Of a stretch of DNA of 64,000 nt, positions 1 to 64,000 are shown in pieces; position 1 is the first letter of the stretch, and each line of letters starts with the position of its first letter. Position numbers and translations under genes: made by a program. This DNA comes from Jannaschia sp. M317. Its GTDB lineage: Bacteria > Pseudomonadota > Alphaproteobacteria > Rhodobacterales > Rhodobacteraceae. A model generated the notes under the pieces. The model was not told the origin of the DNA. It saw nothing but the letters and a program-made list of their open reading frames with translations, and ran no database searches. The stretch covers positions 3,067,001 through 3,131,000 of the forward strand of contig NZ_CP081155.1 in the NCBI RefSeq assembly GCF_025141175.1. Direction: 5' to 3'.

Positions 1-902
1 GGCATAATGCGCGCGATATCCCCGTCTCCGCAGGCAAGTTCGATGTCGAGGATTATACCCTCTACCTTGTCGATTTCATGAAGGAGCTGGGCTCCGACCT
101 GAACGTCATCGCCGTCTGCCAGCCAGCGCCTCTGACGCTGGCGGCGACCGCGCTGCTTGCGGAACAGGACCCGAAGGCACAGCCCCGGACGCTGACCCTG
201 ATCGGCGGGCCCATCGACCCCGATGCCGCAGCCACCGATGTCACCGATTTCGGACGGCGCGTGACCATGGGCCAACTGGAACAGAGCATGATCCAGCGCG
301 TCGGCTACAAATACGCGGGCGCGGGACGCAAGGTCTATCCGGGCCTTCTGCAGCTGCAGTCCTTCATGTCGATGAACAGCGAGACCCACGCCAAGGCGAT
401 GTGGAACCAGATCCTGGCCGTGGCCAACGGCACCGCCTCGGATCATGACAAGCACAACAAGTTCTACGACGAATACCTGGCCGTGATGGACATGCCCGCC
501 GAATTCTACCTTTCCACGGTCGAGCGTATCTTCAAGGGGCTGGAAATCGCCCAGAACAAGTTCACCGTCGCGGGCCACAAGGTCGACATCGGCAAGATCA
601 CCAATGTCGCCGTCAAAACGGTCGAAGGCGGCAAGGACGACATTTCCGCGCCGGGTCAATGCGTGGCCGCGCTGAACCTTTGCACCGGCCTGCCGGACGA
701 CAAGAAAGCCAGCTACATCGAGCCGGAGGCGGGCCACTACGGCATCTTCGCGGGCGGGTCCTGGCGGCGGAATATCCGGCCCCTGGTGCTGGACTTCATT
801 GATGCCAACGCCGGCAAGACCCCCACGGCCAGGAAAAGCCCCGCCAAGCTTTCGGTCGTCGAAGACAAGGACCCCGGCCCCTCCCCCAACGTGGCGGTGT
901 AA
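1..902 (+). CDS. phaZ: Intracellular polyhydroxyalkanoate depolymerase, 3' part (5' end outside window)
   Basis: The frame is open from base 3, so the gene starts left of the window; 299 residues of its C-terminal part are visible. PhaZ hydrolyses stored polyhydroxybutyrate granules in the cytoplasm to release hydroxybutyrate. The visible part begins NARDIPVSAGKFDVEDYTLY, a block typical of intracellular PHB depolymerases, and ends with the GHYGIFAGGSWRRNIRP block that carries the C-terminal histidine region of this alpha/beta-hydrolase family. The nucleophile serine should lie in or just before the truncated start. Four bases separate its stop from the next start, so it probably shares a transcript with the DUF6151 gene. 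Family assignment is firm; the true start cannot be seen. Confidence 0.9.
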   Translation, partial: HNARDIPVSAGKFDVEDYTLYLVDFMKELGSDLNVIAVCQPAPLTLAATALLAEQDPKAQPRTLTLIGGPIDPDAAATDVTDFGRRVTMGQLEQSMIQRVGYKYAGAGRKVYPGLLQLQSFMSMNSETHAKAMWNQILAVANGTASDHDKHNKFYDEYLAVMDMPAEFYLSTVERIFKGLEIAQNKFTVAGHKVDIGKITNVAVKTVEGGKDDISAPGQCVAALNLCTGLPDDKKASYIEPEAGHYGIFAGGSWRRNIRPLVLDFIDANAGKTPTARKSPAKLSVVEDKDPGPSPNVAV

Positions 903-905
903 ATC

Positions 906-1487
906 ATGACAGACGATGTTCTCGGGTTCGCCTGCACCTGCGGTCAACTGCGCGGAGAGATCACCGATATCTCGCCCTCGGCCTATACGAACATCGTCTG
1001 CCACTGCGAGGATTGCCGCTCGGCCTACACTCATCTGGGGCTGGCCGACCCGGAAAAGGTCGGCATCCTGCAAACGACGCAGGATCGCATTCACATCACC
1101 CAGGGCGGCGAATTTCTGCGCGTCTTCAGGCTCAGCGCCAAGGGCGCGCTGCGCTGGTTCGCCACCTGCTGCGACACACCGCTGTTCTACACCCCGCTCA
1201 AACCCCGGATGGTCCATGTCGGCATCAACACCGACCGGTTGGACACCCCGGATGCCGTGGGGGCCGTCATGGCCGAGGGGTTCATCCCCGCACCGGGCGG
1301 CAAGCAACGGCACAAGGGGCTGGGGCGCATGGCCGGGCGCATGGTCACGCGCATGGCCGCCAAGAACCTGAGCGGAGAATGGCGCAACACGCCGTTCTTC
1401 GATGACACGAACGCCCCCACCGTCCCGCCGCAGGTTCTGACCCGCGAAGAACGGGCCGCCGCCCTGATGGGTTTGAACCGCGCCTGA
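906..1487 (+). CDS. DUF6151 family protein, GFA/CENP-V-like zinc fold
   Basis: This is a 193-residue cytoplasmic protein. Near the N-terminus are CTCGQLRG and CHCEDC, and further on a CC pair (ATCCDTPLFYT). This is the cysteine layout of the zinc-binding GFA/CENP-V fold (glutathione-dependent formaldehyde-activating enzyme relatives). The C-terminal 70 residues (GRMAGRMVTRMAAKNLSGEWRNTPFF) are characteristic of the DUF6151 group and absent from simple GFA enzymes. No reaction has been established for this group that I know of. The start is an ATG four bases after phaZ, so co-transcription is likely. It is a distant relative of the small GFA protein at 57631-57999. Confidence 0.8.
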   Translation: MTDDVLGFACTCGQLRGEITDISPSAYTNIVCHCEDCRSAYTHLGLADPEKVGILQTTQDRIHITQGGEFLRVFRLSAKGALRWFATCCDTPLFYTPLKPRMVHVGINTDRLDTPDAVGAVMAEGFIPAPGGKQRHKGLGRMAGRMVTRMAAKNLSGEWRNTPFFDDTNAPTVPPQVLTREERAAALMGLNRA

Positions 1488-1657
1488 TCCGCTGCTTGGC
1501 TGCTAAAATCTGACGGAAAATCCGCGCCACATTCCTGCCCCAATTGCGCCACGCCTTCGGCACGATCACCAATCGTTAACATTTCGACGCCTAGATTGCA
1601 GGGGTAGCGGTCTTTCCTCCGACGTCTTGAGGCGGACCTTGGTTCACGAGGTGCGGA

Positions 1658-2731
1658 ATGAATGTAGGCAGCCTGACCTGGCGCGTAACGCCTGACCTGC
1701 TGTGTGTGGCAGACGCGGGCGGCGTGTTCCGACACACAAATCCGGCCTGGTTCAGAACCCTGGGGCGCCTGCCCGAGGATATCGAAAGCCGTCCATTTTT
1801 CGATTTTGTCCATCCCGACGACTACGGCGTCACGCAGCAGGCATTCATCGACCTGCAACGGGGCCTGCCCGTGCTGCAGTTCGAAAACCGGTATCGCCAC
1901 AAGGATGGCAGCTATCGTTGGCTGTCCTGGAATGCGGTTCCCGAAGCGGACCACTTCTTTTGCAACGCCCGCGATATCACCCGCGCAAAAGAGACGGAGC
2001 GGGCCCTCGCCTCCGAAACGGCGCAGGCCCACCTGCGCGAGCAGTTCATCTCCATCCTCGGGCACGACCTGCGCAACCCGCTGGCCGCCGCCATCTGCGC
2101 GGTCGAGTTCATGGAGCGGGAGGAAATGAGCGACCGCGCCAAGATCGTGTTGGGCACCGCGAACCAATCGATGCAGCGCATGTCCGCTCTGATCGACGAC
2201 GTTCTGGATTTCGCCCGTTCTCGCCTGGGCGGCACCATCGGAGTCGATCCCATCGGCAATATCGACCTGGCGCAGGTCCTGTCCCGGGCCGCCGCCGAGA
2301 TAAGCATGGCCCACCCCGACATCACGCTGGAGGAGAGGTACGACCTCCACCACCCTGTCACCTGCGACCCGGATCGGATTGCGCAATTGGTGTCCAACCT
2401 TCTCGGCAACGCCGTCTTTCACGGCGAGCCGGGCGGCCGTGTCTGCATGACTGCGCAGGACCGCGGCGATCGCGTTTCCCTGTCGATCACGAACCGGGGC
2501 GGGACCATTCCACCCGCCATCAAGCACATGCTCTTCGAGCCGTTCAAACGCGCCGATCCGGCGTGCGGTCAGAATGGGTTGGGACTTGGTCTGTTCATCG
2601 CCAAGCAGATCGCGAACGGCCACGGCGCTGACCTCGACGTCTGCTCCGAGGCGGGCGAGACGACCTTTACGCTGACCCTGCCCCGCGAAATCCGGCAGGT
2701 GCCCATGGTCGAACACCGCCACGCCTCCTGA
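1658..2731 (+). CDS. PAS-domain sensor histidine kinase, soluble
   Basis: A 357-residue kinase with no membrane segment. An N-terminal PAS domain covers about residues 8-110 (FFDFVHPDDYGVTQQAF and the RYRHKDGSYRWL strand). The dimerisation/phosphoacceptor H box is ISILGHDLRNP with His136. The ATP-binding domain shows an N box (LVSNLLGNAVFHG, about 244-256), a GGTIP region near 281 and a G2 box NGLGLGLFIAKQ at about 306-317. It should autophosphorylate on His136 in response to a cytoplasmic signal sensed by PAS. No response regulator gene lies beside it, so its partner is elsewhere. It is preceded by a 170-base gap and followed by a strong terminator. Confidence 0.88.
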   Translation: MNVGSLTWRVTPDLLCVADAGGVFRHTNPAWFRTLGRLPEDIESRPFFDFVHPDDYGVTQQAFIDLQRGLPVLQFENRYRHKDGSYRWLSWNAVPEADHFFCNARDITRAKETERALASETAQAHLREQFISILGHDLRNPLAAAICAVEFMEREEMSDRAKIVLGTANQSMQRMSALIDDVLDFARSRLGGTIGVDPIGNIDLAQVLSRAAAEISMAHPDITLEERYDLHHPVTCDPDRIAQLVSNLLGNAVFHGEPGGRVCMTAQDRGDRVSLSITNRGGTIPPAIKHMLFEPFKRADPACGQNGLGLGLFIAKQIANGHGADLDVCSEAGETTFTLTLPREIRQVPMVEHRHAS

Positions 2732-2736
2732 AATGC

Positions 2737-2764
2737 GAAAGGGGCACCCGAAGGTGCCCCTTTC
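2737..2764. terminator. Bidirectional intrinsic terminator
   Basis: A perfect stem (GAAAGGGGCACC / GGTGCCCCTTTC) with a CGAA loop sits between the convergent kinase and symporter genes. The A/T ends serve as the T-tract on either strand, so it should stop transcription from both sides. Confidence 0.85.
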
Positions 2765-2782
2765 TACCGAACCCGATCGGGA

Positions 2783-4333
2783 TCAGTGCTTGAACTTGCG
2801 GATCTCGCCCGACTTCAGCCGCGCCGCGTAGGAGATCAGTTCCTCCTTCACCAGCGACATCAGGAAATACAGCGCCAGGATATTGACCACCGCCATGGCA
2901 AAGATCGCCGCATCCGAAAAGTCGATGACAGGACCCAGGCTGGCCGCCGCGCCGATCACGACGAAGACGCAGAACAGGACCTTGAACACCAGCTCCGTCG
3001 TTTTCCCTTCGCCAAACAGATAGGTCCAGGCCTTCAACCCATAGTACGACCAGGAAATCATGGTCGAAAAGGCGAACAGAACCACCGCGATGGCCAGGAT
3101 GAACGGGAACCAGCTGATCCCCGACGCAAAGGCCGCCGACGTCAGCGCCACGCCGGACGTATCGCCCACCGTACGGATCGCCGTGCCTGCATCGTTCAGC
3201 AGGTAGTTGCCCGTTTCCGCGTCGATGACCAACTGGCCAGAGATGACGATCACCAGCGCCGTCATCGTACAGATGACCACGGTGTCGATCAGCGGCTCCA
3301 ACAGGGACACGAAGCCTTCGGTGATCGGCTCGTTCGTCTTGACCGCCGAGTGGGCGATGGCCGCGGACCCGACGCCCGCCTCGTTCGAGAACGCCGCCCG
3401 CTTGAAGCCCTGGATCAGCGCACCGACCATGCCGCCGGCCACGCCCAGCCCGGTAAAGGCCCCTTCAAAGATCTGACCAAAGGCCCAGCCGATCTTGTCG
3501 TAGTTCACGATCAGGATGATCAACGCCGCGCCGACATAAAGGATGCCCATGAACGGCACGACCTTTTCCGTCACCCGCGCGATCGACTTGATGCCGCCCA
3601 CGATGACCGCAAAGACCACGACGGCAAAGATGATGCCCGTGATCCAGCCCGGATAGTCGCCGACAAGGCCAGAGATCTGCGCATGCGCCTGGTTGGCCTG
3701 GAACATGTTGCCGCCACCAAACGCCCCCAGGATACAGAACACCGCAAACAGGGCTGCCAGGAACTTGCCGCCTGGCAGGCCACGCTGCTCGAACCCCTTG
3801 GAGATGTAGTACATCGGACCGCCCGAGACGGAGCCGTCGGGATATTCGTTGCGGTATTTCACACCCAGCGTGCATTCGGTGAACTTGGACGCCATGCCCA
3901 GCAGACCCGCCAGGATCATCCAGAACGTGGCCCCCGGTCCGCCGATGCCGACGGCCACCGCGACGCCCGCGATATTGCCCAGGCCAACGGTCCCGGACAA
4001 CGCCGTGGCCAGCGCCTGGAAATGGCTGACCTCACCGGCATTGTTCGGGTCCGAATACTCGCCCTTCACCAGTGAAATGGCGTGGCCGAAGAACCGGAAC
4101 TGCACAAAGGCAAAGTAGACGGTAAAGACGGTCGCCGCGACGACCAGCCACATGACGATCCAGGGAAAACTGGTCCCTGGAAACGGCGAAAAGATAAAGC
4201 TGACAAAGGGGCCCGTGACGCTGGCGAAGATGGCGTTCACCTGCGCGTCAAGGCCCACGGCCTCCTGCGCGCGGGCCGCGCCCGCCAGGGCAAGCGATCC
4301 GGCGAAGGCCGGTAATGCAATGCGGAAATTCAT
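2783..4333 (-). CDS. Sodium:alanine symporter family (AGCS) amino-acid carrier
   Basis: A 516-residue inner-membrane protein of the alanine/glycine:cation symporter family, which couples Na+ entry to uptake of alanine, glycine or related amino acids. About eleven hydrophobic segments follow one another. Family blocks seen are ATALSGTVGLGNIAGVAVAV near residue 110, the GGPMYYISKGF block near 175, and FKRAAFSNEAGVGSAAIAHS near 310. The first 22 residues resemble a signal peptide (cleavage after ARA) ahead of the usual first helix, which is longer than the classic AGCS N-terminus. The universal stress protein gene lies 11 bases upstream, so the two look like one operon divergent from the Lrp-type regulator. 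Substrate identity is inferred only. Confidence 0.88.
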   Translation of the reverse strand: MNFRIALPAFAGSLALAGAARAQEAVGLDAQVNAIFASVTGPFVSFIFSPFPGTSFPWIVMWLVVAATVFTVYFAFVQFRFFGHAISLVKGEYSDPNNAGEVSHFQALATALSGTVGLGNIAGVAVAVGIGGPGATFWMILAGLLGMASKFTECTLGVKYRNEYPDGSVSGGPMYYISKGFEQRGLPGGKFLAALFAVFCILGAFGGGNMFQANQAHAQISGLVGDYPGWITGIIFAVVVFAVIVGGIKSIARVTEKVVPFMGILYVGAALIILIVNYDKIGWAFGQIFEGAFTGLGVAGGMVGALIQGFKRAAFSNEAGVGSAAIAHSAVKTNEPITEGFVSLLEPLIDTVVICTMTALVIVISGQLVIDAETGNYLLNDAGTAIRTVGDTSGVALTSAAFASGISWFPFILAIAVVLFAFSTMISWSYYGLKAWTYLFGEGKTTELVFKVLFCVFVVIGAAASLGPVIDFSDAAIFAMAVVNILALYFLMSLVKEELISYAARLKSGEIRKFKH

Positions 4334-4344
4334 GGTTTTTCCCT

Positions 4345-4782
4345 TCAGGCCACGACGGTCACGGGCACGCTGGCACCCATCACGAGGTTGGAGGTGGAGC
4401 TGCCGAAAAAGCGCTTGGCAAAGCCCCCTTCGGAGGAACGGGCGACGACGATTTGTTCGGCCCCGACTTCCTTGGAAATGGCGTTGAGCGTGTCGGCGAC
4501 GTCGCCATGGCGCACGATGCCGCTGGCCGACAGGCCCGCAGCCTCAAGGGCCGCGACGGCCGGGGTGATCATCCGCTCGGTGGCGGTGCTGATCTCTTCC
4601 TCGCGACGCTTGTGACGCTGTTCGTTTTCTTCAGCGGTCTGAAACGAAAACGGCGACCATTCAACGACATAGGCCACCACAATTTCGCAATCCCCGATCA
4701 ACTGAGCCAGACGCTGCGCATGAGCCAGGGCGCGTTCGCCCGACCCATGACCATCGAGGCCCACAACAAGTTTCGTAGTCAT
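4345..4782 (-). CDS. Universal stress protein (UspA family)
   Basis: A 145-residue single-domain Usp protein. It has the N-terminal beta strand KLVVGLDGHGSGERAL with an aspartate after the strand. The C-terminal ATP-binding signature is RSSEGGFAKRFFGSSTSNLV followed by ASVPVTVV, so it is likely of the nucleotide-binding type. The middle (EENEQRHKRREEEISTATER) is a charged helix. It lies just upstream of the AGCS symporter gene on the same strand, and the pairing of a Usp protein with a transporter is common. Its regulatory role here is unknown. Confidence 0.85.
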   Translation of the reverse strand: MTTKLVVGLDGHGSGERALAHAQRLAQLIGDCEIVVAYVVEWSPFSFQTAEENEQRHKRREEEISTATERMITPAVAALEAAGLSASGIVRHGDVADTLNAISKEVGAEQIVVARSSEGGFAKRFFGSSTSNLVMGASVPVTVVA

Positions 4783-4964
4783 TTTTTTCTCCTGTTGTTT
4801 TCAGACAGGGCTGTCTGGGTCCGCAGGCCAGGCCGCCCCGTCGACGCGCATCCCTGACGCGCCGTATCGACACAATAGGCATATCGTCTGGACTTTGGGC
4901 CCGATCTCCGCGAAAATTCGGGTCATTGGACGGTTGTTCAGGAAAAAACAGGAAAAAAGACTGG

Positions 4965-5435
4965 ATGAGCAGGACTTTTGACAGCATCGATCGAAAGATT
5001 CTCGACGAACTGCAGGCTGACGGACGCCTTTCAATCGTCGAGCTGGCGCAACGGGTGAACCTGACGAAAACGCCCTGTTCAGAGCGGGTGAGGCGTCTGG
5101 AACGGGCTGGCGTCATTCGCGGCTACGCGGCACAGGTCGATCCCGCCGCGGTCGGGCTCAACCACGTGACGATCGTTCAGGTCGAGATGGCGCAGACCAC
5201 CCAGGATGCGATCCTGCGCTTCAACGACGCGGTGCGGCGTATCCCTGAAATCCAGACCTGCATGATGGTGGCGGGGTCCTTCGACTACGTCCTCAAGGTC
5301 CGCACCCGCGATATCGTTCATTTCCGCGAACTGATGGGCGACCAGATCGGGCGTTTGCCGAACGTCAGCAAGACGCATTCATTCGCGGTGATGGAAACGG
5401 TCTACGAATCCCTGCGGATTTCGATGACCGGGTAA
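4965..5435 (+). CDS. Lrp/AsnC family transcriptional regulator (PutR-like)
   Basis: A 156-residue regulator. The helix-turn-helix covers about residues 4-60 (SIDRKILDELQADGRLS, then LTKTPCSERVRRLERAGVIR), and the C-terminal RAM/ligand domain about 67-145. The motif TKTPCSERVRRLE resembles the proline-catabolism activators called PutR in alphaproteobacteria; that likeness is from memory and is an inference. I chose the ATG at 4965, behind an A/G-rich stretch (GGAAAAAAGA), over an in-frame TTG at 4926, because the family begins close to the first helix. It is divergent from usp-AGCS, so control of that amino-acid symporter is a reasonable guess. Lrp proteins usually also regulate themselves. 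Confidence 0.85.
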   Translation: MSRTFDSIDRKILDELQADGRLSIVELAQRVNLTKTPCSERVRRLERAGVIRGYAAQVDPAAVGLNHVTIVQVEMAQTTQDAILRFNDAVRRIPEIQTCMMVAGSFDYVLKVRTRDIVHFRELMGDQIGRLPNVSKTHSFAVMETVYESLRISMTG

Positions 5436-5439
5436 AGGT

Positions 5440-5486
5440 GCCCCAAAACGGGAAACCCGCGGCCGCCCTATGCCCCAAAACGTGAA
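5440..5486. repeat. Paired intergenic repeat, copy 1 (family with 26405-26460 and 48536-48591)
   Basis: Two short units lie in the gap between the Lrp regulator and bztD. On the minus strand they read TTTCACGTTTTGGGGCA and TTTCCCGTTTTGGGGCACC. The second shares CCCGTTTTGGGGCACCT exactly with the plus strand near 48542. The function is unknown; each unit can form a small hairpin. Confidence 0.55.
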
Positions 5487-5518
5487 ACGGCCCCCCACCC
5501 GTTCGGATGGAGGGCCGT
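5487..5518 (-). terminator. Terminator downstream of bztABCD
   Basis: A 14-pair stem with a four-base loop. Two positions that mismatch as C.A on the plus strand become T.G wobbles on the minus strand, so the hairpin is built to work for the bzt transcript. A TTT run follows on the minus strand. Confidence 0.75.
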
Positions 5519-5536
5519 CATTGACAGAGGCTTTGT

Positions 5537-6316
5537 TCAGTGACCCAGGATCTGGCTCAGGAACAGCTTCGTGCGCTCATTCTGTGGGTTCAGGAAGAAG
5601 CTCTCGGGCTCGTTCTGTTCCACGATCTGACCGGCATCCATGAAGATGACCCGGTTGGCAACCTGACGGGCAAAGCCCATCTCGTGCGTTACGCACAGCA
5701 TGGTCATCCCCTCTTCGGCGAGCTGGATCATCGTATCCAGCACCTCCTTGATCATTTCGGGGTCAAGCGCCGAAGTCGGCTCATCGAACAGCATGATCCG
5801 GGGCCGCATGCACAGCGACCGCGCGATGGCGACACGCTGTTGCTGACCACCCGAAAGCTGGCCGGGATACTTGTTGGCCTGATCGGGGATCTTCACCTTT
5901 TCAAGGAAGTACATCGCCGTTTCTTCGGCTTCCTTCTTGGGCGTCTTGCGCACCCAGATCGGGGCCAGGGTGCAGTTCTCCAGAATCGTCAGATGCGGGA
6001 AAAGGTTGAAGTGCTGAAAGCACATGCCGACCTCGGACCGGATCTTGTCGATGTTCTTGAGGTCCGACGACAACGGCGTGCCGTCAACGTTGATGGACCC
6101 CTGCTGGTGTTCCTCCAGCGCGTTGATGCACCGGATCAGCGTCGATTTACCGGACCCGGAAGGCCCGCAGATCACGATGCGTTCGCCGCGTTGAACGGTC
6201 AGGTCGATGTCGCGCAGAACGTGGAACTGTCCGTACCACTTGTTCATACCTTCGATCTTGATGGCCACCTCGTCGGAGACGGTCATGCCCTGCGGATTGG
6301 TGTCAGCCATAGCCAT
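5537..6316 (-). CDS. bztD: Amino-acid ABC transporter ATP-binding protein
   Basis: A 259-residue ATPase that drives a polar amino-acid importer. It has Walker [10 protein letters not shown] at residues 51-59, Q-loop [12 protein letters not shown], signature [15 protein letters not shown], Walker [16 protein letters not shown] and the H-loop [12 protein letters not shown]. This is the GlnQ/AapP/BztD subgroup. The start at 6316 is preceded by AGGAG seven bases upstream; a longer frame up to 6433 would overlap bztC and is not used. It is the last gene of bztABCD, which in Rhodobacter capsulatus takes up glutamate, glutamine, aspartate and asparagine. Assignment to bzt rests on the two large permeases upstream. 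Confidence 0.9.
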
Positions 6317-6327
6317 GTCTGATCTCC

Positions 6328-7629
6328 TTAACGATGGTCGGTCCGCAGCTGGCGTTCGAGCCACTGCGAATATTGCGAGATGCCGTAGCAAACGACGAAG
6401 AACAGAACGCAGGCCGCGGCCCACAGCTCCCAATAGACGCCCGCCCAGTCGGTGGACGACAGGATCGGGCCCCGGATCATGCCGACCAGGTCGAACATGG
6501 AGATGACCGAGACCAGCGTGGTGTCCTTGAACAGACCCACGGCCACGTTCACGATCCCGGGGATCGAGATCTTGAGCGCCTGCGGCAGGATGATCAGGCG
6601 CATGGATTGCGCGTAATCCAGACCGAGCGAGTCACCCGCCTCGTATTGACCCTTGGGCAGGGCGGCCAGGCCACCCCGGATCACCTCGGCGATATAGGCC
6701 GCCGAGAACATCGTGATCATGATGATCACCCGGATGATCAGGTCAAAGTTGGCATTCGGCGGCAGGAAGTAGGCCAGAACCACGTTCGCCACGAACAGCA
6801 GCGTGATCAGCGGCACGCCGCGCACGAACTCGATGAAGACCACGCAGAAGCCCTTGACGATGGGCAGACGCGATTGACGGCCCAGGGCCAGCAAGATGCC
6901 CATCGGGATCGACAGCGACACGCAGACGACGCCCAGGATCATGTTGAGCATGAAGCCGCCCATGGACCGGCTTTCTACCGTCTCAAGGGCCAGGAAACCT
7001 GGCATCGCAGCGGTGATGAAACCGCCGATCCACCAGATGACGAAGGCCGTGACGATGCCCGCCCCCATGCCGGGAACGAAGCCGCGCAGCTTTTCGATCT
7101 TCTGGAAGACCAGGTAGCCTGCAGCCACACCCACGGCCACGAAGATCGGAGCCAGGATCGTCCCGCCCCAGATCAGCCAATAGGCGATGAACGGATAGAC
7201 CGCCGTCGCGATCAGGGTCCAGCGCGGCAGGAACATCACGAACAGTGCCGGGGGAACCGCCAGGAACAACAGCACGAAGGCCATCGTCGGGCGCCACCGC
7301 AGATAGTCGGGATACTGGAACCCGAACAGCAGCTGCGGCCAGCGCTCGGCGATGACGGCGAAGCAGCCGCCGCCGTTGCCCTGCAATTGTTCGCGGCAAT
7401 CGCGGATGTCCGCGCCTTCCCAGGTGCCGTTCAGGATCCAGGGGATCAGGCCCGACAGCAGGTAGTAGATCACCAGGATCCCGAGCAGGGTCATGATGGT
7501 GTTGAACGGCCCCGAAAACAGGTTCGCGCGAACCCACCGGACGGCCCCCGCCTCGGCCACCGGGGGCGGCGCGGGCGGGATTTCGCTTTCGCGGACGAAG
7601 GCGACGGAGTGTGCGTGTGCGTCAGACAT
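6328..7629 (-). CDS. bztC: Amino-acid ABC transporter permease, BztC-like
   Basis: A 433-residue inner-membrane permease. The N-terminal half contains several hydrophobic segments (about 40-235) and is an extension found in Bzt/Aap permeases. The C-terminal half is the standard HisM-type permease ([30 protein letters not shown]), ending in the EAA-loop block [20 protein letters not shown] that contacts the ATPase. bztD follows 11 bases after its stop, and bztB ends three bases before its start. It pairs with BztB to form the membrane channel. The plentiful hydrophobic residues and gene order make the call firm; substrates are taken from the family. Confidence 0.9.
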
Positions 7630-7632
7630 GGC

Positions 7633-8862
7633 TCACCGCTCCTTCAGTTTTACGGAATTGTTGTAGACGTTCATGATGGCCGAAATCGCCAGCGAGAAGG
7701 TCAGATAGAACAGCATCAGCAACAGGATACATTCCAGCGCCCGCCCGGTCTGGTTCAGCGTGATGCCGCCCAGGGTGCCGGTCAGGTCCATGTACCCCAC
7801 GGCGATGGCCAGCGACGTGTTCTTGGTGATGTTCAGATACTGCGAGATCAGCGGCGGAATGATGACCCGCAGCGCCTGTGGCAGAACCACCAGCGACATG
7901 ATCCGACCCGGGCGCATGCCCAGCGCGGCGGCCGCCTCGGTCTGACCCTTGGAGATGGCCAGGATGCCGGCGCGCACGTTCTCGGCGATGAAGGCACCGG
8001 TATAGATGGACAACGCGAACCACAGCGCGATCAGCGACGGACGCAGCAGGAACCCACCTTCGAACCGGAAGCGGCCCATCTCCGGGTTTTCGACCGAAAC
8101 CGGCATGCCCAGGATGAAATAGGCCACGATCGTCGGCAGCAGCAGGATCGCGATCGACGGCAACAGGACGGGGACGACCTTGCCTTCGTCGAACAGTTTC
8201 TTGCGGGCATGCGCGCGCCAGCCAAAGACCCCGGCAATGGACGCCAGGAACACCAGCGCAACCAGCCAGCCGAGGCCGGTGAACACCAGACGCGGAATGA
8301 AGACGCCCTGGTTGGTGGCCGCGAACATACCGAACAGCAACGTGCGGTCCGGGTCCGATCCGTCGCGCGGCAATCGGAATTCAGAGATCGGCGGGAAGAT
8401 ATTCGCCGCCACGGTAAAGATGATGATGATCCAGATCAGGACGGGGATGTTTCGGAACATCTCCACGTAGACGGCCATCAGCTTGGAAATGATCCAGTTG
8501 TTCGACAGGCGCAGAACACCCGCGATGACGCCGAACACCGTCGCAGTGATACAGGCAAGGACGGCAACGATGATCGTATTGATCGCCCCGATGACCGTGG
8601 CGCGCAGATGCGTGTCCTGAGAGGTATAGGGGATCGGCTGCTGGTTGATGTCATAGCCCGCAGGGGCGGACAGGAACTCGTAGCTGAAGCCGTTCGACTG
8701 AAGCTGTTCATTTTGGGAGGCATTGTAAGCCAACCAGCTGAAACCCAGGATCAGCAGGACCAGCGCTATGAACTGAAAAGTATAGGACCGATATCGGGTG
8801 TCGTGAATCAGCTGCCCGATACGGAAGCCTTCCGCCTGCGGCGGATCGGTCATCGTTGTCAT
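7633..8862 (-). CDS. bztB: Amino-acid ABC transporter permease, BztB-like
   Basis: A 409-residue inner-membrane permease. The first helix is TFQFIALVLLILGFSWLAYN, followed by a periplasmic loop (about 55-95) and the permease core with FRNIPVLIWIIIIF near residue 140. The coupling-loop block EAAAALGMRPGRIMSLVVLP lies near 320. It forms the heterodimeric channel with BztC. The start MTTMTDPPQ at 8862 is preceded by GGGGAT; a second ATG nine bases on is also possible. A terminator-like hairpin lies between it and bztA, so it is probably made at a lower level than the binding protein. Confidence 0.9.
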   Translation of the reverse strand: MTTMTDPPQAEGFRIGQLIHDTRYRSYTFQFIALVLLILGFSWLAYNASQNEQLQSNGFSYEFLSAPAGYDINQQPIPYTSQDTHLRATVIGAINTIIVAVLACITATVFGVIAGVLRLSNNWIISKLMAVYVEMFRNIPVLIWIIIIFTVAANIFPPISEFRLPRDGSDPDRTLLFGMFAATNQGVFIPRLVFTGLGWLVALVFLASIAGVFGWRAHARKKLFDEGKVVPVLLPSIAILLLPTIVAYFILGMPVSVENPEMGRFRFEGGFLLRPSLIALWFALSIYTGAFIAENVRAGILAISKGQTEAAAALGMRPGRIMSLVVLPQALRVIIPPLISQYLNITKNTSLAIAVGYMDLTGTLGGITLNQTGRALECILLLMLFYLTFSLAISAIMNVYNNSVKLKER

Positions 8863-8973
8863 ATTAAATCCCCGTGTCCCTCAGGGTGTCCGGACCGCAC
8901 GGTCTGATGCCGCAACTGTCGCCCCCGAGGCGGAAATCGCCCCGTCATCCCTGGGAAAGTTATGTCGCAATGG

Positions 8974-9004
8974 AAAAAGGGCGCGGAGTGATCCGCGCCC
9001 TTTT
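8974..9004 (-). terminator. Intercistronic terminator between bztA and bztB
   Basis: On the minus strand a perfect stem AAAAGGGCGCGGA / TCCGCGCCCTTTT with a four-base loop ends in a run of Ts. It lies immediately after bztA inside the operon. Partial termination here would leave the binding protein in excess over the permeases. Confidence 0.8.
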
Positions 9005-9013
9005 CCGTCGATC

Positions 9014-10033
9014 TTACCGGAACGGCGGCGAGTAGATCAGGCCACCGTCGGTGTATTGAGCGTTCAGGCCACGGGCCAGACCGATCGCGGTCGACTCGCC
9101 GATGTTCTTGTCGAACACTTCGCCGAAGTTGCCCGAGGCAGCGATGGCGTTCTTGGCCCAGGCAGCGTCGAGACCGATCATCGCGCCCAGTTCACCTTCG
9201 GTGCCCAGAAGACGGTTGATCTCCGGGTTGTCACCGGGAGCGGAGGCCATCTCTTCGATGTTCTCGGAGGTAACGCCCAGCTCTTCGGCCGAGATCAGCG
9301 CGTTCAGGGTCCAGCGAACGATGTCACCCCACTCGCTGTCGCCGTGACGAACCAGCGGGCCCAGCGGCTCCTTGGAGACGACTTCGGGCAGCAGCATGTA
9401 GCTGTCGGGGCTTTCGAAGCCTGCACGCTGTGCGGCAAGGGCCGAACGGTCGGTGGTGTAGACGTCGCAGGCACCAGCCAGGAACTGCTGGACGGCCTCG
9501 GCACCGGTTTCGATCGGCACCGGCTCATAGGACATGCCGTTGACGCGGAAGTAGTCGGCCAGGTTCAGCTCGGTCGTGGTGCCGGTCTGAATGCAGACGG
9601 TCGCGCCGTCGAGTTCGGTCGCGGACGCAACGCCCAGATCGGTCGGAACCATGAAGCCCTGACCGTCGTAGTAGTTCACACCGACGAAGTCGAACTTCAG
9701 GTCGGTGTCGCGCGAGAAGGTCCAGGTCGTGTTCCGGGCCAGCATGTCGATCTCACCCGAGGCGAGCGCGGTGAAACGCGTCTTGCCGGTGGTGGGAACG
9801 AACGTGACGGCCTCGGGGTCGCCCAGGACAGCAGCAGCAACGGCACGGCAGACGGCAACGTCAAAGCCCTGCCAGACACCATCGGCGTCAGGCTCGGCAA
9901 AGCCCGGAACGCCGGTGGTCACGCCGCAGTTCAGCGAGCCACGGGCCTTGACGTCGTCCAGCGTCGCGGCGGATGCGCCAGCGGCGGCCAGACCGGCGAA
10001 GGCCAGCGTGCCGAGAAGTACGGATTTATTCAT
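9014..10033 (-). CDS. bztA: Periplasmic amino-acid binding protein of the Bzt transporter
   Basis: A 339-residue solute-binding protein of the bacterial extracellular family 3. A signal peptide covers residues 1-22 (MNKSVLLGTLAFAGLAAAGA), with cleavage before ATLDDVKARG. The mature part shows LNCGVTTGVPGFAEPDADG, GFDVAVCRAVAAAVLGD and the hinge region LASGEIDMLARNTTWTFSRD, all typical of AapJ/BztA proteins. It captures glutamate, glutamine, aspartate or asparagine in the periplasm and hands them to BztBC. An AGGAAGAGG ribosome binding site precedes the ATG. It is first in the operon, with a leader stem-loop upstream and a terminator downstream, consistent with high expression. Confidence 0.92.
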   Translation of the reverse strand: MNKSVLLGTLAFAGLAAAGASAATLDDVKARGSLNCGVTTGVPGFAEPDADGVWQGFDVAVCRAVAAAVLGDPEAVTFVPTTGKTRFTALASGEIDMLARNTTWTFSRDTDLKFDFVGVNYYDGQGFMVPTDLGVASATELDGATVCIQTGTTTELNLADYFRVNGMSYEPVPIETGAEAVQQFLAGACDVYTTDRSALAAQRAGFESPDSYMLLPEVVSKEPLGPLVRHGDSEWGDIVRWTLNALISAEELGVTSENIEEMASAPGDNPEINRLLGTEGELGAMIGLDAAWAKNAIAASGNFGEVFDKNIGESTAIGLARGLNAQYTDGGLIYSPPFR

Positions 10034-10055
10034 GAGTTAACCTCTTCCTGATGAT

Positions 10056-10077
10056 CCGAACGGCTTGAGCCGTTCGG
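10056..10077 (-). promoter_or_regulatory. Stem-loop in the bztA leader
   Basis: A perfect nine-pair stem CCGAACGGC / GCCGTTCGG with a TTGA loop lies 22 bases upstream of the bztA start codon. It could stabilise the mRNA 5' end or serve as an operator; the sequence does not decide. Confidence 0.6.
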
Positions 10078-10227
10078 TATCGCCCCGTGTTGACGGTGAC
10101 GATTGGTTTTGCGTGAGGATGTTCATCCCCCTCACTGCTTGCAAAAAAGGCCAGACAGGACCGGGAAGGTCAAGGGGAGATGCCGGGATTTCGGGCAAAC
10201 GCCCAGATGCACATCAATTCGGCCCTG

Positions 10228-10250
10228 CCCTGCCCGTTCGCGCGGCAGGG
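10228..10250 (-). terminator. Possible weak terminator after the ATP12 gene
   Basis: A seven-pair inverted repeat CCCTGCC / GGCAGGG lies just past the ATP12 stop. There is no clear T-run on the minus strand, so termination is uncertain. Confidence 0.35.
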
Positions 10251-10256
10251 TCAGCG

Positions 10257-10970
10257 TCACGGTTGCCGTACCAGCGCCAGATAGGTCACCGCCTGCAAGA
10301 AGGATGCGCGCTTGGACGCGGCCAATTCCGCCGCTTCCTCGTCCGCGCCCCACTGCTCGATCTGCCAGGATTCGTCGATCCGCGACAGGTCCCAGGCAGC
10401 GGGGGCGGGCAGATGCCCATCCATTACGGCCAGCGCCAGAACCAGGCTGCCCGACAGGGTGACCAACTCCGACAGGGCGGTCAGGTCCCAGGCGGACATG
10501 TCCGCGACATGGGTTCGCAGGACCTGGCTCGCGTTGGCGGGCTGGGCCACGGGGATCACGCCCTGGGTGACGGCCAGCCGCGCGCCATAGGTCTGGTCAA
10601 GCCAGTCCAGCAAGGGGTCCCATCCAGCCAGTTGCCGTTCGACAAGTTCGCCGGGACCGGCCGCGCGATAGCACAGCAGGTCCGAACTCCCGTACTCTGC
10701 CAGGTGGCCCGCAACCTCGGCGTGCTGCGGAATCACCTTGTCCAGCGCGGCATTGACGGCACGGGTCAACGGCATCGACAGGGGATCGATCGTGCCCTCT
10801 TGGGCTTGCCATTCATCGGCGACGCCCTGGGCCAGGGCAAAGGTCGGCATGACCACATGGGTCCGCAGCGGGCTGCGCACCGGGCGCCCGTCAAGTTCGA
10901 CCGCATAGCCGTCCTGGGCCTCGACCACCTGCGCCTCGGTCCAGAACCGCTTGGCCTTCCATTCGCTCAT
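10257..10970 (-). CDS. ATP12 family chaperone for F1-ATPase assembly
   Basis: A 237-residue protein of the ATP12 family, which in mitochondria binds the F1 alpha subunit during ATP synthase assembly. Alphaproteobacteria carry homologues. Family features seen are the N-terminal KRFWTEAQ block, the LDGRPVRSPLRT strand followed by LAQGVADEWQAQ, the TRAVNAALDKV helix, and the YGSSDLLCYRA block near residue 90. The start at 10970 was chosen because it overlaps the HAD stop in an ATGA arrangement; a longer open frame upstream only shadows the HAD gene. It is the last of four overlapping genes (crcB, pseudouridine synthase, HAD, ATP12), so it relies on translation of its neighbours. Confidence 0.88.
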   Translation of the reverse strand: MSEWKAKRFWTEAQVVEAQDGYAVELDGRPVRSPLRTHVVMPTFALAQGVADEWQAQEGTIDPLSMPLTRAVNAALDKVIPQHAEVAGHLAEYGSSDLLCYRAAGPGELVERQLAGWDPLLDWLDQTYGARLAVTQGVIPVAQPANASQVLRTHVADMSAWDLTALSELVTLSGSLVLALAVMDGHLPAPAAWDLSRIDESWQIEQWGADEEAAELAASKRASFLQAVTYLALVRQP

Positions 10971-11629
10971 CTTGCCCTCGTCACTATGTCTTCGGTCAGG
11001 GTGGAGAAGTCGTCCACGATTCGTGTGGCCCCAGCCGCCAGCAGATCCGCCCCGCTGGTATAGCCCCAACTGACCCCGATTGCGGCCACGCCTGCGGCGC
11101 GGGCCATTTCCATATCGTAGACCGAATCGCCAATCATGACGGCGCGGTCCTCCTCTAACGCGCATTCCAGCAGGGCACGTCGGATCATCGAGGGGTGCGG
11201 TTTGGACGGGTGGTGATCGGCGCATTGCAGGGTCTTGAACAACCCGTCCCAACGCTCCGCCTTGATCAAACGGTTCAGACCCCTTTGCGACTTGCCAGTC
11301 GCCACGCCCAGCGTCACCCCTCGTTCCGCCAAACCGGCCAGCGCGGCCTCGGCGCCGGGATAAAGCTGTGTCGGCGTCCCCGACTCCATCGCGGCGGCGA
11401 AACCCAGGCGGTAGTCGGCCACGATCCGGTCGACAACCTTTGTGGGGACCCCGTCAGCCAGGCGCGCGATCATGCCCGGCAGCGACAGACCGATCAGCGG
11501 GCGGACCGCGTCGGCAGGCGGAGCCGGCAGGTCGGACCGCGCAAATGCACGGCTCATGGTGTCCACGATCACGCCTGCGCTGTCGACAAGGGTGCCGTCC
11601 ACGTCGAAGAGAGCGAGAAAGTCAGTCAT
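10967..11629 (-). CDS. HAD-superfamily phosphatase, phosphoglycolate phosphatase-like
   Basis: A 220-residue HAD hydrolase. Motif I is FDVDGTLVDS at residues 8-17 with the two catalytic aspartates. The cap domain follows (about 18-85). Motif II is GVATGKSQRG, motif III lysine lies in HPSKPHPSM, and motif IV is MIGDSVYDMEMARAAG. The layout fits the Gph/PpaX group that dephosphorylates small phosphoesters such as phosphoglycolate; the exact substrate is not visible. I chose the ATG at 11629, directly before TDFLALFDVDG. It overlaps the upstream synthase gene by eight bases and the ATP12 gene by four. Confidence 0.85.
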   Translation of the reverse strand: MTDFLALFDVDGTLVDSAGVIVDTMSRAFARSDLPAPPADAVRPLIGLSLPGMIARLADGVPTKVVDRIVADYRLGFAAAMESGTPTQLYPGAEAALAGLAERGVTLGVATGKSQRGLNRLIKAERWDGLFKTLQCADHHPSKPHPSMIRRALLECALEEDRAVMIGDSVYDMEMARAAGVAAIGVSWGYTSGADLLAAGATRIVDDFSTLTEDIVTRAR

Positions 11630-12656
11630 CGTCTTCCGCAAAGGGATCGACCGGAACATCGGCCGGGTTCCAGCCCATCATATCCCAGGTGTTTTGCATA
11701 TGCTCCGGCAAGGGGGCCGTCAGATGCAGGCGGGCACCGGTCATCGGATGCTCCATCATCAGGGACCGGGCGTGCAGATGCAGCTTGCGGCTGATCTCTC
11801 CGCCTAGTTGCGCGCCCCAACCATCGCCCATGTTTTCCTGACTGGAACCGCCGTATTTGCCATCGCCCACAACGGGGTGCCCGATCTCTGCCATATGGGC
11901 GCGCAGCTGATGCGTGCGCCCCGTGATCGGGACCAGCGCGGCCCAGGCGGCGCGCACGCCCAGCACCTCCAAAACGGCATAATCGGAGGTGGCGTTCTTT
12001 GCCCCCTTCGCCTCGCCCACTTCGCGTGGGTGGACGCAGATCATCTTTTCGTTGCCGGCCCCGCCCGCCTTGACCAAACCGTAACGGATCGTCCCCTTGC
12101 GCGGGTGCGGCACGCCGGCGATGGCCGCCCAATAGATCTTGCGCGTCTCGCGGGCGTTGAAGGCCTCGGACATCCTGGTCGCAGTCAGGCGGTTGCGGGC
12201 CATGATCATGATGCCCGACGTGTCTTTATCCAACCGGTGCACCAGGCGCGGCTGCTCCTCCGCGTCGAAGCGCAGGGCGTCGCCCATCCCGTCGACATGC
12301 CGCGTCTGACCCGACCCGCCTTGCGACGCCAGGCCCGGCGGCTTGTTGAGCGCGATCAGATGCTCATCGCGATAGATCACGCAGGATCGGATCATCTCCG
12401 CATCGGCCTTGGACGTCTTTTCGGACCGGGGGGCCGCGGGCGCGCGGTCAGTGGGCAGCGGCGGGACGCGGACGACCTGCCCCGCCTCTACGCGGGAATT
12501 CGCCTTGACCCGCCCGCCATCGACGCGGATCTCACCCTTGCGGCACATCTTTTCGACGTTGCCCTGGTTGAGCTGCGGAAAGCGGCGCTTCATCCAGCGG
12601 TCAAGCCGCTGGTCGGTTTCATCCGCCGTGACGGTGATGGTCTGAACGCCGGTCAT
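11622..12656 (-). CDS. RluA-family pseudouridine synthase with S4 domain (RluC/RluD-like)
   Basis: A 344-residue RNA-modifying enzyme. The N-terminal S4 RNA-binding domain spans about residues 15-65 (DQRLDRWMKRRFPQL, then CRKGEIRVDGGRVK). The catalytic block VHRLDKDTSGIMIMARN contains the aspartate that attacks uridine. The RTHQLRAHMAEIGHPVVGD block near residue 275 is also diagnostic. These enzymes convert uridines of 23S rRNA to pseudouridine; RluC and RluD cannot be told apart here. The start at 12656 overlaps the crcB stop by four bases. About 40 residues between the S4 and catalytic domains (PAAPRSEKTSKADAEM) look like a linker. Confidence 0.85.
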   Translation of the reverse strand: MTGVQTITVTADETDQRLDRWMKRRFPQLNQGNVEKMCRKGEIRVDGGRVKANSRVEAGQVVRVPPLPTDRAPAAPRSEKTSKADAEMIRSCVIYRDEHLIALNKPPGLASQGGSGQTRHVDGMGDALRFDAEEQPRLVHRLDKDTSGIMIMARNRLTATRMSEAFNARETRKIYWAAIAGVPHPRKGTIRYGLVKAGGAGNEKMICVHPREVGEAKGAKNATSDYAVLEVLGVRAAWAALVPITGRTHQLRAHMAEIGHPVVGDGKYGGSSQENMGDGWGAQLGGEISRKLHLHARSLMMEHPMTGARLHLTAPLPEHMQNTWDMMGWNPADVPVDPFAEDDD

Positions 12657-13027
12657 GCCAGGCTCCTCGCGATGAATAGCCCCAGCATCAGCGCCAGGAG
12701 AGACAGCCCAACGGATAGGGCCACATAGATGAACGCCTGTCCCCAGGCCCCCCGTTCCACGAGCGTCAGCGTTTCCAGCGAAAAGGCCGAAAACGTCGTG
12801 AACCCGCCCAGAACGCCGGTCAGCAGGAACGGCTGCCATTGCGGCAGACCGTGACGGCCCAGCAGGACGGCGGCGATCCCCATGGCGAAGCTGCCCAGCA
12901 CGTTGCAGGTCAGGATCGCCACCGGAAAGCCGTCGCGCATCAGCGCACTGCCCAGCAGGAACCGCAGCGCCGCGCCGATCGCCCCGCCCAGAGCCACATG
13001 GAATACGGTGAAAGTCATCCGCGCCAT
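12653..13027 (-). CDS. crcB: Fluoride exporter CrcB/Fluc
   Basis: A 124-residue four-helix membrane protein. Key family blocks are GGAIGAALRFLLG, NVLGSFAMG and the pore region TGVLGGFTTFSAFSLE. CrcB/Fluc forms a dual-topology dimer that leaks fluoride out of the cell. It is the first of four overlapping genes, with no room for a fluoride riboswitch (rarA ends 22 bases upstream), so it is probably expressed with housekeeping genes. An ATG nine bases further in (MTFTVF) is an equally possible start. Confidence 0.9.
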   Translation of the reverse strand: MARMTFTVFHVALGGAIGAALRFLLGSALMRDGFPVAILTCNVLGSFAMGIAAVLLGRHGLPQWQPFLLTGVLGGFTTFSAFSLETLTLVERGAWGQAFIYVALSVGLSLLALMLGLFIARSLA

Positions 13028-13049
13028 GTCCCCCCGCCCCGGGCCGGAG

Positions 13050-14369
13050 TCAAGCTTTGCCGCGTTTGGCCCGCTGTTCCACGAACCAATCCAGGCGGCG
13101 CCCCAGTTCCCGCTCGAACCCGCGTTCGACGGGGACGTAGTAGACCGGGCGCTTCATCCCGTCCGGGAAATAGTTTTGCCCCGAAAACCCATCCTGTGCA
13201 TCGTGATCGTAGGCATAGCCGGTGCCATAGCCCTGATCCTTCATCAACTTGGTCGGCGCGTTCAGGATGTGCTTGGGCGGCGGCTCCGACCCGGTTTCCC
13301 CCGCCTGCTTCATCGCCGCCTTGAAGGCGACGTAGCCCGCGTTCGATTTCGGGGCCAGCGCCAGGTAGACGACGGCATTGCCCAGGCTCTGCTCGCCCTC
13401 GGGGCTGCCCAGACGCTCATAGGTTTCCCAGGCCTGCAGGCAGAAGGCCTGCGCCTGCGGGTCGGCCAGGCCGATATCCTCGACCGCCATGCGGGTGATC
13501 CGCCGCATCAGGTAACGGGGATCTTCGCCGCCCTTCAGCATTCGACCCAGCCAGTACAGCGCCGCATCCGGGTCGGACCCACGCACCGATTTGTGCAGAG
13601 CAGAGATCAGGTTGTAATGGCTGTCGCCCGATTTGTCGTATTGCGCCGCACGTCGTTGCAGCCGTTTGACCAGCGTATCGGTGTCGACCTTTTGCGTCGC
13701 GCCCCAACCCGCCACCTGTTCGATCAGGTTGAGAAGCGCGCGGCCATCGCCGTCGGCCATTTCCTGCAACGCCTCGCGCGCGGGACCATCCAGTGGCAGT
13801 TTGGCCCCCAGATCCTTTTCGGCGCGTTGGGTCAACAGTTCCATGTCCCGCAGGGTCAGCCGTTGCAGCACCAGAACCTGCGCGCGCGACATGACCGCCG
13901 CGTTCAGCTCGAACGAGGGGTTCTCGGTCGTGGCCCCGACCAGGGTGATCGTCCCGTCCTCCATATGCGGCAGAAAGCTGTCCTGCTGCGCCTTGTTGAA
14001 ACGGTGGATTTCATCGACGAAGAGCAGCGTGCCGGTGCCATTGGCGCGGCGGTTACGGGCCGTGTCGAACACCTTGCGCAGGTCCGCAACCCCGGTGAAA
14101 ATCGCGCTGATCTGGACGAAGTGCAGGCCCACGTGATCGGCCAGCAGCCGCGCGATGGTGGTCTTGCCCACGCCCGGCGGCCCCCACAGGATCAGCGAGG
14201 GCAGCGCCCCCCGAAGCATCACGGTCAGCGCGCCGTCCGGGCCCAGAAGATGCCCCTGCCCCACCACCTCCTGCAGGGATGCCGGGCGCAGCCGGTCGGC
14301 CAGGGGGGCCGGACGGGCGGGCGGTTGGTCGGCGGGCGCGGCGGCACCGGTGTCAAAGAGATCGGCCAT
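13050..14369 (-). CDS. rarA: Replication-associated recombination protein A (MgsA/RarA AAA+ ATPase)
   Basis: A 439-residue AAA+ ATPase related to clamp loaders, which acts at stalled replication forks. An N-terminal region ([20 protein letters not shown]) leads to Walker [17 protein letters not shown] near residue 60. Walker B is [20 protein letters not shown] and sensor 1 is [15 protein letters not shown]. The C-terminal RarA-specific part contains [20 protein letters not shown] and [19 protein letters not shown]. The length is normal for the family. It precedes crcB by 22 bases and probably drives that operon. Confidence 0.93.
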
Positions 14370-14440
14370 GGGACCTATCTAGAACGCTGCGCGTCCGGGC
14401 GGAAGGGAGGCGCGGCAGCAGGCCGCCGCGCCCGACCCCG

Positions 14441-15028
14441 TCAGTGCATCTTCGTCGCCATCGAAATGTTGACGCAGACCGATTCAGAGCCGCCGAAATC
14501 CATGACCGGCCCCGCTGCCACGCAGTCCAGGCCAACGCGCCGGGCCAGGCGCGGCGAATTGGCCGGGATCAGACCCAGAACCGAGGTCGCCCCCAGCTCT
14601 CGTGCGGTCGTGACCATCTGGCCGATCAACTGCATCTGCACCCGCATGCGCATGTTGGCGGGCACGTCATCACAGACGAAAACGCGGCTCGATTCCCAGA
14701 TGTGTTCGGCAATCGGTGCCTCTTCGAACAAGAGGTCCGAAGGAATCGTGTCGAGCAGCCCAAGCTGCGCATCGCGGATCATGTAGCTGTAGATGCCGCA
14801 GCGATGGGTCGTGGGCGTCAGGCGCACGCCGGCCATGATCCGACCATGGTCATGCACGGCGACCCAACGGCTGGCCGGGGTGTCGTATTGATCGAATTCC
14901 ATTCCATCGGCCTGCGGCAGGTCCCAATGGGCCTGTTCGATAAAGGTCCGGTGGCGCGCACGCAAAAGGTCGGTGAACAGCGGGCCGTGGTCGTGAAGGT
15001 TGGTGAAGGAAAGGGTGGTAACTTCCAT
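14441..15028 (-). CDS. Acyl-homoserine-lactone synthase (LuxI family)
   Basis: A 195-residue autoinducer synthase, which joins S-adenosylmethionine to an acyl chain carried on ACP. The conserved LuxI residues can be seen: Arg25 and Phe29 in RARHRTF, Trp35, Glu44/Asp46/Asp49 in EFDQYDTP, Arg69 in VRLTPT, and Arg115 in ESSRVFV. The ATG at 15028 is favoured over a frame opening 36 bases earlier because the family begins directly with this strand. It lies 71 bases downstream of the luxR-type gene on the same strand. The acyl chain made cannot be predicted from the sequence. Confidence 0.88.
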   Translation of the reverse strand: MEVTTLSFTNLHDHGPLFTDLLRARHRTFIEQAHWDLPQADGMEFDQYDTPASRWVAVHDHGRIMAGVRLTPTTHRCGIYSYMIRDAQLGLLDTIPSDLLFEEAPIAEHIWESSRVFVCDDVPANMRMRVQMQLIGQMVTTARELGATSVLGLIPANSPRLARRVGLDCVAAGPVMDFGGSESVCVNISMATKMH

Positions 15029-15099
15029 GGGACAAATCTCTCTCTGCCGGGTTGTCGTTGACACCAGGGGACCGGGAATGCTCGCAATGTGGGGGTGGC

Positions 15100-15714
15100 T
15101 TATAAGAGCCTGTATTCTCTCGCCATTCTTAGTGCCTCGGCCGTGGTCTTTGCACCCAGGCGTTCCCGGGCGGACGAAAGGCGCGCTTTCAGCGCACTTT
15201 CCGAAATGCCAAGTTCCGCAGCAGCAGCCGTATGGCGGAATCCGTCCCCGACCAGGCGCAGCGCCTCGATCATTGCGGGGGTCAGATCCTCGGGGGGCTC
15301 AGCAACCTCGTGCAGACCGCGCGCGATCTCCTCGATGTCGTCGAGTTCGGTATCCGTGAATTCCCGGTCCGAACGAGCCGCGCCGACAATGGTGCGGGAC
15401 GTGATCTTCCCGCAGGAAACGACGACACCATAGATCAGACCGTGTTGGGCGGCCTTGTCCATGACGCCGAAGGGATCGGGCAGCGAGATATCGCTCCAAC
15501 GGGTCTTACCAGCCTTGCTGATTCCCCAGAAAACAAGGGGATCGCGCAGCGAGTAGTTGTTGGCGGCGTAGACGTCCTGCCAGTCCTGCGGATACGTGCT
15601 TTTGAGATACAGCGGCGAGGCGAACCGGATGTGGACGCCAACGGTATATCCCGCTGGGGCCAGTTCATCCAATCTCTGCAAGTAGCGGACCATGAGGCGT
15701 CGTCTCTCGGACAT
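15100..15714 (-). CDS. LuxR-type autoinducer-binding transcriptional regulator
   Basis: A 204-residue regulator. The N-terminal autoinducer-binding domain (about 10-135) shows WQDVYAANNYSLRDPLVFWG, with the Tyr and Asp expected to hold the lactone. The C-terminal LuxR helix-turn-helix (about 142-204) reads LTPAMIEALRLVGDGFRHT, then AAELGISESALKARLSSARE. With the downstream luxI-type gene it should form a cell-density switch. A second possible start (MVRYLQRL) lies seven codons in. A small perfect inverted repeat overlaps the first start codon and may be an autoregulatory site. Confidence 0.87.
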   Translation of the reverse strand: MSERRRLMVRYLQRLDELAPAGYTVGVHIRFASPLYLKSTYPQDWQDVYAANNYSLRDPLVFWGISKAGKTRWSDISLPDPFGVMDKAAQHGLIYGVVVSCGKITSRTIVGAARSDREFTDTELDDIEEIARGLHEVAEPPEDLTPAMIEALRLVGDGFRHTAAAAELGISESALKARLSSARERLGAKTTAEALRMAREYRLL

Positions 15715-15727
15715 GTCTTTTTAGACA
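15714..15727. promoter_or_regulatory. Inverted repeat overlapping the luxR start codon
   Basis: TGTCT-TTTT-AGACA is a perfect five-base inverted repeat abutting the first start codon of the LuxR gene. Its place fits an operator for autoregulation, but no protein can be assigned. Confidence 0.4.
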
Positions 15728-15866
15728 GGGCGGGCAGTTTCTCGTCAACTGTATCGTCCCTTAGTTACGCCACTGAATTGGTTAATAGACCGTGAACAAA
15801 CCTCGTTATCCACGGGAACTTTCCATCTTGGCGAAACAACGCCCTGATCCGGCTTCACAAATGCAA

Positions 15867-15894
15867 AAGGCCCCGCCGTTCCCGGCGGGGCCTT
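15867..15894. terminator. Terminator of the alpha ribosomal operon
   Basis: A GC-rich stem AAGGCCCCGCCG / CGGCGGGGCCTT with a four-base loop lies 20 bases past the rplQ stop. It closes the rplO-to-rplQ block. Confidence 0.85.
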
Positions 15895-15914
15895 GCTGAT
15901 CGGATGTGCTCCGA

Positions 15915-16334
15915 TCAATCTTCGAGGGCGTCCTCGGCTTCCAGACGCGCGCGGTCTGCGGCACCCTTGGCATCGACGTCGCGCTCGACGAACTCGATGA
16001 TGGCCATGGGGGCCATGTCGCCATAGCGGAAGCCGGCCTTCATGATGCGCACGTAGCCACCCGAACGGTCCGCGTAACGCGGGGCCAGGATCTCGAACAG
16101 CTTGGCGACGGCAGCGTCGTCATGCAGGCGGGATGCCAGCAGCCGGCGCGAATGCAGGTCGCCACGCTTGGCCATGGTGACCATCTTTTCGACGATCGGG
16201 CGCAGTTCCTTGGCCTTGGGCAACGTCGTCTTGATCTGCTCGTGCTCGATCAGCGAAGCGGCCATGTTCTTGAACAGCGACTTGCGGTGTTCGTGGGTCC
16301 GGTTGAGGCGGCGGTATCCGCGGGCGTGACGCAT
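15915..16334 (-). CDS. rplQ: 50S ribosomal protein L17
   Basis: 139 residues, a little longer than the E. coli protein because of an acidic tail ([16 protein letters not shown]). The N-terminus [20 protein letters not shown] and the [20 protein letters not shown] block identify L17, which sits at the exit-tunnel side of the 50S subunit. It is the last gene of the alpha operon, 114 bases after rpoA, and is followed by a strong terminator. Confidence 0.97.
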
Positions 16335-16448
16335 GGGTCTATCTCCAGATTTATACTTTGTCCGGGGCCGGTGCGTGCCGGTCCCTCCTTATTGGGGCAG
16401 AAGCGCCCAGTCTGTCTGTGGGCCGGGGAAATCCCCGACCCGCAAGGA

Positions 16449-17465
16449 TCAGAAGTTGTCTTCGAACTTCTTGGCCAGATCTTCGATGTTCTCAGGCGGC
16501 CAATCGACGATGTCCATACCCAGGTGCAGGCCCATGCCCGACAACACTTCCTTGATCTCGTTCAAGGACTTGCGGCCAAAGTTCGGCGTGCGCAGCATCT
16601 CGGCTTCGGTTTTCTGGATCAGATCACCGATGTAGACGATGTTGTCGTTCTTCAGGCAGTTGGCGGACCGGACCGAAAGCTCCAGCTCGTCGACCTTCTT
16701 CAGCAGAAGCGGGTTGAACTCCAGATCGTCGTCGGCACTGTCGGAGCGGGCCGCTTCCGGCTCGTCGAAGTTCACGAAGATCTGCAACTGGTCCTGCAGG
16801 ATGCGGGCGGCGTAGGCCACGGCATCGTCGGGGGCCAGCGAGCCGTCGGTTTCCAGCTTCAGCGTCAGCTTGTCGTAGTCCAGAACCTGGCCTTCACGGG
16901 TCGGCTGCACCTCGTAGGAGACGCGCTTGACCGGCGAATAGATGGCGTCGATCGGGATCAGACCGATTGGGGCATCTTCGGGCTTGTTCTTGTCAGCCGA
17001 GACATAGCCCTTACCGGTGTTCACCGTCAGTTCCATATAGAGGTCGGCACCGTCGTCCAGGTGACAGATCACGTGGTCGCGGTTGAGGACCTCGATGCCG
17101 TTGGATTCCGAAATGTCGCCGGCGGTGACAACCATCGGGCCCTTGGCGGAAATCGAGACGCGCTTCGGCCCCTCGACATCCATCTTCAGCGAGACACCCT
17201 TGAGGTTCAGCACGATGTCGGTGACGTCTTCGCGGACGCCGGACACCGAAGAGAACTCGTGCAGGACATTGTCGATCTGGACGGAAGTGATGGCCGCGCC
17301 CTGCAGGGACGACATCAGCACACGGCGCAACGCGTTGCCGAGCGTCAGGCCAAAGCCCCGCTCCAGCGGTTCTGCCACGACGGTGGCCTGGCGGGCGGGG
17401 TTGTTCCCCGGGCGGACATCAAGCTGCGACGGCTTGATCAGCTCTTGCCAATTCTTGTGGATCAT
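16449..17465 (-). CDS. rpoA: DNA-directed RNA polymerase subunit alpha
   Basis: 338 residues. The N-terminal domain, which dimerises and holds beta and beta', shows [20 protein letters not shown]. The C-terminal domain, which touches UP elements and activators, shows [16 protein letters not shown] and [20 protein letters not shown]. The start at 17465 (MIHKNWQEL) matches the family; seven extra codons upstream are in frame but not conserved. A hairpin separates it from rpsK. Confidence 0.97.
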
Positions 17466-17538
17466 GTGGCCCATCCCTCCATTCATGTCTCCTGCCGGGG
17501 CGGATGGCGGAGACTCCCGAGGTGTCTAAAAACGGCGC

Positions 17539-17566
17539 GGAGGGGCCGCAGAAAACGGCCCCTTCC
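17539..17566 (-). other. Intercistronic hairpin rpsK-rpoA
   Basis: A stem built on GGGGCCG / CGGCCCC with a short A-rich loop lies between rpsK and rpoA. It could modulate read-through or mRNA processing; there is no strong T-run. Confidence 0.5.
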
Positions 17567-17584
17567 GGTAGTACTGGTTGCGGG

Positions 17585-17977
17585 TCAGACCCGGCGGCGC
17601 TTCGGCGGGCGGACGCCGTTGTGCGCGATGGGGGTCACGTCGCGGATTGCGGTGATCTGCAGGCCGACGGCGGCCAGGGCGCGCAGCGCGCTTTCGCGAC
17701 CGCCACCGGGGCCCTGCACTTCGACCTCAAGGGTCTTCATGCCGTGCTCCTGCGCCTTTTTCCCGGCGTCTTCAGCGGCCATCTGGGCGGCATAGGGCGT
17801 CGACTTGCGCGAGCCCTTGAAGCCCATCGTACCGGCCGAGGACCAGCTGATGGCGTTGCCCTGGACGTCGGAGATCAGGATCTTGGTGTTGTTGAACGAA
17901 GAGTTCACATGAGCAACGCCTGCGGCGATGTTCTTGCGTTCCTTGCGCTTCGGAGCGCGGCGGGTATCACGTGCCAT
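17585..17977 (-). CDS. rpsK: 30S ribosomal protein S11
   Basis: 130 residues with the S11 blocks [20 protein letters not shown], the [20 protein letters not shown] stretch and a basic C-terminus ([11 protein letters not shown]). S11 lies on the platform of the 30S subunit near the mRNA exit. It follows rpsM by 15 bases. Confidence 0.97.
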
Positions 17978-17992
17978 AACTGCAGCCCTCCC

Positions 17993-18361
17993 TTATTTCT
18001 TCTTGCCGGCAATGGCCTTTGCGGGGCCTTTGCGGGTGCGAGCGTTGGTGTGGGTGCGCTGACCGCGAACCGGCAGGTTCCGGCGGTGACGCAGACCGCG
18101 GTAGCAGCCCAGGTCCATCAGACGCTTGATGTTCATCTGGGTGTCGCGGCGCAGGTCGCCCTCGACGGTGACGTTCGCGTCGATGAACTCACGGATCGAC
18201 AAAACCTCGGCGTCCGACAGCTCATTGACGCGACGCGTGGCGTCGATGCCAACAGCGTCGATGATCTCTTTCGCCTTCGAGGGGCCGATGCCCGTGATGT
18301 AGGTGAGCGCGATGGGTACGCGCTTCCCCGTGGGGATGTTGACGCCAGCAATACGAGCCAA
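17993..18361 (-). CDS. rpsM: 30S ribosomal protein S13 (TTG start)
   Basis: 122 residues with [20 protein letters not shown], the [10 protein letters not shown] helix-hairpin-helix and a basic tail ([20 protein letters not shown]). S13 contacts tRNA and the 50S subunit at the head of the 30S. The codon in front of ARIAGVNIP is TTG, not ATG, and an AAGGAA site lies six bases upstream, so translation starts with a rare initiator. No in-frame ATG fits the family N-terminus. Confidence 0.95.
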
Positions 18362-18452
18362 TGGAGCTTCCTTCTGCGTTGCGGTTCCGTAGTGCCAGAA
18401 CCTTTTTTCACAACGGCCCAAGGCAGGATGCCAGGGGCCAGAAATAGATGAC

Positions 18453-18557
18453 CGGGAATCGAACGATTCCCGGCGGAGATTGCGATTTAGGGGGTTGACC
18501 CGATGGGGTCAAGTGCGCGCGGGCCGTCTGTCAAGAAGTTTCTTTTCAGACAGCCCG
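18453..18557. other. Three consecutive hairpins between adk and rpsM
   Basis: 18453-18474 is a perfect palindrome CCGGGAATCG / CGATTCCCGG. 18495-18512 is TTGACCC / GGGTCAA with a GATG loop. About 18522-18557 pairs GGGC-TGTCTG with CAGAC-GGCCC around an A-rich loop. Together they look like a termination or processing zone between adk and the alpha operon genes. Confidence 0.55.
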
Positions 18558-18572
18558 CAGGCCGCAACCTTA

Positions 18573-19214
18573 TCAGCCGAGCGCGGCCTTGATGTCACCC
18601 GCGACAGCCTCGATCTCGCCCAGGCCATCGACCGTCACCAAATCGCCCTTGGCGTAGTAATAGCCGATCAGTGGCGAGGTCTGTTTATAGTAGGCCAGAA
18701 GACGCGTCTTGAGGCTTTCCTCATTGTCGTCGGCGCGGCGCTTGAACTCCGTGCCACCACAATTGACGCATTTGCCATCGGCAGGCTGCGGTTTGGTGAC
18801 GTCGTTATAAACCTCACCACAGCATCCACAGGTCGATCGGGCGATGATCCGGGCAACCAGCGCGCCGTCGTCCACCTGCATCTCGATCACGCGGTCCAGC
18901 GTGGCGCCATGCTTGGCCAGCAACGCGCCCAGGGCATCCGCCTGCGGCAGGGTCCGGGGGAAGCCGTCAAAGATGAAGCCGCCGCCGTTGTCGCCTTCCA
19001 GCTGTTCTTCGATCAGGCCGATGACGATCTCGTCGGTGACAAGTTCGCCCGCGTCCATGACGGCCGCGACCCGCTTGCCCATCGCCGTGCCGGACGACCG
19101 CGCCGCCCGGAGCATGTCGCCGGTGGACAGCTGGATCATGCCCCGCTCCTCCACCAGACGTCGTGCCTGCGTTCCTTTGCCCGCGCCCGGCGGTCCAAGC
19201 AGAATGATGTTCAT
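18573..19214 (-). CDS. adk: Adenylate kinase
   Basis: 213 residues. P-loop [14 protein letters not shown] lies at residues 7-20 and the AMP-binding block [10 protein letters not shown] follows. The LID domain carries a four-cysteine zinc knuckle ([10 protein letters not shown], then CVNCGG), as in many alphaproteobacterial enzymes. It catalyses AMP + ATP = 2 ADP. It overlaps the secY stop by four bases, the classic secY-adk linkage. A second, diverged adenylate kinase gene lies at 50958-51644. Confidence 0.96.
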
Positions 19215-20569
19215 CGTCTTGCCGCTCCCTTCTTGGACCCACGCTTCTTGCCGCGCAGCTGGCTCTTCTCGATCAGACCCTCGTACTGGTGCGCCAGCAG
19301 ATGGCTTTGCACCTGTTGGATCGTATCCATCCCCACCGACACGATGATCAGGATCGAGGTGCCGCCGAAGTAGGCCGTGATAGCCAGCTGGCTGCGCACC
19401 ATCTCAGGCACCAGACAGACCAGCGCCAGGTAAGCCGCACCCAGAACGAGGATCCGGTTGGTGACGTATTCCAGGTATTCAGCGGTGCGCTTGCCCGGCC
19501 GGATGCCCGGAATGAAGCCGTTCTGGTTCTTCAGATTGTCCGCCACGTCATCGACCTTGAAGGCGACGTTGTGGGTGTAGAAATAGGTGAAGAACACGAT
19601 CATGGCCGCAAAGAACAGCAGATACAGCGGCTGTCCGGGTCCGAAATAAGCCAGGATCGTCGACATGATCGGGCCGGAATTCTGACCCGAGAAGGTGCTG
19701 ATCGTCGTCGGCAGCAACAGCAGCGACGAAGCAAAGATCGCCGGGATCACGCCCGCCGGGTTAACCTTGATCGGCAGGTGGCTGGACCCGCCATCATAGA
19801 CCTTCATCCCCACCTGACGACGCGGGTACTGGATGTGGATCTTGCGCAGGCTGCGTTCCATGAACACGACCAGAACAAGGGTGCCCAGCAACATCGCCAC
19901 GACCCCCAGGATCGCAGGCGTCGACAACGCGCCTGTCCGGCCGCTCTCAAAGAACTGGGCCAGGGCGGCAGGCAGTTCGGCCACGATACCGACGAAGATG
20001 ATCAGAGAGATGCCATTGCCGATGCCGCGCGCGGTGATCTGCTCACCCAGCCACATCAGGAACATGGTGCCGCCCACCAGCGTCACGACGCAGGCCGCGC
20101 GGAAGAACAGCCCCGGATCGGCCACCAGACCGCCCGCCTCCAGCGATACGGCAAGGCCATAGGCCTGCAACGTCGCCAGGGCCACGGTGCCGTAACGCGT
20201 GTACTGGTTGATCTTCTTGCGGCCTGGCTCGCCCTCTTTCTTCAGCTGCTCCAACTGGGGGACCATGGCGGTCATCAGTTGCACGATGATCGACGCCGAG
20301 ATGTAGGGCATGATGCCGAGCGCAAAGACGCCCATGCGCCCGATCGCGCCACCCGTAAACATGTTGAGCACACCGCCCAACCCTGCTGCCGCCTGATCGA
20401 CGAATTCGCGCAGCGCGCCTGCGTCGATGCCCGGCACGGGGATATAGGTTCCGATGCGGTAGATGATCAGCAGGCCGATCGTGAACAGGATGCGTTGGCG
20501 AAGCTCTTTGGCTTTACCGAATGCACCCCAGCTCATGTTGGCGGCCATCTGCTCTGCGGCTGAAGCCAT
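19211..20569 (-). CDS. secY: Preprotein translocase subunit SecY
   Basis: 452 residues with about ten membrane helices. SecY forms the protein-conducting channel of the inner membrane with SecE and SecG. Family blocks include [17 protein letters not shown] near residue 45, [17 protein letters not shown] as the plug/helix 2 region, and [20 protein letters not shown] near residue 310. The C-terminal tail is basic ([12 protein letters not shown]). It lies 119 bases after rplO with a large hairpin in the gap, and it overlaps adk. Confidence 0.97.
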
Positions 20570-20592
20570 GAGAGCCCCTCTTGCTAAACTGA

Positions 20593-20627
20593 AACGCCGC
20601 CCGAAGGGCTTCCCCGCGGGCGGCGTT
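20593..20627 (-). other. Intercistronic hairpin rplO-secY
   Basis: AACGCCGCCCG pairs perfectly with CGGGCGGCGTT around a 13-base loop. On the minus strand it is followed by TTTCAGTTTAG, so it could act as a partial terminator before secY. Confidence 0.6.
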
Positions 20628-20688
20628 CAAGGAAAATCCTCAGATCATGTAAGCGGACCCGCGCCCGCCTACAACCGATCCGAATGCG

Positions 20689-21156
20689 TCACTCGGCGGC
20701 GGGGGCCGCAACAGTGACGGAGCCGCCCGCCTTTTCGACCGCCTCGACCGCGCCCTTGGACGCGCCGGTGACGGTGATCGTGGCCTTGGCGGTGATCTCA
20801 CCCTTGCCCAGCAGGCGGATGCCGTCGAGCTTGCGGCGCACCACACCCGCGGCAACCAGGTTGTCCTCGGTGATGGCAGCGGCGTCGAGGCGACCGTTGT
20901 CGATGAACTCCTGCACCTTGGACAGGTTGATCACCGCGAACGACTTGCGGTTCGGCTTGTTGAAGCCACGCTTGGGCAGACGCTGGTAGATCGGCATCTG
21001 GCCGCCCTCGTAGCCCTTGATGGCCACGCCCGAGCGGGATTTCTGACCCTTGATACCACGGCCACCCATCTTACCGGTGCCGGAGCCGGGACCACGGCCG
21101 ACGCGCTTGGCGCGGTGGGTTGCGCCGGGATTGTCGCGCAGATCATTGAGTTTCAT
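20689..21156 (-). CDS. rplO: 50S ribosomal protein L15
   Basis: 155 residues. The N-terminus [20 protein letters not shown] and the glycine-rich [20 protein letters not shown] block are standard for L15, an early assembly protein of the 50S. I used the ATG at 21156, which carries a GAGAAG site upstream; the frame stays open for 45 further codons without family similarity. It is the first gene of this block, whose promoter should lie in the 212 bases to the sulfotransferase gene. Confidence 0.96.
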
Positions 21157-21368
21157 ATCGCTTCTCCTCTTGCCGGAAGCGTCCCCGAAGCGATGTGGGA
21201 CGAACGCGGCGTTTCGATTCCTTCGCACCCAATCGGGCACCGAGCGCGCATACACCGCGCCCCCGGCCACATCAAGCCCCGCGCAGCCCAATGAATCGGA
21301 CCGATGGCGGCAAGCGTGCTATAAGCAAGGCACCTGCTCGCGCCCATAGTCACGAAAAGGATGCCCTG

Positions 21369-21977
21369 ATGCCCCTCGAAATAATCGGTGCCGGTTTCGG
21401 CCGGACGGGGACCGACTCCCTGCGACAAGCCCTGAACATGCTGGGCTTCGGCCCCTGCCACCACATGTACGAGGTCCGCGACGACCCGGAAAAGGTCGAT
21501 CTGTGGCACGACTACTTCTGCGGCGGCGCGCCGCTCGATCTTGATCGGCTGTTTTCGGGATACCGCTCACAGGTCGACTGGCCGGGGGCTCACCTCTGGC
21601 GGGAATCCGCTGCGCATTATCCGGATGCCAAGGTGATCCTTTCGGTGCGTGACCCCGAAAGCTGGTACGCGTCCTACGCCAAGACGATCAAGGCGTTCCG
21701 CGAGGCAGAGATGCCGCCAGACGTCCCGCATCTCCACAAGTTACAGGACTTCGTCGATGCGTTCCTCGCTGACCGCTTTGCCACAAAGGAAAAGGCCATC
21801 GCCGACTATCTGGACCACGTGGCAGAGGTGAAGGCCACGATTCCCGCCGACCGCCTGCTTGTCCTGGAACTGGGCGCGGGCTGGGAACCGCTTTGTGATT
21901 TCCTTGGCGTGGCAGTACCGGATACGCCCTATCTGCACACCAACGCGACAGAGGCCTTTCAGGAAAAGAACCTGTAG
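21369..21977 (+). CDS. Sulfotransferase family protein
   Basis: 202 residues. The N-terminal block GAGFGRTGTDSLRQALNMLG is the PAPS 5'-phosphosulfate loop of the sulfotransferase superfamily, followed by GFGPCHHMYEV. The 3'-phosphate block is KVILSVRDPESWYASY near residue 90. This is the small cytoplasmic subgroup common in proteobacteria (Sulfotransfer_4 type). The acceptor is unknown. The ATG at 21369 has AAGGA seven bases upstream. It stands alone on the plus strand between two ribosomal blocks. Confidence 0.85.
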   Translation: MPLEIIGAGFGRTGTDSLRQALNMLGFGPCHHMYEVRDDPEKVDLWHDYFCGGAPLDLDRLFSGYRSQVDWPGAHLWRESAAHYPDAKVILSVRDPESWYASYAKTIKAFREAEMPPDVPHLHKLQDFVDAFLADRFATKEKAIADYLDHVAEVKATIPADRLLVLELGAGWEPLCDFLGVAVPDTPYLHTNATEAFQEKNL

Positions 21978-22004
21978 ACCGGCGCCGCATGCCCGCCCGA
22001 CTGC

Positions 22005-22655
22005 CTAGATGCCGTCGCCGTCCACCGGTGGATTGCGCCAGCGCGGGGCGGCAAAGGGCCGGGTAAGGGCGCGCTCGACCATCTCTAACCGGTCCTGACC
22101 GTAAAACATGTCGCCATCGACCACATAAGTCGGAGAGCCCATGACACCAAGGGCCAGGGCCTCCGCTCCGTTGGCGTCGAACTGCGCCTGCGCCTCCGGC
22201 CCGGCAGCCCGCGCCAACAGGGCGTCCGGGTCATGGCCCAACCCGACCGCCAGGGCCGCCAGGGTTGCGCGGTCCGACAGATCGGCATCGTCGCGCCAAT
22301 GGGCCTGCAACAGGGCATGGGCCATGGCGTCCACCTGGGCCCCACGGTCCCCCAGGGCCAGGATCATGCCGCTTGCCAAGGAATAATCCGCGTCATGAAA
22401 CGTCGGACGAAACGACACCACCGGCACGCCCCGCCACTCCGCCCAGCGTTCGATCTCGCGCCCGAAGAAATAGTCGACATGCGCCTGCGTCCGCGCCCGG
22501 AACGCCAGACTGCCCTGGGCCTCTACCACCGGCGACAACGGAACCGGGCGATGCAGCAGCACCGCGCCCTCGGCAGCGCAGATCTGGGCCAATCGGGCGG
22601 ACCCGAGATAGGCAAAGGCGGAATGCGCCGAGTAATAATAGGTGATCACCTTCAT
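22005..22655 (-). CDS. 2-hydroxychromene-2-carboxylate isomerase family protein (DsbA-like fold)
   Basis: 216 residues of the DsbA/kappa-GST fold. It begins KVITYYYSAHSAFAYLGSAR, where serines replace the CXXC of DsbA, as in NahD-type isomerases. The C-terminal GVMGSPTYVVDGDMFYGQDR motif is the cis-proline loop and is diagnostic. NahD uses glutathione to isomerise a naphthalene-pathway intermediate, but many homologues have no known substrate and none of the pathway genes are near. It is divergent from the VWA genes, with 44 bases between the starts, so the two promoters must overlap. Confidence 0.82.
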   Translation of the reverse strand: MKVITYYYSAHSAFAYLGSARLAQICAAEGAVLLHRPVPLSPVVEAQGSLAFRARTQAHVDYFFGREIERWAEWRGVPVVSFRPTFHDADYSLASGMILALGDRGAQVDAMAHALLQAHWRDDADLSDRATLAALAVGLGHDPDALLARAAGPEAQAQFDANGAEALALGVMGSPTYVVDGDMFYGQDRLEMVERALTRPFAAPRWRNPPVDGDGI

Positions 22656-22699
22656 GTGGGCACCCTTGATCGGTTCGCCGGGTCTTGCAAGGGTGGGGA

Positions 22700-23383
22700 A
22701 TGCGCCCGCTGATCGCCGCCCTGCTTGCAACGATCCTGACCGCCCAGACGGCCCTGGCCGAATGTCGCGATGATGCGATGGTGGTTTTCGACGGCTCCGG
22801 GTCCATGGCGGGCCTGGGGTTCCGCCCCGTCGGCCCACCGCGCATAGACGAAGCACGCGGCGCCATGGCCCGCGTCCTGCCGGAGGTGGAGCATCTGCGC
22901 CGTATCGGTCTGGTAACCTACGGACCCGGTGACGCCTGCGACGCGATCAACACGCATTTCGGCCCGATCCCCGCCTCTGCCACCCCGATCCTCGACGCGC
23001 TGGCTCTGTTGCAGCCACAGGGGCTGACCCCGCTGGCCGCCGCCGTCGACCGCGCCGCCGAAGCCCTGGTCTACCGCACCCGGCCCGCGACCATCGTGCT
23101 GGTGACCGATGGAAACGACACCTGCGCCGGACGCCCCTGCGCGCTGGCCCCGCGCCTGGTCGCGGCGGGGGCGGATCTGACGATCCACGTCCTTGGCTAC
23201 AAGGTCGTCGGCGACTACGCCCCCGGTACGCCCTTCGCGTCGGGCGAACTCCCACGCGGCGAGGTCACGGCGCGCTGCATGGCCGAGGCCACGGGCGGCC
23301 GCTACATCCTGACCGAAACCATCGACGAATTGACCCAGGCCCTGCGAGAGACGTTGGGCTGCTACGTCTTCGGGCGGCTCTGA
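22700..23383 (+). CDS. Secreted VWA-domain protein, tandem copy 1
   Basis: 227 residues. A signal peptide covers residues 1-20 (cleavage ALA before EC). The rest is one von Willebrand A domain with a complete metal-binding site: DGSGS at 31-35, Thr110 in GLTPLAAAV and Asp137 in VLVTDGND. Cysteines at 22, 80, 142, 147, 193 and 221 recur in all four copies and suggest three disulfides outside the cytoplasm. It ends soon after the last cysteine (LGCYVFGRL). The start ATG at 22700 follows a GGGTGGGG run. The next copy begins four bases after the stop. Ligand and function are unknown. Confidence 0.85.
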   Translation: MRPLIAALLATILTAQTALAECRDDAMVVFDGSGSMAGLGFRPVGPPRIDEARGAMARVLPEVEHLRRIGLVTYGPGDACDAINTHFGPIPASATPILDALALLQPQGLTPLAAAVDRAAEALVYRTRPATIVLVTDGNDTCAGRPCALAPRLVAAGADLTIHVLGYKVVGDYAPGTPFASGELPRGEVTARCMAEATGGRYILTETIDELTQALRETLGCYVFGRL

Positions 23384-23386
23384 GCG

Positions 23387-24091
23387 GTGCGCCCTGCGCT
23401 GACTGCCCTGCTCTGCCTCGGGATGGCGCAACCGGCACTGGCCGATTGCAGCGCCGATGCCATGCTGGTCTTCGACGGCTCCGCCTCCATGGCGGCACCG
23501 GGCCTCGTCCTCTCCGATCCGCCCCGCATCGACGAGGCGCGCCGCGCCATGGCCCGCGCCCTGCCCCTGGTGGAGCACACTCGCCGCATCGGCCTGATCA
23601 CCTATGGTCCGGGGCCGGAAGGCAGCTGCGACGGCGTCACCTTTCGTCTCGCGCCGATCCCGCAGGCCGCGCAATCGATCCTCGATGTGTTGCAGACGGT
23701 CGATCCCAACGGGCAGACCCCCCTGACCAAAGCCGTCGCGCGCGCCGCCGAAACGCTGGATCATCGCAACCGACCCGCCGTCATCGTTCTGGTCACCGAT
23801 GGGGACGACACCTGCGACGGCGCACCGTGCGCCCTGGCCGACCGGCTGGCGGGCGAGGCTGCGGATCTGACCATCCACGTGCTGGGCTTCAAGATCGCGG
23901 ACGCCTTCGCCATCGGCGACTTGCAACGGCGCCCCATCCCGCGTGCGGCCATCGAAGCAGGCTGTCTGGCCGACCGGACCGGGGGCACCTATGTGCTGAC
24001 GGACACGGTCGAGGATCTCGTGGCCGCCCTGGACCGGACGCTCGGCTGTCTGGTCATCGGGGCCCTGCCCCCGACCCGGCGTCCCGCATGA
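23387..24091 (+). CDS. Secreted VWA-domain protein, tandem copy 2 (GTG start)
   Basis: 234 residues, clearly homologous to copy 1 along its whole length. A signal peptide ends in QPALAD just before the first conserved cysteine. The metal site is DGSASM, then Thr in GQTPLTKAV, then VLVTDGDDTC. The start is a GTG three bases after the copy 1 stop, so translation is probably coupled. The C-terminus runs 12 residues past the last cysteine and contains a proline/arginine tail (LPPTRRPA). As with the other copies, no partner gene explains it. Confidence 0.83.
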   Translation: MRPALTALLCLGMAQPALADCSADAMLVFDGSASMAAPGLVLSDPPRIDEARRAMARALPLVEHTRRIGLITYGPGPEGSCDGVTFRLAPIPQAAQSILDVLQTVDPNGQTPLTKAVARAAETLDHRNRPAVIVLVTDGDDTCDGAPCALADRLAGEAADLTIHVLGFKIADAFAIGDLQRRPIPRAAIEAGCLADRTGGTYVLTDTVEDLVAALDRTLGCLVIGALPPTRRPA

Positions 24092-24795
24092 CCCTGCGCG
24101 CCGGGTTTCTGTCGTTAGCCCTGTCCCTGCCCGCCGCCGCGGGGTCGCCCTGCGCCACCGATGCCATGCTGGTCTTCGATGGCTCCGCCTCCATGTCGGA
24201 GATCGGCTTTGACATTCAGGATGCCACCCGGATCGAGGACGCCCGCGTGGCCCTGGCCCGGTCCCTGCCGGACGTCGAGGTATTCCGCCGCATCGGGCTG
24301 ATCACCTATGGCCCCGGTGGTGCGGACGCCTGTTCCGGCATCACCCTGCGGTTCCCACCCGAACCCCTGGCCGCGACGCGTATCATCGCCGAAGTCGAGG
24401 CGCTGCGGCCCAACGGCCTGACGCCGCTGTCAAAGGCGGTCGAACGCGCCGCCGAGGTTCTGAACTATCGCAATCAGCCCGCCATCGTGGTTCTGGTCAC
24501 CGACGGAAACGAAACCTGCGGCGGCACGCCCTGCGCCCTGTCGAACAGGTTGGTGGCACAGGCGGCCGACCTGACCGTGCATGTGATCGGGTTCAAGGCG
24601 TCGGGTGACTTCTTTGCCTGGGACAGTCCCGAACAGACCTTTGGGGATGACACGGTGGCGCGCTGTCTTGCGGATCGGACGGGCGGGCTGTTTGTGTCGA
24701 CGGACACAGTCGACGCATTGACCGAGGCCCTGCGCGCGACGCTGGGCTGCCTGATCATCGGGGTCGGGCCGTCCCACGGACGTGACCATGGCTGA
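24088..24795 (+). CDS. Secreted VWA-domain protein, tandem copy 3
   Basis: 235 residues. The short signal peptide MTLRAGFLSLALSLPAAAGS ends just before the first cysteine. The VWA metal site is DGSASM, GLTPLSKAV and VLVTDGNETC. The six-cysteine pattern is kept. The ATG overlaps the stop of copy 2 (ATGA). A longer frame reaching back through copy 2 is open but only shadows it. The tail after the last cysteine is GPSHGRDHG. Confidence 0.83.
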   Translation: MTLRAGFLSLALSLPAAAGSPCATDAMLVFDGSASMSEIGFDIQDATRIEDARVALARSLPDVEVFRRIGLITYGPGGADACSGITLRFPPEPLAATRIIAEVEALRPNGLTPLSKAVERAAEVLNYRNQPAIVVLVTDGNETCGGTPCALSNRLVAQAADLTVHVIGFKASGDFFAWDSPEQTFGDDTVARCLADRTGGLFVSTDTVDALTEALRATLGCLIIGVGPSHGRDHG

Positions 24796-25513
24796 CCTCT
24801 GCCGAATCTTGACGCCCGTTCTCGCGCTGGCCCTGACGTGCCAGACTGCGTTGGCGAACTGCGCGGCCGACACGATGATCGTCTTCGATGCCTCCGCCTC
24901 GATGACCGCACAGGATTTCAACGCCACGCGGTCGCAGCGGATTCATCAGGCGCGCGCCGCACTGGCCGAAGTTCTGCCGGAGGTGGAGGACATCCGCCGC
25001 ATCGGCCTGACTGTCTATGGTCCGGAGGCGCAGGACAGCTGCGGCGGCATCCGCCTGCGCCTGCCGCCCCGTGCGGGGGCCAGTGCCGACATCCTGTCCG
25101 AGATCGACACCACAGCCCCCGCCGGCCTGACCCCCCTGACCGAGGCGGTGGCCCGGGCAGCCGAAGCCCTGTCCTATCGGACCCGCCCCGCCGTCGTGGT
25201 TCTGGTCACGGATGGCAACGAAAGCTGCGGCGGGTCGCCCTGCGCCCTGGCGGACCGGTTGGCTGCGACGTCAGCGGATCTGACCGTGCACGTGCTGGGC
25301 TACAAGGTGGTCTGGGATGCCTTCGCAAGCCACGGCAAACGCGATGCACCGTACTTCGGGGCGGAGGTCGTGGCCCGCTGTCTCGCGGATCGGACCGGCG
25401 GCACCTATGCCTCGACCGAAAGCGTCGCGGAGTTGACCGAGGCACTCCGGGCGACGCTGGGCTGTCTGGTGTTCGGGGGGCTGCGGCGCGGATCCGACAG
25501 GTCAAGCCATTGA
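24788..25513 (+). CDS. Secreted VWA-domain protein, tandem copy 4
   Basis: 241 residues with a signal peptide (MADLCRILTPVLALALTCQT, cleavage near TALA). The metal site starts with DASASM instead of DGSASM, which keeps the aspartate and serines; GLTPLTEAV and VLVTDGNESC complete it. The ATG at 24788 overlaps copy 3 by eight bases; an in-frame GTG six bases earlier is possible. This is the last copy, followed by a bidirectional terminator shared with the convergent rpmD block. Confidence 0.83.
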   Translation: MADLCRILTPVLALALTCQTALANCAADTMIVFDASASMTAQDFNATRSQRIHQARAALAEVLPEVEDIRRIGLTVYGPEAQDSCGGIRLRLPPRAGASADILSEIDTTAPAGLTPLTEAVARAAEALSYRTRPAVVVLVTDGNESCGGSPCALADRLAATSADLTVHVLGYKVVWDAFASHGKRDAPYFGAEVVARCLADRTGGTYASTESVAELTEALRATLGCLVFGGLRRGSDRSSH

Positions 25514-25521
25514 AAAGAAGA

Positions 25522-25547
25522 CGCCCCGGCCATTTCTGACCGGGGCG
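25522..25547. terminator. Bidirectional terminator between the VWA genes and rpmD
   Basis: CGCCCCGG / CCGGGGCG stem with a ten-base loop. It is followed by CTCATTTCTT on the plus strand and TCTTCTTTTC on the minus strand. It sits between the two convergent operons. Confidence 0.8.
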
Positions 25548-25592
25548 CTCATTTCTTGCGAAGGCGGCGTGAACCCCGCCCTACGCTGACGC

Positions 25593-25781
25593 TCAGTCGC
25601 GCTCTTCGATGATCTGCACCATGTGCGGGATCTTGGCGACCATGCCGCGCACGGAGGGGGTATCCTCCAGCTCGCGGGTCTTGTGCATCTTGTTCAGACC
25701 CAGACCGATCAGCGTGGCACGCTGGTCGGCGGGGCGACGGATCGGAGAGCCGATCTGTTTTACGACGATCGTTTTAGCCAT
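25593..25781 (-). CDS. rpmD: 50S ribosomal protein L30
   Basis: 62 residues, normal for L30. [20 protein letters not shown] and the [20 protein letters not shown] block are standard. It follows rpsE by three bases and is the last gene of the spc block here, because rplO has been separated from it by the VWA region. Confidence 0.96.
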
Positions 25782-25784
25782 GGA

Positions 25785-26375
25785 TCAAGCCTCCTCTACG
25801 GCAGGGGCCTGCGTGCCGTCGATCTTGGGCGCATCGCCCTTGTTCAGAATGTCGGCCACCTTCTTGCCGCGACGCTGCGCGACCGAGCGGGGGCTCGATT
25901 CCTTCTGAAGACCGTCGAGCGTGGCCCGGATCATGTTGTAGGGGTTCTGCGAACCGATCGACTTGGACACGACGTCCTTGACGCCCAGCATCTCGAACAC
26001 GGCACGCATCGGACCACCGGCGATGATACCCGTACCTTCGGGCGCGGTGCGCATCACGACGCGACCGGCACCGTGGCGACCGGCGACATCGTGGTGCAGG
26101 GTCCGGCCGTCGCGGAGCGCGACGCGGATCATCTGGCGCTTGGCTTGCTCGGTGGCCTTGCGGATGGCCTCGGGGACCTCCTTGGCCTTGCCCTTGCCGA
26201 AGCCGACGCGGCCCTTCTGGTCGCCAACGACGACGAGCGCGGCGAAGCCGAAGCGCTTACCGCCCTTGACGGTCTTGGACACGCGGTTGATCGCCACAAG
26301 GCGGTCGGCGAATTCCGGGGTTTCGTCACGGTCGCGGCCACGGCCCCGCCCACGGTTGTTGTCACGTTCTGCCAT
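25785..26375 (-). CDS. rpsE: 30S ribosomal protein S5
   Basis: 196 residues. An arginine-rich N-terminus ([20 protein letters not shown]) precedes [20 protein letters not shown] and the glycine loop [21 protein letters not shown]5 sits at the mRNA entry and decoding region. The start at 26375 gives the family length; a frame opening at 26471 would add 32 residues that run through a hairpin zone and is rejected. Confidence 0.96.
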
Positions 26376-26404
26376 GCGGCATCTCCTGCATGTCTTGGGG
26401 CGAT

Positions 26405-26460
26405 TTGCCCCGTTTTGTACAATCCTGGTGACCGGGCTTCCCGTTTTGGGGGAAACCCGG
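26405..26460. repeat. Paired intergenic repeat, copy 2
   Basis: Two units, TTTGCCCCGTTTTG near 26405 and TTCCCGTTTTGGGGGAAACC near 26439, lie between rplR and rpsE. They match the paired units at 5440-5486 and 48536-48591. The second forms a hairpin with its flanks (CCGGG / CCCGG, 26432-26460). Confidence 0.55.
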
Positions 26461-26473
26461 TCCCGGATCATCG

Positions 26474-26495
26474 AGGGGGCCGCAAGCGGCCCCCT
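26474..26495. other. Intercistronic palindrome rplR-rpsE
   Basis: AGGGGGCCGC-AA-GCGGCCCCCT is a perfect palindrome ten bases past the rplR stop. It may be a partial terminator or RNA-processing site inside the spc block. Confidence 0.6.
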
Positions 26496-26504
26496 ACCCG
26501 TCTC

Positions 26505-26864
26505 TTAGAACTTCAGGCCGCCTTCACGCGCAGCGTCGGCCAGAGCCTTCACCTTGCCGTGGAAGAGGAAACCACCGCGGTCGAAGTACACTTCTTCCAC
26601 GCCGGCCTTCTTGGCCCGCTCGGCAATCGCCGCGCCGACCGATGCGGCCGCCTCGACGTTGTTCTTGCCGACCATGCCCAGATCTTTTTCGAGCGTGGAG
26701 GCAGACGCGAGCGTCACGCCTTTCACGTCGTCGATCAACTGGACGCTGATGTTCTTGTTCGAACGATGCACCGACAGGCGCGGACGCCCGGCTGCCATCT
26801 TGCGAAGCTTGTTCCGGACGCGCAGGCGGCGCTTGAGGAACAGATCCCGTTTGCTGTTTGCCAT
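26505..26864 (-). CDS. rplR: 50S ribosomal protein L18
   Basis: 119 residues. [20 protein letters not shown] and [15 protein letters not shown] are the L18 core that binds 5S rRNA, and the protein ends [19 protein letters not shown]. It follows rplF by 11 bases. Confidence 0.97.
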
Positions 26865-26875
26865 CTGACTGGTCC

Positions 26876-27409
26876 TTACTTCTTCTTACCTTCCTTGCGG
26901 AAGATATACTCGCCCTTGTAGCGGATGCCTTTGCCCTTATAGGGCTCCGGCGAGCGCCACTCGCGAATGTTTGCTGCAACCTGGCCGACCAACTGCTGGT
27001 CGATGCCTTCGACGGTGATCTCGGTCTGCTTGGGGGCCGTCACGGTGACGCCCTCCGGCACATCGAAGTTGACGTCATGCGAATAGCCGAGCGCCAGCTT
27101 GAGCGTGCTGCCCTGCATGGTCGCACGGTAACCAACACCCGTGATCTCCAGCTCTTTCTTGAAGCCGGTGGTCACGCCAGTCACCAGGTTTTCGACCATG
27201 GTGCGGGACATGCCCCACTGCTGCCGAGCACGCTTGGACTTGCCGCGCGGGGTCACCGACACGGCGTTGTCTTCGACCGTCAACGTGACGTCGTCGGCCG
27301 CAGTGAACGTGCGGGTGCCCTTGGGGCCCTTTACCGAGATCGTCTGACCGGAAATCGAGGCTTCGACGCCGGACGGCAGATCGACGGGACGTTTGCCAAT
27401 ACGAGACAT
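26876..27409 (-). CDS. rplF: 50S ribosomal protein L6
   Basis: 177 residues with the start [20 protein letters not shown] and the C-terminal [20 protein letters not shown] block, both diagnostic of L6. The start at 27409 was chosen over a frame opening at 27541, because the extra 44 codons shadow rpsH. It follows rpsH by ten bases. Confidence 0.97.
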
Positions 27410-27419
27410 AGTACCCTCC

Positions 27420-27812
27420 TCAGAATACGGTGCAGAGCACTTCGCCACCAACGTTGGCGGAGCGCGCTGCGGCGTCGGACATGACACCCTTGGACGTGGA
27501 GACGATCGAGACGCCCAGGCCCTGACGGACCGAGGGGACATCCTTGACGCCCAGATACACGCGACGGCCCGGCTTGGAGATCCGCTTGAGTTCGCGGATG
27601 ACCGGCACGCCTTCGTAGTACTTGAGCGAGATTTCGATCGTCGGGTGGCCCTGACGGTCCGAGGATGCTTCGTAGCCGCGGATGTAGCCTTCGTCGGCCA
27701 TCACATCCAGGACACGGGCACGCAGCTTGGACGCAGGCGTGATGACGGTGGACTTGCCACGCATCTGCGCGTTGCGGATGCGGGTCAGCATATCGCCGAT
27801 GGGATCATTCAT
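27420..27812 (-). CDS. rpsH: 30S ribosomal protein S8
   Basis: 130 residues. [20 protein letters not shown] and the C-terminal [20 protein letters not shown] block identify S8, a primary 16S rRNA binder. In E. coli S8 also represses the spc operon by binding its mRNA; whether that holds here is not shown. It follows rpsN by 12 bases. Confidence 0.97.
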
Positions 27813-27824
27813 CTTGTGATCTCC

Positions 27825-28130
27825 TTACCAGCTGGACTTGACCATGCCGGGGATTTTCCCCTGGCTGGCAAGCTCGCGAAGCATGATGCGGGACAGCTTC
27901 AGCTTACGGTAGTACCCACGCGGGCGACCGGTCAGCTGGCAGCGGTTGTTGAGACGGACAGCAGAAGAGTTGCGGGGCAACTCGGCCAGTTTCAGAGTCG
28001 CCTTGAAGCGCTCCTCCATCGGCTTGCTTTCGTCGCGGACGATTTCTTTCAGAGCAGCGCGTTTGCCGGCGTATTGCTTCACCAGCCGCTCACGCTTCTT
28101 CTGACGTTCGATCATGGAGACTTTTGCCAT
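27825..28130 (-). CDS. rpsN: 30S ribosomal protein S14 (zinc-independent form)
   Basis: 101 residues, the long form without the CXXC zinc motif. [20 protein letters not shown] and the [20 protein letters not shown] block are typical. The start at 28130 fits the family; a longer frame is a shadow of rplE. No zinc-binding paralogue is seen in the window. Confidence 0.96.
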
Positions 28131-28140
28131 GTCATATACC

Positions 28141-28703
<563 letters not shown>

Positions 28704-28704
<1 letters not shown>

Positions 28705-29009
28705 CAGATCACGTCTCCCGTGGTCTTGGCGAAGCGGACCTTCTTGCCGTCTTCCTCACGGAAGCCGACGCGGGTTGCCTTGCCGTTGGCATCGACGATG
28801 GCCAGGTTCGACAGGTCGATCGGCAGCGCCTTGGGGATGCGGCCACCCTGGGAGGCCTGCGACTGGCGGGTGTGACGGACGGCCATGTTGACCCCCTCCA
28901 CGATCGCCTTGCCGGCCTTGGGATCGACCGAGATGATCTCGCCGGTCTTGGACGCATCGCGGCCGGACAGGACGATGACCTTGTCACCTTTGCGGAGTTT
29001 GGCAGCCAT
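28704..29009 (-). CDS. rplX: 50S ribosomal protein L24
   Basis: 101 residues. The KOW motif is [20 protein letters not shown], followed by [16 protein letters not shown]24 initiates 50S assembly. It shares one base at each end with rplN and rplE. Confidence 0.97.
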
Positions 29010-29377
29010 TACAGCACCTCCGGAGCGAGCGAGATGATCTTCATGAAGTTCTTCGCGCGCAGCTCACGAACCACCGGCCCGAAGATACGGGTGCCGACCG
29101 GCTCGTTGTTGTTGTTGAGGATGACGGCGGCGTTCCGGTCAAAGCGGATCGCGGTGCCATCGTCACGGCGCACTTCCTTGGCGGTACGCACGACGACGGC
29201 CTTGCGGACGTCGCCCTTTTTGACGCGGCCCCGCGGAATGGCTTCCTTGACCGACACCACGATGATGTCGCCCACGGAGGCATACTTCCGCTTGGACCCG
29301 CCCAGGACCTTGATGCACTGAACACGGCGTGCGCCGCTGTTGTCAGCAACATCCAGGTTGGTTTGCATCTGGATCAT
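29009..29377 (-). CDS. rplN: 50S ribosomal protein L14
   Basis: 122 residues, the standard length. [20 protein letters not shown] and [20 protein letters not shown] are the conserved ends. L14 lies at the subunit interface. A 103-base gap with a GC-rich hairpin separates it from rpsQ. Confidence 0.97.
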
Positions 29378-29440
29378 TGGTTTCTCCCGACCTTTGGGGC
29401 GGCGATGCGTGCCGGTGCCCCCAGGGTTTCGAATATGACG

Positions 29441-29460
29441 CCGGGCCCGAATGGGCCCGG
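29441..29460. other. Intercistronic palindrome rpsQ-rplN
   Basis: CCGGGCCC-GAAT-GGGCCCGG is a perfect eight-pair hairpin with no T-run on the minus strand. It may limit read-through between rpsQ and rplN. Confidence 0.5.
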
Positions 29461-29480
29461 TACGGCATTACGTTTGCGGA

Positions 29481-29711
29481 TTATTCCGCGATGACTTCCC
29501 AGCGCTTCGTCTTGGACTTGGGCGGGCATTCCTGAATGCGGACCTTGTCGCCGACGTTGAACTGGTTGTTCTCGTCGTGGGCCCGGTACTTCTTGGACTT
29601 CCGCACGGTCTTTTGCAGCAGCGGGTGCTTGAACCGGCGCTCGATCGAGACGGTGACGGTCTGGGCGTTCTGGTTGGACGTCACGACGCCCTGGAGGATA
29701 CGCTTCGGCAT
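29481..29711 (-). CDS. rpsQ: 30S ribosomal protein S17
   Basis: 76 residues, short as usual in alphaproteobacteria. [20 protein letters not shown] and the [20 protein letters not shown] block are diagnostic. It starts one base after the rpmC stop. Confidence 0.96.
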
Positions 29712-29712
29712 C

Positions 29713-29919
29713 TCAGGCCTCCTGCACGGCCGCAGCCGCCTTCTCGTTGAGAATGGTGTTCACGCGAGCAATCGACCGCTTGACGGTCCGCACGCGGGCG
29801 GTGTTCTCAAGCTGGTTGGTCGCGGCCTGAAAGCGGAGGTTGAAGGCCTCTTTCTTCAGGTTGGTGAGTTCCGTGCGGAGCTCATCGGGGGACTTGCCCC
29901 GGAGTTCGTTGGCGTCCAT
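29713..29919 (-). CDS. rpmC: 50S ribosomal protein L29
   Basis: 68 residues. [20 protein letters not shown] and the [20 protein letters not shown] block identify L29, which lies at the tunnel exit. Here it is first in its block: rplP, its usual upstream neighbour, is 2.6 kb away behind three inserted genes. A promoter is expected in the 185 bases upstream, but I see no clear consensus. Confidence 0.96.
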
Positions 29920-30104
29920 CGCCTTGGTCCTTTCAACATCACCGGGCCGCTTCGCGATGAGCGCGAGTCACGGCTGATTCCGGTGGAGATCATCGGTAGA
30001 GAGCGCCGCATAGACGGGTTGGCCGGGGGTGGCAAGCGTTTATCGCGCTTGTGCGCAGGGACGCGGGATCGCATCAGCAGCGCAGATCAAACAAAGGCCC
30101 CCCC

Positions 30105-30521
30105 ATGATCCGCCGCACCCTTGCCTGCGCCTTGCTGCTGGCCGTAGCGACGCCCGTCACCGCACAGACCACGGCGCTCCTGCTGTTTGGCGGCCCCAAC
30201 GGCACACAATACGCCGGTTGCCTCAACTGCAACAGCTATGACCAGCAGTCCGTCTGCAATGCCTATGGGACATACGGGTCAAAGTATCAGCCGGACAGCA
30301 TTTGGAACCGCTATGGAACCTTCGGATCGAAGTTCAATCCAGACAGTCCGTGGAACAGGTATGGCACGGGCCTGCGGATCGTCGATTCCCAAGGGGGCTA
30401 CTACGGCAACTTCACCAGTTCGCGGAACAACCGGTCCCGCCTGTCGGTGGTCACCGCATTGGTAGAGGCGAACGAAGCCATGGACGACCTCGATGCGCTT
30501 CGGGATCTGTTCTGCAAGTAA
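30105..30521 (+). CDS. Small secreted protein with YGS/WN aromatic repeats, function unknown
   Basis: 138 residues. A signal peptide covers residues 1-20 (MIRRTLACALLLAVATPVTA), followed by TTALLLFGG. The mature part has CLNCNSYD and then two near-repeats: YGTYGSKYQPDSIWNRYG and the adjacent FGSKFNPDSPWNRYG. A DSQGGYYGNFTSSRNN segment follows, and the acidic C-terminus ends in a lone cysteine. I recall this YGSKY/SxWN pattern from unnamed proteins in other bacteria, but no function is known to me. The ATG at 30105 follows a poor ribosome site (a run of Cs), so expression may be low. Confidence 0.75.
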   Translation: MIRRTLACALLLAVATPVTAQTTALLLFGGPNGTQYAGCLNCNSYDQQSVCNAYGTYGSKYQPDSIWNRYGTFGSKFNPDSPWNRYGTGLRIVDSQGGYYGNFTSSRNNRSRLSVVTALVEANEAMDDLDALRDLFCK

Positions 30522-30531
30522 ACGTGGCGCG

Positions 30532-31152
30532 TCACGCCCACTTGTAGTTGAAACTCACCGAGACCCGCTCCTCCTCGGCCTGATTCATCGGCACCTCGTG
30601 GCGCAGCCAGCTTTCCCACAGCAGCACGTCGCCAACCCTGGGTGCCTCCGAATGGAAGGTCCGCAGCTTTTTCGGCGCGTCCTTGCGGCGCGGGGGCGCG
30701 GCCATCATCATCGGCAGGCGGGGGTCTTCGAGTTTCAGGGCGCTCGTCCCCTCGGGCATCGCGACATAGGTCGTGCCCGAGATCACCGAATGCGGGTGGA
30801 TATGGCTGCCGTGGCTGCCGCCTTCGGGCAGGATGTTGATCCAGATGTCTTCCAACTCCAGCGGGCGGCCGCCAAGGTCAAAGGCCAGTTCATCGGCAAA
30901 GGCCGCGACGTGGCGATCAAGGCACTTCACCAGATCCGCAAACACCGGCATCCGCCACGGCAGGTCGGTCAACGACGCATAGGAGGTATAGCCGGGATAG
31001 CCGTTCGCCTCGCACCAATCGTGCCCGGCCTCGTCGTCTTCGGCCACGGAATAGCAGGTCGCCGCCAGTTCGTCGGCGTCGATGCGGGGTTTGTGCTCCG
31101 ACAGGGGGGCACGGTAGAGGCGGGTCACGAAGAGCGAGGAGATATCGGGCAT
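30532..31152 (-). CDS. Putative 2OG-Fe(II) oxygenase (TIGR02466-like)
   Basis: 206 residues. The core is LEDIWINILPEGGSHGSHIH, then PHSVISGTTYVAMPEG, which places an iron-binding His cluster on the double-stranded beta helix. The C-terminal RVGDVLLWESWLRHEVPMNQ carries the second His, followed by RVSVSFNYKW with the arginine that should bind 2-oxoglutarate. This pattern fits the uncharacterised TIGR02466 family. The start at 31152 is preferred; an earlier frame overlaps the divergent methyltransferase gene. It converges on the small secreted protein gene. The substrate is unknown. Confidence 0.8.
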   Translation of the reverse strand: MPDISSLFVTRLYRAPLSEHKPRIDADELAATCYSVAEDDEAGHDWCEANGYPGYTSYASLTDLPWRMPVFADLVKCLDRHVAAFADELAFDLGGRPLELEDIWINILPEGGSHGSHIHPHSVISGTTYVAMPEGTSALKLEDPRLPMMMAAPPRRKDAPKKLRTFHSEAPRVGDVLLWESWLRHEVPMNQAEEERVSVSFNYKWA

Positions 31153-31213
31153 GGGGCTGCATAGACCCCGCCCGGCGGCTGGGCAATATTGCGCGCACCG
31201 GAACGGAGCATCC

Positions 31214-32410
31214 ATGGTCACGATCACCGAACACTACGACGCCTACCCCTACCCTGCCCGCGACCCCGCCGAGGAAGACAGGCGGCTGATCACCGGGTCG
31301 CCATCGCGGCCGGTCGAGATGGATCACTACCTGTGGGGCGGAAGGCGCGACTGGTCGCAGCCCTTGCGGGTGCTGGTGGCGGGCGGCGGATCAGGGGACG
31401 GGACGGTGCAGTTGGCGCAGCTGCTGACCGATGCCGGGCGGCCCTATGACATCACCTATCTGGATATGGCACCGCGCGCGCGCGCCGTGGCCGAGGCGCG
31501 GGTGGCGCGCCGGGGATTGTCGGGGGTGACGTTCCGTACCGGGTCGTTGCTGGATGCCGCTGACATGGGGGTCTTCGATTACATCGACTGCTGCGGGGTG
31601 CTGCACCACCTGCCGGACCCGGCGGCAGGGTTCGCCGCGTTGCGGGCGGCCTGCGCCCCCGGTGGCGGCCTGGGGTTCATGGTCTATGCGCCCTATGGGC
31701 GGTCCGGCGTCTATCCCCTGCAGGACGCCTTTGGCACCCTGTTCGAGGGGCTGGCACCCGAAGCGCGGCTGGCGCGGGCCAAGGCCATCGTTGCCCGCCT
31801 GCCCGAGGGCCATCCCTTTCGCTGCAACCCCCATCTGGTCGATCATGAGGCCAGCGATGCCGGGTTCTACGACCTGCTGCTGCATTCCCAGGACCGCGCC
31901 TTTTCGGTCGCGGCGCTGGAACAGACACTGAACGCGACAGGCTGGCAGGTGGCGAGCTATTGCCAGCCAGGCCTGTATGACCCGTCAGAGGTGGCGGGCC
32001 CCGACCATGGGTTGACCGGGCGCGCCGCGCGCAGCGTGGCGGAGCAGCTGCGCGGCACGATGAAGGTGCATGTGGCCTACGCGGTGCCGCAGGGCGTGCA
32101 GCAGCAGGTGGCGCGCGGCACGGATCGGACGTTGGTTCCGCATCTGGTCGGGGTGCCCGCGGGCAAGCTGGCGCAGGCGGTGGCCGCGGGGCGGCGGGTG
32201 CCTGTGACAGCCGGGGGCACGCGGCGGGACGTGGCGCTGCCAAAGGCGGCGGCACGGTTGATCGCGGGCATCGACGGCCGGCGGACCTTGGCCGAGATCG
32301 CACGCGGCGCGGGGGCCGATCCGCTTGCCTTTGGCGCGCTCTGGTCGCGGGTGGAGGCCGGGCTCATGCCCTGGGGCCTGCTGCAATACTCGGGCCTGCT
32401 GCGCAGGTAG
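31214..32410 (+). CDS. Class I SAM-dependent methyltransferase with extra C-terminal domain
   Basis: 398 residues. The N-terminus (HYDAYPYPARDPAEEDRRLI) is typical of a group whose first residues name short aromatic/proline motifs. The SAM-binding loop is VLVAGGGSGDGTVQLAQLL near residue 58; motif II is ITYLDMAPRARAVAEAR, and motif IV is CCGVLHHLPDPAAGFAALR. Residues from about 290 form a separate region ending RTLAEIARGAGADPLAF and GLLQYSGLLRR, which could be a small winged or PqqD-like domain. The substrate is unknown. It is divergent from the oxygenase gene, with 61 bases between the starts. Confidence 0.83.
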   Translation: MVTITEHYDAYPYPARDPAEEDRRLITGSPSRPVEMDHYLWGGRRDWSQPLRVLVAGGGSGDGTVQLAQLLTDAGRPYDITYLDMAPRARAVAEARVARRGLSGVTFRTGSLLDAADMGVFDYIDCCGVLHHLPDPAAGFAALRAACAPGGGLGFMVYAPYGRSGVYPLQDAFGTLFEGLAPEARLARAKAIVARLPEGHPFRCNPHLVDHEASDAGFYDLLLHSQDRAFSVAALEQTLNATGWQVASYCQPGLYDPSEVAGPDHGLTGRAARSVAEQLRGTMKVHVAYAVPQGVQQQVARGTDRTLVPHLVGVPAGKLAQAVAAGRRVPVTAGGTRRDVALPKAAARLIAGIDGRRTLAEIARGAGADPLAFGALWSRVEAGLMPWGLLQYSGLLRR

Positions 32411-32436
32411 CCCTGGGGCGGCGATCCCACACGGAA

Positions 32437-32464
32437 AAAGGGACGAGGTTGCCCCCGTCCCTTT
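32437..32464. terminator. Bidirectional terminator between methyltransferase gene and rplP
   Basis: AAAGGGACG / CGTCCCTTT stem with a ten-base loop and A/T ends on both sides. It closes the rplB-to-rplP block as well as the methyltransferase transcript. Confidence 0.82.
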
Positions 32465-32555
32465 CAATTCCGTGCCGTTGACCGGGGCCGGACGGCTTGC
32501 TGCGCAAGCTGCCTCGACCCGGTTGCGGAGCGACGCCTTCGGCGTCACCCACGGC

Positions 32556-32969
32556 TTACCAGTCTTCGCGCACCACAGTGCGGGTCTTGACCGGCAGCTT
32601 CATCGCGGCGAGGCGCAGCGCTTCGCGAGCGACGGCATCGGTGACGCCGTCGATCTCGAACATCACGCGACCCGGCTTGACCTTGCAGGCCCAGTAATCG
32701 ACCGAACCCTTACCTTTACCCATCCGGACTTCGACCGGCTTGGAGGTGACGGGCACGTCCGGGAAGATCCGGATCCAGACGCGGCCCTGACGCTTCATGT
32801 GACGCGTCATGGCACGACGTGCGGCTTCGATCTGACGGGCGGTGACCCGCTCCGGCTCGGTGGCCTTGAGGCCGTAGGTGCCGAAGTTCAGGTCGGACCC
32901 GCCCTTCGCCTGACCCTTGATCGAGCCTTTGAACTGCTTGCGGAACTTTGTCCGTTTCGGTTGCAACAT
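32556..32969 (-). CDS. rplP: 50S ribosomal protein L16
   Basis: 137 residues. [20 protein letters not shown] and the [20 protein letters not shown] block are standard. The motif [20 protein letters not shown] lies near the A site. It is the last gene of its block, 12 bases after rpsC, followed by a terminator instead of rpmC. Confidence 0.97.
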
Positions 32970-32981
32970 AAGCTCTACTCC

Positions 32982-33718
<737 letters not shown>

Positions 33719-33719
<1 letters not shown>

Positions 33720-34111
33720 TACGCTTGCTCCCCTACGGTTGCTTCAACCTGGCGCACCAGGATCGTCAGTTCCGAGAACGGCTTGACGATCTTGCCAAAA
33801 CGACCACGGGCCCGCGGGCGACCGCGCTTCATGGTCAGGTTCTTGCCGACATATGCCTCGGCCACGACCAGCTCGTCGACGTCGAGGTTATGGTTGTTCT
33901 CGGCGTTGGCGATGGCCGACTGAAGGCACTTCTTCACGTCGATCGCGATCCGCTTCTTGGAGAAGGTCAGGTCCTGCAGGGCCTTTTCCACCTTCTTGCC
34001 GCGGATCATGGCGGCAACGAGGTTCAGCTTCTGCGGAGACGTGCGCAGCGAGCGCACCTTTGCCATGGCTTCGTTGTCAGCCACGCGGCGGGGATTCTTT
34101 TCCTTGCCCAT
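33719..34111 (-). CDS. rplV: 50S ribosomal protein L22
   Basis: 130 residues. The extended N-terminus [20 protein letters not shown] is usual in alphaproteobacteria. [20 protein letters not shown] and the hairpin-loop region [20 protein letters not shown] are diagnostic; the loop lines the exit tunnel. It lies three bases after rpsS. Confidence 0.97.
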
Positions 34112-34114
34112 GAC

Positions 34115-34393
34115 TTACTTCCTCTTGGCTTTTTTGTCCGCGGCGTGACCGTAGTAGGTGCGCGTCGGGGAATATTCGCCAAACTTCTGACCGATCATAT
34201 CTTCGGACACGTTGACGGGAATGTGCTTGTGCCCGTTGTAGACGCCAAACGTCAGACCAACGAACTGCGGCAGGATGGTGGAGCGGCGCGACCAGATCTT
34301 GATGACCTCGTTGCGGCCCGACTCGCGGGAAGCTTCGGCCTTCTTCAGGACATAAGCGTCCACGAAAGGCCCTTTCCAGACGGAACGGCTCAT
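34115..34393 (-). CDS. rpsS: 30S ribosomal protein S19
   Basis: 92 residues. [20 protein letters not shown] and [20 protein letters not shown] are the conserved S19 blocks; the protein works with S13 at the head of the 30S. It follows rplB by three bases. Confidence 0.97.
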
Positions 34394-34396
34394 GGC

Positions 34397-35239
34397 TTAG
34401 CGGCCTTTCTTCTTGGCGTGACGCGAGCGGATGATCAGCTTCTGCGACGCCTTGTTCTTGTTGCGGGTGCGGGCACCCTTGGTCGGCTTGCCCCAGGGCG
34501 TGACGGGGTGACGACCACCCGAGGTCCGACCCTCACCACCACCATGCGGGTGATCGATCGGGTTCATCACGACACCACGCACGGACGGGCGGATGCCCTT
34601 GTGGCGGTTGCGACCGGCCTTACCGATGTTCTGGTTCGAGTTGTCGGGGTTCGAAACCGCGCCAACCGTGGCCATGCATTCCTGACGCACCAGGCGCAGT
34701 TCGCCCGACGACAGGCGGATCTGGGCGTAGCCACCGTCACGACCGACGAACTGGGCATAGGTGCCCGCGGCGCGCGCGATCTGGCCGCCCTTGCCGGGCT
34801 TCAGCTCGATGTTGTGGACGATCGTACCGATCGGCATGCCCGAGAACGGCATCGCGTTGCCCGGCTTGATGTCCGCCTTGGCCGAGGCCACCACGCGGTC
34901 GCCGATGGCGAGACGCTGCGGGGCCAGGATATAGGCGGCTTCACCGTCGGTGTAGCGGATCAAGGCGATGAAGGCGGTCCGGTTCGGGTCATACTCGATC
35001 CGCTCCACGTTCGCCTGAACGTCCAGCTTGTTGCGTTTGAAATCGACGATCCGATAGAGACGCTTGGCGCCCCCGCCTTTGCGGCGCATCGTGATCCGTC
35101 CGGTGTTGTTGCGGCCACCATTCTTGGTGAGACCTTCGGTCAGCGCCTTGACAGGGCGACCTTTCCACAGCTCCGAACGGTCGATCAGAACCAGCCCACG
35201 CTGGCCCGGCGTCGTCGGCTTATACGACTTAAGTGCCAT
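34397..35239 (-). CDS. rplB: 50S ribosomal protein L2
   Basis: 280 residues. [20 protein letters not shown], the [20 protein letters not shown] block and the peptidyl-transferase-proximal [20 protein letters not shown] block, with its conserved histidine, identify L2. It is the first gene of a separated half of the S10 operon: rplW, its normal neighbour, lies 1.24 kb upstream behind an inserted AT-rich gene. It has its own promoter-like sequence at 35386-35414. Confidence 0.97.
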
Positions 35240-35352
35240 AGTTTACCTGTCTTCCGTTGTGTGTCGGACAGTTCCCGGTGACGGGTCCTGCCCTGGATGT
35301 AAGGGCCCCGAAGGTCCCCGGCTAGATGCACCCGCGAGAGGCGCGACGACAA

Positions 35353-35374
35353 AGCCCCGGACGAATCCGGGGCT
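35353..35374 (-). terminator. Terminator-like hairpin at the start of the rplB leader
   Basis: On the minus strand AGCCCCGGA-TTCG-TCCGGGGCT is followed by TTTGTC. It lies about five bases after the expected transcription start of the promoter at 35386-35414. It could be the terminator of the inserted gene or an attenuator in the rplB leader. The 35240-35603 gap otherwise holds only the promoter and short GGGGTGA repeats. Confidence 0.65.
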
Positions 35375-35385
35375 GCCGATGGGGC

Positions 35386-35414
35386 CGTTTAGGGGGGGCA
35401 TGGAGTGGGGTCAA
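35386..35414 (-). promoter_or_regulatory. Sigma-70-type promoter for rplB-rpsS-rplV-rpsC-rplP
   Basis: On the minus strand TTGACC, 17 bases, then TAAACG. It lies 147 bases upstream of rplB, exactly where a new promoter is needed after the S10 operon was split. Confidence 0.6.
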
Positions 35415-35482
35415 GGGGTGAGGTCAAGGCGGCGGATTTCAGGGGGTGATGCGCGGGTGATCAAGGGGTGATCTGGGGGTGA
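35409..35482. repeat. Short direct repeats upstream of rplB
   Basis: TCAAGGGGTGA occurs at 35411 and again at 35461, with further GGGGTGA-like units at about 35442, 35454 and 35476. The first overlaps the -35 box of the rplB promoter. They might bind a regulator or be remains of the insertion. Confidence 0.4.
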
Positions 35483-35603
35483 CGCGATTGTTGGAGAAAT
35501 GTGTTTTGTGTTGCAGTGCTGGGGACACAGATCCGCGACGAAAGCCCTGGCAACGCTGCAGCTTTAGGCTCACTGCAATTTAGAACTCGCTCACAATGGT
35601 CTT

Positions 35604-36338
35604 TCAAGCACCCCTAAGCAAACTTTCTGTGTCGTCGAAAAATGCCGTTTTGAATCTTCGCAGATAAAATAACTTTAGCTCAATAGATTCTAATGCCGTG
35701 AGCTCCATAGAGATCGCGTATTGAAAACCTTGTGTCATAAAAGAACTACAAAGCGCTGCTGGCATAGAGAACTGCGGACGGTTCAACTTCCATTATGCGC
35801 CACCAACTCCAATTATCTCTTCAAATACTCCACTCTCATCCTCAAACTTTAGCGGGGACTTTCTAACAGCCACGACAATCGGCATACGGCGCTCGATACC
35901 CGCCATATATGCGGGTAGCCTCTTCGGAATAGGGAAGGTCTGATACCTAGCCGCACAACCAAGATGCTTGGCAAAATATTTTGCAACTTCTTGTGCACCA
36001 GATAGATCAATCGGTATCCAAGCCAGACTATCGTAGATTTTCTTGTCCTCCACAAATAATTGCATTAGCATTTCGGGGAGAACTGTTTGAAGGGCATCAT
36101 AGGCCTTATCTGAAGCTTGGGTATCACTGTTGTTGCATTTTTGACAAATGCTGTTGGGAAACTTTAAATATTTCGAGTTTAACCCCTGAATTTTATATTT
36201 CCGCTTGCCATCCCCCCAGAGCCCATGACTAAAGCCACTTCTTTTTAAGTCTGATTTCTTTATTTTATGCTCACCGGATAGTGGTCCGCTAGAGCCACAT
36301 ATCCAGCATTTTGCACTATGTCGGCTATTCCAGATCAT
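35604..36338 (-). pseudogene. HNH-endonuclease-like gene with an internal stop, AT-rich insert in the S10 operon
   Basis: The frame from 36338 codes for 181 residues, stops at a TAA (35793-35795), and continues in the same frame for 62 codons to 35604. Read through, it would be about 244 residues. The N-terminus has CWICG, GEHKIKKSDL and ICQKCNNSDTQ, the Cys-pair, Glu-His and Cys-pair-Asn-Asn pattern of HNH nucleases, although the last HNH residue is not obvious. The part after the stop (MTQGFQYAISMELTALESIE) looks like real protein. Base composition is far more AT-rich than every neighbour, so recent transfer is likely. Alternatively the protein simply ends at 181 residues and the rest is chance. 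Confidence 0.65.
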
Positions 36339-36409
36339 GCTTCCCTCACCCGATTCCCCGCTAGAGTTGCTACTGACTCAGACCGGGAACTTCCTGCCTC
36401 GGAAACGAA

Positions 36410-36437
36410 TTAGCCCCCGCGTTTCCGCGAGGGCTAA
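36410..36437 (-). terminator. Terminator after rplW
   Basis: TTAGCCCTCGCG-GAAA-CGCGGGGGCTAA on the minus strand, a 12-pair stem with one wobble, followed by TTCGTTT. It ends the rpsJ-rplW transcript where the S10 operon should continue into rplB. Confidence 0.75.
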
Positions 36438-36446
36438 ACACTATTC

Positions 36447-36465
36447 GGCGGGGTGCCCCCCCGCC
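36447..36465. other. GC-rich hairpin just past the rplW stop
   Basis: GGCGGGG / CCCCGCC stem with a five-base loop, 15 bases past the rplW stop. The flank CCGCCCTACG also occurs near 25577, so it may be a dispersed intergenic element. Confidence 0.45.
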
Positions 36466-36479
36466 CTACGACCGAAACC

Positions 36480-36764
36480 TTACAGGCCGGTCGTCACGTC
36501 GATCGTGTTGCCCTCTTCGAGCGTCACATAGGCCTTCTTCACGTCCTTCCGCTTGCCCAACTGGCCGCGGAAACGCTTGACCTTGCCCTTGGTGATGGTC
36601 GTGTTCACGGCCTTCACCTTGACGCCGAACAGTTCTTCGACGGCGGCCTTGATCTGCGGCTTGTTGGCGTCGATCGAAACTTCGAAAACCACGCCATTCG
36701 CCTCGGAGGCCATGGTGGCCTTCTCGGTGATGATCGGCTTGCGGATCACGTCATAGGTGTTCAT
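36480..36764 (-). CDS. rplW: 50S ribosomal protein L23
   Basis: 94 residues. [20 protein letters not shown] and the [20 protein letters not shown] block are standard; L23 is the docking site for SRP and trigger factor at the tunnel exit. It overlaps rplD by four bases. It is the last gene of the first half of the split S10 operon. Confidence 0.97.
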
Positions 36765-37381
36765 TTCAGCCGAGCCTCCAGCGCTTCGACACCCGCCTTC
36801 GTGAGCACGAGCGTGTCACGCTTGAGGATGTCGTAGACGTTCGCGCCCATCGAGGGCAGCACGTCCACGGTTTCCAGGTTCCGCGCAGCCTGCGCGAAGT
36901 CTTCGTTGATCGAAGCCCCGTCGATGATCAGCGCACGCTTCCAGCCCAGGTTCGCGACCTGCTTGGCCAGAGCGGAGGTCTTGCCCGCCTCGACGTTCAG
37001 ATCTTCCAACACGACCAGCTTGCCGGCCTGTGCCTTGGACGAGAGCGCATGCATCAGACCCAGACGACGGACCTTCTTGGTCAGCTCGTGGGCGTGGCTG
37101 CGGGGCGTCGGGCCCTTGTAAACACCACCCTTGCGGAAGATCGGTGCCTTGCGGGACCCGTGGCGTGCGCCGCCGGAGCCTTTCTGACGAACGATCTTCT
37201 TGGTCGAGTAGCTGACTTCGGAGCGGGTCTTGACCTTGTGGGTCCCGGCCTGCGCCTTGTTACGCTGCCAACGGACGACGCGGAACAGGATGTCGCGGCG
37301 CGGCTCCAACCCGAACAAATCGTCGTTCAGCTCGACGGAGCCGGCGGCCGACCCGTCCATCTTGATGACGTCGAGTTTCAT
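36761..37381 (-). CDS. rplD: 50S ribosomal protein L4
   Basis: 206 residues. The tunnel loop block [20 protein letters not shown] and the [20 protein letters not shown] region are diagnostic. In E. coli L4 represses the S10 operon through its leader; the short leader here differs, so that control is unproven. It overlaps rplC by four bases. Confidence 0.97.
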
Positions 37382-38250
37382 GCGTCACCTTCCTTCTTCT
37401 CCGCGTCGGAGTTGTCCGTGTTGGACCCCTCTTCGGCGATCTGCGCTTCGGCTTCCTTCAGCGCGGCTTCCTCGGCTGCGGCCTGCTCGGCGGCCAGGGC
37501 CTCCTCAGCGGCTTTGGCTTCGGCTTCTGCGGCGGCGGCGGCCTCTTCGGCGGCCTTGATCGCTTCGCGCTTTGCGGACATCAGGGCCGCGGGAACGATG
37601 GCGTTCTCGGGGAACGGCTTCTTGACCGCATCCTTGACGGTGACCCAGCCACCCTTCGATCCGGGGACCGCACCCTTGACCATGATCAGGCCACGGTCGG
37701 TGTCGGTGCGGACGACCTGCAGGTTCTGCGTGGTCACGCGGGCAGCACCCATGTGACCGGCCATCTTCTTGCCCTTGAACACCTTGCCGGGGTCCTGACA
37801 CTGACCGGTGGAGCCGTGCGAACGGTGGGAGATCGAGACACCGTGCGTCGCGCGCAGGCCCCCGAAGTTCCAACGCTTCATCGCACCGGCAAAACCCTTA
37901 CCGATCGAGGTGCCGGAGACGTCGACATACTGACCTTCGAAGTAGTGGTCGGCGATGATTTCCTCGCCCACTTCGATCAGATTGTCCTCGTCCACGCGGA
38001 ACTCGACGATCTTGCGCTTGGGCTCGACGCCCGCGGCCTTGAAGACACCGCGCATCGCTTGCGACGTGCGCTTGACCTTGGCGGCACCCGTGCCCAGCTG
38101 GACGGCCGTGTAGCCATGCTTTTCAGCCGTGCGGTTGCCGATGACCTGAAGCTCGTCGAGCTGCAGGACGGTGACGGGGATCTGTTTCCCGTCTTCCATG
38201 AACAGGCGGGTCATACCCACCTTCTTGGCGATCACTCCGGAACGCAGCAT
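37378..38250 (-). CDS. rplC: 50S ribosomal protein L3 with a long Ala/Glu-rich tail
   Basis: 290 residues, about 80 more than E. coli L3. The core shows [20 protein letters not shown], the [20 protein letters not shown] block and the [20 protein letters not shown] loop near the peptidyl transferase centre. From about residue 225 to the end the sequence is low complexity ([20 protein letters not shown] and onward, ending [12 protein letters not shown]), likely a surface helix followed by an acidic tail. It lies 14 bases after rpsJ and overlaps rplD. Confidence 0.96.
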
Positions 38251-38264
38251 ATCAGGTGCCCTCC

Positions 38265-38573
38265 TCAGACCGAAATCTGGACGTCGACGCCGGCGGCCAG
38301 GTCGAGCTTCATGAGCGCGTCCACGGTCTGCGGGGTCGGGTCAACGATATCGAGCATCCGCTTGTGCGTGCGGATTTCCCACTGGTCGCGCGACTTCTTG
38401 TCGATGTGCGGGCCACGCAGGACGGTGAATTTCTCGATCTTGTTCGGCAGCGGGATAGGCCCGCGAACCTGGGCACCGGTACGCTTGGCGGTGTTGACGA
38501 TTTCCTGGGTGCTGGCGTCCAGCACGCGGTAATCGAACGCCTTGAGCCGGATGCGGATGTTCTGGCTTTTCAT
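38265..38573 (-). CDS. rpsJ: 30S ribosomal protein S10 (NusE)
   Basis: 102 residues. [20 protein letters not shown] and the [20 protein letters not shown] block identify S10, which also acts as NusE in antitermination. The ATG at 38573 gives the family length; its ribosome binding site is weak. It is first in its block, with a leader of about 150 bases that carries a terminator-like hairpin. Normally tuf lies directly upstream; here a chemoreceptor gene intervenes. Confidence 0.96.
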
Positions 38574-38679
38574 GTCGGTCTTTCGACAGGGCGACCTCCC
38601 CTCCCTCGGGGTGCGGTCGCGTTCAAGTTGAGAGGAGGAGACAGGACCACCCGGCCCCCTCGTCGAACCCGAACGAAAA

Positions 38680-38716
38680 GGGCCGCCCAGAGATTCTCTG
38701 AGGGGCGACCCCGTTC
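38680..38716 (-). promoter_or_regulatory. Leader hairpin before rpsJ with terminator features
   Basis: On the minus strand a GGGG-GCCCC-rich arm with an AGAG / CTCT top pairs back and is followed by CCCTTTTCGTT. It lies a few bases after the expected transcript start, so it looks like an attenuator or 5' stabilising stem for the S10 transcript. The rest of 38574-38906 holds only the promoter and no gene. Confidence 0.5.
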
Positions 38717-38728
38717 GTAGATGGCGGC

Positions 38729-38756
38729 GTGTAACGCGGGTCTGTGCAGGTCGCAA
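38729..38756 (-). promoter_or_regulatory. Possible promoter for rpsJ-rplC-rplD-rplW
   Basis: On the minus strand TTGCGA, 16 bases, then TTACAC. It lies about 156 bases upstream of rpsJ, past the chemoreceptor stop, and would free the S10 block from the str operon. Confidence 0.42.
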
Positions 38757-38906
38757 CCCCCTAGTGGCAATCGTGTCACCGCCTGAGCGATGCCAATCGG
38801 TTCGGACCCGGAACCGGGCGCGCCCGTCCCTGGTCACCCCTGCTGATCCGTCCTGTGATCATACCAGCCGGGCGCACCCCTCGGCCAGCCGCAGGGCCCG
38901 TTTCAG

Positions 38907-40934
38907 TCAGGCGGCTTCCTGTCCTGGCGTGGGGCCGACCTTGCGATCCGACACCTCGAAGGCGGCCATCAGAGACAGCATTTGCGAGGCCGCGCTATTG
39001 AGCGACTGGTTGGCGTTGCTTACCTCTTCGAACATTGCGCTGTTCTCTTTTGTGGCTGCATCGATCTCGCCCAGGGCGCGGTTGATTTCCCGCGCGGCAT
39101 CCGACTGTGCATCGGCAGAGGCTGCGATTTCGGACACCTGTCGCCCGATCTCGACGATGCGCGCGCTCAGCGTTGAAAGCGATGCGCCCGTGCGTTCAAC
39201 CTGGCTTTCACCCTTGTCGATCTCGCTGGAGCTGCTCTCGATCAGGCCACCGATCTGCCGCGCCGCACTGGACGCCCGCAAGGCCAGCGCCCGCACTTCG
39301 GAGGCGACCACGGCAAAACCACGCCCCGCCTCACCGGCGCGGGCGGCCTCGACCCCTGCGTTCAGCGCAAGGAGGTTCGTCTGGAATGCGATATCGTCGA
39401 TCACGCCCAACGTGCGCGAAATCTGCGCCGAGGCCGATTTGATCGCCTGCATCGCCAGGATGGCGTCCTTCACCACGGTCCCCGTACGCTCCGCCTCCTG
39501 CTCGGAGGCATCGGCAAAGGCCCGCATACGCCCCGTCATTTCGGCAGTGGAGGCGATGGTCCCGGCGATCTGATCAAGGGCATGTGTCGTTTCGGTGAGA
39601 CTGTCGGCTGTCCGTTCCGTCCGCGCCGCCAGAAGATGTGCCGAAGCTGCAAGCCCACTGCTTTCTTCGAGAATCCCCTCTGCCTGCTGCGACAGCTTGC
39701 GCATCGCGCCCTCCAGATGACTGCCAAGCGCATTGGCGGAGCCCTGCAATTGCGCGAACGCGCCCCTGTGTTCCCCTTGCATCCGGGCCGACAGGTCGCC
39801 ACGTTCCAGGCGCATCAAAACGTCGGTTACCTCGCCGATACCGCTGTCGACACGTTCCAGCAGGGTATTGATCATCACGCGCAGGACCCGCTGGTCGTCG
39901 GGCGCGCCGTCGACGTCCAGATCGCGGTCGAACAGACCTTCAGAGGCGGCGGCCAGAATCTCGCCCAGATCGTCCTGCAACTGGCGCTGCAACAACAGCT
40001 TTTCCTTGGCCGCCGTGACCTCGTCGCGCGCGCGGGCCGCCTCTGCGGCGCGCTCCTCCGCTTCAGCGGCAAGACGGTCCTCCTGTAGGGCGCGCGCTTC
40101 GGCCTCGGCCTCGCGACCGCGCGCGGCAAGATCCTGACGGGTCCGGACATTGGCCCGAAAGACATTCAGCATACCTTTTATCCGGCGCACTTCGGTCGCG
40201 CCGCCAGGGGGCAGAAAGACATCGGTCCGATCCTCGGAAATCGCCTTCATCACGGTCAGGATCCGGTCAATCGGGCGCGACACCTGAACCCAGAGCAGCG
40301 CCATGATGGCCAGGCCCAGAACACTGGCCAGGACCGCGACAAGGACCACACCGGTGCGCCTTTCAAGCGCGAGGATCGCGTCGATTCGGTCCGTTTCAAA
40401 GACGACTTCCAGCAGGCCCGCGCGTGGGCCGGACCGGCCCACGGCAGATTGGATCGGCACCAGCGAGACGAGAAATCCACCCTGCATCCTGGTCCCATAG
40501 GGCGCATCCAATGACGGATCGGGCAATTGGTCAAACAGACCGACAACACCCGCAGTCTCGACCGAATAGACGGGTGAGCCTGTGTCATCAAAGGCGCGGG
40601 CCGCGACGATGGCGACGTTTCTCAGACCAATGACCTCGCGCGTCGTCTCCTCCGCGCGCTGCGCGTCCCAGGCGCGGACGAGCGCACCGATACGGTCCGA
40701 CAGAAGATAGGCCTGCAACTCGGAAGAGGAGCGAAATTCCAGCTGCATCTCCCGCTCCAGGCGGGAGAACCCGAAGACGGAACTGATCGTGAGACCCACG
40801 ACCAGGATCATCACGGCCATGGCCGTGACGCGAAAGACGAGCGTGTCGACGACGGTCCGCGACGCGCGGGCGATCCGGGTCAGACGTGCCATGGGCGCGC
40901 GGACCAGCCCGGTCCGGACCATTTTCACCCACAT
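38907..40934 (-). CDS. Methyl-accepting chemotaxis protein inserted between tuf and rpsJ
   Basis: 675 residues. Membrane helices lie at about 33-55 and 195-217, with a periplasmic sensing region between them. A HAMP-like segment ([20 protein letters not shown]) follows, then a long Ala/Glu/Arg coiled coil (about 260-330), a second HAMP-like stretch ([20 protein letters not shown]) and the signalling domain. The hairpin tip is [20 protein letters not shown] and [17 protein letters not shown]. No C-terminal CheR-binding pentapeptide is present. It should pass a periplasmic signal to CheA/CheW. No other chemotaxis gene is nearby. A terminator separates it from tuf upstream, so it needs its own promoter. 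Confidence 0.9.
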
Positions 40935-41117
40935 TTTGCGCCTCCTCCCGAATGGGACAGGCTTATCAGCAGCGCCCTAATATTCCCTTACCGGCACGAT
41001 CACACGGCACGGAACGACTGCCACGCATCCGGTTGCCTTTGCCGTGTTTAAGGTGGGCCATCGACAGGTCAACGTCGACATCATCGGTTTTTTGGCACGC
41101 CCCCCCCGTCACCGACG

Positions 41118-41150
41118 AAAAAGGGCCGCCCGGTCTGGGCGGCCCTTTCG
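41118..41150. terminator. Terminator of the str operon after tuf
   Basis: AAAGGGCCGCCC / GGGCGGCCCTTT with a five-base loop and T-runs on both strands, 36 bases past the tuf stop. It isolates the chemoreceptor gene from the str operon. Confidence 0.85.
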
Positions 41151-41185
41151 AGAAGCGGTTGGGGGCTTTCCCTTGGGAAAGGACC

Positions 41186-42361
<1,176 letters not shown>

Positions 42362-42413
42362 GGGAAGGTCTCCTCTGTCAGTGAGGCGGACATGCCGCCG
42401 GAATATCGTAGGC

Positions 42414-42458
42414 GGGCGGGATTATCCCCGCCCGGAGCGGGAGGGCGCCGGAGCGCCC
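42414..42458 (-). other. Two small hairpins between fusA and tuf
   Basis: GGGCGGG-ATTATC-CCCGCCC (42414-42433) and GGGCGC-CGGA-GCGCCC (42443-42458). They may affect processing or the relative output of fusA and tuf; neither has a clear T-run. Confidence 0.5.
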
Positions 42459-42465
42459 CCCGTCA

Positions 42466-44586
42466 TCAGGCGAACTTCTTCTGGATCTCGTCCGAGATGT
42501 TCTGCGGGACCGGATCGTAATGGTCGAACTGCATCGTGAACTGCGCGCGGCCCGAAGACATGGAACGCAGGGTGTTGATGTAGCCGAACATGTTGGCCAG
42601 CGGAACAAAGGCGTCGATCGCGATGGCGTTGCCGCGCGGCTCTTGCCCGGACACCTGACCACGACGGGACGTCAGGTCACCGATGATACCGCCGGTGTAA
42701 TCCTCGGGCGTGATCACCTCGACCTTCATGATCGGCTCCAGCAGCTTGGCACCTGCCTTGCGCATGCCTTCGCGCATGCCCATCCGGCCGGCGATCTCGA
42801 AGGCCAGAACCGAGGAGTCGACGTCGTGGAACTTGCCGTCGAGCAGCTGGACCTTGAAGTCGATGACCGGGAAGCCCGCGAGCGGACCCGAATCCATGAC
42901 CGACTTGATGCCCTTTTCGACGCCCGGGATGTATTCCTTGGGCACCGCGCCACCAACGATCTTGGATTCGAACGAGAACCCCTCGCCCGCTTCGGTCGGA
43001 GAGATCAGCAGCTTCACTTCGGCGAACTGACCGGACCCACCCGACTGCTTCTTGTGGGTGTAGGTATGCTCGACCTCGTGGCCGATGGTCTCACGATAGG
43101 CAACCTGCGGGGCACCGATGTTGGCCTCGACCTTGAACTCGCGCTTGAGGCGGTCAACCAGGATGTCCAGGTGAAGTTCGCCCATGCCCTTCATGATGGT
43201 CTGACCCGATTCCAGGTCGGTTTCCACGCGGAAGGACGGGTCCTCGGCGGCAAGCCGCTGCAGGCCCTGGGACATCTTTTCCTGGTCGGCCTTGGTCTTG
43301 GGCTCGACGGCGATCTCGATGACCGGATCGGGGAAGGTCATGGTTTCGAGAACGACCTGATCGTTCACGTCCGACAGGGTGTCACCCGTCGTCGTGTCCT
43401 TCAGGCCGGCCAGCGCGATGATGTCGCCTGCGAAGGCTTCCGTGATTTCCTCACGGTTGTTCGAGTGCATCATCATCATCCGACCGACGCGCTCTTTCTT
43501 GCCCTTGGTGGTGTTCTGGAGCGTGTCGCCCTTGTTCAGAACGCCCGAGTAGATGCGCGTGAAGGTCAGCGAGCCGACAAACGGGTCGTTCATGATTTTG
43601 AACGCCAGGCCGGAGAAGGCCATGTTGTCGTCGGCGCGGCGCGGGATGTTCCGCGTCTCGGTCTCGTCACCGGGTTTGAAGCCCATGTAGTCGACCACGT
43701 CCATCGGCGACGGCAGATAGTCGATGACCGCGTTGAGCAGAGGCTGAACGCCCTTGTTCTTGAACGCGGACCCACCCAGGACCGGCACGAAGCTGAGCGA
43801 CAGGCAGCCCTTGCGGATCAGCGCGCGCAGGGTCGCAACGTCCGGCTCGGCGGCGTCCATCAGGTACGCTTCCATCGCGTCGTCGTCCATTTCGACGGCG
43901 GCTTCGATCATCTTGCCACGCCACTCGTCGGCCATGGCCTTGAGGCTGTCGCGGATCGGAGCCTTGATCCAGGACGCGCCCAGATCTTCGCCCTGCCACA
44001 GCCACTCTTCCATGGTGACCAGGTCGATCAGGCCTTCCAGCTCGGTCTCGGCCCCGATCGGAATACCGACGGGGACGGCGCGCGCACCGGTGCGGTCCTC
44101 GATCATGCGGACGCAGTTGAAGAAGTCGGCGCCGATCTTGTCCATCTTGTTGACGAAGACCATCCGCGGAACCTTGTAGCGGTCGGCCTGACGCCAGACG
44201 GTCTCGGTCTGCGGCTCGACACCGGCGTTGGCGTCCAGAACACAGACGGCCCCGTCGAGAACGGCGAGCGAACGCTCGACCTCGATGGTGAAGTCAACGT
44301 GACCGGGGGTGTCGATGATGTTCAGGCGGTGCTTCGCGCTGTCCGGCTCGACGCCGTTCTCGGTCCGCTCCCAGAAGGTGGTGGTGGCAGCCGAGGTAAT
44401 GGTGATGCCCCGCTCCTGCTCCTGCTCCATCCAGTCCATGGTGGCGGCGCCGTCGTGGACTTCGCCGATGTTGTGGGATTTGCCGGTGTAGAACAGGATC
44501 CGCTCCGAGCAGGTGGTCTTGCCTGCGTCGATGTGGGCCATGATCCCGAAGTTCCGGTATCGGTCGAGGGGATAGTCGCGTGCCAT
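42466..44586 (-). CDS. fusA: Elongation factor G
   Basis: 706 residues. GTPase motifs are [20 protein letters not shown], then [20 protein letters not shown] and [13 protein letters not shown]. The C-terminal domains contain [20 protein letters not shown] and [23 protein letters not shown] drives translocation and, with RRF, ribosome recycling. It follows rpsG by 83 bases, with a hairpin in the gap. Confidence 0.98.
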
Positions 44587-44617
44587 GTGGCGTACCTCAA
44601 ATGGAGGAGAAACGGGG

Positions 44618-44642
44618 ACGGGGGCCCCTGACGAGCCCCCGT
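44618..44642 (-). other. Intercistronic hairpin rpsG-fusA
   Basis: ACGGGGGC / GCCCCCGT perfect eight-pair stem with a nine-base loop. In E. coli S7 represses by binding between rpsL and rpsG; no such site is evident here, and this hairpin lies in the next gap instead. Confidence 0.5.
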
Positions 44643-44669
44643 GATATGCGGTCTATATAGGCGCCGAAC

Positions 44670-45152
<483 letters not shown>

Positions 45153-45206
45153 CTAAAACGGTGGGTCAAACCCACCTTTCGTTTCGATACGGGCGAGGAC
45201 CGCCGA

Positions 45207-45578
45207 TTATTTCGGACGCTTGGCGCCGTACTTGGAACGACGCTGACGGCGATCCTTGACACCCTGGGTATCCAGCACACCGCGCAGGATGTGGTAACGG
45301 ACACCCGGAAGGTCTTTGACACGACCGCCGCGGATCAGGACCACGGAGTGTTCCTGCAGGTTGTGGCTCTCACCGGGGATGTAGGAGATGACCTCGAAGC
45401 CGTTGGTCAGACGCACCTTGGCGACTTTCCGCATGGCCGAGTTCGGCTTCTTCGGCGTGGTCGTATAGACGCGCGTGCAGACGCCGCGCTTCTGCGGGCA
45501 GGATTCCAGGTGCTGCGACTTGGAACGCTTGACCTTGGGCTGACGCGGCTTGCGGATCAGCTGCTGGATGGTGGGCAT
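45207..45578 (-). CDS. rpsL: 30S ribosomal protein S12
   Basis: 123 residues. [20 protein letters not shown] and the [20 protein letters not shown] block are standard. Lys43 (TPKKPN) and Lys88 (GGRVKDLPG) are the wild-type residues at the sites where streptomycin resistance changes usually occur. It is first in the str operon, with a clear promoter 200 bases upstream. Confidence 0.98.
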
Positions 45579-45777
45579 GTGGGTGTCCCCGTTTGTTCAA
45601 CTTCAATCTCGTCCGGCACCGACGCCCCAAAAGACCGAAGGCCGCAGCCGCTCGGAATTCCGACCTGAGCGATGCGGTTGGGTGACAGAGGACGCGGGAA
45701 ACAGTATCCCGGATCGTGTGCGACGGTTCTGGCTTGCCGGACCCGAGCGAAATCTTCGCCCGGACCGAATTGGGGGT

Positions 45778-45806
45778 CACATAGGGGAATCGCCGGGGGG
45801 TGTCAA
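45778..45806 (-). promoter_or_regulatory. Sigma-70-type promoter of the str operon
   Basis: On the minus strand TTGACA, 17 bases, then TATGTG. The leader of about 190 bases to rpsL begins with a nine-pair hairpin (CCGGGCGAA / TTCGCTCGG). The 45579-45855 gap holds nothing else. Confidence 0.7.
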
Positions 45807-45855
45807 CGCGTGGCCGGGGCTTGCCGCCTGCCGTCTTTGCGGCCACCAATCAGAC

Positions 45856-46659
45856 ATGTCCGATCCCCAGATCCTTGCCCTTGTCCGTTTCGCCTATCCG
45901 GGCCTCGGCGGTTTTCAGACCGAGCACGATACCGTCGCCGCGCGGCAGGCGCATCTATGGCATCCCGACCGGCTGGAGGCGCGGTTTCGCACGCTCGAAC
46001 ACCTCAGCCTGCGCACCTTGGCCGCGCAGACCGACCGTGATTTCCGCACCCTGATCGTCACCGGTGATACCCTGCCGGAGCCTTGGCGGACACGTCTTCT
46101 GACGCTTGCCCGTCGCGTGCCGGGCGCAGAGGTCGTGTTCCACCCCCCCATGAACCAGCGCCACGCGATGGAAGAGATCGTCAACGCCCGGATCGACCCG
46201 GATGGCGGCCCGGTCATCCAGTTCCGCCACGACGACGACGACGGCGTCGGGTGCCGCTTTGTCGCCCGTTGTCGTGAAACGTTGGATCAGGTGCGGCCGC
46301 TGTGGCAGGCGCACGGCCGCCTGGCGCTCGACTTCAACAAGGGGTTCATGCTGCGCCTGACACCGGATGGCCCCTTGGTGGAGGAGGCGGCGCGCACCCA
46401 TCTGGGCGTGGCCCAGGCGTTGATTCTGCGCCCGACGATCCGCCGCACGGCGGTGCATTTCCCGCATCACCGGCTGGGCCTGCTGATGCCATCGGTCACC
46501 CTGCCGGACGCGCGGATGTGGCTGCGCGGAGTGGACGGCACCAACGACAGCCGGATGGACGGCCAGTTGGACCGCCTGCGCCCGGCTTCGCCGGACCAGC
46601 GGGCAGAGCTGGAGGAGCGGTTCGGCCTGGACCTCGCCGCCGCCACCGCCAGTTTCTGA
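45856..46659 (+). CDS. Putative rhamnosyl-transferase family glycosyltransferase (1)
   Basis: 267 residues. It begins ILALVRFAYPGLGGFQTEHD and shows LRTLAAQTDRDFRTLIVTGD, the strand-turn typical of the putative rhamnosyl transferase (Rhamno_transf) family. An acidic FRHDDDDGVGCRFV block near residue 130 may hold the metal-nucleotide site. A second family member lies at 47612-48490 on the other strand. No substrate can be inferred. The ATG at 45856 fits the family start. Confidence 0.8.
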   Translation: MSDPQILALVRFAYPGLGGFQTEHDTVAARQAHLWHPDRLEARFRTLEHLSLRTLAAQTDRDFRTLIVTGDTLPEPWRTRLLTLARRVPGAEVVFHPPMNQRHAMEEIVNARIDPDGGPVIQFRHDDDDGVGCRFVARCRETLDQVRPLWQAHGRLALDFNKGFMLRLTPDGPLVEEAARTHLGVAQALILRPTIRRTAVHFPHHRLGLLMPSVTLPDARMWLRGVDGTNDSRMDGQLDRLRPASPDQRAELEERFGLDLAAATASF

Positions 46660-46666
46660 GGTCGGA

Positions 46667-46681
46667 GGGGGCTCTGCCCCC
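46667..46681. terminator. Small GC hairpin between convergent genes
   Basis: GGGGGC-TCT-GCCCCC lies seven bases past the glycosyltransferase stop. It is a possible terminator for the plus-strand gene; no T-run. Confidence 0.4.
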
Positions 46682-46751
46682 GCCTTCGGCCCCCCGCGGT
46701 ATTTATGGCCAGAGGAAGACGGGGGCCCGGCGCGTTAACCTTAACGAAGAG

Positions 46752-47615
46752 TTACGGGGCCACGCGGGTTTCCCGCCACAGGGTGTAAAGCCCCGTCCCC
46801 ACGATCAGGCCCGCGCCCAGCAGGGTAATGCCGTCCGGCCAGTCCCCAAACACCAGGAACCCGAGCAGCAGCCCCCAGATCATCGCGGTGTAGCGGAACG
46901 GCGTGACCACCGCGACCTCGCCCACCCGCATCGCCATGACCGAAAACAGGTAGCCCCCCAGGATAAACACGCTGGCCAGCAGGACCAGGCCGCCCTGCCC
47001 CGTGCCTGGCATCTGCCAGTCCTCGCGCAGCGACAGCACCAGGCCCAGCGTCATGACGGCAGCGGCGGTATAGAGCGCGACCTTCAGGCTGGGCACCTCG
47101 CGCGACAAACGTCGGGTGATCAGATCGCGGGCCGTGATCAGGATCACCGCAAGAACGGCCAGCAGCGCCCAATAGTCGAACCCGTCCGGACCCGGACGCA
47201 CGATCAGCAAAACCCCGACAAAGCCCACGCCGATCGCCGTCCAGCGCCGCCAGCCCACCTGCTCGCCCAGGATCAGCGCACCCGCCGCCGTGATCGTCAG
47301 CGGCAGCGCCTGAAGGATCGCGGTGATATTGGCCAGGGGCATGTGGGTCAGCGCGATGATGAACGGCAGAAAGGCGCAGACCTCGGCCAGGCAACGGCCC
47401 GCCACCGCCAGACGGTCGCCGCGCGGAATCGGTTGCCGCAGGGCTCCGGTGACATGGGCCAGGATCGCCAGCAAGACGCAGACCCCTATGCCCCGCAGGA
47501 ACACCGCCTGAAAGGTCGGTAAACCCTGGGCCAGCAGCTTGATGCAGGCATCGTTGAGCGTGAAGGTCGCCATGGACCCCATCATCAAGAAGGCCCCGCG
47601 CAGGTTGTCGGTCAC
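46752..47615 (-). CDS. EamA/DMT-superfamily transporter
   Basis: 287 residues with about ten membrane helices in two EamA repeats. The N-terminal FLMMGSMATFTLNDACIKLL and LPFIIALTHMPLANITAILQ blocks are typical, and the second repeat contains AVVTPFRYTAMIWGLLLGFL. Such proteins export or import small metabolites by facilitated or proton-linked transport. It overlaps the upstream glycosyltransferase gene by four bases, so the two are co-translated. Substrate unknown. Confidence 0.87.
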   Translation of the reverse strand: MTDNLRGAFLMMGSMATFTLNDACIKLLAQGLPTFQAVFLRGIGVCVLLAILAHVTGALRQPIPRGDRLAVAGRCLAEVCAFLPFIIALTHMPLANITAILQALPLTITAAGALILGEQVGWRRWTAIGVGFVGVLLIVRPGPDGFDYWALLAVLAVILITARDLITRRLSREVPSLKVALYTAAAVMTLGLVLSLREDWQMPGTGQGGLVLLASVFILGGYLFSVMAMRVGEVAVVTPFRYTAMIWGLLLGFLVFGDWPDGITLLGAGLIVGTGLYTLWRETRVAP

Positions 47616-48490
47616 GTGAGCGGGCCCTTGGGTCCGCTGTCGCGGCCTTCTTCCGGGGGTTCAGGCATCAGGGCCATGACGCGGTCGGCGTCCAGACCGA
47701 ACCGGTCGTGCAGCAATTTCCGTCCTTTGCGGGTCGCCATTTCGACAGCGTGGGGCGGGATGGACCGGCCGCTGTCGTTGTGGCCGTGCAGGGTGCGCAG
47801 GAACATATGCGCGGGCCCCGGCTCCATGTAGGTCGGAACATAACAGCCCAAGCGTCTGTGATTGTAGCGATAAATGCAGGTGGGCATGTCTGCCGTGGTG
47901 ATCATCGCGCAGGCCAGACCCAGGGGCTGCGGTTCCCGGAACTCGTGGAAGGGCTGCGCGGGGTCGTAGAGGTTCCAGTAGACGCCGCGCGAAAAGGCGA
48001 TGGTGTAGGGATCGCGCGCAAGTCCCGCCCCGATCACCCGGTCGGCGATGTCGCGCGTGCGGGCGATGTAATCGGTCGAGACGGCATCATCATCGTCGAT
48101 GCGGAACCCGGTGACATGGGTATTTTCCGTCTCGCCACCATAGTGTTCCAACCCCCTGCGAAAGCTGCGCTTGGCGGCGGCCAGGGCACCCATTCTTTCC
48201 ATGAAACAACACTTTAGGAAGGGGTATGCCTCCTCCAACGCGCGCAGACGCTTGCGGTGGCGCATCGGCAAAGTGGTGCCTGCAAGGATCACGCAGCGAA
48301 AGTCCGCATCGGTCTGCGCGGCGAGAGACGGCAGGGTAATCGCCTCCAGGTAGTCGAAACGCTGTTCGAGGCGCGCGTCGTCATAAAGATGCGCCTCCAA
48401 CGCGGCCTCGGACAGCTGGCTGACGGCGAACCCTTCCTTGGCGGGGTAGGAGAAGCGCAGGACGCCGATGATGCGATTTCGGAAGGTCAT
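47612..48490 (-). CDS. Putative rhamnosyl-transferase family glycosyltransferase (2)
   Basis: 292 residues. VLRFSYPAKEGFAVSQLSEA, the LPSLAAQTDADFRCVILAGT block and FRIDDDDAVSTDYIARTRDI match the gene at 45856-46659 block for block, so they are paralogues. The tail (PEPPEEGRDSGPKGPLT) is flexible. The ATG at 48490 was chosen; the longer frame is not conserved. It overlaps the DMT gene. A surface-glycan role is a guess from the family name. Confidence 0.8.
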   Translation of the reverse strand: MTFRNRIIGVLRFSYPAKEGFAVSQLSEAALEAHLYDDARLEQRFDYLEAITLPSLAAQTDADFRCVILAGTTLPMRHRKRLRALEEAYPFLKCCFMERMGALAAAKRSFRRGLEHYGGETENTHVTGFRIDDDDAVSTDYIARTRDIADRVIGAGLARDPYTIAFSRGVYWNLYDPAQPFHEFREPQPLGLACAMITTADMPTCIYRYNHRRLGCYVPTYMEPGPAHMFLRTLHGHNDSGRSIPPHAVEMATRKGRKLLHDRFGLDADRVMALMPEPPEEGRDSGPKGPLT

Positions 48491-48535
48491 GCGGGTTGGT
48501 GACACGGGCGCGGCAGCCGGGCAAGCGTCCAGACG

Positions 48536-48591
48536 GTTTGCCCCGTTTTGGGGCACCTCTGGCGGTCGGTTTTCACGGTTTGGGGGAAACC
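48536..48591. repeat. Paired intergenic repeat, copy 3
   Basis: Two units, TTTGCCCCGTTTTGGGGCAC and, 15 bases on, TTTTCACGGTTTGGGGGAAA. Each is a hairpin (GCCCC / GGGGC and GGTTT / AAACC). They match the pairs near 5440 and 26405. Confidence 0.55.
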
Positions 48592-48833
48592 ATCAGGGCT
48601 GCGGTCAGGGTCGAATCGTAGCCCGATGCACGGCCATGGCTGCGGATCGGTCTGCCGGGTCAGATGGCGCGCCTGGCGGTCGCCGGGGGTGTGACGGCCC
48701 CGGCCGGAAACGGACCGCTTTCACAAGGTTCGCGACCTGCTTGCCGACCTTGGGCGCTAACATTGCGGCGGTGCAGCATCGCGTTGACAGCGCAAGCCTA
48801 TGGAAACCTGCGGGTTCTGGGTATTGAACCGGC

Positions 48834-48971
48834 GTTCGTTTACAACGAAACGCCCTACCTGTGAATTTCTTTTCAAAAATTTGTTGCCTAAACAGTAGCC
48901 TGCTGACGCCTTTACTGACGCCACGGTAAGCCTCTTTACAGCGGCGGACCCCTTGGCAATCGGTGCCAAGG
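48834..48971 (+). promoter_or_regulatory. Likely acs control region with two inverted repeats
   Basis: The 48491-49014 gap (524 bases) holds no gene. Near its end lies a perfect inverted repeat CCTTGGCA-ATCGG-TGCCAAGG (48951-48971), 43 bases before the acs ATG. An imperfect one (CGTTCGTT / AACGAAACG) lies at 48834-48853. They are candidate operators, or the first is a leader hairpin. I see no certain -35/-10 pair. Confidence 0.5.
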
Positions 48972-49014
48972 CCGGCCCGCCAGCGCAAAGCGCAGTTGGG
49001 AGGCTGACCAGGAC

Positions 49015-50958
49015 ATGATCGACACACCCCGTAAGACCGAACCCCCCACCCCCCACGTGACGGCGGCGCAATACGCCGACCGCTATGCCGCCTCGATCGC
49101 CGATCCGGAGGCATTCTGGGGCGCGGCGGGCCAGCGGCTGGACTGGATGACGCCCTACACCAAGGTCAAGGATGTCAGCTTTGCGCCGGGCAACGTGTCG
49201 ATCAAATGGTTCGAGGATGGGGTTCTGAACGTCTCGGCCAATTGCATCGACCGGCACCTGGACACGCGGGGCGATCAGACGGCGATCATCTGGGAACCGG
49301 ATGAGCCGACGGACGAAGCGCTGCACATCACCTACCGGGAGCTGCACGCGAACACCTGCCGGATGGCGAACGTCCTGAAGGGGTTGGGCGTGGGCAAAGG
49401 CGACCGGGTGGTTCTGTATCTGCCGATGATCCCGGAGGCCGCCTATGCGATGTTGGCCTGCGCGCGGATCGGGGCGATCCATTCCATCGTTTTCGCCGGG
49501 TTTTCACCCGATGCACTGGCGGCGCGGATCAACGGGTCCGAGGCCAAGGTCGTCATCACCGCCGACGAGGCCCCGCGCGGCGGGCGCAAGACCGCGTTGA
49601 AGTCTAACGCCGATGCGGCCCTGCTGCATTGCGACGAGGACGTGGTGTGCCTGGTCGTCAAGCGCACCGGCGGGCAGACGACCTGGACCGGGCGCGACCG
49701 CGACTATACCGCCCTGGCCGCCGAGGCCGCGCCCGTTTGCGACCCCGAACCGATGGGGGCCGAAGATCCGCTGTTCATCCTGTATACCTCCGGGTCGACC
49801 GGTCAGCCCAAGGGCGTTGTGCATACCTCGGGCGGGTATCTGACCTACGCGGCGATGACCCATGAGCTGGTCTTCGACTACCACGAGGGCGAGGTGTTCT
49901 GGTGCACCGCAGACGTCGGCTGGGTCACGGGGCACAGCTATATCGTCTATGGGCCGCTGGCCAACGGCGCGACCACGGTGATGTTCGAGGGTGTGCCGAC
50001 CTACCCGGACGCGGGCCGGTTCTGGCAGGTCTGCGAGAAATACGGCGTGGCGCAGTTCTATACCGCCCCCACCGCGATCCGCGCCTTGATGGCCAAGGGC
50101 GACGGGCCGGTGAAGGCCCATGACCTGTCGTCCCTGCGGGTGCTGGGCACGGTGGGCGAGCCGATCAACCCCGAAGCCTGGAACTGGTACAACGACGTTG
50201 TGGGCGGCGGGCGTTGTCCGATCGTCGACACCTGGTGGCAGACTGAGACCGGCGGCCACCTGCTGACCCCCCTGCCCTTTGCCACGGAGCTGAAGCCCGG
50301 CTCGGCGCAGCAGCCGTTCTTTGGCGTCGTGCCCAAGGTGCTGGACGCAACAACAGGCGCGGAAATCACCACGACCGAGGCGGAGGGCGTTCTGGTCCTG
50401 GCCGACAGCTGGCCCGGCCAGATGCGCACGATATGGGGCGATCACGAGCGGTTCGAGAAGACGTATTTCAGCGACTACAAGGGATATTACTTCACCGGTG
50501 ACGGCTGCCGCCGGGATGCGGATGGCGACTATTGGATCACCGGGCGGGTCGACGATGTCATCAACGTCTCGGGCCACCGCATGGGCACCGCCGAGGTTGA
50601 AAGCGCGCTGGTCGCCCATGCCAAGGTCGCCGAGGCGGCGGTCGTCGGCTATCCGCACGCGGTCAAGGGTCAGGGCATCTATGCCTATGTCACCCTGATG
50701 GGGGGCGAGGAACCGTCGGAGGACCTGCGCAAGGAGCTGTCGGACTGGGTCCGCAAGGAGATCGGCCCCATCGCCAAGCCGGACCTGATCCAATGGGCCC
50801 CGGGCCTGCCCAAGACGCGGTCGGGCAAGATCATGCGCCGCATCCTGCGCAAGATCGCCGAGGACGATTTCGGGGCCTTGGGCGACACCTCGACCCTGGC
50901 CGATCCGTCCGTGGTCGATGACCTGATCGAGAACCGCATGAACCGGGAGGTGGCGTGA
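49015..50958 (+). CDS. acs: Acetyl-CoA synthetase (AMP-forming)
   Basis: 647 residues, the family length. Acs joins acetate, ATP and CoA to acetyl-CoA, AMP and PPi. The adenylation signature is [20 protein letters not shown], with further core blocks [15 protein letters not shown] and [20 protein letters not shown]. The C-terminal [17 protein letters not shown] motif holds the lysine that is acetylated to shut the enzyme off in many bacteria. It is first in a plus-strand operon with a second adenylate kinase and a symporter. Confidence 0.96.
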
Positions 50959-51644
50959 TGGACGGCTTCGTCAGCGCCGCCAAGGCCCCCGTCATCATCC
51001 TGCTTGGCCCGCCGGGGGCCGGCAAGGGCACCCAGGCCCGGATGTTGGAGACGCGGTTCGGGTTGATCCAGCTGTCGACCGGCGACCTGCTGCGCAAGGC
51101 CGTGGCCGACGGCACCGAGGCGGGACAGCTGGCCAAACCGATCATGGACTCCGGCGGGCTGGTCACGGACCGCATCGTCCTGGCGATTCTGCTGGAGCGG
51201 CTGGAGCAGCCCGATTGCGCCGGTGGCGTGGTGCTGGACGGATTCCCACGCACCACGGCCCAGGCCGAGGCGCTGGACGCCATGCTGGCGGCGCGCGGTC
51301 AGGAAATCGACGCTGCGATATCGCTGGATGTCGACGACGCGCGGATGGTGCAGCGCATCGCCGGGCGGTTCACCTGCGCGGGTTGTGGCGAAGGCTATCA
51401 CGAGGCGTTCAAGGCCCCGAAGGTCGCCGAGACCTGCGACCATTGCGGCGGGACCGAGATGCTGCGCCGTGCCGATGACAACGCCGCGACCGTGATGTCG
51501 CGGCTAGAGGCCTACCACGCCCAGACCGCCCCCCTGATCGAACACTACGCCGCGACCGGGGCCCTGCGCCGGGTCGATGCGATGGGCGAGATCGACGCCA
51601 TCGCCGAGGCGCTGGCCGAAATCGTGGCGGCACAGACGGCCTGA
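50958..51644 (+). CDS. Second adenylate kinase, overlapping acs
   Basis: 228 residues. P-loop [23 protein letters not shown]-site LSTGDLLRKAV, DGFPRTTAQAEALDA and a LID with a four-cysteine zinc knuckle (CAGCGEGYHE, CDHCGG). All catalytic blocks of adenylate kinase are intact. It is a paralogue of the secY-linked adk. Its ATG shares one base with the acs TGA (TGATG), and GGGAGG lies upstream, so it should be translated with Acs. A plausible job is recycling AMP made by Acs. An in-frame GTG three bases earlier is possible. Confidence 0.9.
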   Translation: MDGFVSAAKAPVIILLGPPGAGKGTQARMLETRFGLIQLSTGDLLRKAVADGTEAGQLAKPIMDSGGLVTDRIVLAILLERLEQPDCAGGVVLDGFPRTTAQAEALDAMLAARGQEIDAAISLDVDDARMVQRIAGRFTCAGCGEGYHEAFKAPKVAETCDHCGGTEMLRRADDNAATVMSRLEAYHAQTAPLIEHYAATGALRRVDAMGEIDAIAEALAEIVAAQTA

Positions 51645-51695
51645 CGCCCGCAAGGGCACCGCGAACGACCACATAACAACGGAGGAACGTCAAAA

Positions 51696-51986
51696 ATGGC
51701 GGAACAAGGGACAACAACCAAACCGGCGGGTGCCGCGGGGGACGGGGCCGGATACTGGGCCGCGAACATCCGCGTCATCACCTGGTCACTGGTCATCTGG
51801 GCGCTTTGCTCATTCGGATTCGGCATCCTGCTGCGCCCGTTGCTCAAGGGCATTTCGGTCGGGGGCACGGACCTGGGATTCTGGTTCGCGCAACAAGGCT
51901 CGATCCTGGTCTTTCTGGGTCTGATCTTTTTCTACGCCTGGCGGATGAACAAGCTGGACCGTGAATACGGCGTCGAGGAGGACTGA
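51696..51986 (+). CDS. DUF4212 small subunit of a sodium/solute symporter
   Basis: 96 residues with two membrane helices. YWAANIRVITWSLVIWALCS, the FGFGILL turn and LGFWFAQQGSILVFLGLIFF followed by YAWRMNKLDREYG match the DUF4212 family, which is found directly before a particular group of sodium/solute symporters and is thought to be their subunit. GGAGGAA lies before the ATG. The symporter starts three bases after its stop. Confidence 0.9.
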   Translation: MAEQGTTTKPAGAAGDGAGYWAANIRVITWSLVIWALCSFGFGILLRPLLKGISVGGTDLGFWFAQQGSILVFLGLIFFYAWRMNKLDREYGVEED

Positions 51987-51988
51987 TC

Positions 51989-53788
51989 ATGGACCAGTTT
52001 ACCCTGAACCTTTTGTTCGTGGGCGCGTCCTTCGCGCTCTATATCGGGATCGCCATCTGGGCGCGCGCGGGCTCCACCTCCGAGTTCTATGCGGCCGGGC
52101 GCGGCGTTCATCCCGTCACCAATGGCATGGCCACGGCGGCGGACTGGATGTCGGCTGCGTCCTTCATTTCGATGGCGGGTCTGATCGCCTTTACCGGCTA
52201 CGATAACTCCAGCTTCCTGATGGGCTGGACCGGCGGCTACGTCCTGCTGGCGCTTTTGCTGGCCCCCTACCTGCGCAAGTTCGGCAAGTTCACGGTGTCG
52301 GAATTCATCGGCGACCGGTTCTATTCCCCGACCGCGCGTCTGGTGGCGGTGATCTGCCTGATCGTCGCATCGACCACCTATGTCATCGGTCAGATGACCG
52401 GCGTCGGTGTCGCTTTTGGCCGGTTCCTGGAAATCTCCAACACCTCCGGGTTGCTGATCGGCGCCTGCGTGGTGTTCGCCTATGCGGTGTTCGGCGGCAT
52501 GAAGGGCGTGACCTATACGCAGGTGGCGCAATATGTCGTGCTGATCATGGCCTACACGATCCCGGCGGTCTTCATCTCGCTGCAACTGACGGGCACGCCG
52601 ATCCCGGCGCTGGGCCTGTTCGGGTCGGTCGAGGCATCGGGCGGCGAAGGGTCGGTCTATCTGCTGACTAAGCTTGACCAGATCGTCACCGACCTGGGCT
52701 TTGCCAGCTACACCGAGGCGCACAAGGACAACCTGAACATGGTTCTGTTCACGCTGTCTCTGATGATCGGCACGGCGGGTCTGCCCCATGTCATCATGCG
52801 CTTCTTCACCGTGCCGAAGGTGTCGGACGCCCGCTGGTCGGCTGGCTGGGCGCTGGTGTTCATCGCGCTGCTCTACCTGACGGCCCCGGCTGTCGGCGCC
52901 ATGGCGCGGCTGAACATCACCGATCTGATGTGGCCGGGTGGGACAGATGGTCAGGCCGTTTCGGTCGAAACCATCGAAACCGCGCCCGAATACAACTGGA
53001 TGCTGACCTGGCAGAAGACCGGTCTGCTGGACTGGGAAGACAAGAACGGCGACGGCCGCATCCAGTACTACAACGATGCGTCCGACGCGATGGCCGAGAA
53101 GGCCGCGGCGAACGGTTGGACCGGCAATGAGCTGACCAACTTCAACCGCGACATCCTGGTGCTGGCCAACCCCGAGATCGCCAACCTGCCGGGTTGGGTC
53201 ATCGGTCTGGTGGCGGCGGGTGGCCTGGCGGCGGCCCTGTCCACGGCGGCGGGCCTGTTGCTGGCAATCTCGTCGGCGGTGTCCCACGACCTGCTCAAGG
53301 GTCAGTTGACGCCCAACATGTCCGAGAAGTCAGAGTTGATGTCGGCCCGGATTGCCATGGCGGTCGCCATCGCGGTGGCGACGTTCCTGGGCCTCAACCC
53401 CCCTGGGTTCGCGGCGCAGACCGTGGCGCTGGCCTTTGGTCTGGCGGCGGCGTCGATCTTCCCGGCGCTGATGATGGGGATCTTCTCCAAGCGGGTGAAC
53501 AACGTGGGCGCGGTGTCCGGCATGCTGTCGGGTCTGCTGTTCACGCTGATCTACATCTTCCTGCACAAGGGATGGTTCTTCGTCGCTGGCACCAACTCCT
53601 TCCCTGACACGGTCGACGGCAGCCTGTTCGGCATCCAGTCGACGGCCATCGGTGCGGTGGGTGCCTTGATCAACTTCGCCGTGGCCTACGCGGTGTCGTT
53701 GTCGACGGCGGACACCCCGCAGGAGATCAAGGACCTTGTCGAAAGCGTCCGCGTCCCCGCCGGGGCCGGTGCCGCGGTCGACCACTGA
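51989..53788 (+). CDS. Sodium/solute symporter, acetate-permease-like (DUF4212-linked)
   Basis: 599 residues with about 13 membrane helices. Early blocks are EFYAAGRGVHPVTNGMATAA and DWMSAASFISMAGLIAFTGY, as in ActP-type symporters. VLIMAYTIPAVFISLQL and GTAGLPHVIMRFFTVPKVSD lie further on. An inserted hydrophilic stretch (about 312-395, with WEDKNGDGRIQYYNDASDAM) is characteristic of the DUF4212-linked subgroup. Placement behind acs suggests uptake of acetate or another short monocarboxylate; that is inference. Confidence 0.9.
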   Translation: MDQFTLNLLFVGASFALYIGIAIWARAGSTSEFYAAGRGVHPVTNGMATAADWMSAASFISMAGLIAFTGYDNSSFLMGWTGGYVLLALLLAPYLRKFGKFTVSEFIGDRFYSPTARLVAVICLIVASTTYVIGQMTGVGVAFGRFLEISNTSGLLIGACVVFAYAVFGGMKGVTYTQVAQYVVLIMAYTIPAVFISLQLTGTPIPALGLFGSVEASGGEGSVYLLTKLDQIVTDLGFASYTEAHKDNLNMVLFTLSLMIGTAGLPHVIMRFFTVPKVSDARWSAGWALVFIALLYLTAPAVGAMARLNITDLMWPGGTDGQAVSVETIETAPEYNWMLTWQKTGLLDWEDKNGDGRIQYYNDASDAMAEKAAANGWTGNELTNFNRDILVLANPEIANLPGWVIGLVAAGGLAAALSTAAGLLLAISSAVSHDLLKGQLTPNMSEKSELMSARIAMAVAIAVATFLGLNPPGFAAQTVALAFGLAAASIFPALMMGIFSKRVNNVGAVSGMLSGLLFTLIYIFLHKGWFFVAGTNSFPDTVDGSLFGIQSTAIGAVGALINFAVAYAVSLSTADTPQEIKDLVESVRVPAGAGAAVDH

Positions 53789-53891
53789 TCCCTCGGGCGG
53801 ACCGGGGGTCTCTCCCCTCTCGGTCCGCTTCACCTGGCCCTGCCCTTTCCCTGGGGGTGGGGCCATCTTTTTCCCCGAAGGAGGGTCCGCC

Positions 53892-55709
53892 ATGACCGTC
53901 GATGCGCTTGCCTTCCTGTCGCGCCTGCATCCCTACGACGCCCTGTCCGACGCGGTGCGCCGCGACATTGTCGCCCGTGCCCGCGTGGTACGTGTGGCCG
54001 CCGGGGGCCCGGTCTATGAGCACGGCGCCATCCTGGACGGTCTGTATGTGATCGCCACCGGCCAGGTGCGGGTACGCGATGCTAGGGGCGCGGTGCTGTC
54101 GCTGCTGTCGCCGGGGAATTCCCTGGGCGAGCGGGGGCTGCTGGCCGAAGGGCGGGCCGTGACCTCTGCCGAGGCGGTGGGGGACAGCACCCTGCTGATC
54201 CTGCCCACCGATCTGTTTCATTCGCTGCGCCAGGCGCAGCCCGCCTTCCGCCGTTTTTTCGACCGCAGTCGCGGCGCGGCGCAGACCCGGCCCAGCAGCC
54301 TGTCGGAGGTGCGGGCCACCAGCCTGATGGCTGCAAACCCCGTGACCTGCACGCCCGAGACGTCGGTTTGCGACGCGGCCCGCCGGATGCGGGACCACCA
54401 CATTTCCTGCCTGTGCGTTCTGGAGGGGGGGCGTTTGGCCGGCCTCGTGACCCTGCGCGACCTTGTGGGCAAGGCCCTGGCCGAGCGTCTGCCGGGGGAC
54501 ACGCCGATCGCGCGGATCATGACGCCCGATCCGCGCACCCTGCCGCCCGAGGCGACCGGGTCCGACGTGCTGCACCTGATGGCGGAGCATCGGCTGGGTC
54601 ATCTGCCCGTCGTATCGGGTGGCGCGCTGCTGGGCATCGTCACGCAGACCGACCTGACCGCGTTTCAATCCGCGACCTCTGCGGGGTTGGTGGGCGAAGC
54701 GGCGCGGGCGGCGGACGTGCCCGCGCTGGCCGCCGCCTGCGCGCGCATTCCGCAGATGCTGGCGCAACTGGTCGGGGCGGGACATCGCCACGACAGCGTC
54801 ACCCGCGCCGTGACCGATGTGGCCGACGTGGTGACCCGCCGCCTGCTGAGCCTGGCGCAGGAGACGCTGGGCCCGCCGCCCGCGCGCTATCTCTGGGCGG
54901 CCTGCGGCAGCCAGGGGCGGCAGGAACAGACCGGCGTGTCGGACCAGGACAACGTGCTGATTCTGGAGGATGGGCTGGATGAACGCGCGCTGCGCTATTT
55001 CGCGCAACTGGCGACCTTTGTCTGCGACGGGCTGAACGCCTGTGGCTACGTCTATTGCCCCGGCGACATGATGGCCACGAACCCGCGTTGGTGTCAGCCG
55101 GTGTCGGTCTGGCGCGACTATTTCGCCCATTGGATCGCCAACCCCTCGAAAGAGGCGCAGATGCTGGCCTCGGTCATGTTCGACCTGCGCCCCATCGGCG
55201 GGGATGCGACCCTGTGGGACGGGTTGCAGAAGGACACCTTGGCGCAGGCGGCGGGCAATTCGATCTTTACCGCGCATATGGCGTCCAACGCGTTGACGCA
55301 TGGCACGCCCTTGGGCCTGCTGCGCGGCTTTGCCACCATCCGGTCGGGCGACCACCGCGACACCATCGACATGAAGCATTCCGGTGTTGTCCCCGTCGTG
55401 GACCTGGGCCGGATGTATGCCCTGCAGGGCAAGCTGGAGGCGGTGAACACCCGCGCCCGGTTGGACGGCGCGCTGACGGCAGGGATCGTCAGTCCGGGGG
55501 GCGGGCGCGACCTGCTGGATGCCTACGACCTGGTGGCGGACACCCGCCTGCGGCATCAGGCGGACCAGATCCGTGACGGGCAGGCACCCGACAACTTTCT
55601 GCCCCCTGCCCGGCTGTCGGATTTTGAGCGCAGCCACCTGCGCAACGCCTTTGTCGTGATCAAGACCATGCAAGCGGCGCTGATGCAGGGGCGTGGTATA
55701 CTTGGGTAA
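53892..55709 (+). CDS. Cyclic-nucleotide-binding, CBS and DUF294 nucleotidyltransferase-like protein
   Basis: 605 residues in four parts. A cyclic-nucleotide-binding-like domain lies at about 10-125 (VAAGGPVYEHGAILDGLYVI, LSPGNSLGERGLLAEGR). A CBS pair lies at about 145-265 (LMAANPVTCTPETSVCDAAR, IMTPDPRTLPPEA). A DUF294 nucleotidyltransferase domain follows, with WAACGSQGRQEQTGVSDQDN near residue 335, and a helical substrate-binding domain runs from about 470 to the end. The family is usually found near DUF4212-type symporters and DnaQ-like exonucleases, as here, so a role in controlling the transporter or acetate response is likely. Nothing is known of its reaction here. Confidence 0.85.
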   Translation: MTVDALAFLSRLHPYDALSDAVRRDIVARARVVRVAAGGPVYEHGAILDGLYVIATGQVRVRDARGAVLSLLSPGNSLGERGLLAEGRAVTSAEAVGDSTLLILPTDLFHSLRQAQPAFRRFFDRSRGAAQTRPSSLSEVRATSLMAANPVTCTPETSVCDAARRMRDHHISCLCVLEGGRLAGLVTLRDLVGKALAERLPGDTPIARIMTPDPRTLPPEATGSDVLHLMAEHRLGHLPVVSGGALLGIVTQTDLTAFQSATSAGLVGEAARAADVPALAAACARIPQMLAQLVGAGHRHDSVTRAVTDVADVVTRRLLSLAQETLGPPPARYLWAACGSQGRQEQTGVSDQDNVLILEDGLDERALRYFAQLATFVCDGLNACGYVYCPGDMMATNPRWCQPVSVWRDYFAHWIANPSKEAQMLASVMFDLRPIGGDATLWDGLQKDTLAQAAGNSIFTAHMASNALTHGTPLGLLRGFATIRSGDHRDTIDMKHSGVVPVVDLGRMYALQGKLEAVNTRARLDGALTAGIVSPGGGRDLLDAYDLVADTRLRHQADQIRDGQAPDNFLPPARLSDFERSHLRNAFVVIKTMQAALMQGRGILG

Positions 55710-55740
55710 GCCATGACGAACCAATGGGAGGAGGAACCCG

Positions 55741-56262
55741 ATGTTCTTTGAATTGATCGGCGTGATCGTCGCCGGGGCCGCCGTGGCCCTGATCGTCTGG
55801 GCCATCACCCGGACCCTGAAGGGACGCTTGCCGAAATGGCTGATCCCCGCCTCGGCGGGGGGCGCGATGCTGATTGCGACGGTATCGATGGAATACGGCT
55901 GGTTCGCGCGCACCTCGGCCACGATGCCTGCGGGCCTGGTGGTGGCCGAAACCATCGAGGCACCGTCGCCCCTGCGTCCCTGGACCCTGGTCTGGCCCTA
56001 CGTCAGCCGATTTGTCGCGGTCGACCGTGCCAGCCTGCGGACCCATGACGGACAGCCCGATCAACGGATCATGGACCTGGTGTTCTACGGCCGGTGGGCG
56101 CGGACAGCCAAGGTGCCGATGCTGTTCGACTGCGCCGGGCTGCGGTGGGCGGATATCGCCGACGGGGTGGATTTTGCCGCCGACGGGGCGGTCACCGGGG
56201 CGGCCTGGTTATCGGTTGCGGCGGACGACCCGGTTCTGACCACTGCCTGCGCCGAGGCGTGA
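55741..56262 (+). CDS. Membrane-anchored protein of unknown function
   Basis: 173 residues. Two hydrophobic segments lie at about 5-23 (LIGVIVAGAAVALIVWAIT) and 37-52 (LIPASAGGAMLIATVS). A soluble part follows with no family I recognise (WTLVWPYVSRFVAVDRASLR near 80-100). It sits 31 bases after the DUF294 gene and one base before the exonuclease gene, so it belongs to the same operon. The start has GGGAGGAGG upstream. Confidence 0.7.
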   Translation: MFFELIGVIVAGAAVALIVWAITRTLKGRLPKWLIPASAGGAMLIATVSMEYGWFARTSATMPAGLVVAETIEAPSPLRPWTLVWPYVSRFVAVDRASLRTHDGQPDQRIMDLVFYGRWARTAKVPMLFDCAGLRWADIADGVDFAADGAVTGAAWLSVAADDPVLTTACAEA

Positions 56263-56263
56263 C

Positions 56264-57634
56264 ATGGGCCGCCTGAACCTGCGGTTGCGGGTATTCCTGT
56301 TCTTCGCGCTGATGGCGTTTGGCGGCTGGGCCGTGGTGCTGGGCGCGCTCTGGCTGGGGTATCGGCAATCGGGGGGGATCGTGTCGGGCTATGTCACGGC
56401 AGGGATCGTGGCGGGGTTCGGGTTGCTCGCGCTGAGCGTTTTTGTCTGGCGGCTGTTCGATGAACACGTGTCCAAGGCGGTGGACCGTCTGGCCGCCGTC
56501 TTTCGGCTGGGGGCCGCGGGCGGGCCTGCGCTGGACGACGGCGCGGCGCGCTATCTGGGCGATCTGGGCCCGGCGGCGCGCGCGCTGCGCGACAGGCTCG
56601 ACGCGGCCGATACCGCAACCGGGGCCGTGGTTGCCGCCCGGACCGAGGGGTTGGAGCGGCAGCGCGCGCAACTGTTGCGCATCCTGTCGGACATCCCGGT
56701 GGCGGTGATCGTCGCGACGCAGGACCACCAGATCGCGCTTTATGACGGGCAAGCAGCAGCCCTGATGGCGCAGGAGGGGCCGGTGCGTCTGGATGGGTCG
56801 GTCTTCGACTATCTGGACGAAGCCGACCTGCGCGCGGCGCTGACGTCGGTCGGAACATCTGCCCGGGTGCCGGTAACGATCCGGGGGCGGTCCGGGGGGA
56901 CCTATGCGGGACACCTGCGGGTGTTCGACGGCGACGGCTATGTCGTCATGTTGGAGCCGTTGGACGCGGGCGCGGCGCGGCCCATTGTCTACGATTTCGA
57001 CCTGATGGATCGGGTTCGGCCCGGCGACCCCGAAGAGACGCCGCTGCGCGAGTTGTCCTTCGTCGTCTTTGACAGCGAGACGACCGGCCTGAACCCACAG
57101 GCCGACGCCGTCGTGCAGCTGGGCGCGGTGCGCGTGGTCAACGGGCGGATCATCCGGTCCGAGACGTTCGAGACATTGGTGGACCCGAAACGCCCGATCC
57201 CCGCCGCCGCGACGCGCGTGCATGGGATCGACGACGCGATGGTGGCCGGGGCGCTGTCGTTTCCGACGGCGCGGGCGGCGTTCCATGCCTTTGCAAAGGG
57301 GGCGGTGATCGTGGCCCACAACGCCCCGTTCGACATGGCGTTCCTGCACGCCGTCAAGACCGGGATGCGGTTCGACAACCCGGTTCTGGACACGGTGCAC
57401 CTGTCGGCCATCGTGTTCGGCGGTGCGGCGGATCATACGCTGGATGCGATCTGCGACAGGTTGGGGATCATCCTGCCGGAGGAGGTACGGCACACGGCCC
57501 TGGGCGATGCCATGGCCACAGCAGAAGCCTTTGTCGCGATGCTGCCGGTTCTGGAGGCGAAGGGCCTGACCACCTTTGGACAGGTCCGGGCAGAGATGCG
57601 CAGGCATGCGCGCATCCTGAAGGTACAGGACTAG
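56264..57634 (+). CDS. Membrane-anchored DnaQ-like 3'-5' exonuclease
   Basis: 456 residues. Two membrane helices lie at about 10-28 and 42-62. A linking region follows, with a PAS-like stretch (about 145-235). The C-terminal exonuclease domain is of the DEDDh type: VVFDSETTGLNPQADAVVQL, then VIVAHNAPFDMAFLHAV and RHTALGDAMATAEAFVAML. The catalytic acids are present, so it should be active. DnaQ domains with a membrane anchor and sensor are rare; this operon type pairs it with DUF294. It may degrade a signalling nucleotide or RNA near the membrane, which is a guess. Confidence 0.87.
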   Translation: MGRLNLRLRVFLFFALMAFGGWAVVLGALWLGYRQSGGIVSGYVTAGIVAGFGLLALSVFVWRLFDEHVSKAVDRLAAVFRLGAAGGPALDDGAARYLGDLGPAARALRDRLDAADTATGAVVAARTEGLERQRAQLLRILSDIPVAVIVATQDHQIALYDGQAAALMAQEGPVRLDGSVFDYLDEADLRAALTSVGTSARVPVTIRGRSGGTYAGHLRVFDGDGYVVMLEPLDAGAARPIVYDFDLMDRVRPGDPEETPLRELSFVVFDSETTGLNPQADAVVQLGAVRVVNGRIIRSETFETLVDPKRPIPAAATRVHGIDDAMVAGALSFPTARAAFHAFAKGAVIVAHNAPFDMAFLHAVKTGMRFDNPVLDTVHLSAIVFGGAADHTLDAICDRLGIILPEEVRHTALGDAMATAEAFVAMLPVLEAKGLTTFGQVRAEMRRHARILKVQD

Positions 57635-57999
57635 CGGTTCCGGTCGAACTGGGTCGCGCCGGGCACCGGGCGCAGCCAGCTTTCGCGGCGGATCGTCCAG
57701 AGTTCATAGGTTGGCGCGAATTGATCCGGTGCATCCAGGGCACCCAGATGCAGATCCACCTCGGTGCCCGAGACGGCGAAGACCGAGCTTCCGCAGGTGG
57801 CGCAGACGTGGCGTCCGTCGTGGGCGCGGGTCTTGCCGGTGATCGCGACGGCGCTGCCCCGGAAGACGGCCGCCGCGAAGAACGGCGCGCCGTGGTGTTT
57901 GCGGCAATCGAGACAATGGCACAGCCCGACACGGTCGGGTGCCCCCGTCGCGGTGATCCGCACGGCCCCGCATTGGCACCCACCTGTCACCAGACCCAT
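57631..57999 (-). CDS. GFA/CENP-V family zinc protein
   Basis: 122 residues. GGCQCGAVRI, LCHCLDCRKHHGAPFF and VCATCGSSVF give the four-cysteine plus CHC pattern of the glutathione-dependent formaldehyde-activating (GFA) family. Many members have no tested activity. It overlaps the exonuclease stop by four bases on the opposite strand. A distant relative with a longer tail lies at 906-1487. Confidence 0.85.
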   Translation of the reverse strand: MGLVTGGCQCGAVRITATGAPDRVGLCHCLDCRKHHGAPFFAAAVFRGSAVAITGKTRAHDGRHVCATCGSSVFAVSGTEVDLHLGALDAPDQFAPTYELWTIRRESWLRPVPGATQFDRNR

Positions 58000-58044
58000 T
58001 TTTCGTCCCCCCGGCGGATAGCTTAGAGCGGCGCATCAAAAGGC

Positions 58045-58080
58045 AAAAGGCCCCGCCGGATCGCTCCGACGGGGCCTTTT
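58045..58080. terminator. Terminator of the rpoBC operon
   Basis: AAAAGGCCCCG / CGGGGCCTTTT outer stem, with CCGGA / TCCGA inside, and Ts on both sides. It lies 17 bases past the rpoC stop. Confidence 0.88.
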
Positions 58081-58096
58081 GAGGATCGGTTCGGGA

Positions 58097-62341
<4,245 letters not shown>

Positions 62342-62423
62342 TTGGTAACCTTTTGAAAAGGGGCGCGAAGGGAGGCGGTGGGCATGGCGATGCCCACCTG
62401 ACGAGCGATGGTCCGGGTGACCG

Positions 62424-64000
62424 TCACTCGCTGTCTTCCTCCGCATCCAGGAGTTCCATGTTCAGGCCGAGGCCGCGGACTTCTTTCACGAGAACGTTGA
62501 AGCTCTCGGGGACGCCCGCTTCGAAGTTGTCCTCGCCCTTGACGATGCTCTCGTAGACCTTGGTCCGGCCCGCGACGTCATCCGACTTGACCGTCAGCAT
62601 TTCCTGCAAGGTGTAGGCAGCACCGTAGGCTTCGAGTGCCCAAACCTCCATCTCACCGAAGCGCTGACCACCGAACTGCGCCTTACCACCCAGCGGCTGC
62701 TGTGTGACGAGGGAGTACGGACCCGTGGAACGGGCGTGGATCTTGTCGTCCACCAAGTGATGCAGCTTCAGCAGGTACTTGACGCCGACCGTGACCTTGC
62801 GCGCGAATTGCTCGCCCGTGCGGCCATCGAACAGGTCCGACTGGCCCGAGGTATCGAAACCGGCACGGGTCAAGGCGTCGTTGACGTCCTCTTCCTTGGC
62901 ACCGTCGAACACCGGGGTCGAGATCGGCACGCCTTTGGTGACGTTGGACGCGGCCTCCAGGAAGCCATCCTCGGTCATCTCTTCGAGCCATTCCTCGTAG
63001 GCCTGCTCGCCGTAGGCGATCTTCATCGCGTCACGCACCGGGGTCATGTCGCCCGAGCGGCGATATTCGTCCAATGCATCATCGATCTGAATGCCCATGC
63101 CGCGCGCGGCCCAGCCCATGTGCGTCTCCAGGATCTGACCGACGTTCATGCGCGACGGCACGCCCAGCGGGTTCAGAACGAAGTCGACGGGGGTGCCATC
63201 TGCCAGGAACGGCATGTCCTCCATCGGGACCACCTTGGAGATGACGCCCTTGTTGCCGTGACGGCCGGCCATCTTGTCGCCCGGCTGAAGCTTGCGCTTC
63301 ACCGCGATGAAGACCTTGACCATCTTCATCACGCCCGGCGGCAGGTCGTCGCCGCGGCGCACCTTTTCGACCTTGTCCTCGAACCGGGCCTCCAGGGCGC
63401 GCTTCTGGATCTCGTACTGCTCGTTGAGCGCCTCGACCTGCTGCGCGTCCTCTTCGCCCTCTAGCGCGAGCTGCCACCACTGACCGAAGGACAGCTGCGA
63501 CAGCACGTCGTCGGTGACGACCGTGTTCGGACGGATCCCCTTGGGGCCTTTCACGGCGGTCTTGCCGTCGATCATGCCCTTGAGACGCGCATAGATGTTG
63601 CGGTCCAGGATTTCGCGTTCGTCATCGCGGTCGCGCGCCAGGCGTTCCACCTGCTCACGCTCGATCTGAAGCGCGCGCTCGTCCTTTTCGACGCCGTGGC
63701 GGTTGAAGACACGAACTTCGACAACGGTGCCGTAGTCGCCCGGCTTCACGCGCAGCGAGGTGTCGCGCACGTCAGACGCCTTTTCACCGAAGATGGCGCG
63801 CAGAAGCTTCTCTTCCGGCGTCATCGGGCTTTCGCCCTTGGGGGTGATCTTGCCCACCAGGATGTCGCCCGGCTCCACGTCGGCACCGATATAGACGATG
63901 CCTGCTTCGTCGAGGTTGCGCAGGGCTTCTTCGCCGACGTTCGGGATGTCGCGGGTGATCTCTTCCGGCCCGAGCTTCGTGTCACGCGCGGCGACTTCGA
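62424..64000 (-). CDS. rpoB: DNA-directed RNA polymerase subunit beta, 3' part (5' end outside window)
   Basis: About 525 C-terminal residues are visible, and the frame is still open at base 64000. The visible part begins in the [20 protein letters not shown] block and includes [20 protein letters not shown], then [20 protein letters not shown] and [20 protein letters not shown]. The rifampicin region lies further upstream and is not in the window. rpoC follows 82 bases after its stop. Confidence 0.97.

Follow-up and report, generated by a model that had tools for sequence, protein, structure and literature searches.

Four VWA genes in the gap between rplO and rpmD of the window (the whole 64,000-nucleotide stretch of DNA that was analyzed) are real and intact. 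It is marginally probable that their products are exported, disulfide-braced, single-domain MIDAS binding proteins, one conserved and its siblings diversified, that are produced together. The steps of this reading that can be taken from the sequence are the intact genes, the retained cysteines and metal-site residues, the tight junctions, a gene order common to two other Jannaschia species, dN/dS values well below 1, and the greater variation of the additional copies in certain loops. The features of the locus are listed in Table 1.

Table 1. Features of the rplO-rpmD gap, in positions of the window
Feature	Coordinates	Strand	Description
rplO	20689-21159	-	left border of insert site
Sulfotransferase-family ORF (start uncertain)	21195-21977	+	other cargo of the gap
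DsbA-fold gene (start by eye)	22005-22655	-	divergent from VWA gene 1
VWA gene 1 (P0001)	22700-23383	+	227 aa; type B copy; DGSGS; aromatic-x-Trp loop absent
VWA gene 2 (P0002)	23387-24091	+	234 aa; fast-evolving copy; DGSAS; Trp loop absent
VWA gene 3 (P0003)	24088-24795	+	235 aa; conserved core type; DGSAS; DFFAWDSPE loop kept
VWA gene 4 (P0004)	24788-25513	+	241 aa; type C copy; DASAS; Trp loop absent
Hairpin, 12 pairs	25521-25548	.	between the VWA and rpsE-rpmD units, which converge; T-run call on - strand only
rpmD	25593-25781	-	right border of insert site

The original prediction had described genes that follow one another with gaps or overlaps of a few bases, and the measured junctions (+3, -4, and -8 bases, the last becoming -14 if gene 4 uses an upstream GTG start) agreed with it. 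The start of gene 3 lies within an ATGA overlap with gene 2. Across Jannaschia, 13 of 14 VWA junctions fall within -14 to +4 bases, and 8 are exactly -4. The four overlapping genes would be co-transcribed. No promoters were called at the VWA locus, where 0.6 were expected by chance, and Rfam gave no match in positions 20000-27000. The one terminator that the four genes had been said to share was found in part: the hairpin is present, but its T-run is on the - strand, that of rpsE-rpmD, and none was called for the + strand at this point. The N-termini of the four proteins, judged by eye, are hydrophobic with small residues ahead of the first conserved cysteine and have no lipobox, the appearance of signal peptides, and the products would be exported through Sec.

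Each of the four VWA proteins of the window matched the Pfam model PF13519 VWA_2 (39.0-47.3 bits compared to a cut-off of 27) and likewise scored above the cut-off for PF00092 VWA; none of the 4 had a Pfam match above cut-off other than VWA-type. The MIDAS was complete in 4/4, with D-x-S-x-S plus the distal Thr and Asp, and alignment and Pfam thus bore out four genes of 227-241 residues with a complete metal-binding site. Profile comparison gave a full-length match to 4rck, a VWA protein of solved structure (E = 8.7e-9). Among relatives, the D/S/S residues were kept in 216/216 rows with letters, and the Thr and Asp in all 217 unique rows. These residues would hold a divalent cation, and an acidic group of the ligand would complete the site, as in other MIDAS domains. 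The spelling of the first motif had been offered as a clue to different ligands; however, DGSAS (138), DGSGS (47), and DASAS (8) are common variation among the 217, and spelling was given little weight and rejected as a specificity code.

The four window proteins share six invariant cysteines. Genes 2 and 4 also encode cysteine inside the putative signal peptide, so the earlier statement that all four carry an identical set of six is right for the mature parts. All six were kept in 209/209 full-length relatives, and none of the 217 unique rows has a different letter at any of them; none of the six aligned in 4rck. Distant matches were also compared (10 loci taken, minus L022, L023, L024, and L026). 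For the relatives of L025 (best 120 of 208), 104/120 had cysteines at positions 82 and 144 but lacked the other four, and the remaining 16 had a gap at 82 or 144 or, in 1 case, another letter. The long relatives L020, L021, L055, and L060 had four cysteines in 4/4. This nested series of two, four, and six cysteines suggests disulfides 82-144, 149-193, and 22-221 (gene 3 numbering), which would brace the fold. The DsbA-fold gene beside VWA gene 1 was considered as a disulfide partner; by eye it lacks both a CXXC and a signal peptide, so it is not an obvious one.

Of 20 Jannaschia genomes, 15 carry the family next to rplO, within the rplO-rpmD gap, in 1-4 copies. Multi-copy VWA clusters are not private to the window genome; when copy number was checked in related genomes, as had been proposed, such clusters recurred with cysteines and metal sites kept. 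What did not survive was the description of the locus as a single local quadruplication. An AU test rejected the four window copies as a single clade (p = 1.5e-9), and genes 1, 3, and 4 were closest to copies from other genomes in both trees; gene 2 was closest to gene 1 in one tree and to the G012 copy in the other. A clade of window copies 1, 2, and 4, a group named after the first tree, was also rejected (AU p = 2.1e-4). Identity of the window proteins to gene 1 or gene 3 was 51-56%, and gene 3 was closest to the G018 copy (76-77%). Gene 1 (type B) clustered with the second copies of J. seohaensis and J. formosa, and gene 2 fell in a seven-row group that also holds gene 1. Gene 4 (type C) clustered with J. 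seohaensis copy 4, and the wider group around it took in J. formosa copy 4 and G002 copy 2. Genes 1, 2, and 4 belong to faster-evolving lineages. The tree did not recover the core copies as one clade, yet the test did not reject such a clade (p = 0.138); "core" therefore denotes a type, which is probably an ancestral grade. The relatives search scored 8000 candidates and used the best 120 of 764 matches; alignment A2 held 64 of the 120 listed proteins, with L086 left out. Of 92 matching stretches, 80 were kept, equal to 78 loci, and the trees and group counts were made without L061, L062, L067, L073, L075, L087, and L095, mostly duplicates of G genomes.

In loops predicted to lie at the metal face, the extra entropy of the additional copies was 0.85 bits, compared to 0.27 elsewhere (p = 2.6e-7, which is not a clean test because the loop set was fixed after the segment table had been viewed, the tree served to choose the "fast" group, and the rows share ancestry). 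An aromatic-(x)-Trp loop, with F, Y, H, W, or P allowed ahead of Trp, was present in 15/15 core copies, 3/15 extra copies, and 71/76 other loci; a stricter motif, DFFxWxxP, was present in just 22/76 other loci. The looser loop was absent in 32/119 proteins among the matches listed and in 6/77 single-copy loci, so it can be lost without duplication. The copies differ most where ligand binding is expected, and to that extent the proposal that they may bind different ligands was supported. These data suggest that genes 1, 2, and 4 changed mainly in putative partner-contact loops, with different binding as the result. The varied loops would be placed around the metal, gene 3 would use its conserved aromatic-x-Trp loop to bind a partner common to most of the family, and genes 1, 2, and 4 would bind other or altered partners.

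Relaxed constraint in the loops would be expected to give a pattern similar to the one seen. A serious rival, although we judge it unlikely, is one of dosage and drift, in which the extra copies arose by old tandem duplication and, with constraint relaxed, are equivalent in function or on their way out. Such an origin would suit the patchy copy number, the longer branches of the additional copies, and their higher overall entropy (1.32 versus 0.91 bits); however, all copies keep the six cysteines and the metal site, and two segments, alpha1 (1.21 versus 1.20 bits) and beta2 (0.32 versus 0.32 bits), are no more variable in the additional copies. Also against it, dN/dS was 0.21-0.36 for four extra-copy pairs taken as orthologous. 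Across 10 pairs judged orthologous or similar in type the range was 0.12-0.36, and G009_4/L063_4, a pair that may not be orthologous, gave 0.62. Between the window copies dS was 0.74-1.08, so their dN/dS (0.40-0.53 in 5 of 6 pairs) is rough.

A defined assembly of the four products outside the cytoplasm, in which the copies differ because each occupies its own place, is a doubtful alternative. The overlapping genes, dN/dS below 1, and the order type B, core, type C common to the window, J. seohaensis, and J. formosa are what such a hetero-oligomer would predict, but a fixed set of parts is hard to square with a copy number of 0 to 4 within one genus and with 72/79 loci that have no tandem VWA pair. 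Nor is the set of types constant, with one type B copy only in G012, type B plus core in G003, and core plus type C in G002.

VWA proteins are encoded in methanol dehydrogenase operons, and in two Tateyamaria loci (L131 and L132) the VWA gene begins 9 bases downstream of pqqE or a pqqE homologue, with pqqB, pqqC, and pqqE confirmed in L131. That the VWA proteins could by analogy help PQQ-dependent dehydrogenases to mature or insert their metal is nevertheless very improbable: co-occurrence gave no support, as the genome of the window has no pqqC match, pqqC occurs in 3/20 Jannaschia genomes, two of them without the VWA family, and in 295 genomes, with location labels entered by hand, a pqqC match was found in 12/41 family carriers versus 51/254 non-carriers (Fisher p = 0.22).

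If the reading of one conserved and several diversified binding proteins is true, the locus is a compact natural set for ligand change at a MIDAS, in which the same fold, cysteines, and metal site stand side by side with different loops, accompanied by orthologues across species. The family is present in 41/295 sampled genomes of the host family of bacteria, and no publication describing it was found in the literature searches made, so a function assigned to the core copy would carry over to the annotation of many genomes. A bolder version, of which we are quite skeptical, is that the four genes could be a co-translated, secreted binder repertoire, with a constant disulfide-braced VWA scaffold and metal-side loops rebuilt per copy. 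This would be a bacterial equivalent of small receptor families, lodged in the variable insert site of the ribosomal cluster. One copy would serve a shared ligand of ancient standing, and the others would follow partners that change, such as surface polymers, neighbours, or phages.

The original prediction knew of no described system of this kind. This holds in that no published account of this family was found in the searches made, and fails in that a different MIDAS family, DUF1194 of roseobacters, is a described parallel. According to the available part of the source (PMC12282271), DUF1194 has a VWA-like Rossmann fold with a MIDAS motif in 98/102, lies in conserved loci of Rhodobacteraceae and Roseobacteraceae that each hold a single copy or several, and has no known function, with adhesion or metal roles proposed. 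DUF1194 was absent from the Pfam families matched at E up to 1 by 4/4 window proteins, and its locus has a T11SS outer membrane protein (PMC12282271), whereas none was present among the window ORFs scanned. It is a separate tandem MIDAS family, the nearest described parallel, and related as a parallel only. The window proteins share both Pfam models, the full MIDAS, and the 4rck profile match with the VWA/MIDAS superfamily, but they differ in having no further domain, three predicted disulfides, and tandem overlapping genes. CglB of Myxococcus xanthus is described as a surface VWA adhesin of gliding in the part of the source available (PMC13104615); all 4 window proteins matched its model NF033757 weakly (13.1-19.2 bits compared to a cut-off of 200) and had no lipobox by eye, and membership was rejected. 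The text available for Bd0875 of Bdellovibrio describes an exported MIDAS adhesin whose MIDAS Asp is required for activity and whose cap over the metal site distinguishes it from its paralogues (PMC11003981). Bd0875 differs in having a lipobox and a second small domain, with no tandem operon described in that text. BatB (NF047506, 18.8-21.1 bits versus 350, 3/4 proteins), cobaltochelatase VWA (TIGR02442, 17.6-20.8 bits versus 779, 4/4), and CoxE (VWA_CoxE, 12.5-13.0 bits versus 26.4, 3/4) were rejected on score, as was the name "Ca-activated chloride channel family", which some sources give to relatives, on the absence of any domain beyond VWA in 4/4.

The position in the ribosomal cluster had been regarded as unusual, a view that can be set aside, as the rpmD-rplO gap is a published variable insert site. 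The available portion of that 2012 report states that conserved operons of roseobacters carry variable inserts, including this gap in Ruegeria pomeroyi, and that the junction of insert and ribosomal gene gave no RT-PCR product (PMC3305630). The gap and its variable content are the same, but in R. pomeroyi the inserted genes share the strand of the ribosomal genes, and the portion available reports no between-species similarity (PMC3305630), whereas the VWA family is one recurrent occupant on the strand opposite the ribosomal genes. The ribosomal neighbourhood is an insert site, with no functional link. As a check on whether the family is inherited along with its ribosomal flanks, VWA and flank distances were compared; they correlated over 36 loci (rho 0.32, 0/999 permutations), and within 15 Jannaschia loci there was no clear correlation (rho 0.18, 141/999 permutations). 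As the original prediction had noted, no MoxR ATPase, protease, or pilus gene lies nearby, at least in a Pfam scan of 31 other window ORFs, and a MoxR-VWA system was rejected on the absence of the ATPase from these; an AAA+ gene at 13053-14369 matched MgsA. The sulfotransferase-family ORF had no tblastn match in stretches taken from 19 other Jannaschia genomes. The DsbA-fold gene was found too in the rplO-rpmD gap of G003, G005, G009, G016, and G019.

Each of the four window proteins scored above the cut-off for two Pfam VWA models, and none did so for any NCBIfam model. A profile built from the four proteins collected 217 unique relatives at E ≤ 1e-20, a set biased towards near relatives. All six cysteines were present in 209 of the 209 relatives spanning all six positions; the other 8 have no letters at one end and hence lie outside this count. 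In the same alignment, the first Asp and both Ser of the MIDAS metal site (D-x-S-x-S plus Thr and Asp) were found in 216/216 relatives with letters there, and its Thr and second Asp in 217/217. Because column identity averages 41% in a 75-row alignment, constraint on the six cysteines and the MIDAS positions is strong. Among 295 sampled genomes of the host's bacterial family, 50 had a match at 1e-40, 41 of them strong (best E at most 1.9e-64) and 9 weaker (about 1e-41 to 1e-43); the nine are taken to carry four-cysteine relatives. Literature searches, with thin coverage of subscription journals, found no description of this six-cysteine VWA family.

Four of the six cysteines occur in long relatives at loci L020, L021, L055, and L060, whose open frames, 443 to 772 residues long, carry an N-terminal VWA domain. 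The equivalents of gene 3 cysteines 82 and 144 were both present in 104 of the 120 listed relatives of the L025 protein, with a gap at one of these positions or, once, a different letter in the other 16. Since cysteines seem to be gained or lost in pairs, their presence and absence suggests disulfides 82-144, 149-193, and 22-221 (gene 3 numbering).

Coordinates of the window genes, other inserts in its ribosomal cluster, and loci in related genomes
Feature	Position	Coordinates	Strand
VWA genes 1-4	between rplO and rpmD (both on - strand)	window 22700-25513	+
Sulfotransferase-family ORF	same rplO-rpmD gap as VWA genes 1-4		
DsbA-fold gene	same rplO-rpmD gap as VWA genes 1-4		
Second insert: 2OG-Fe(II) oxygenase-like and methyltransferase-like genes	between rpsQ and rplP-rpsC genes	window 30051-32410	
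Further non-ribosomal insert: methyl-accepting chemotaxis protein gene	between rplC and tuf	window 38907-40934	
trpA-like and ychF-like genes (by eye), G006 (L139)	after rplO, instead of rpmD	locus G006:C13:75500-82215	
Three tandem family copies, Methyloceanibacter		L127:5210-7531	
Two tandem family copies, Methyloceanibacter		L114:7845-9428	
Six-cysteine VWA gene, Tateyamaria	begins 9 bases after pqqE	stretch L131:6876-8663	
Six-cysteine VWA gene, Tateyamaria	begins 9 bases after pqqE	stretch L132:6852-8684	

The window spans positions 3067001-3131000 of contig 1. A whole-genome search with gene 2 (E up to 0.001) found no family copies beyond genes 1-4. Counting that of the window, 20 Jannaschia genomes were compared and 15 carried the family (E up to 1e-20). 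Each of these 15 has at least one copy adjoining rplO within the rplO-rpmD gap, although the G018 contig stops short of rpmD. This gap holds four copies in the window and G009 (inferred J. seohaensis), three in G019, two in G002, G003 (inferred J. pagri), and G013, and one in nine genomes. Among the five genomes lacking the family, the gap measures about 0.1 kb in G004 and contains other cargo in G011 and G017, and the G008 contig stops 4.3 kb from rplO. In G006, rpmD was not found within the 6.7 kb fetched, and the ribosomal cluster looks as though it had been split at this gap. One additional copy each, of a different deep lineage, lies beyond rplR in G003, G015, and G018; that of G003 adjoins a methyltransferase-like gene, and those of G015 and G018 lie at a similar distance.

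Location was surveyed in the window and 78 named loci, 79 in all, sampled by likeness to genes 1-4. Ribosomal-cluster genes flank the copies on both sides in 28, on the rplO side only in 9, on one side in L087, and on neither in 41. The contig stops within 1.3 kb in five of the nine rplO-side-only loci, and the other four (L074, L081, L104, and L105) showed no rpsE-side genes across about 8 kb more. The three location states require 7 changes on a tree of 106 copies. An excerpt of a 2012 proteogenomics study of Ruegeria pomeroyi (PMC3305630) describes the rplO-rpmD gap as one that varies greatly between roseobacters in both size and sequence, reports no RT-PCR product linking the gap genes to rplO or rpmD, and mentions comparable inserts in sucCD and sdh operons.

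In a careful 36-row tree, whose six outgroup rows did not fall on one side, gene 1 (type B) clustered with copy 2 of J. seohaensis and copy 2 of J. formosa (L063), and gene 2 fell within the same seven-row group. Gene 3 (core type) paired with the G018 copy (support 97/67). Gene 4 (type C) clustered with J. seohaensis copy 4 in a four-row group that also takes in J. formosa copy 4 and G002 copy 2. G013_1 and G019_3 had very long branches and uncertain placement. With the four window genes constrained to one group, the fit was worse by 132.6 log units (p-AU 1.5e-9). In J. seohaensis and J. formosa, as in the window, the copy types follow one another in the order type B, core, type C. Among the 16 Jannaschia carriers, which are J. 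formosa and 15 G genomes, 15 have a core-type copy; the exception, G012, has type B only. The Methyloceanibacter copies lie on a branch separate from those of Jannaschia. Thirteen of 14 tandem-copy junctions in Jannaschia measured between -14 and +4 bases, 8 of them exactly -4, and the outlier was +45 bases in G003. Gaps in Methyloceanibacter by longest ORF, with uncertain starts, were 39 and 51 bases (L127) and 6 bases (L114).

The best explanation, which we hold at barely better than an even chance, is that the four proteins are exported, disulfide-braced MIDAS binders, gene 3 retaining the family's common binding role and genes 1, 2, and 4 binding altered partners. Judging from the domain type, the proteins would be exported through Sec and oxidized to form three disulfides, and the MIDAS cation would bind an acidic group of the ligand. 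Entropy was compared between 15 core and 15 extra (non-core) Jannaschia copies grouped from the tree, with segment boundaries based on the general topology of VWA domains and not on a model. The extra copies had higher entropy in the beta5-alpha6 loop (2.31 vs 1.02 bits), as well as in the first metal-site loop (1.51 vs 0.72 bits), and somewhat higher entropy in most remaining segments, but not in alpha1 (1.21 and 1.20 bits) or beta2 (0.32 and 0.32 bits). Pooled, their gain was 0.85 bits in predicted metal-face loops vs 0.27 elsewhere (Mann-Whitney p 2.6e-7, limited by non-independent rows and a loop pool picked after the segment table was inspected).

Relaxed constraint is a serious rival explanation for the variation of the extra copies. 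Ten pairs assumed to be orthologous or similar in type gave dN/dS values of 0.12-0.36, and G009_4/L063_4, a pair of doubtful orthology, gave 0.62. The motif DFFxWxxP was present in 15/15 core, 0/15 extra, and 22/76 other copies, and a looser aromatic-(x)-Trp form in 15/15, 3/15, and 71/76, respectively. Counting against a simple picture, the looser form is missing from 32 of 119 listed family proteins, many in a Ruegeria-like group, and from 6 of 77 single-copy loci. Less probably, the four products might form a hetero-oligomer.

Returning to exported MIDAS binders, comparable MIDAS proteins acting as adhesins are described in parts of two sources: Bd0875 of Bdellovibrio, whose MIDAS Asp is required for normal prey entry (PMC11003981), and CglB, which mediates binding to the substrate in Myxococcus gliding (review, PMC13104615). 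DUF1194 proteins of roseobacters, according to an excerpt of PMC12282271, bear a MIDAS, occur singly or in several copies at a T11SS locus, and have proposed adhesion or metal roles. DUF1194 was not among the Pfam matches listed for the four window proteins; it is a separate family, parallel in its MIDAS and possible multiple copies. A link to PQQ was not supported, as co-occurrence of the family with pqqC across genomes was not significant. The pqqE gene of the Tateyamaria loci was identified by family match in L131 and by similarity in L132.
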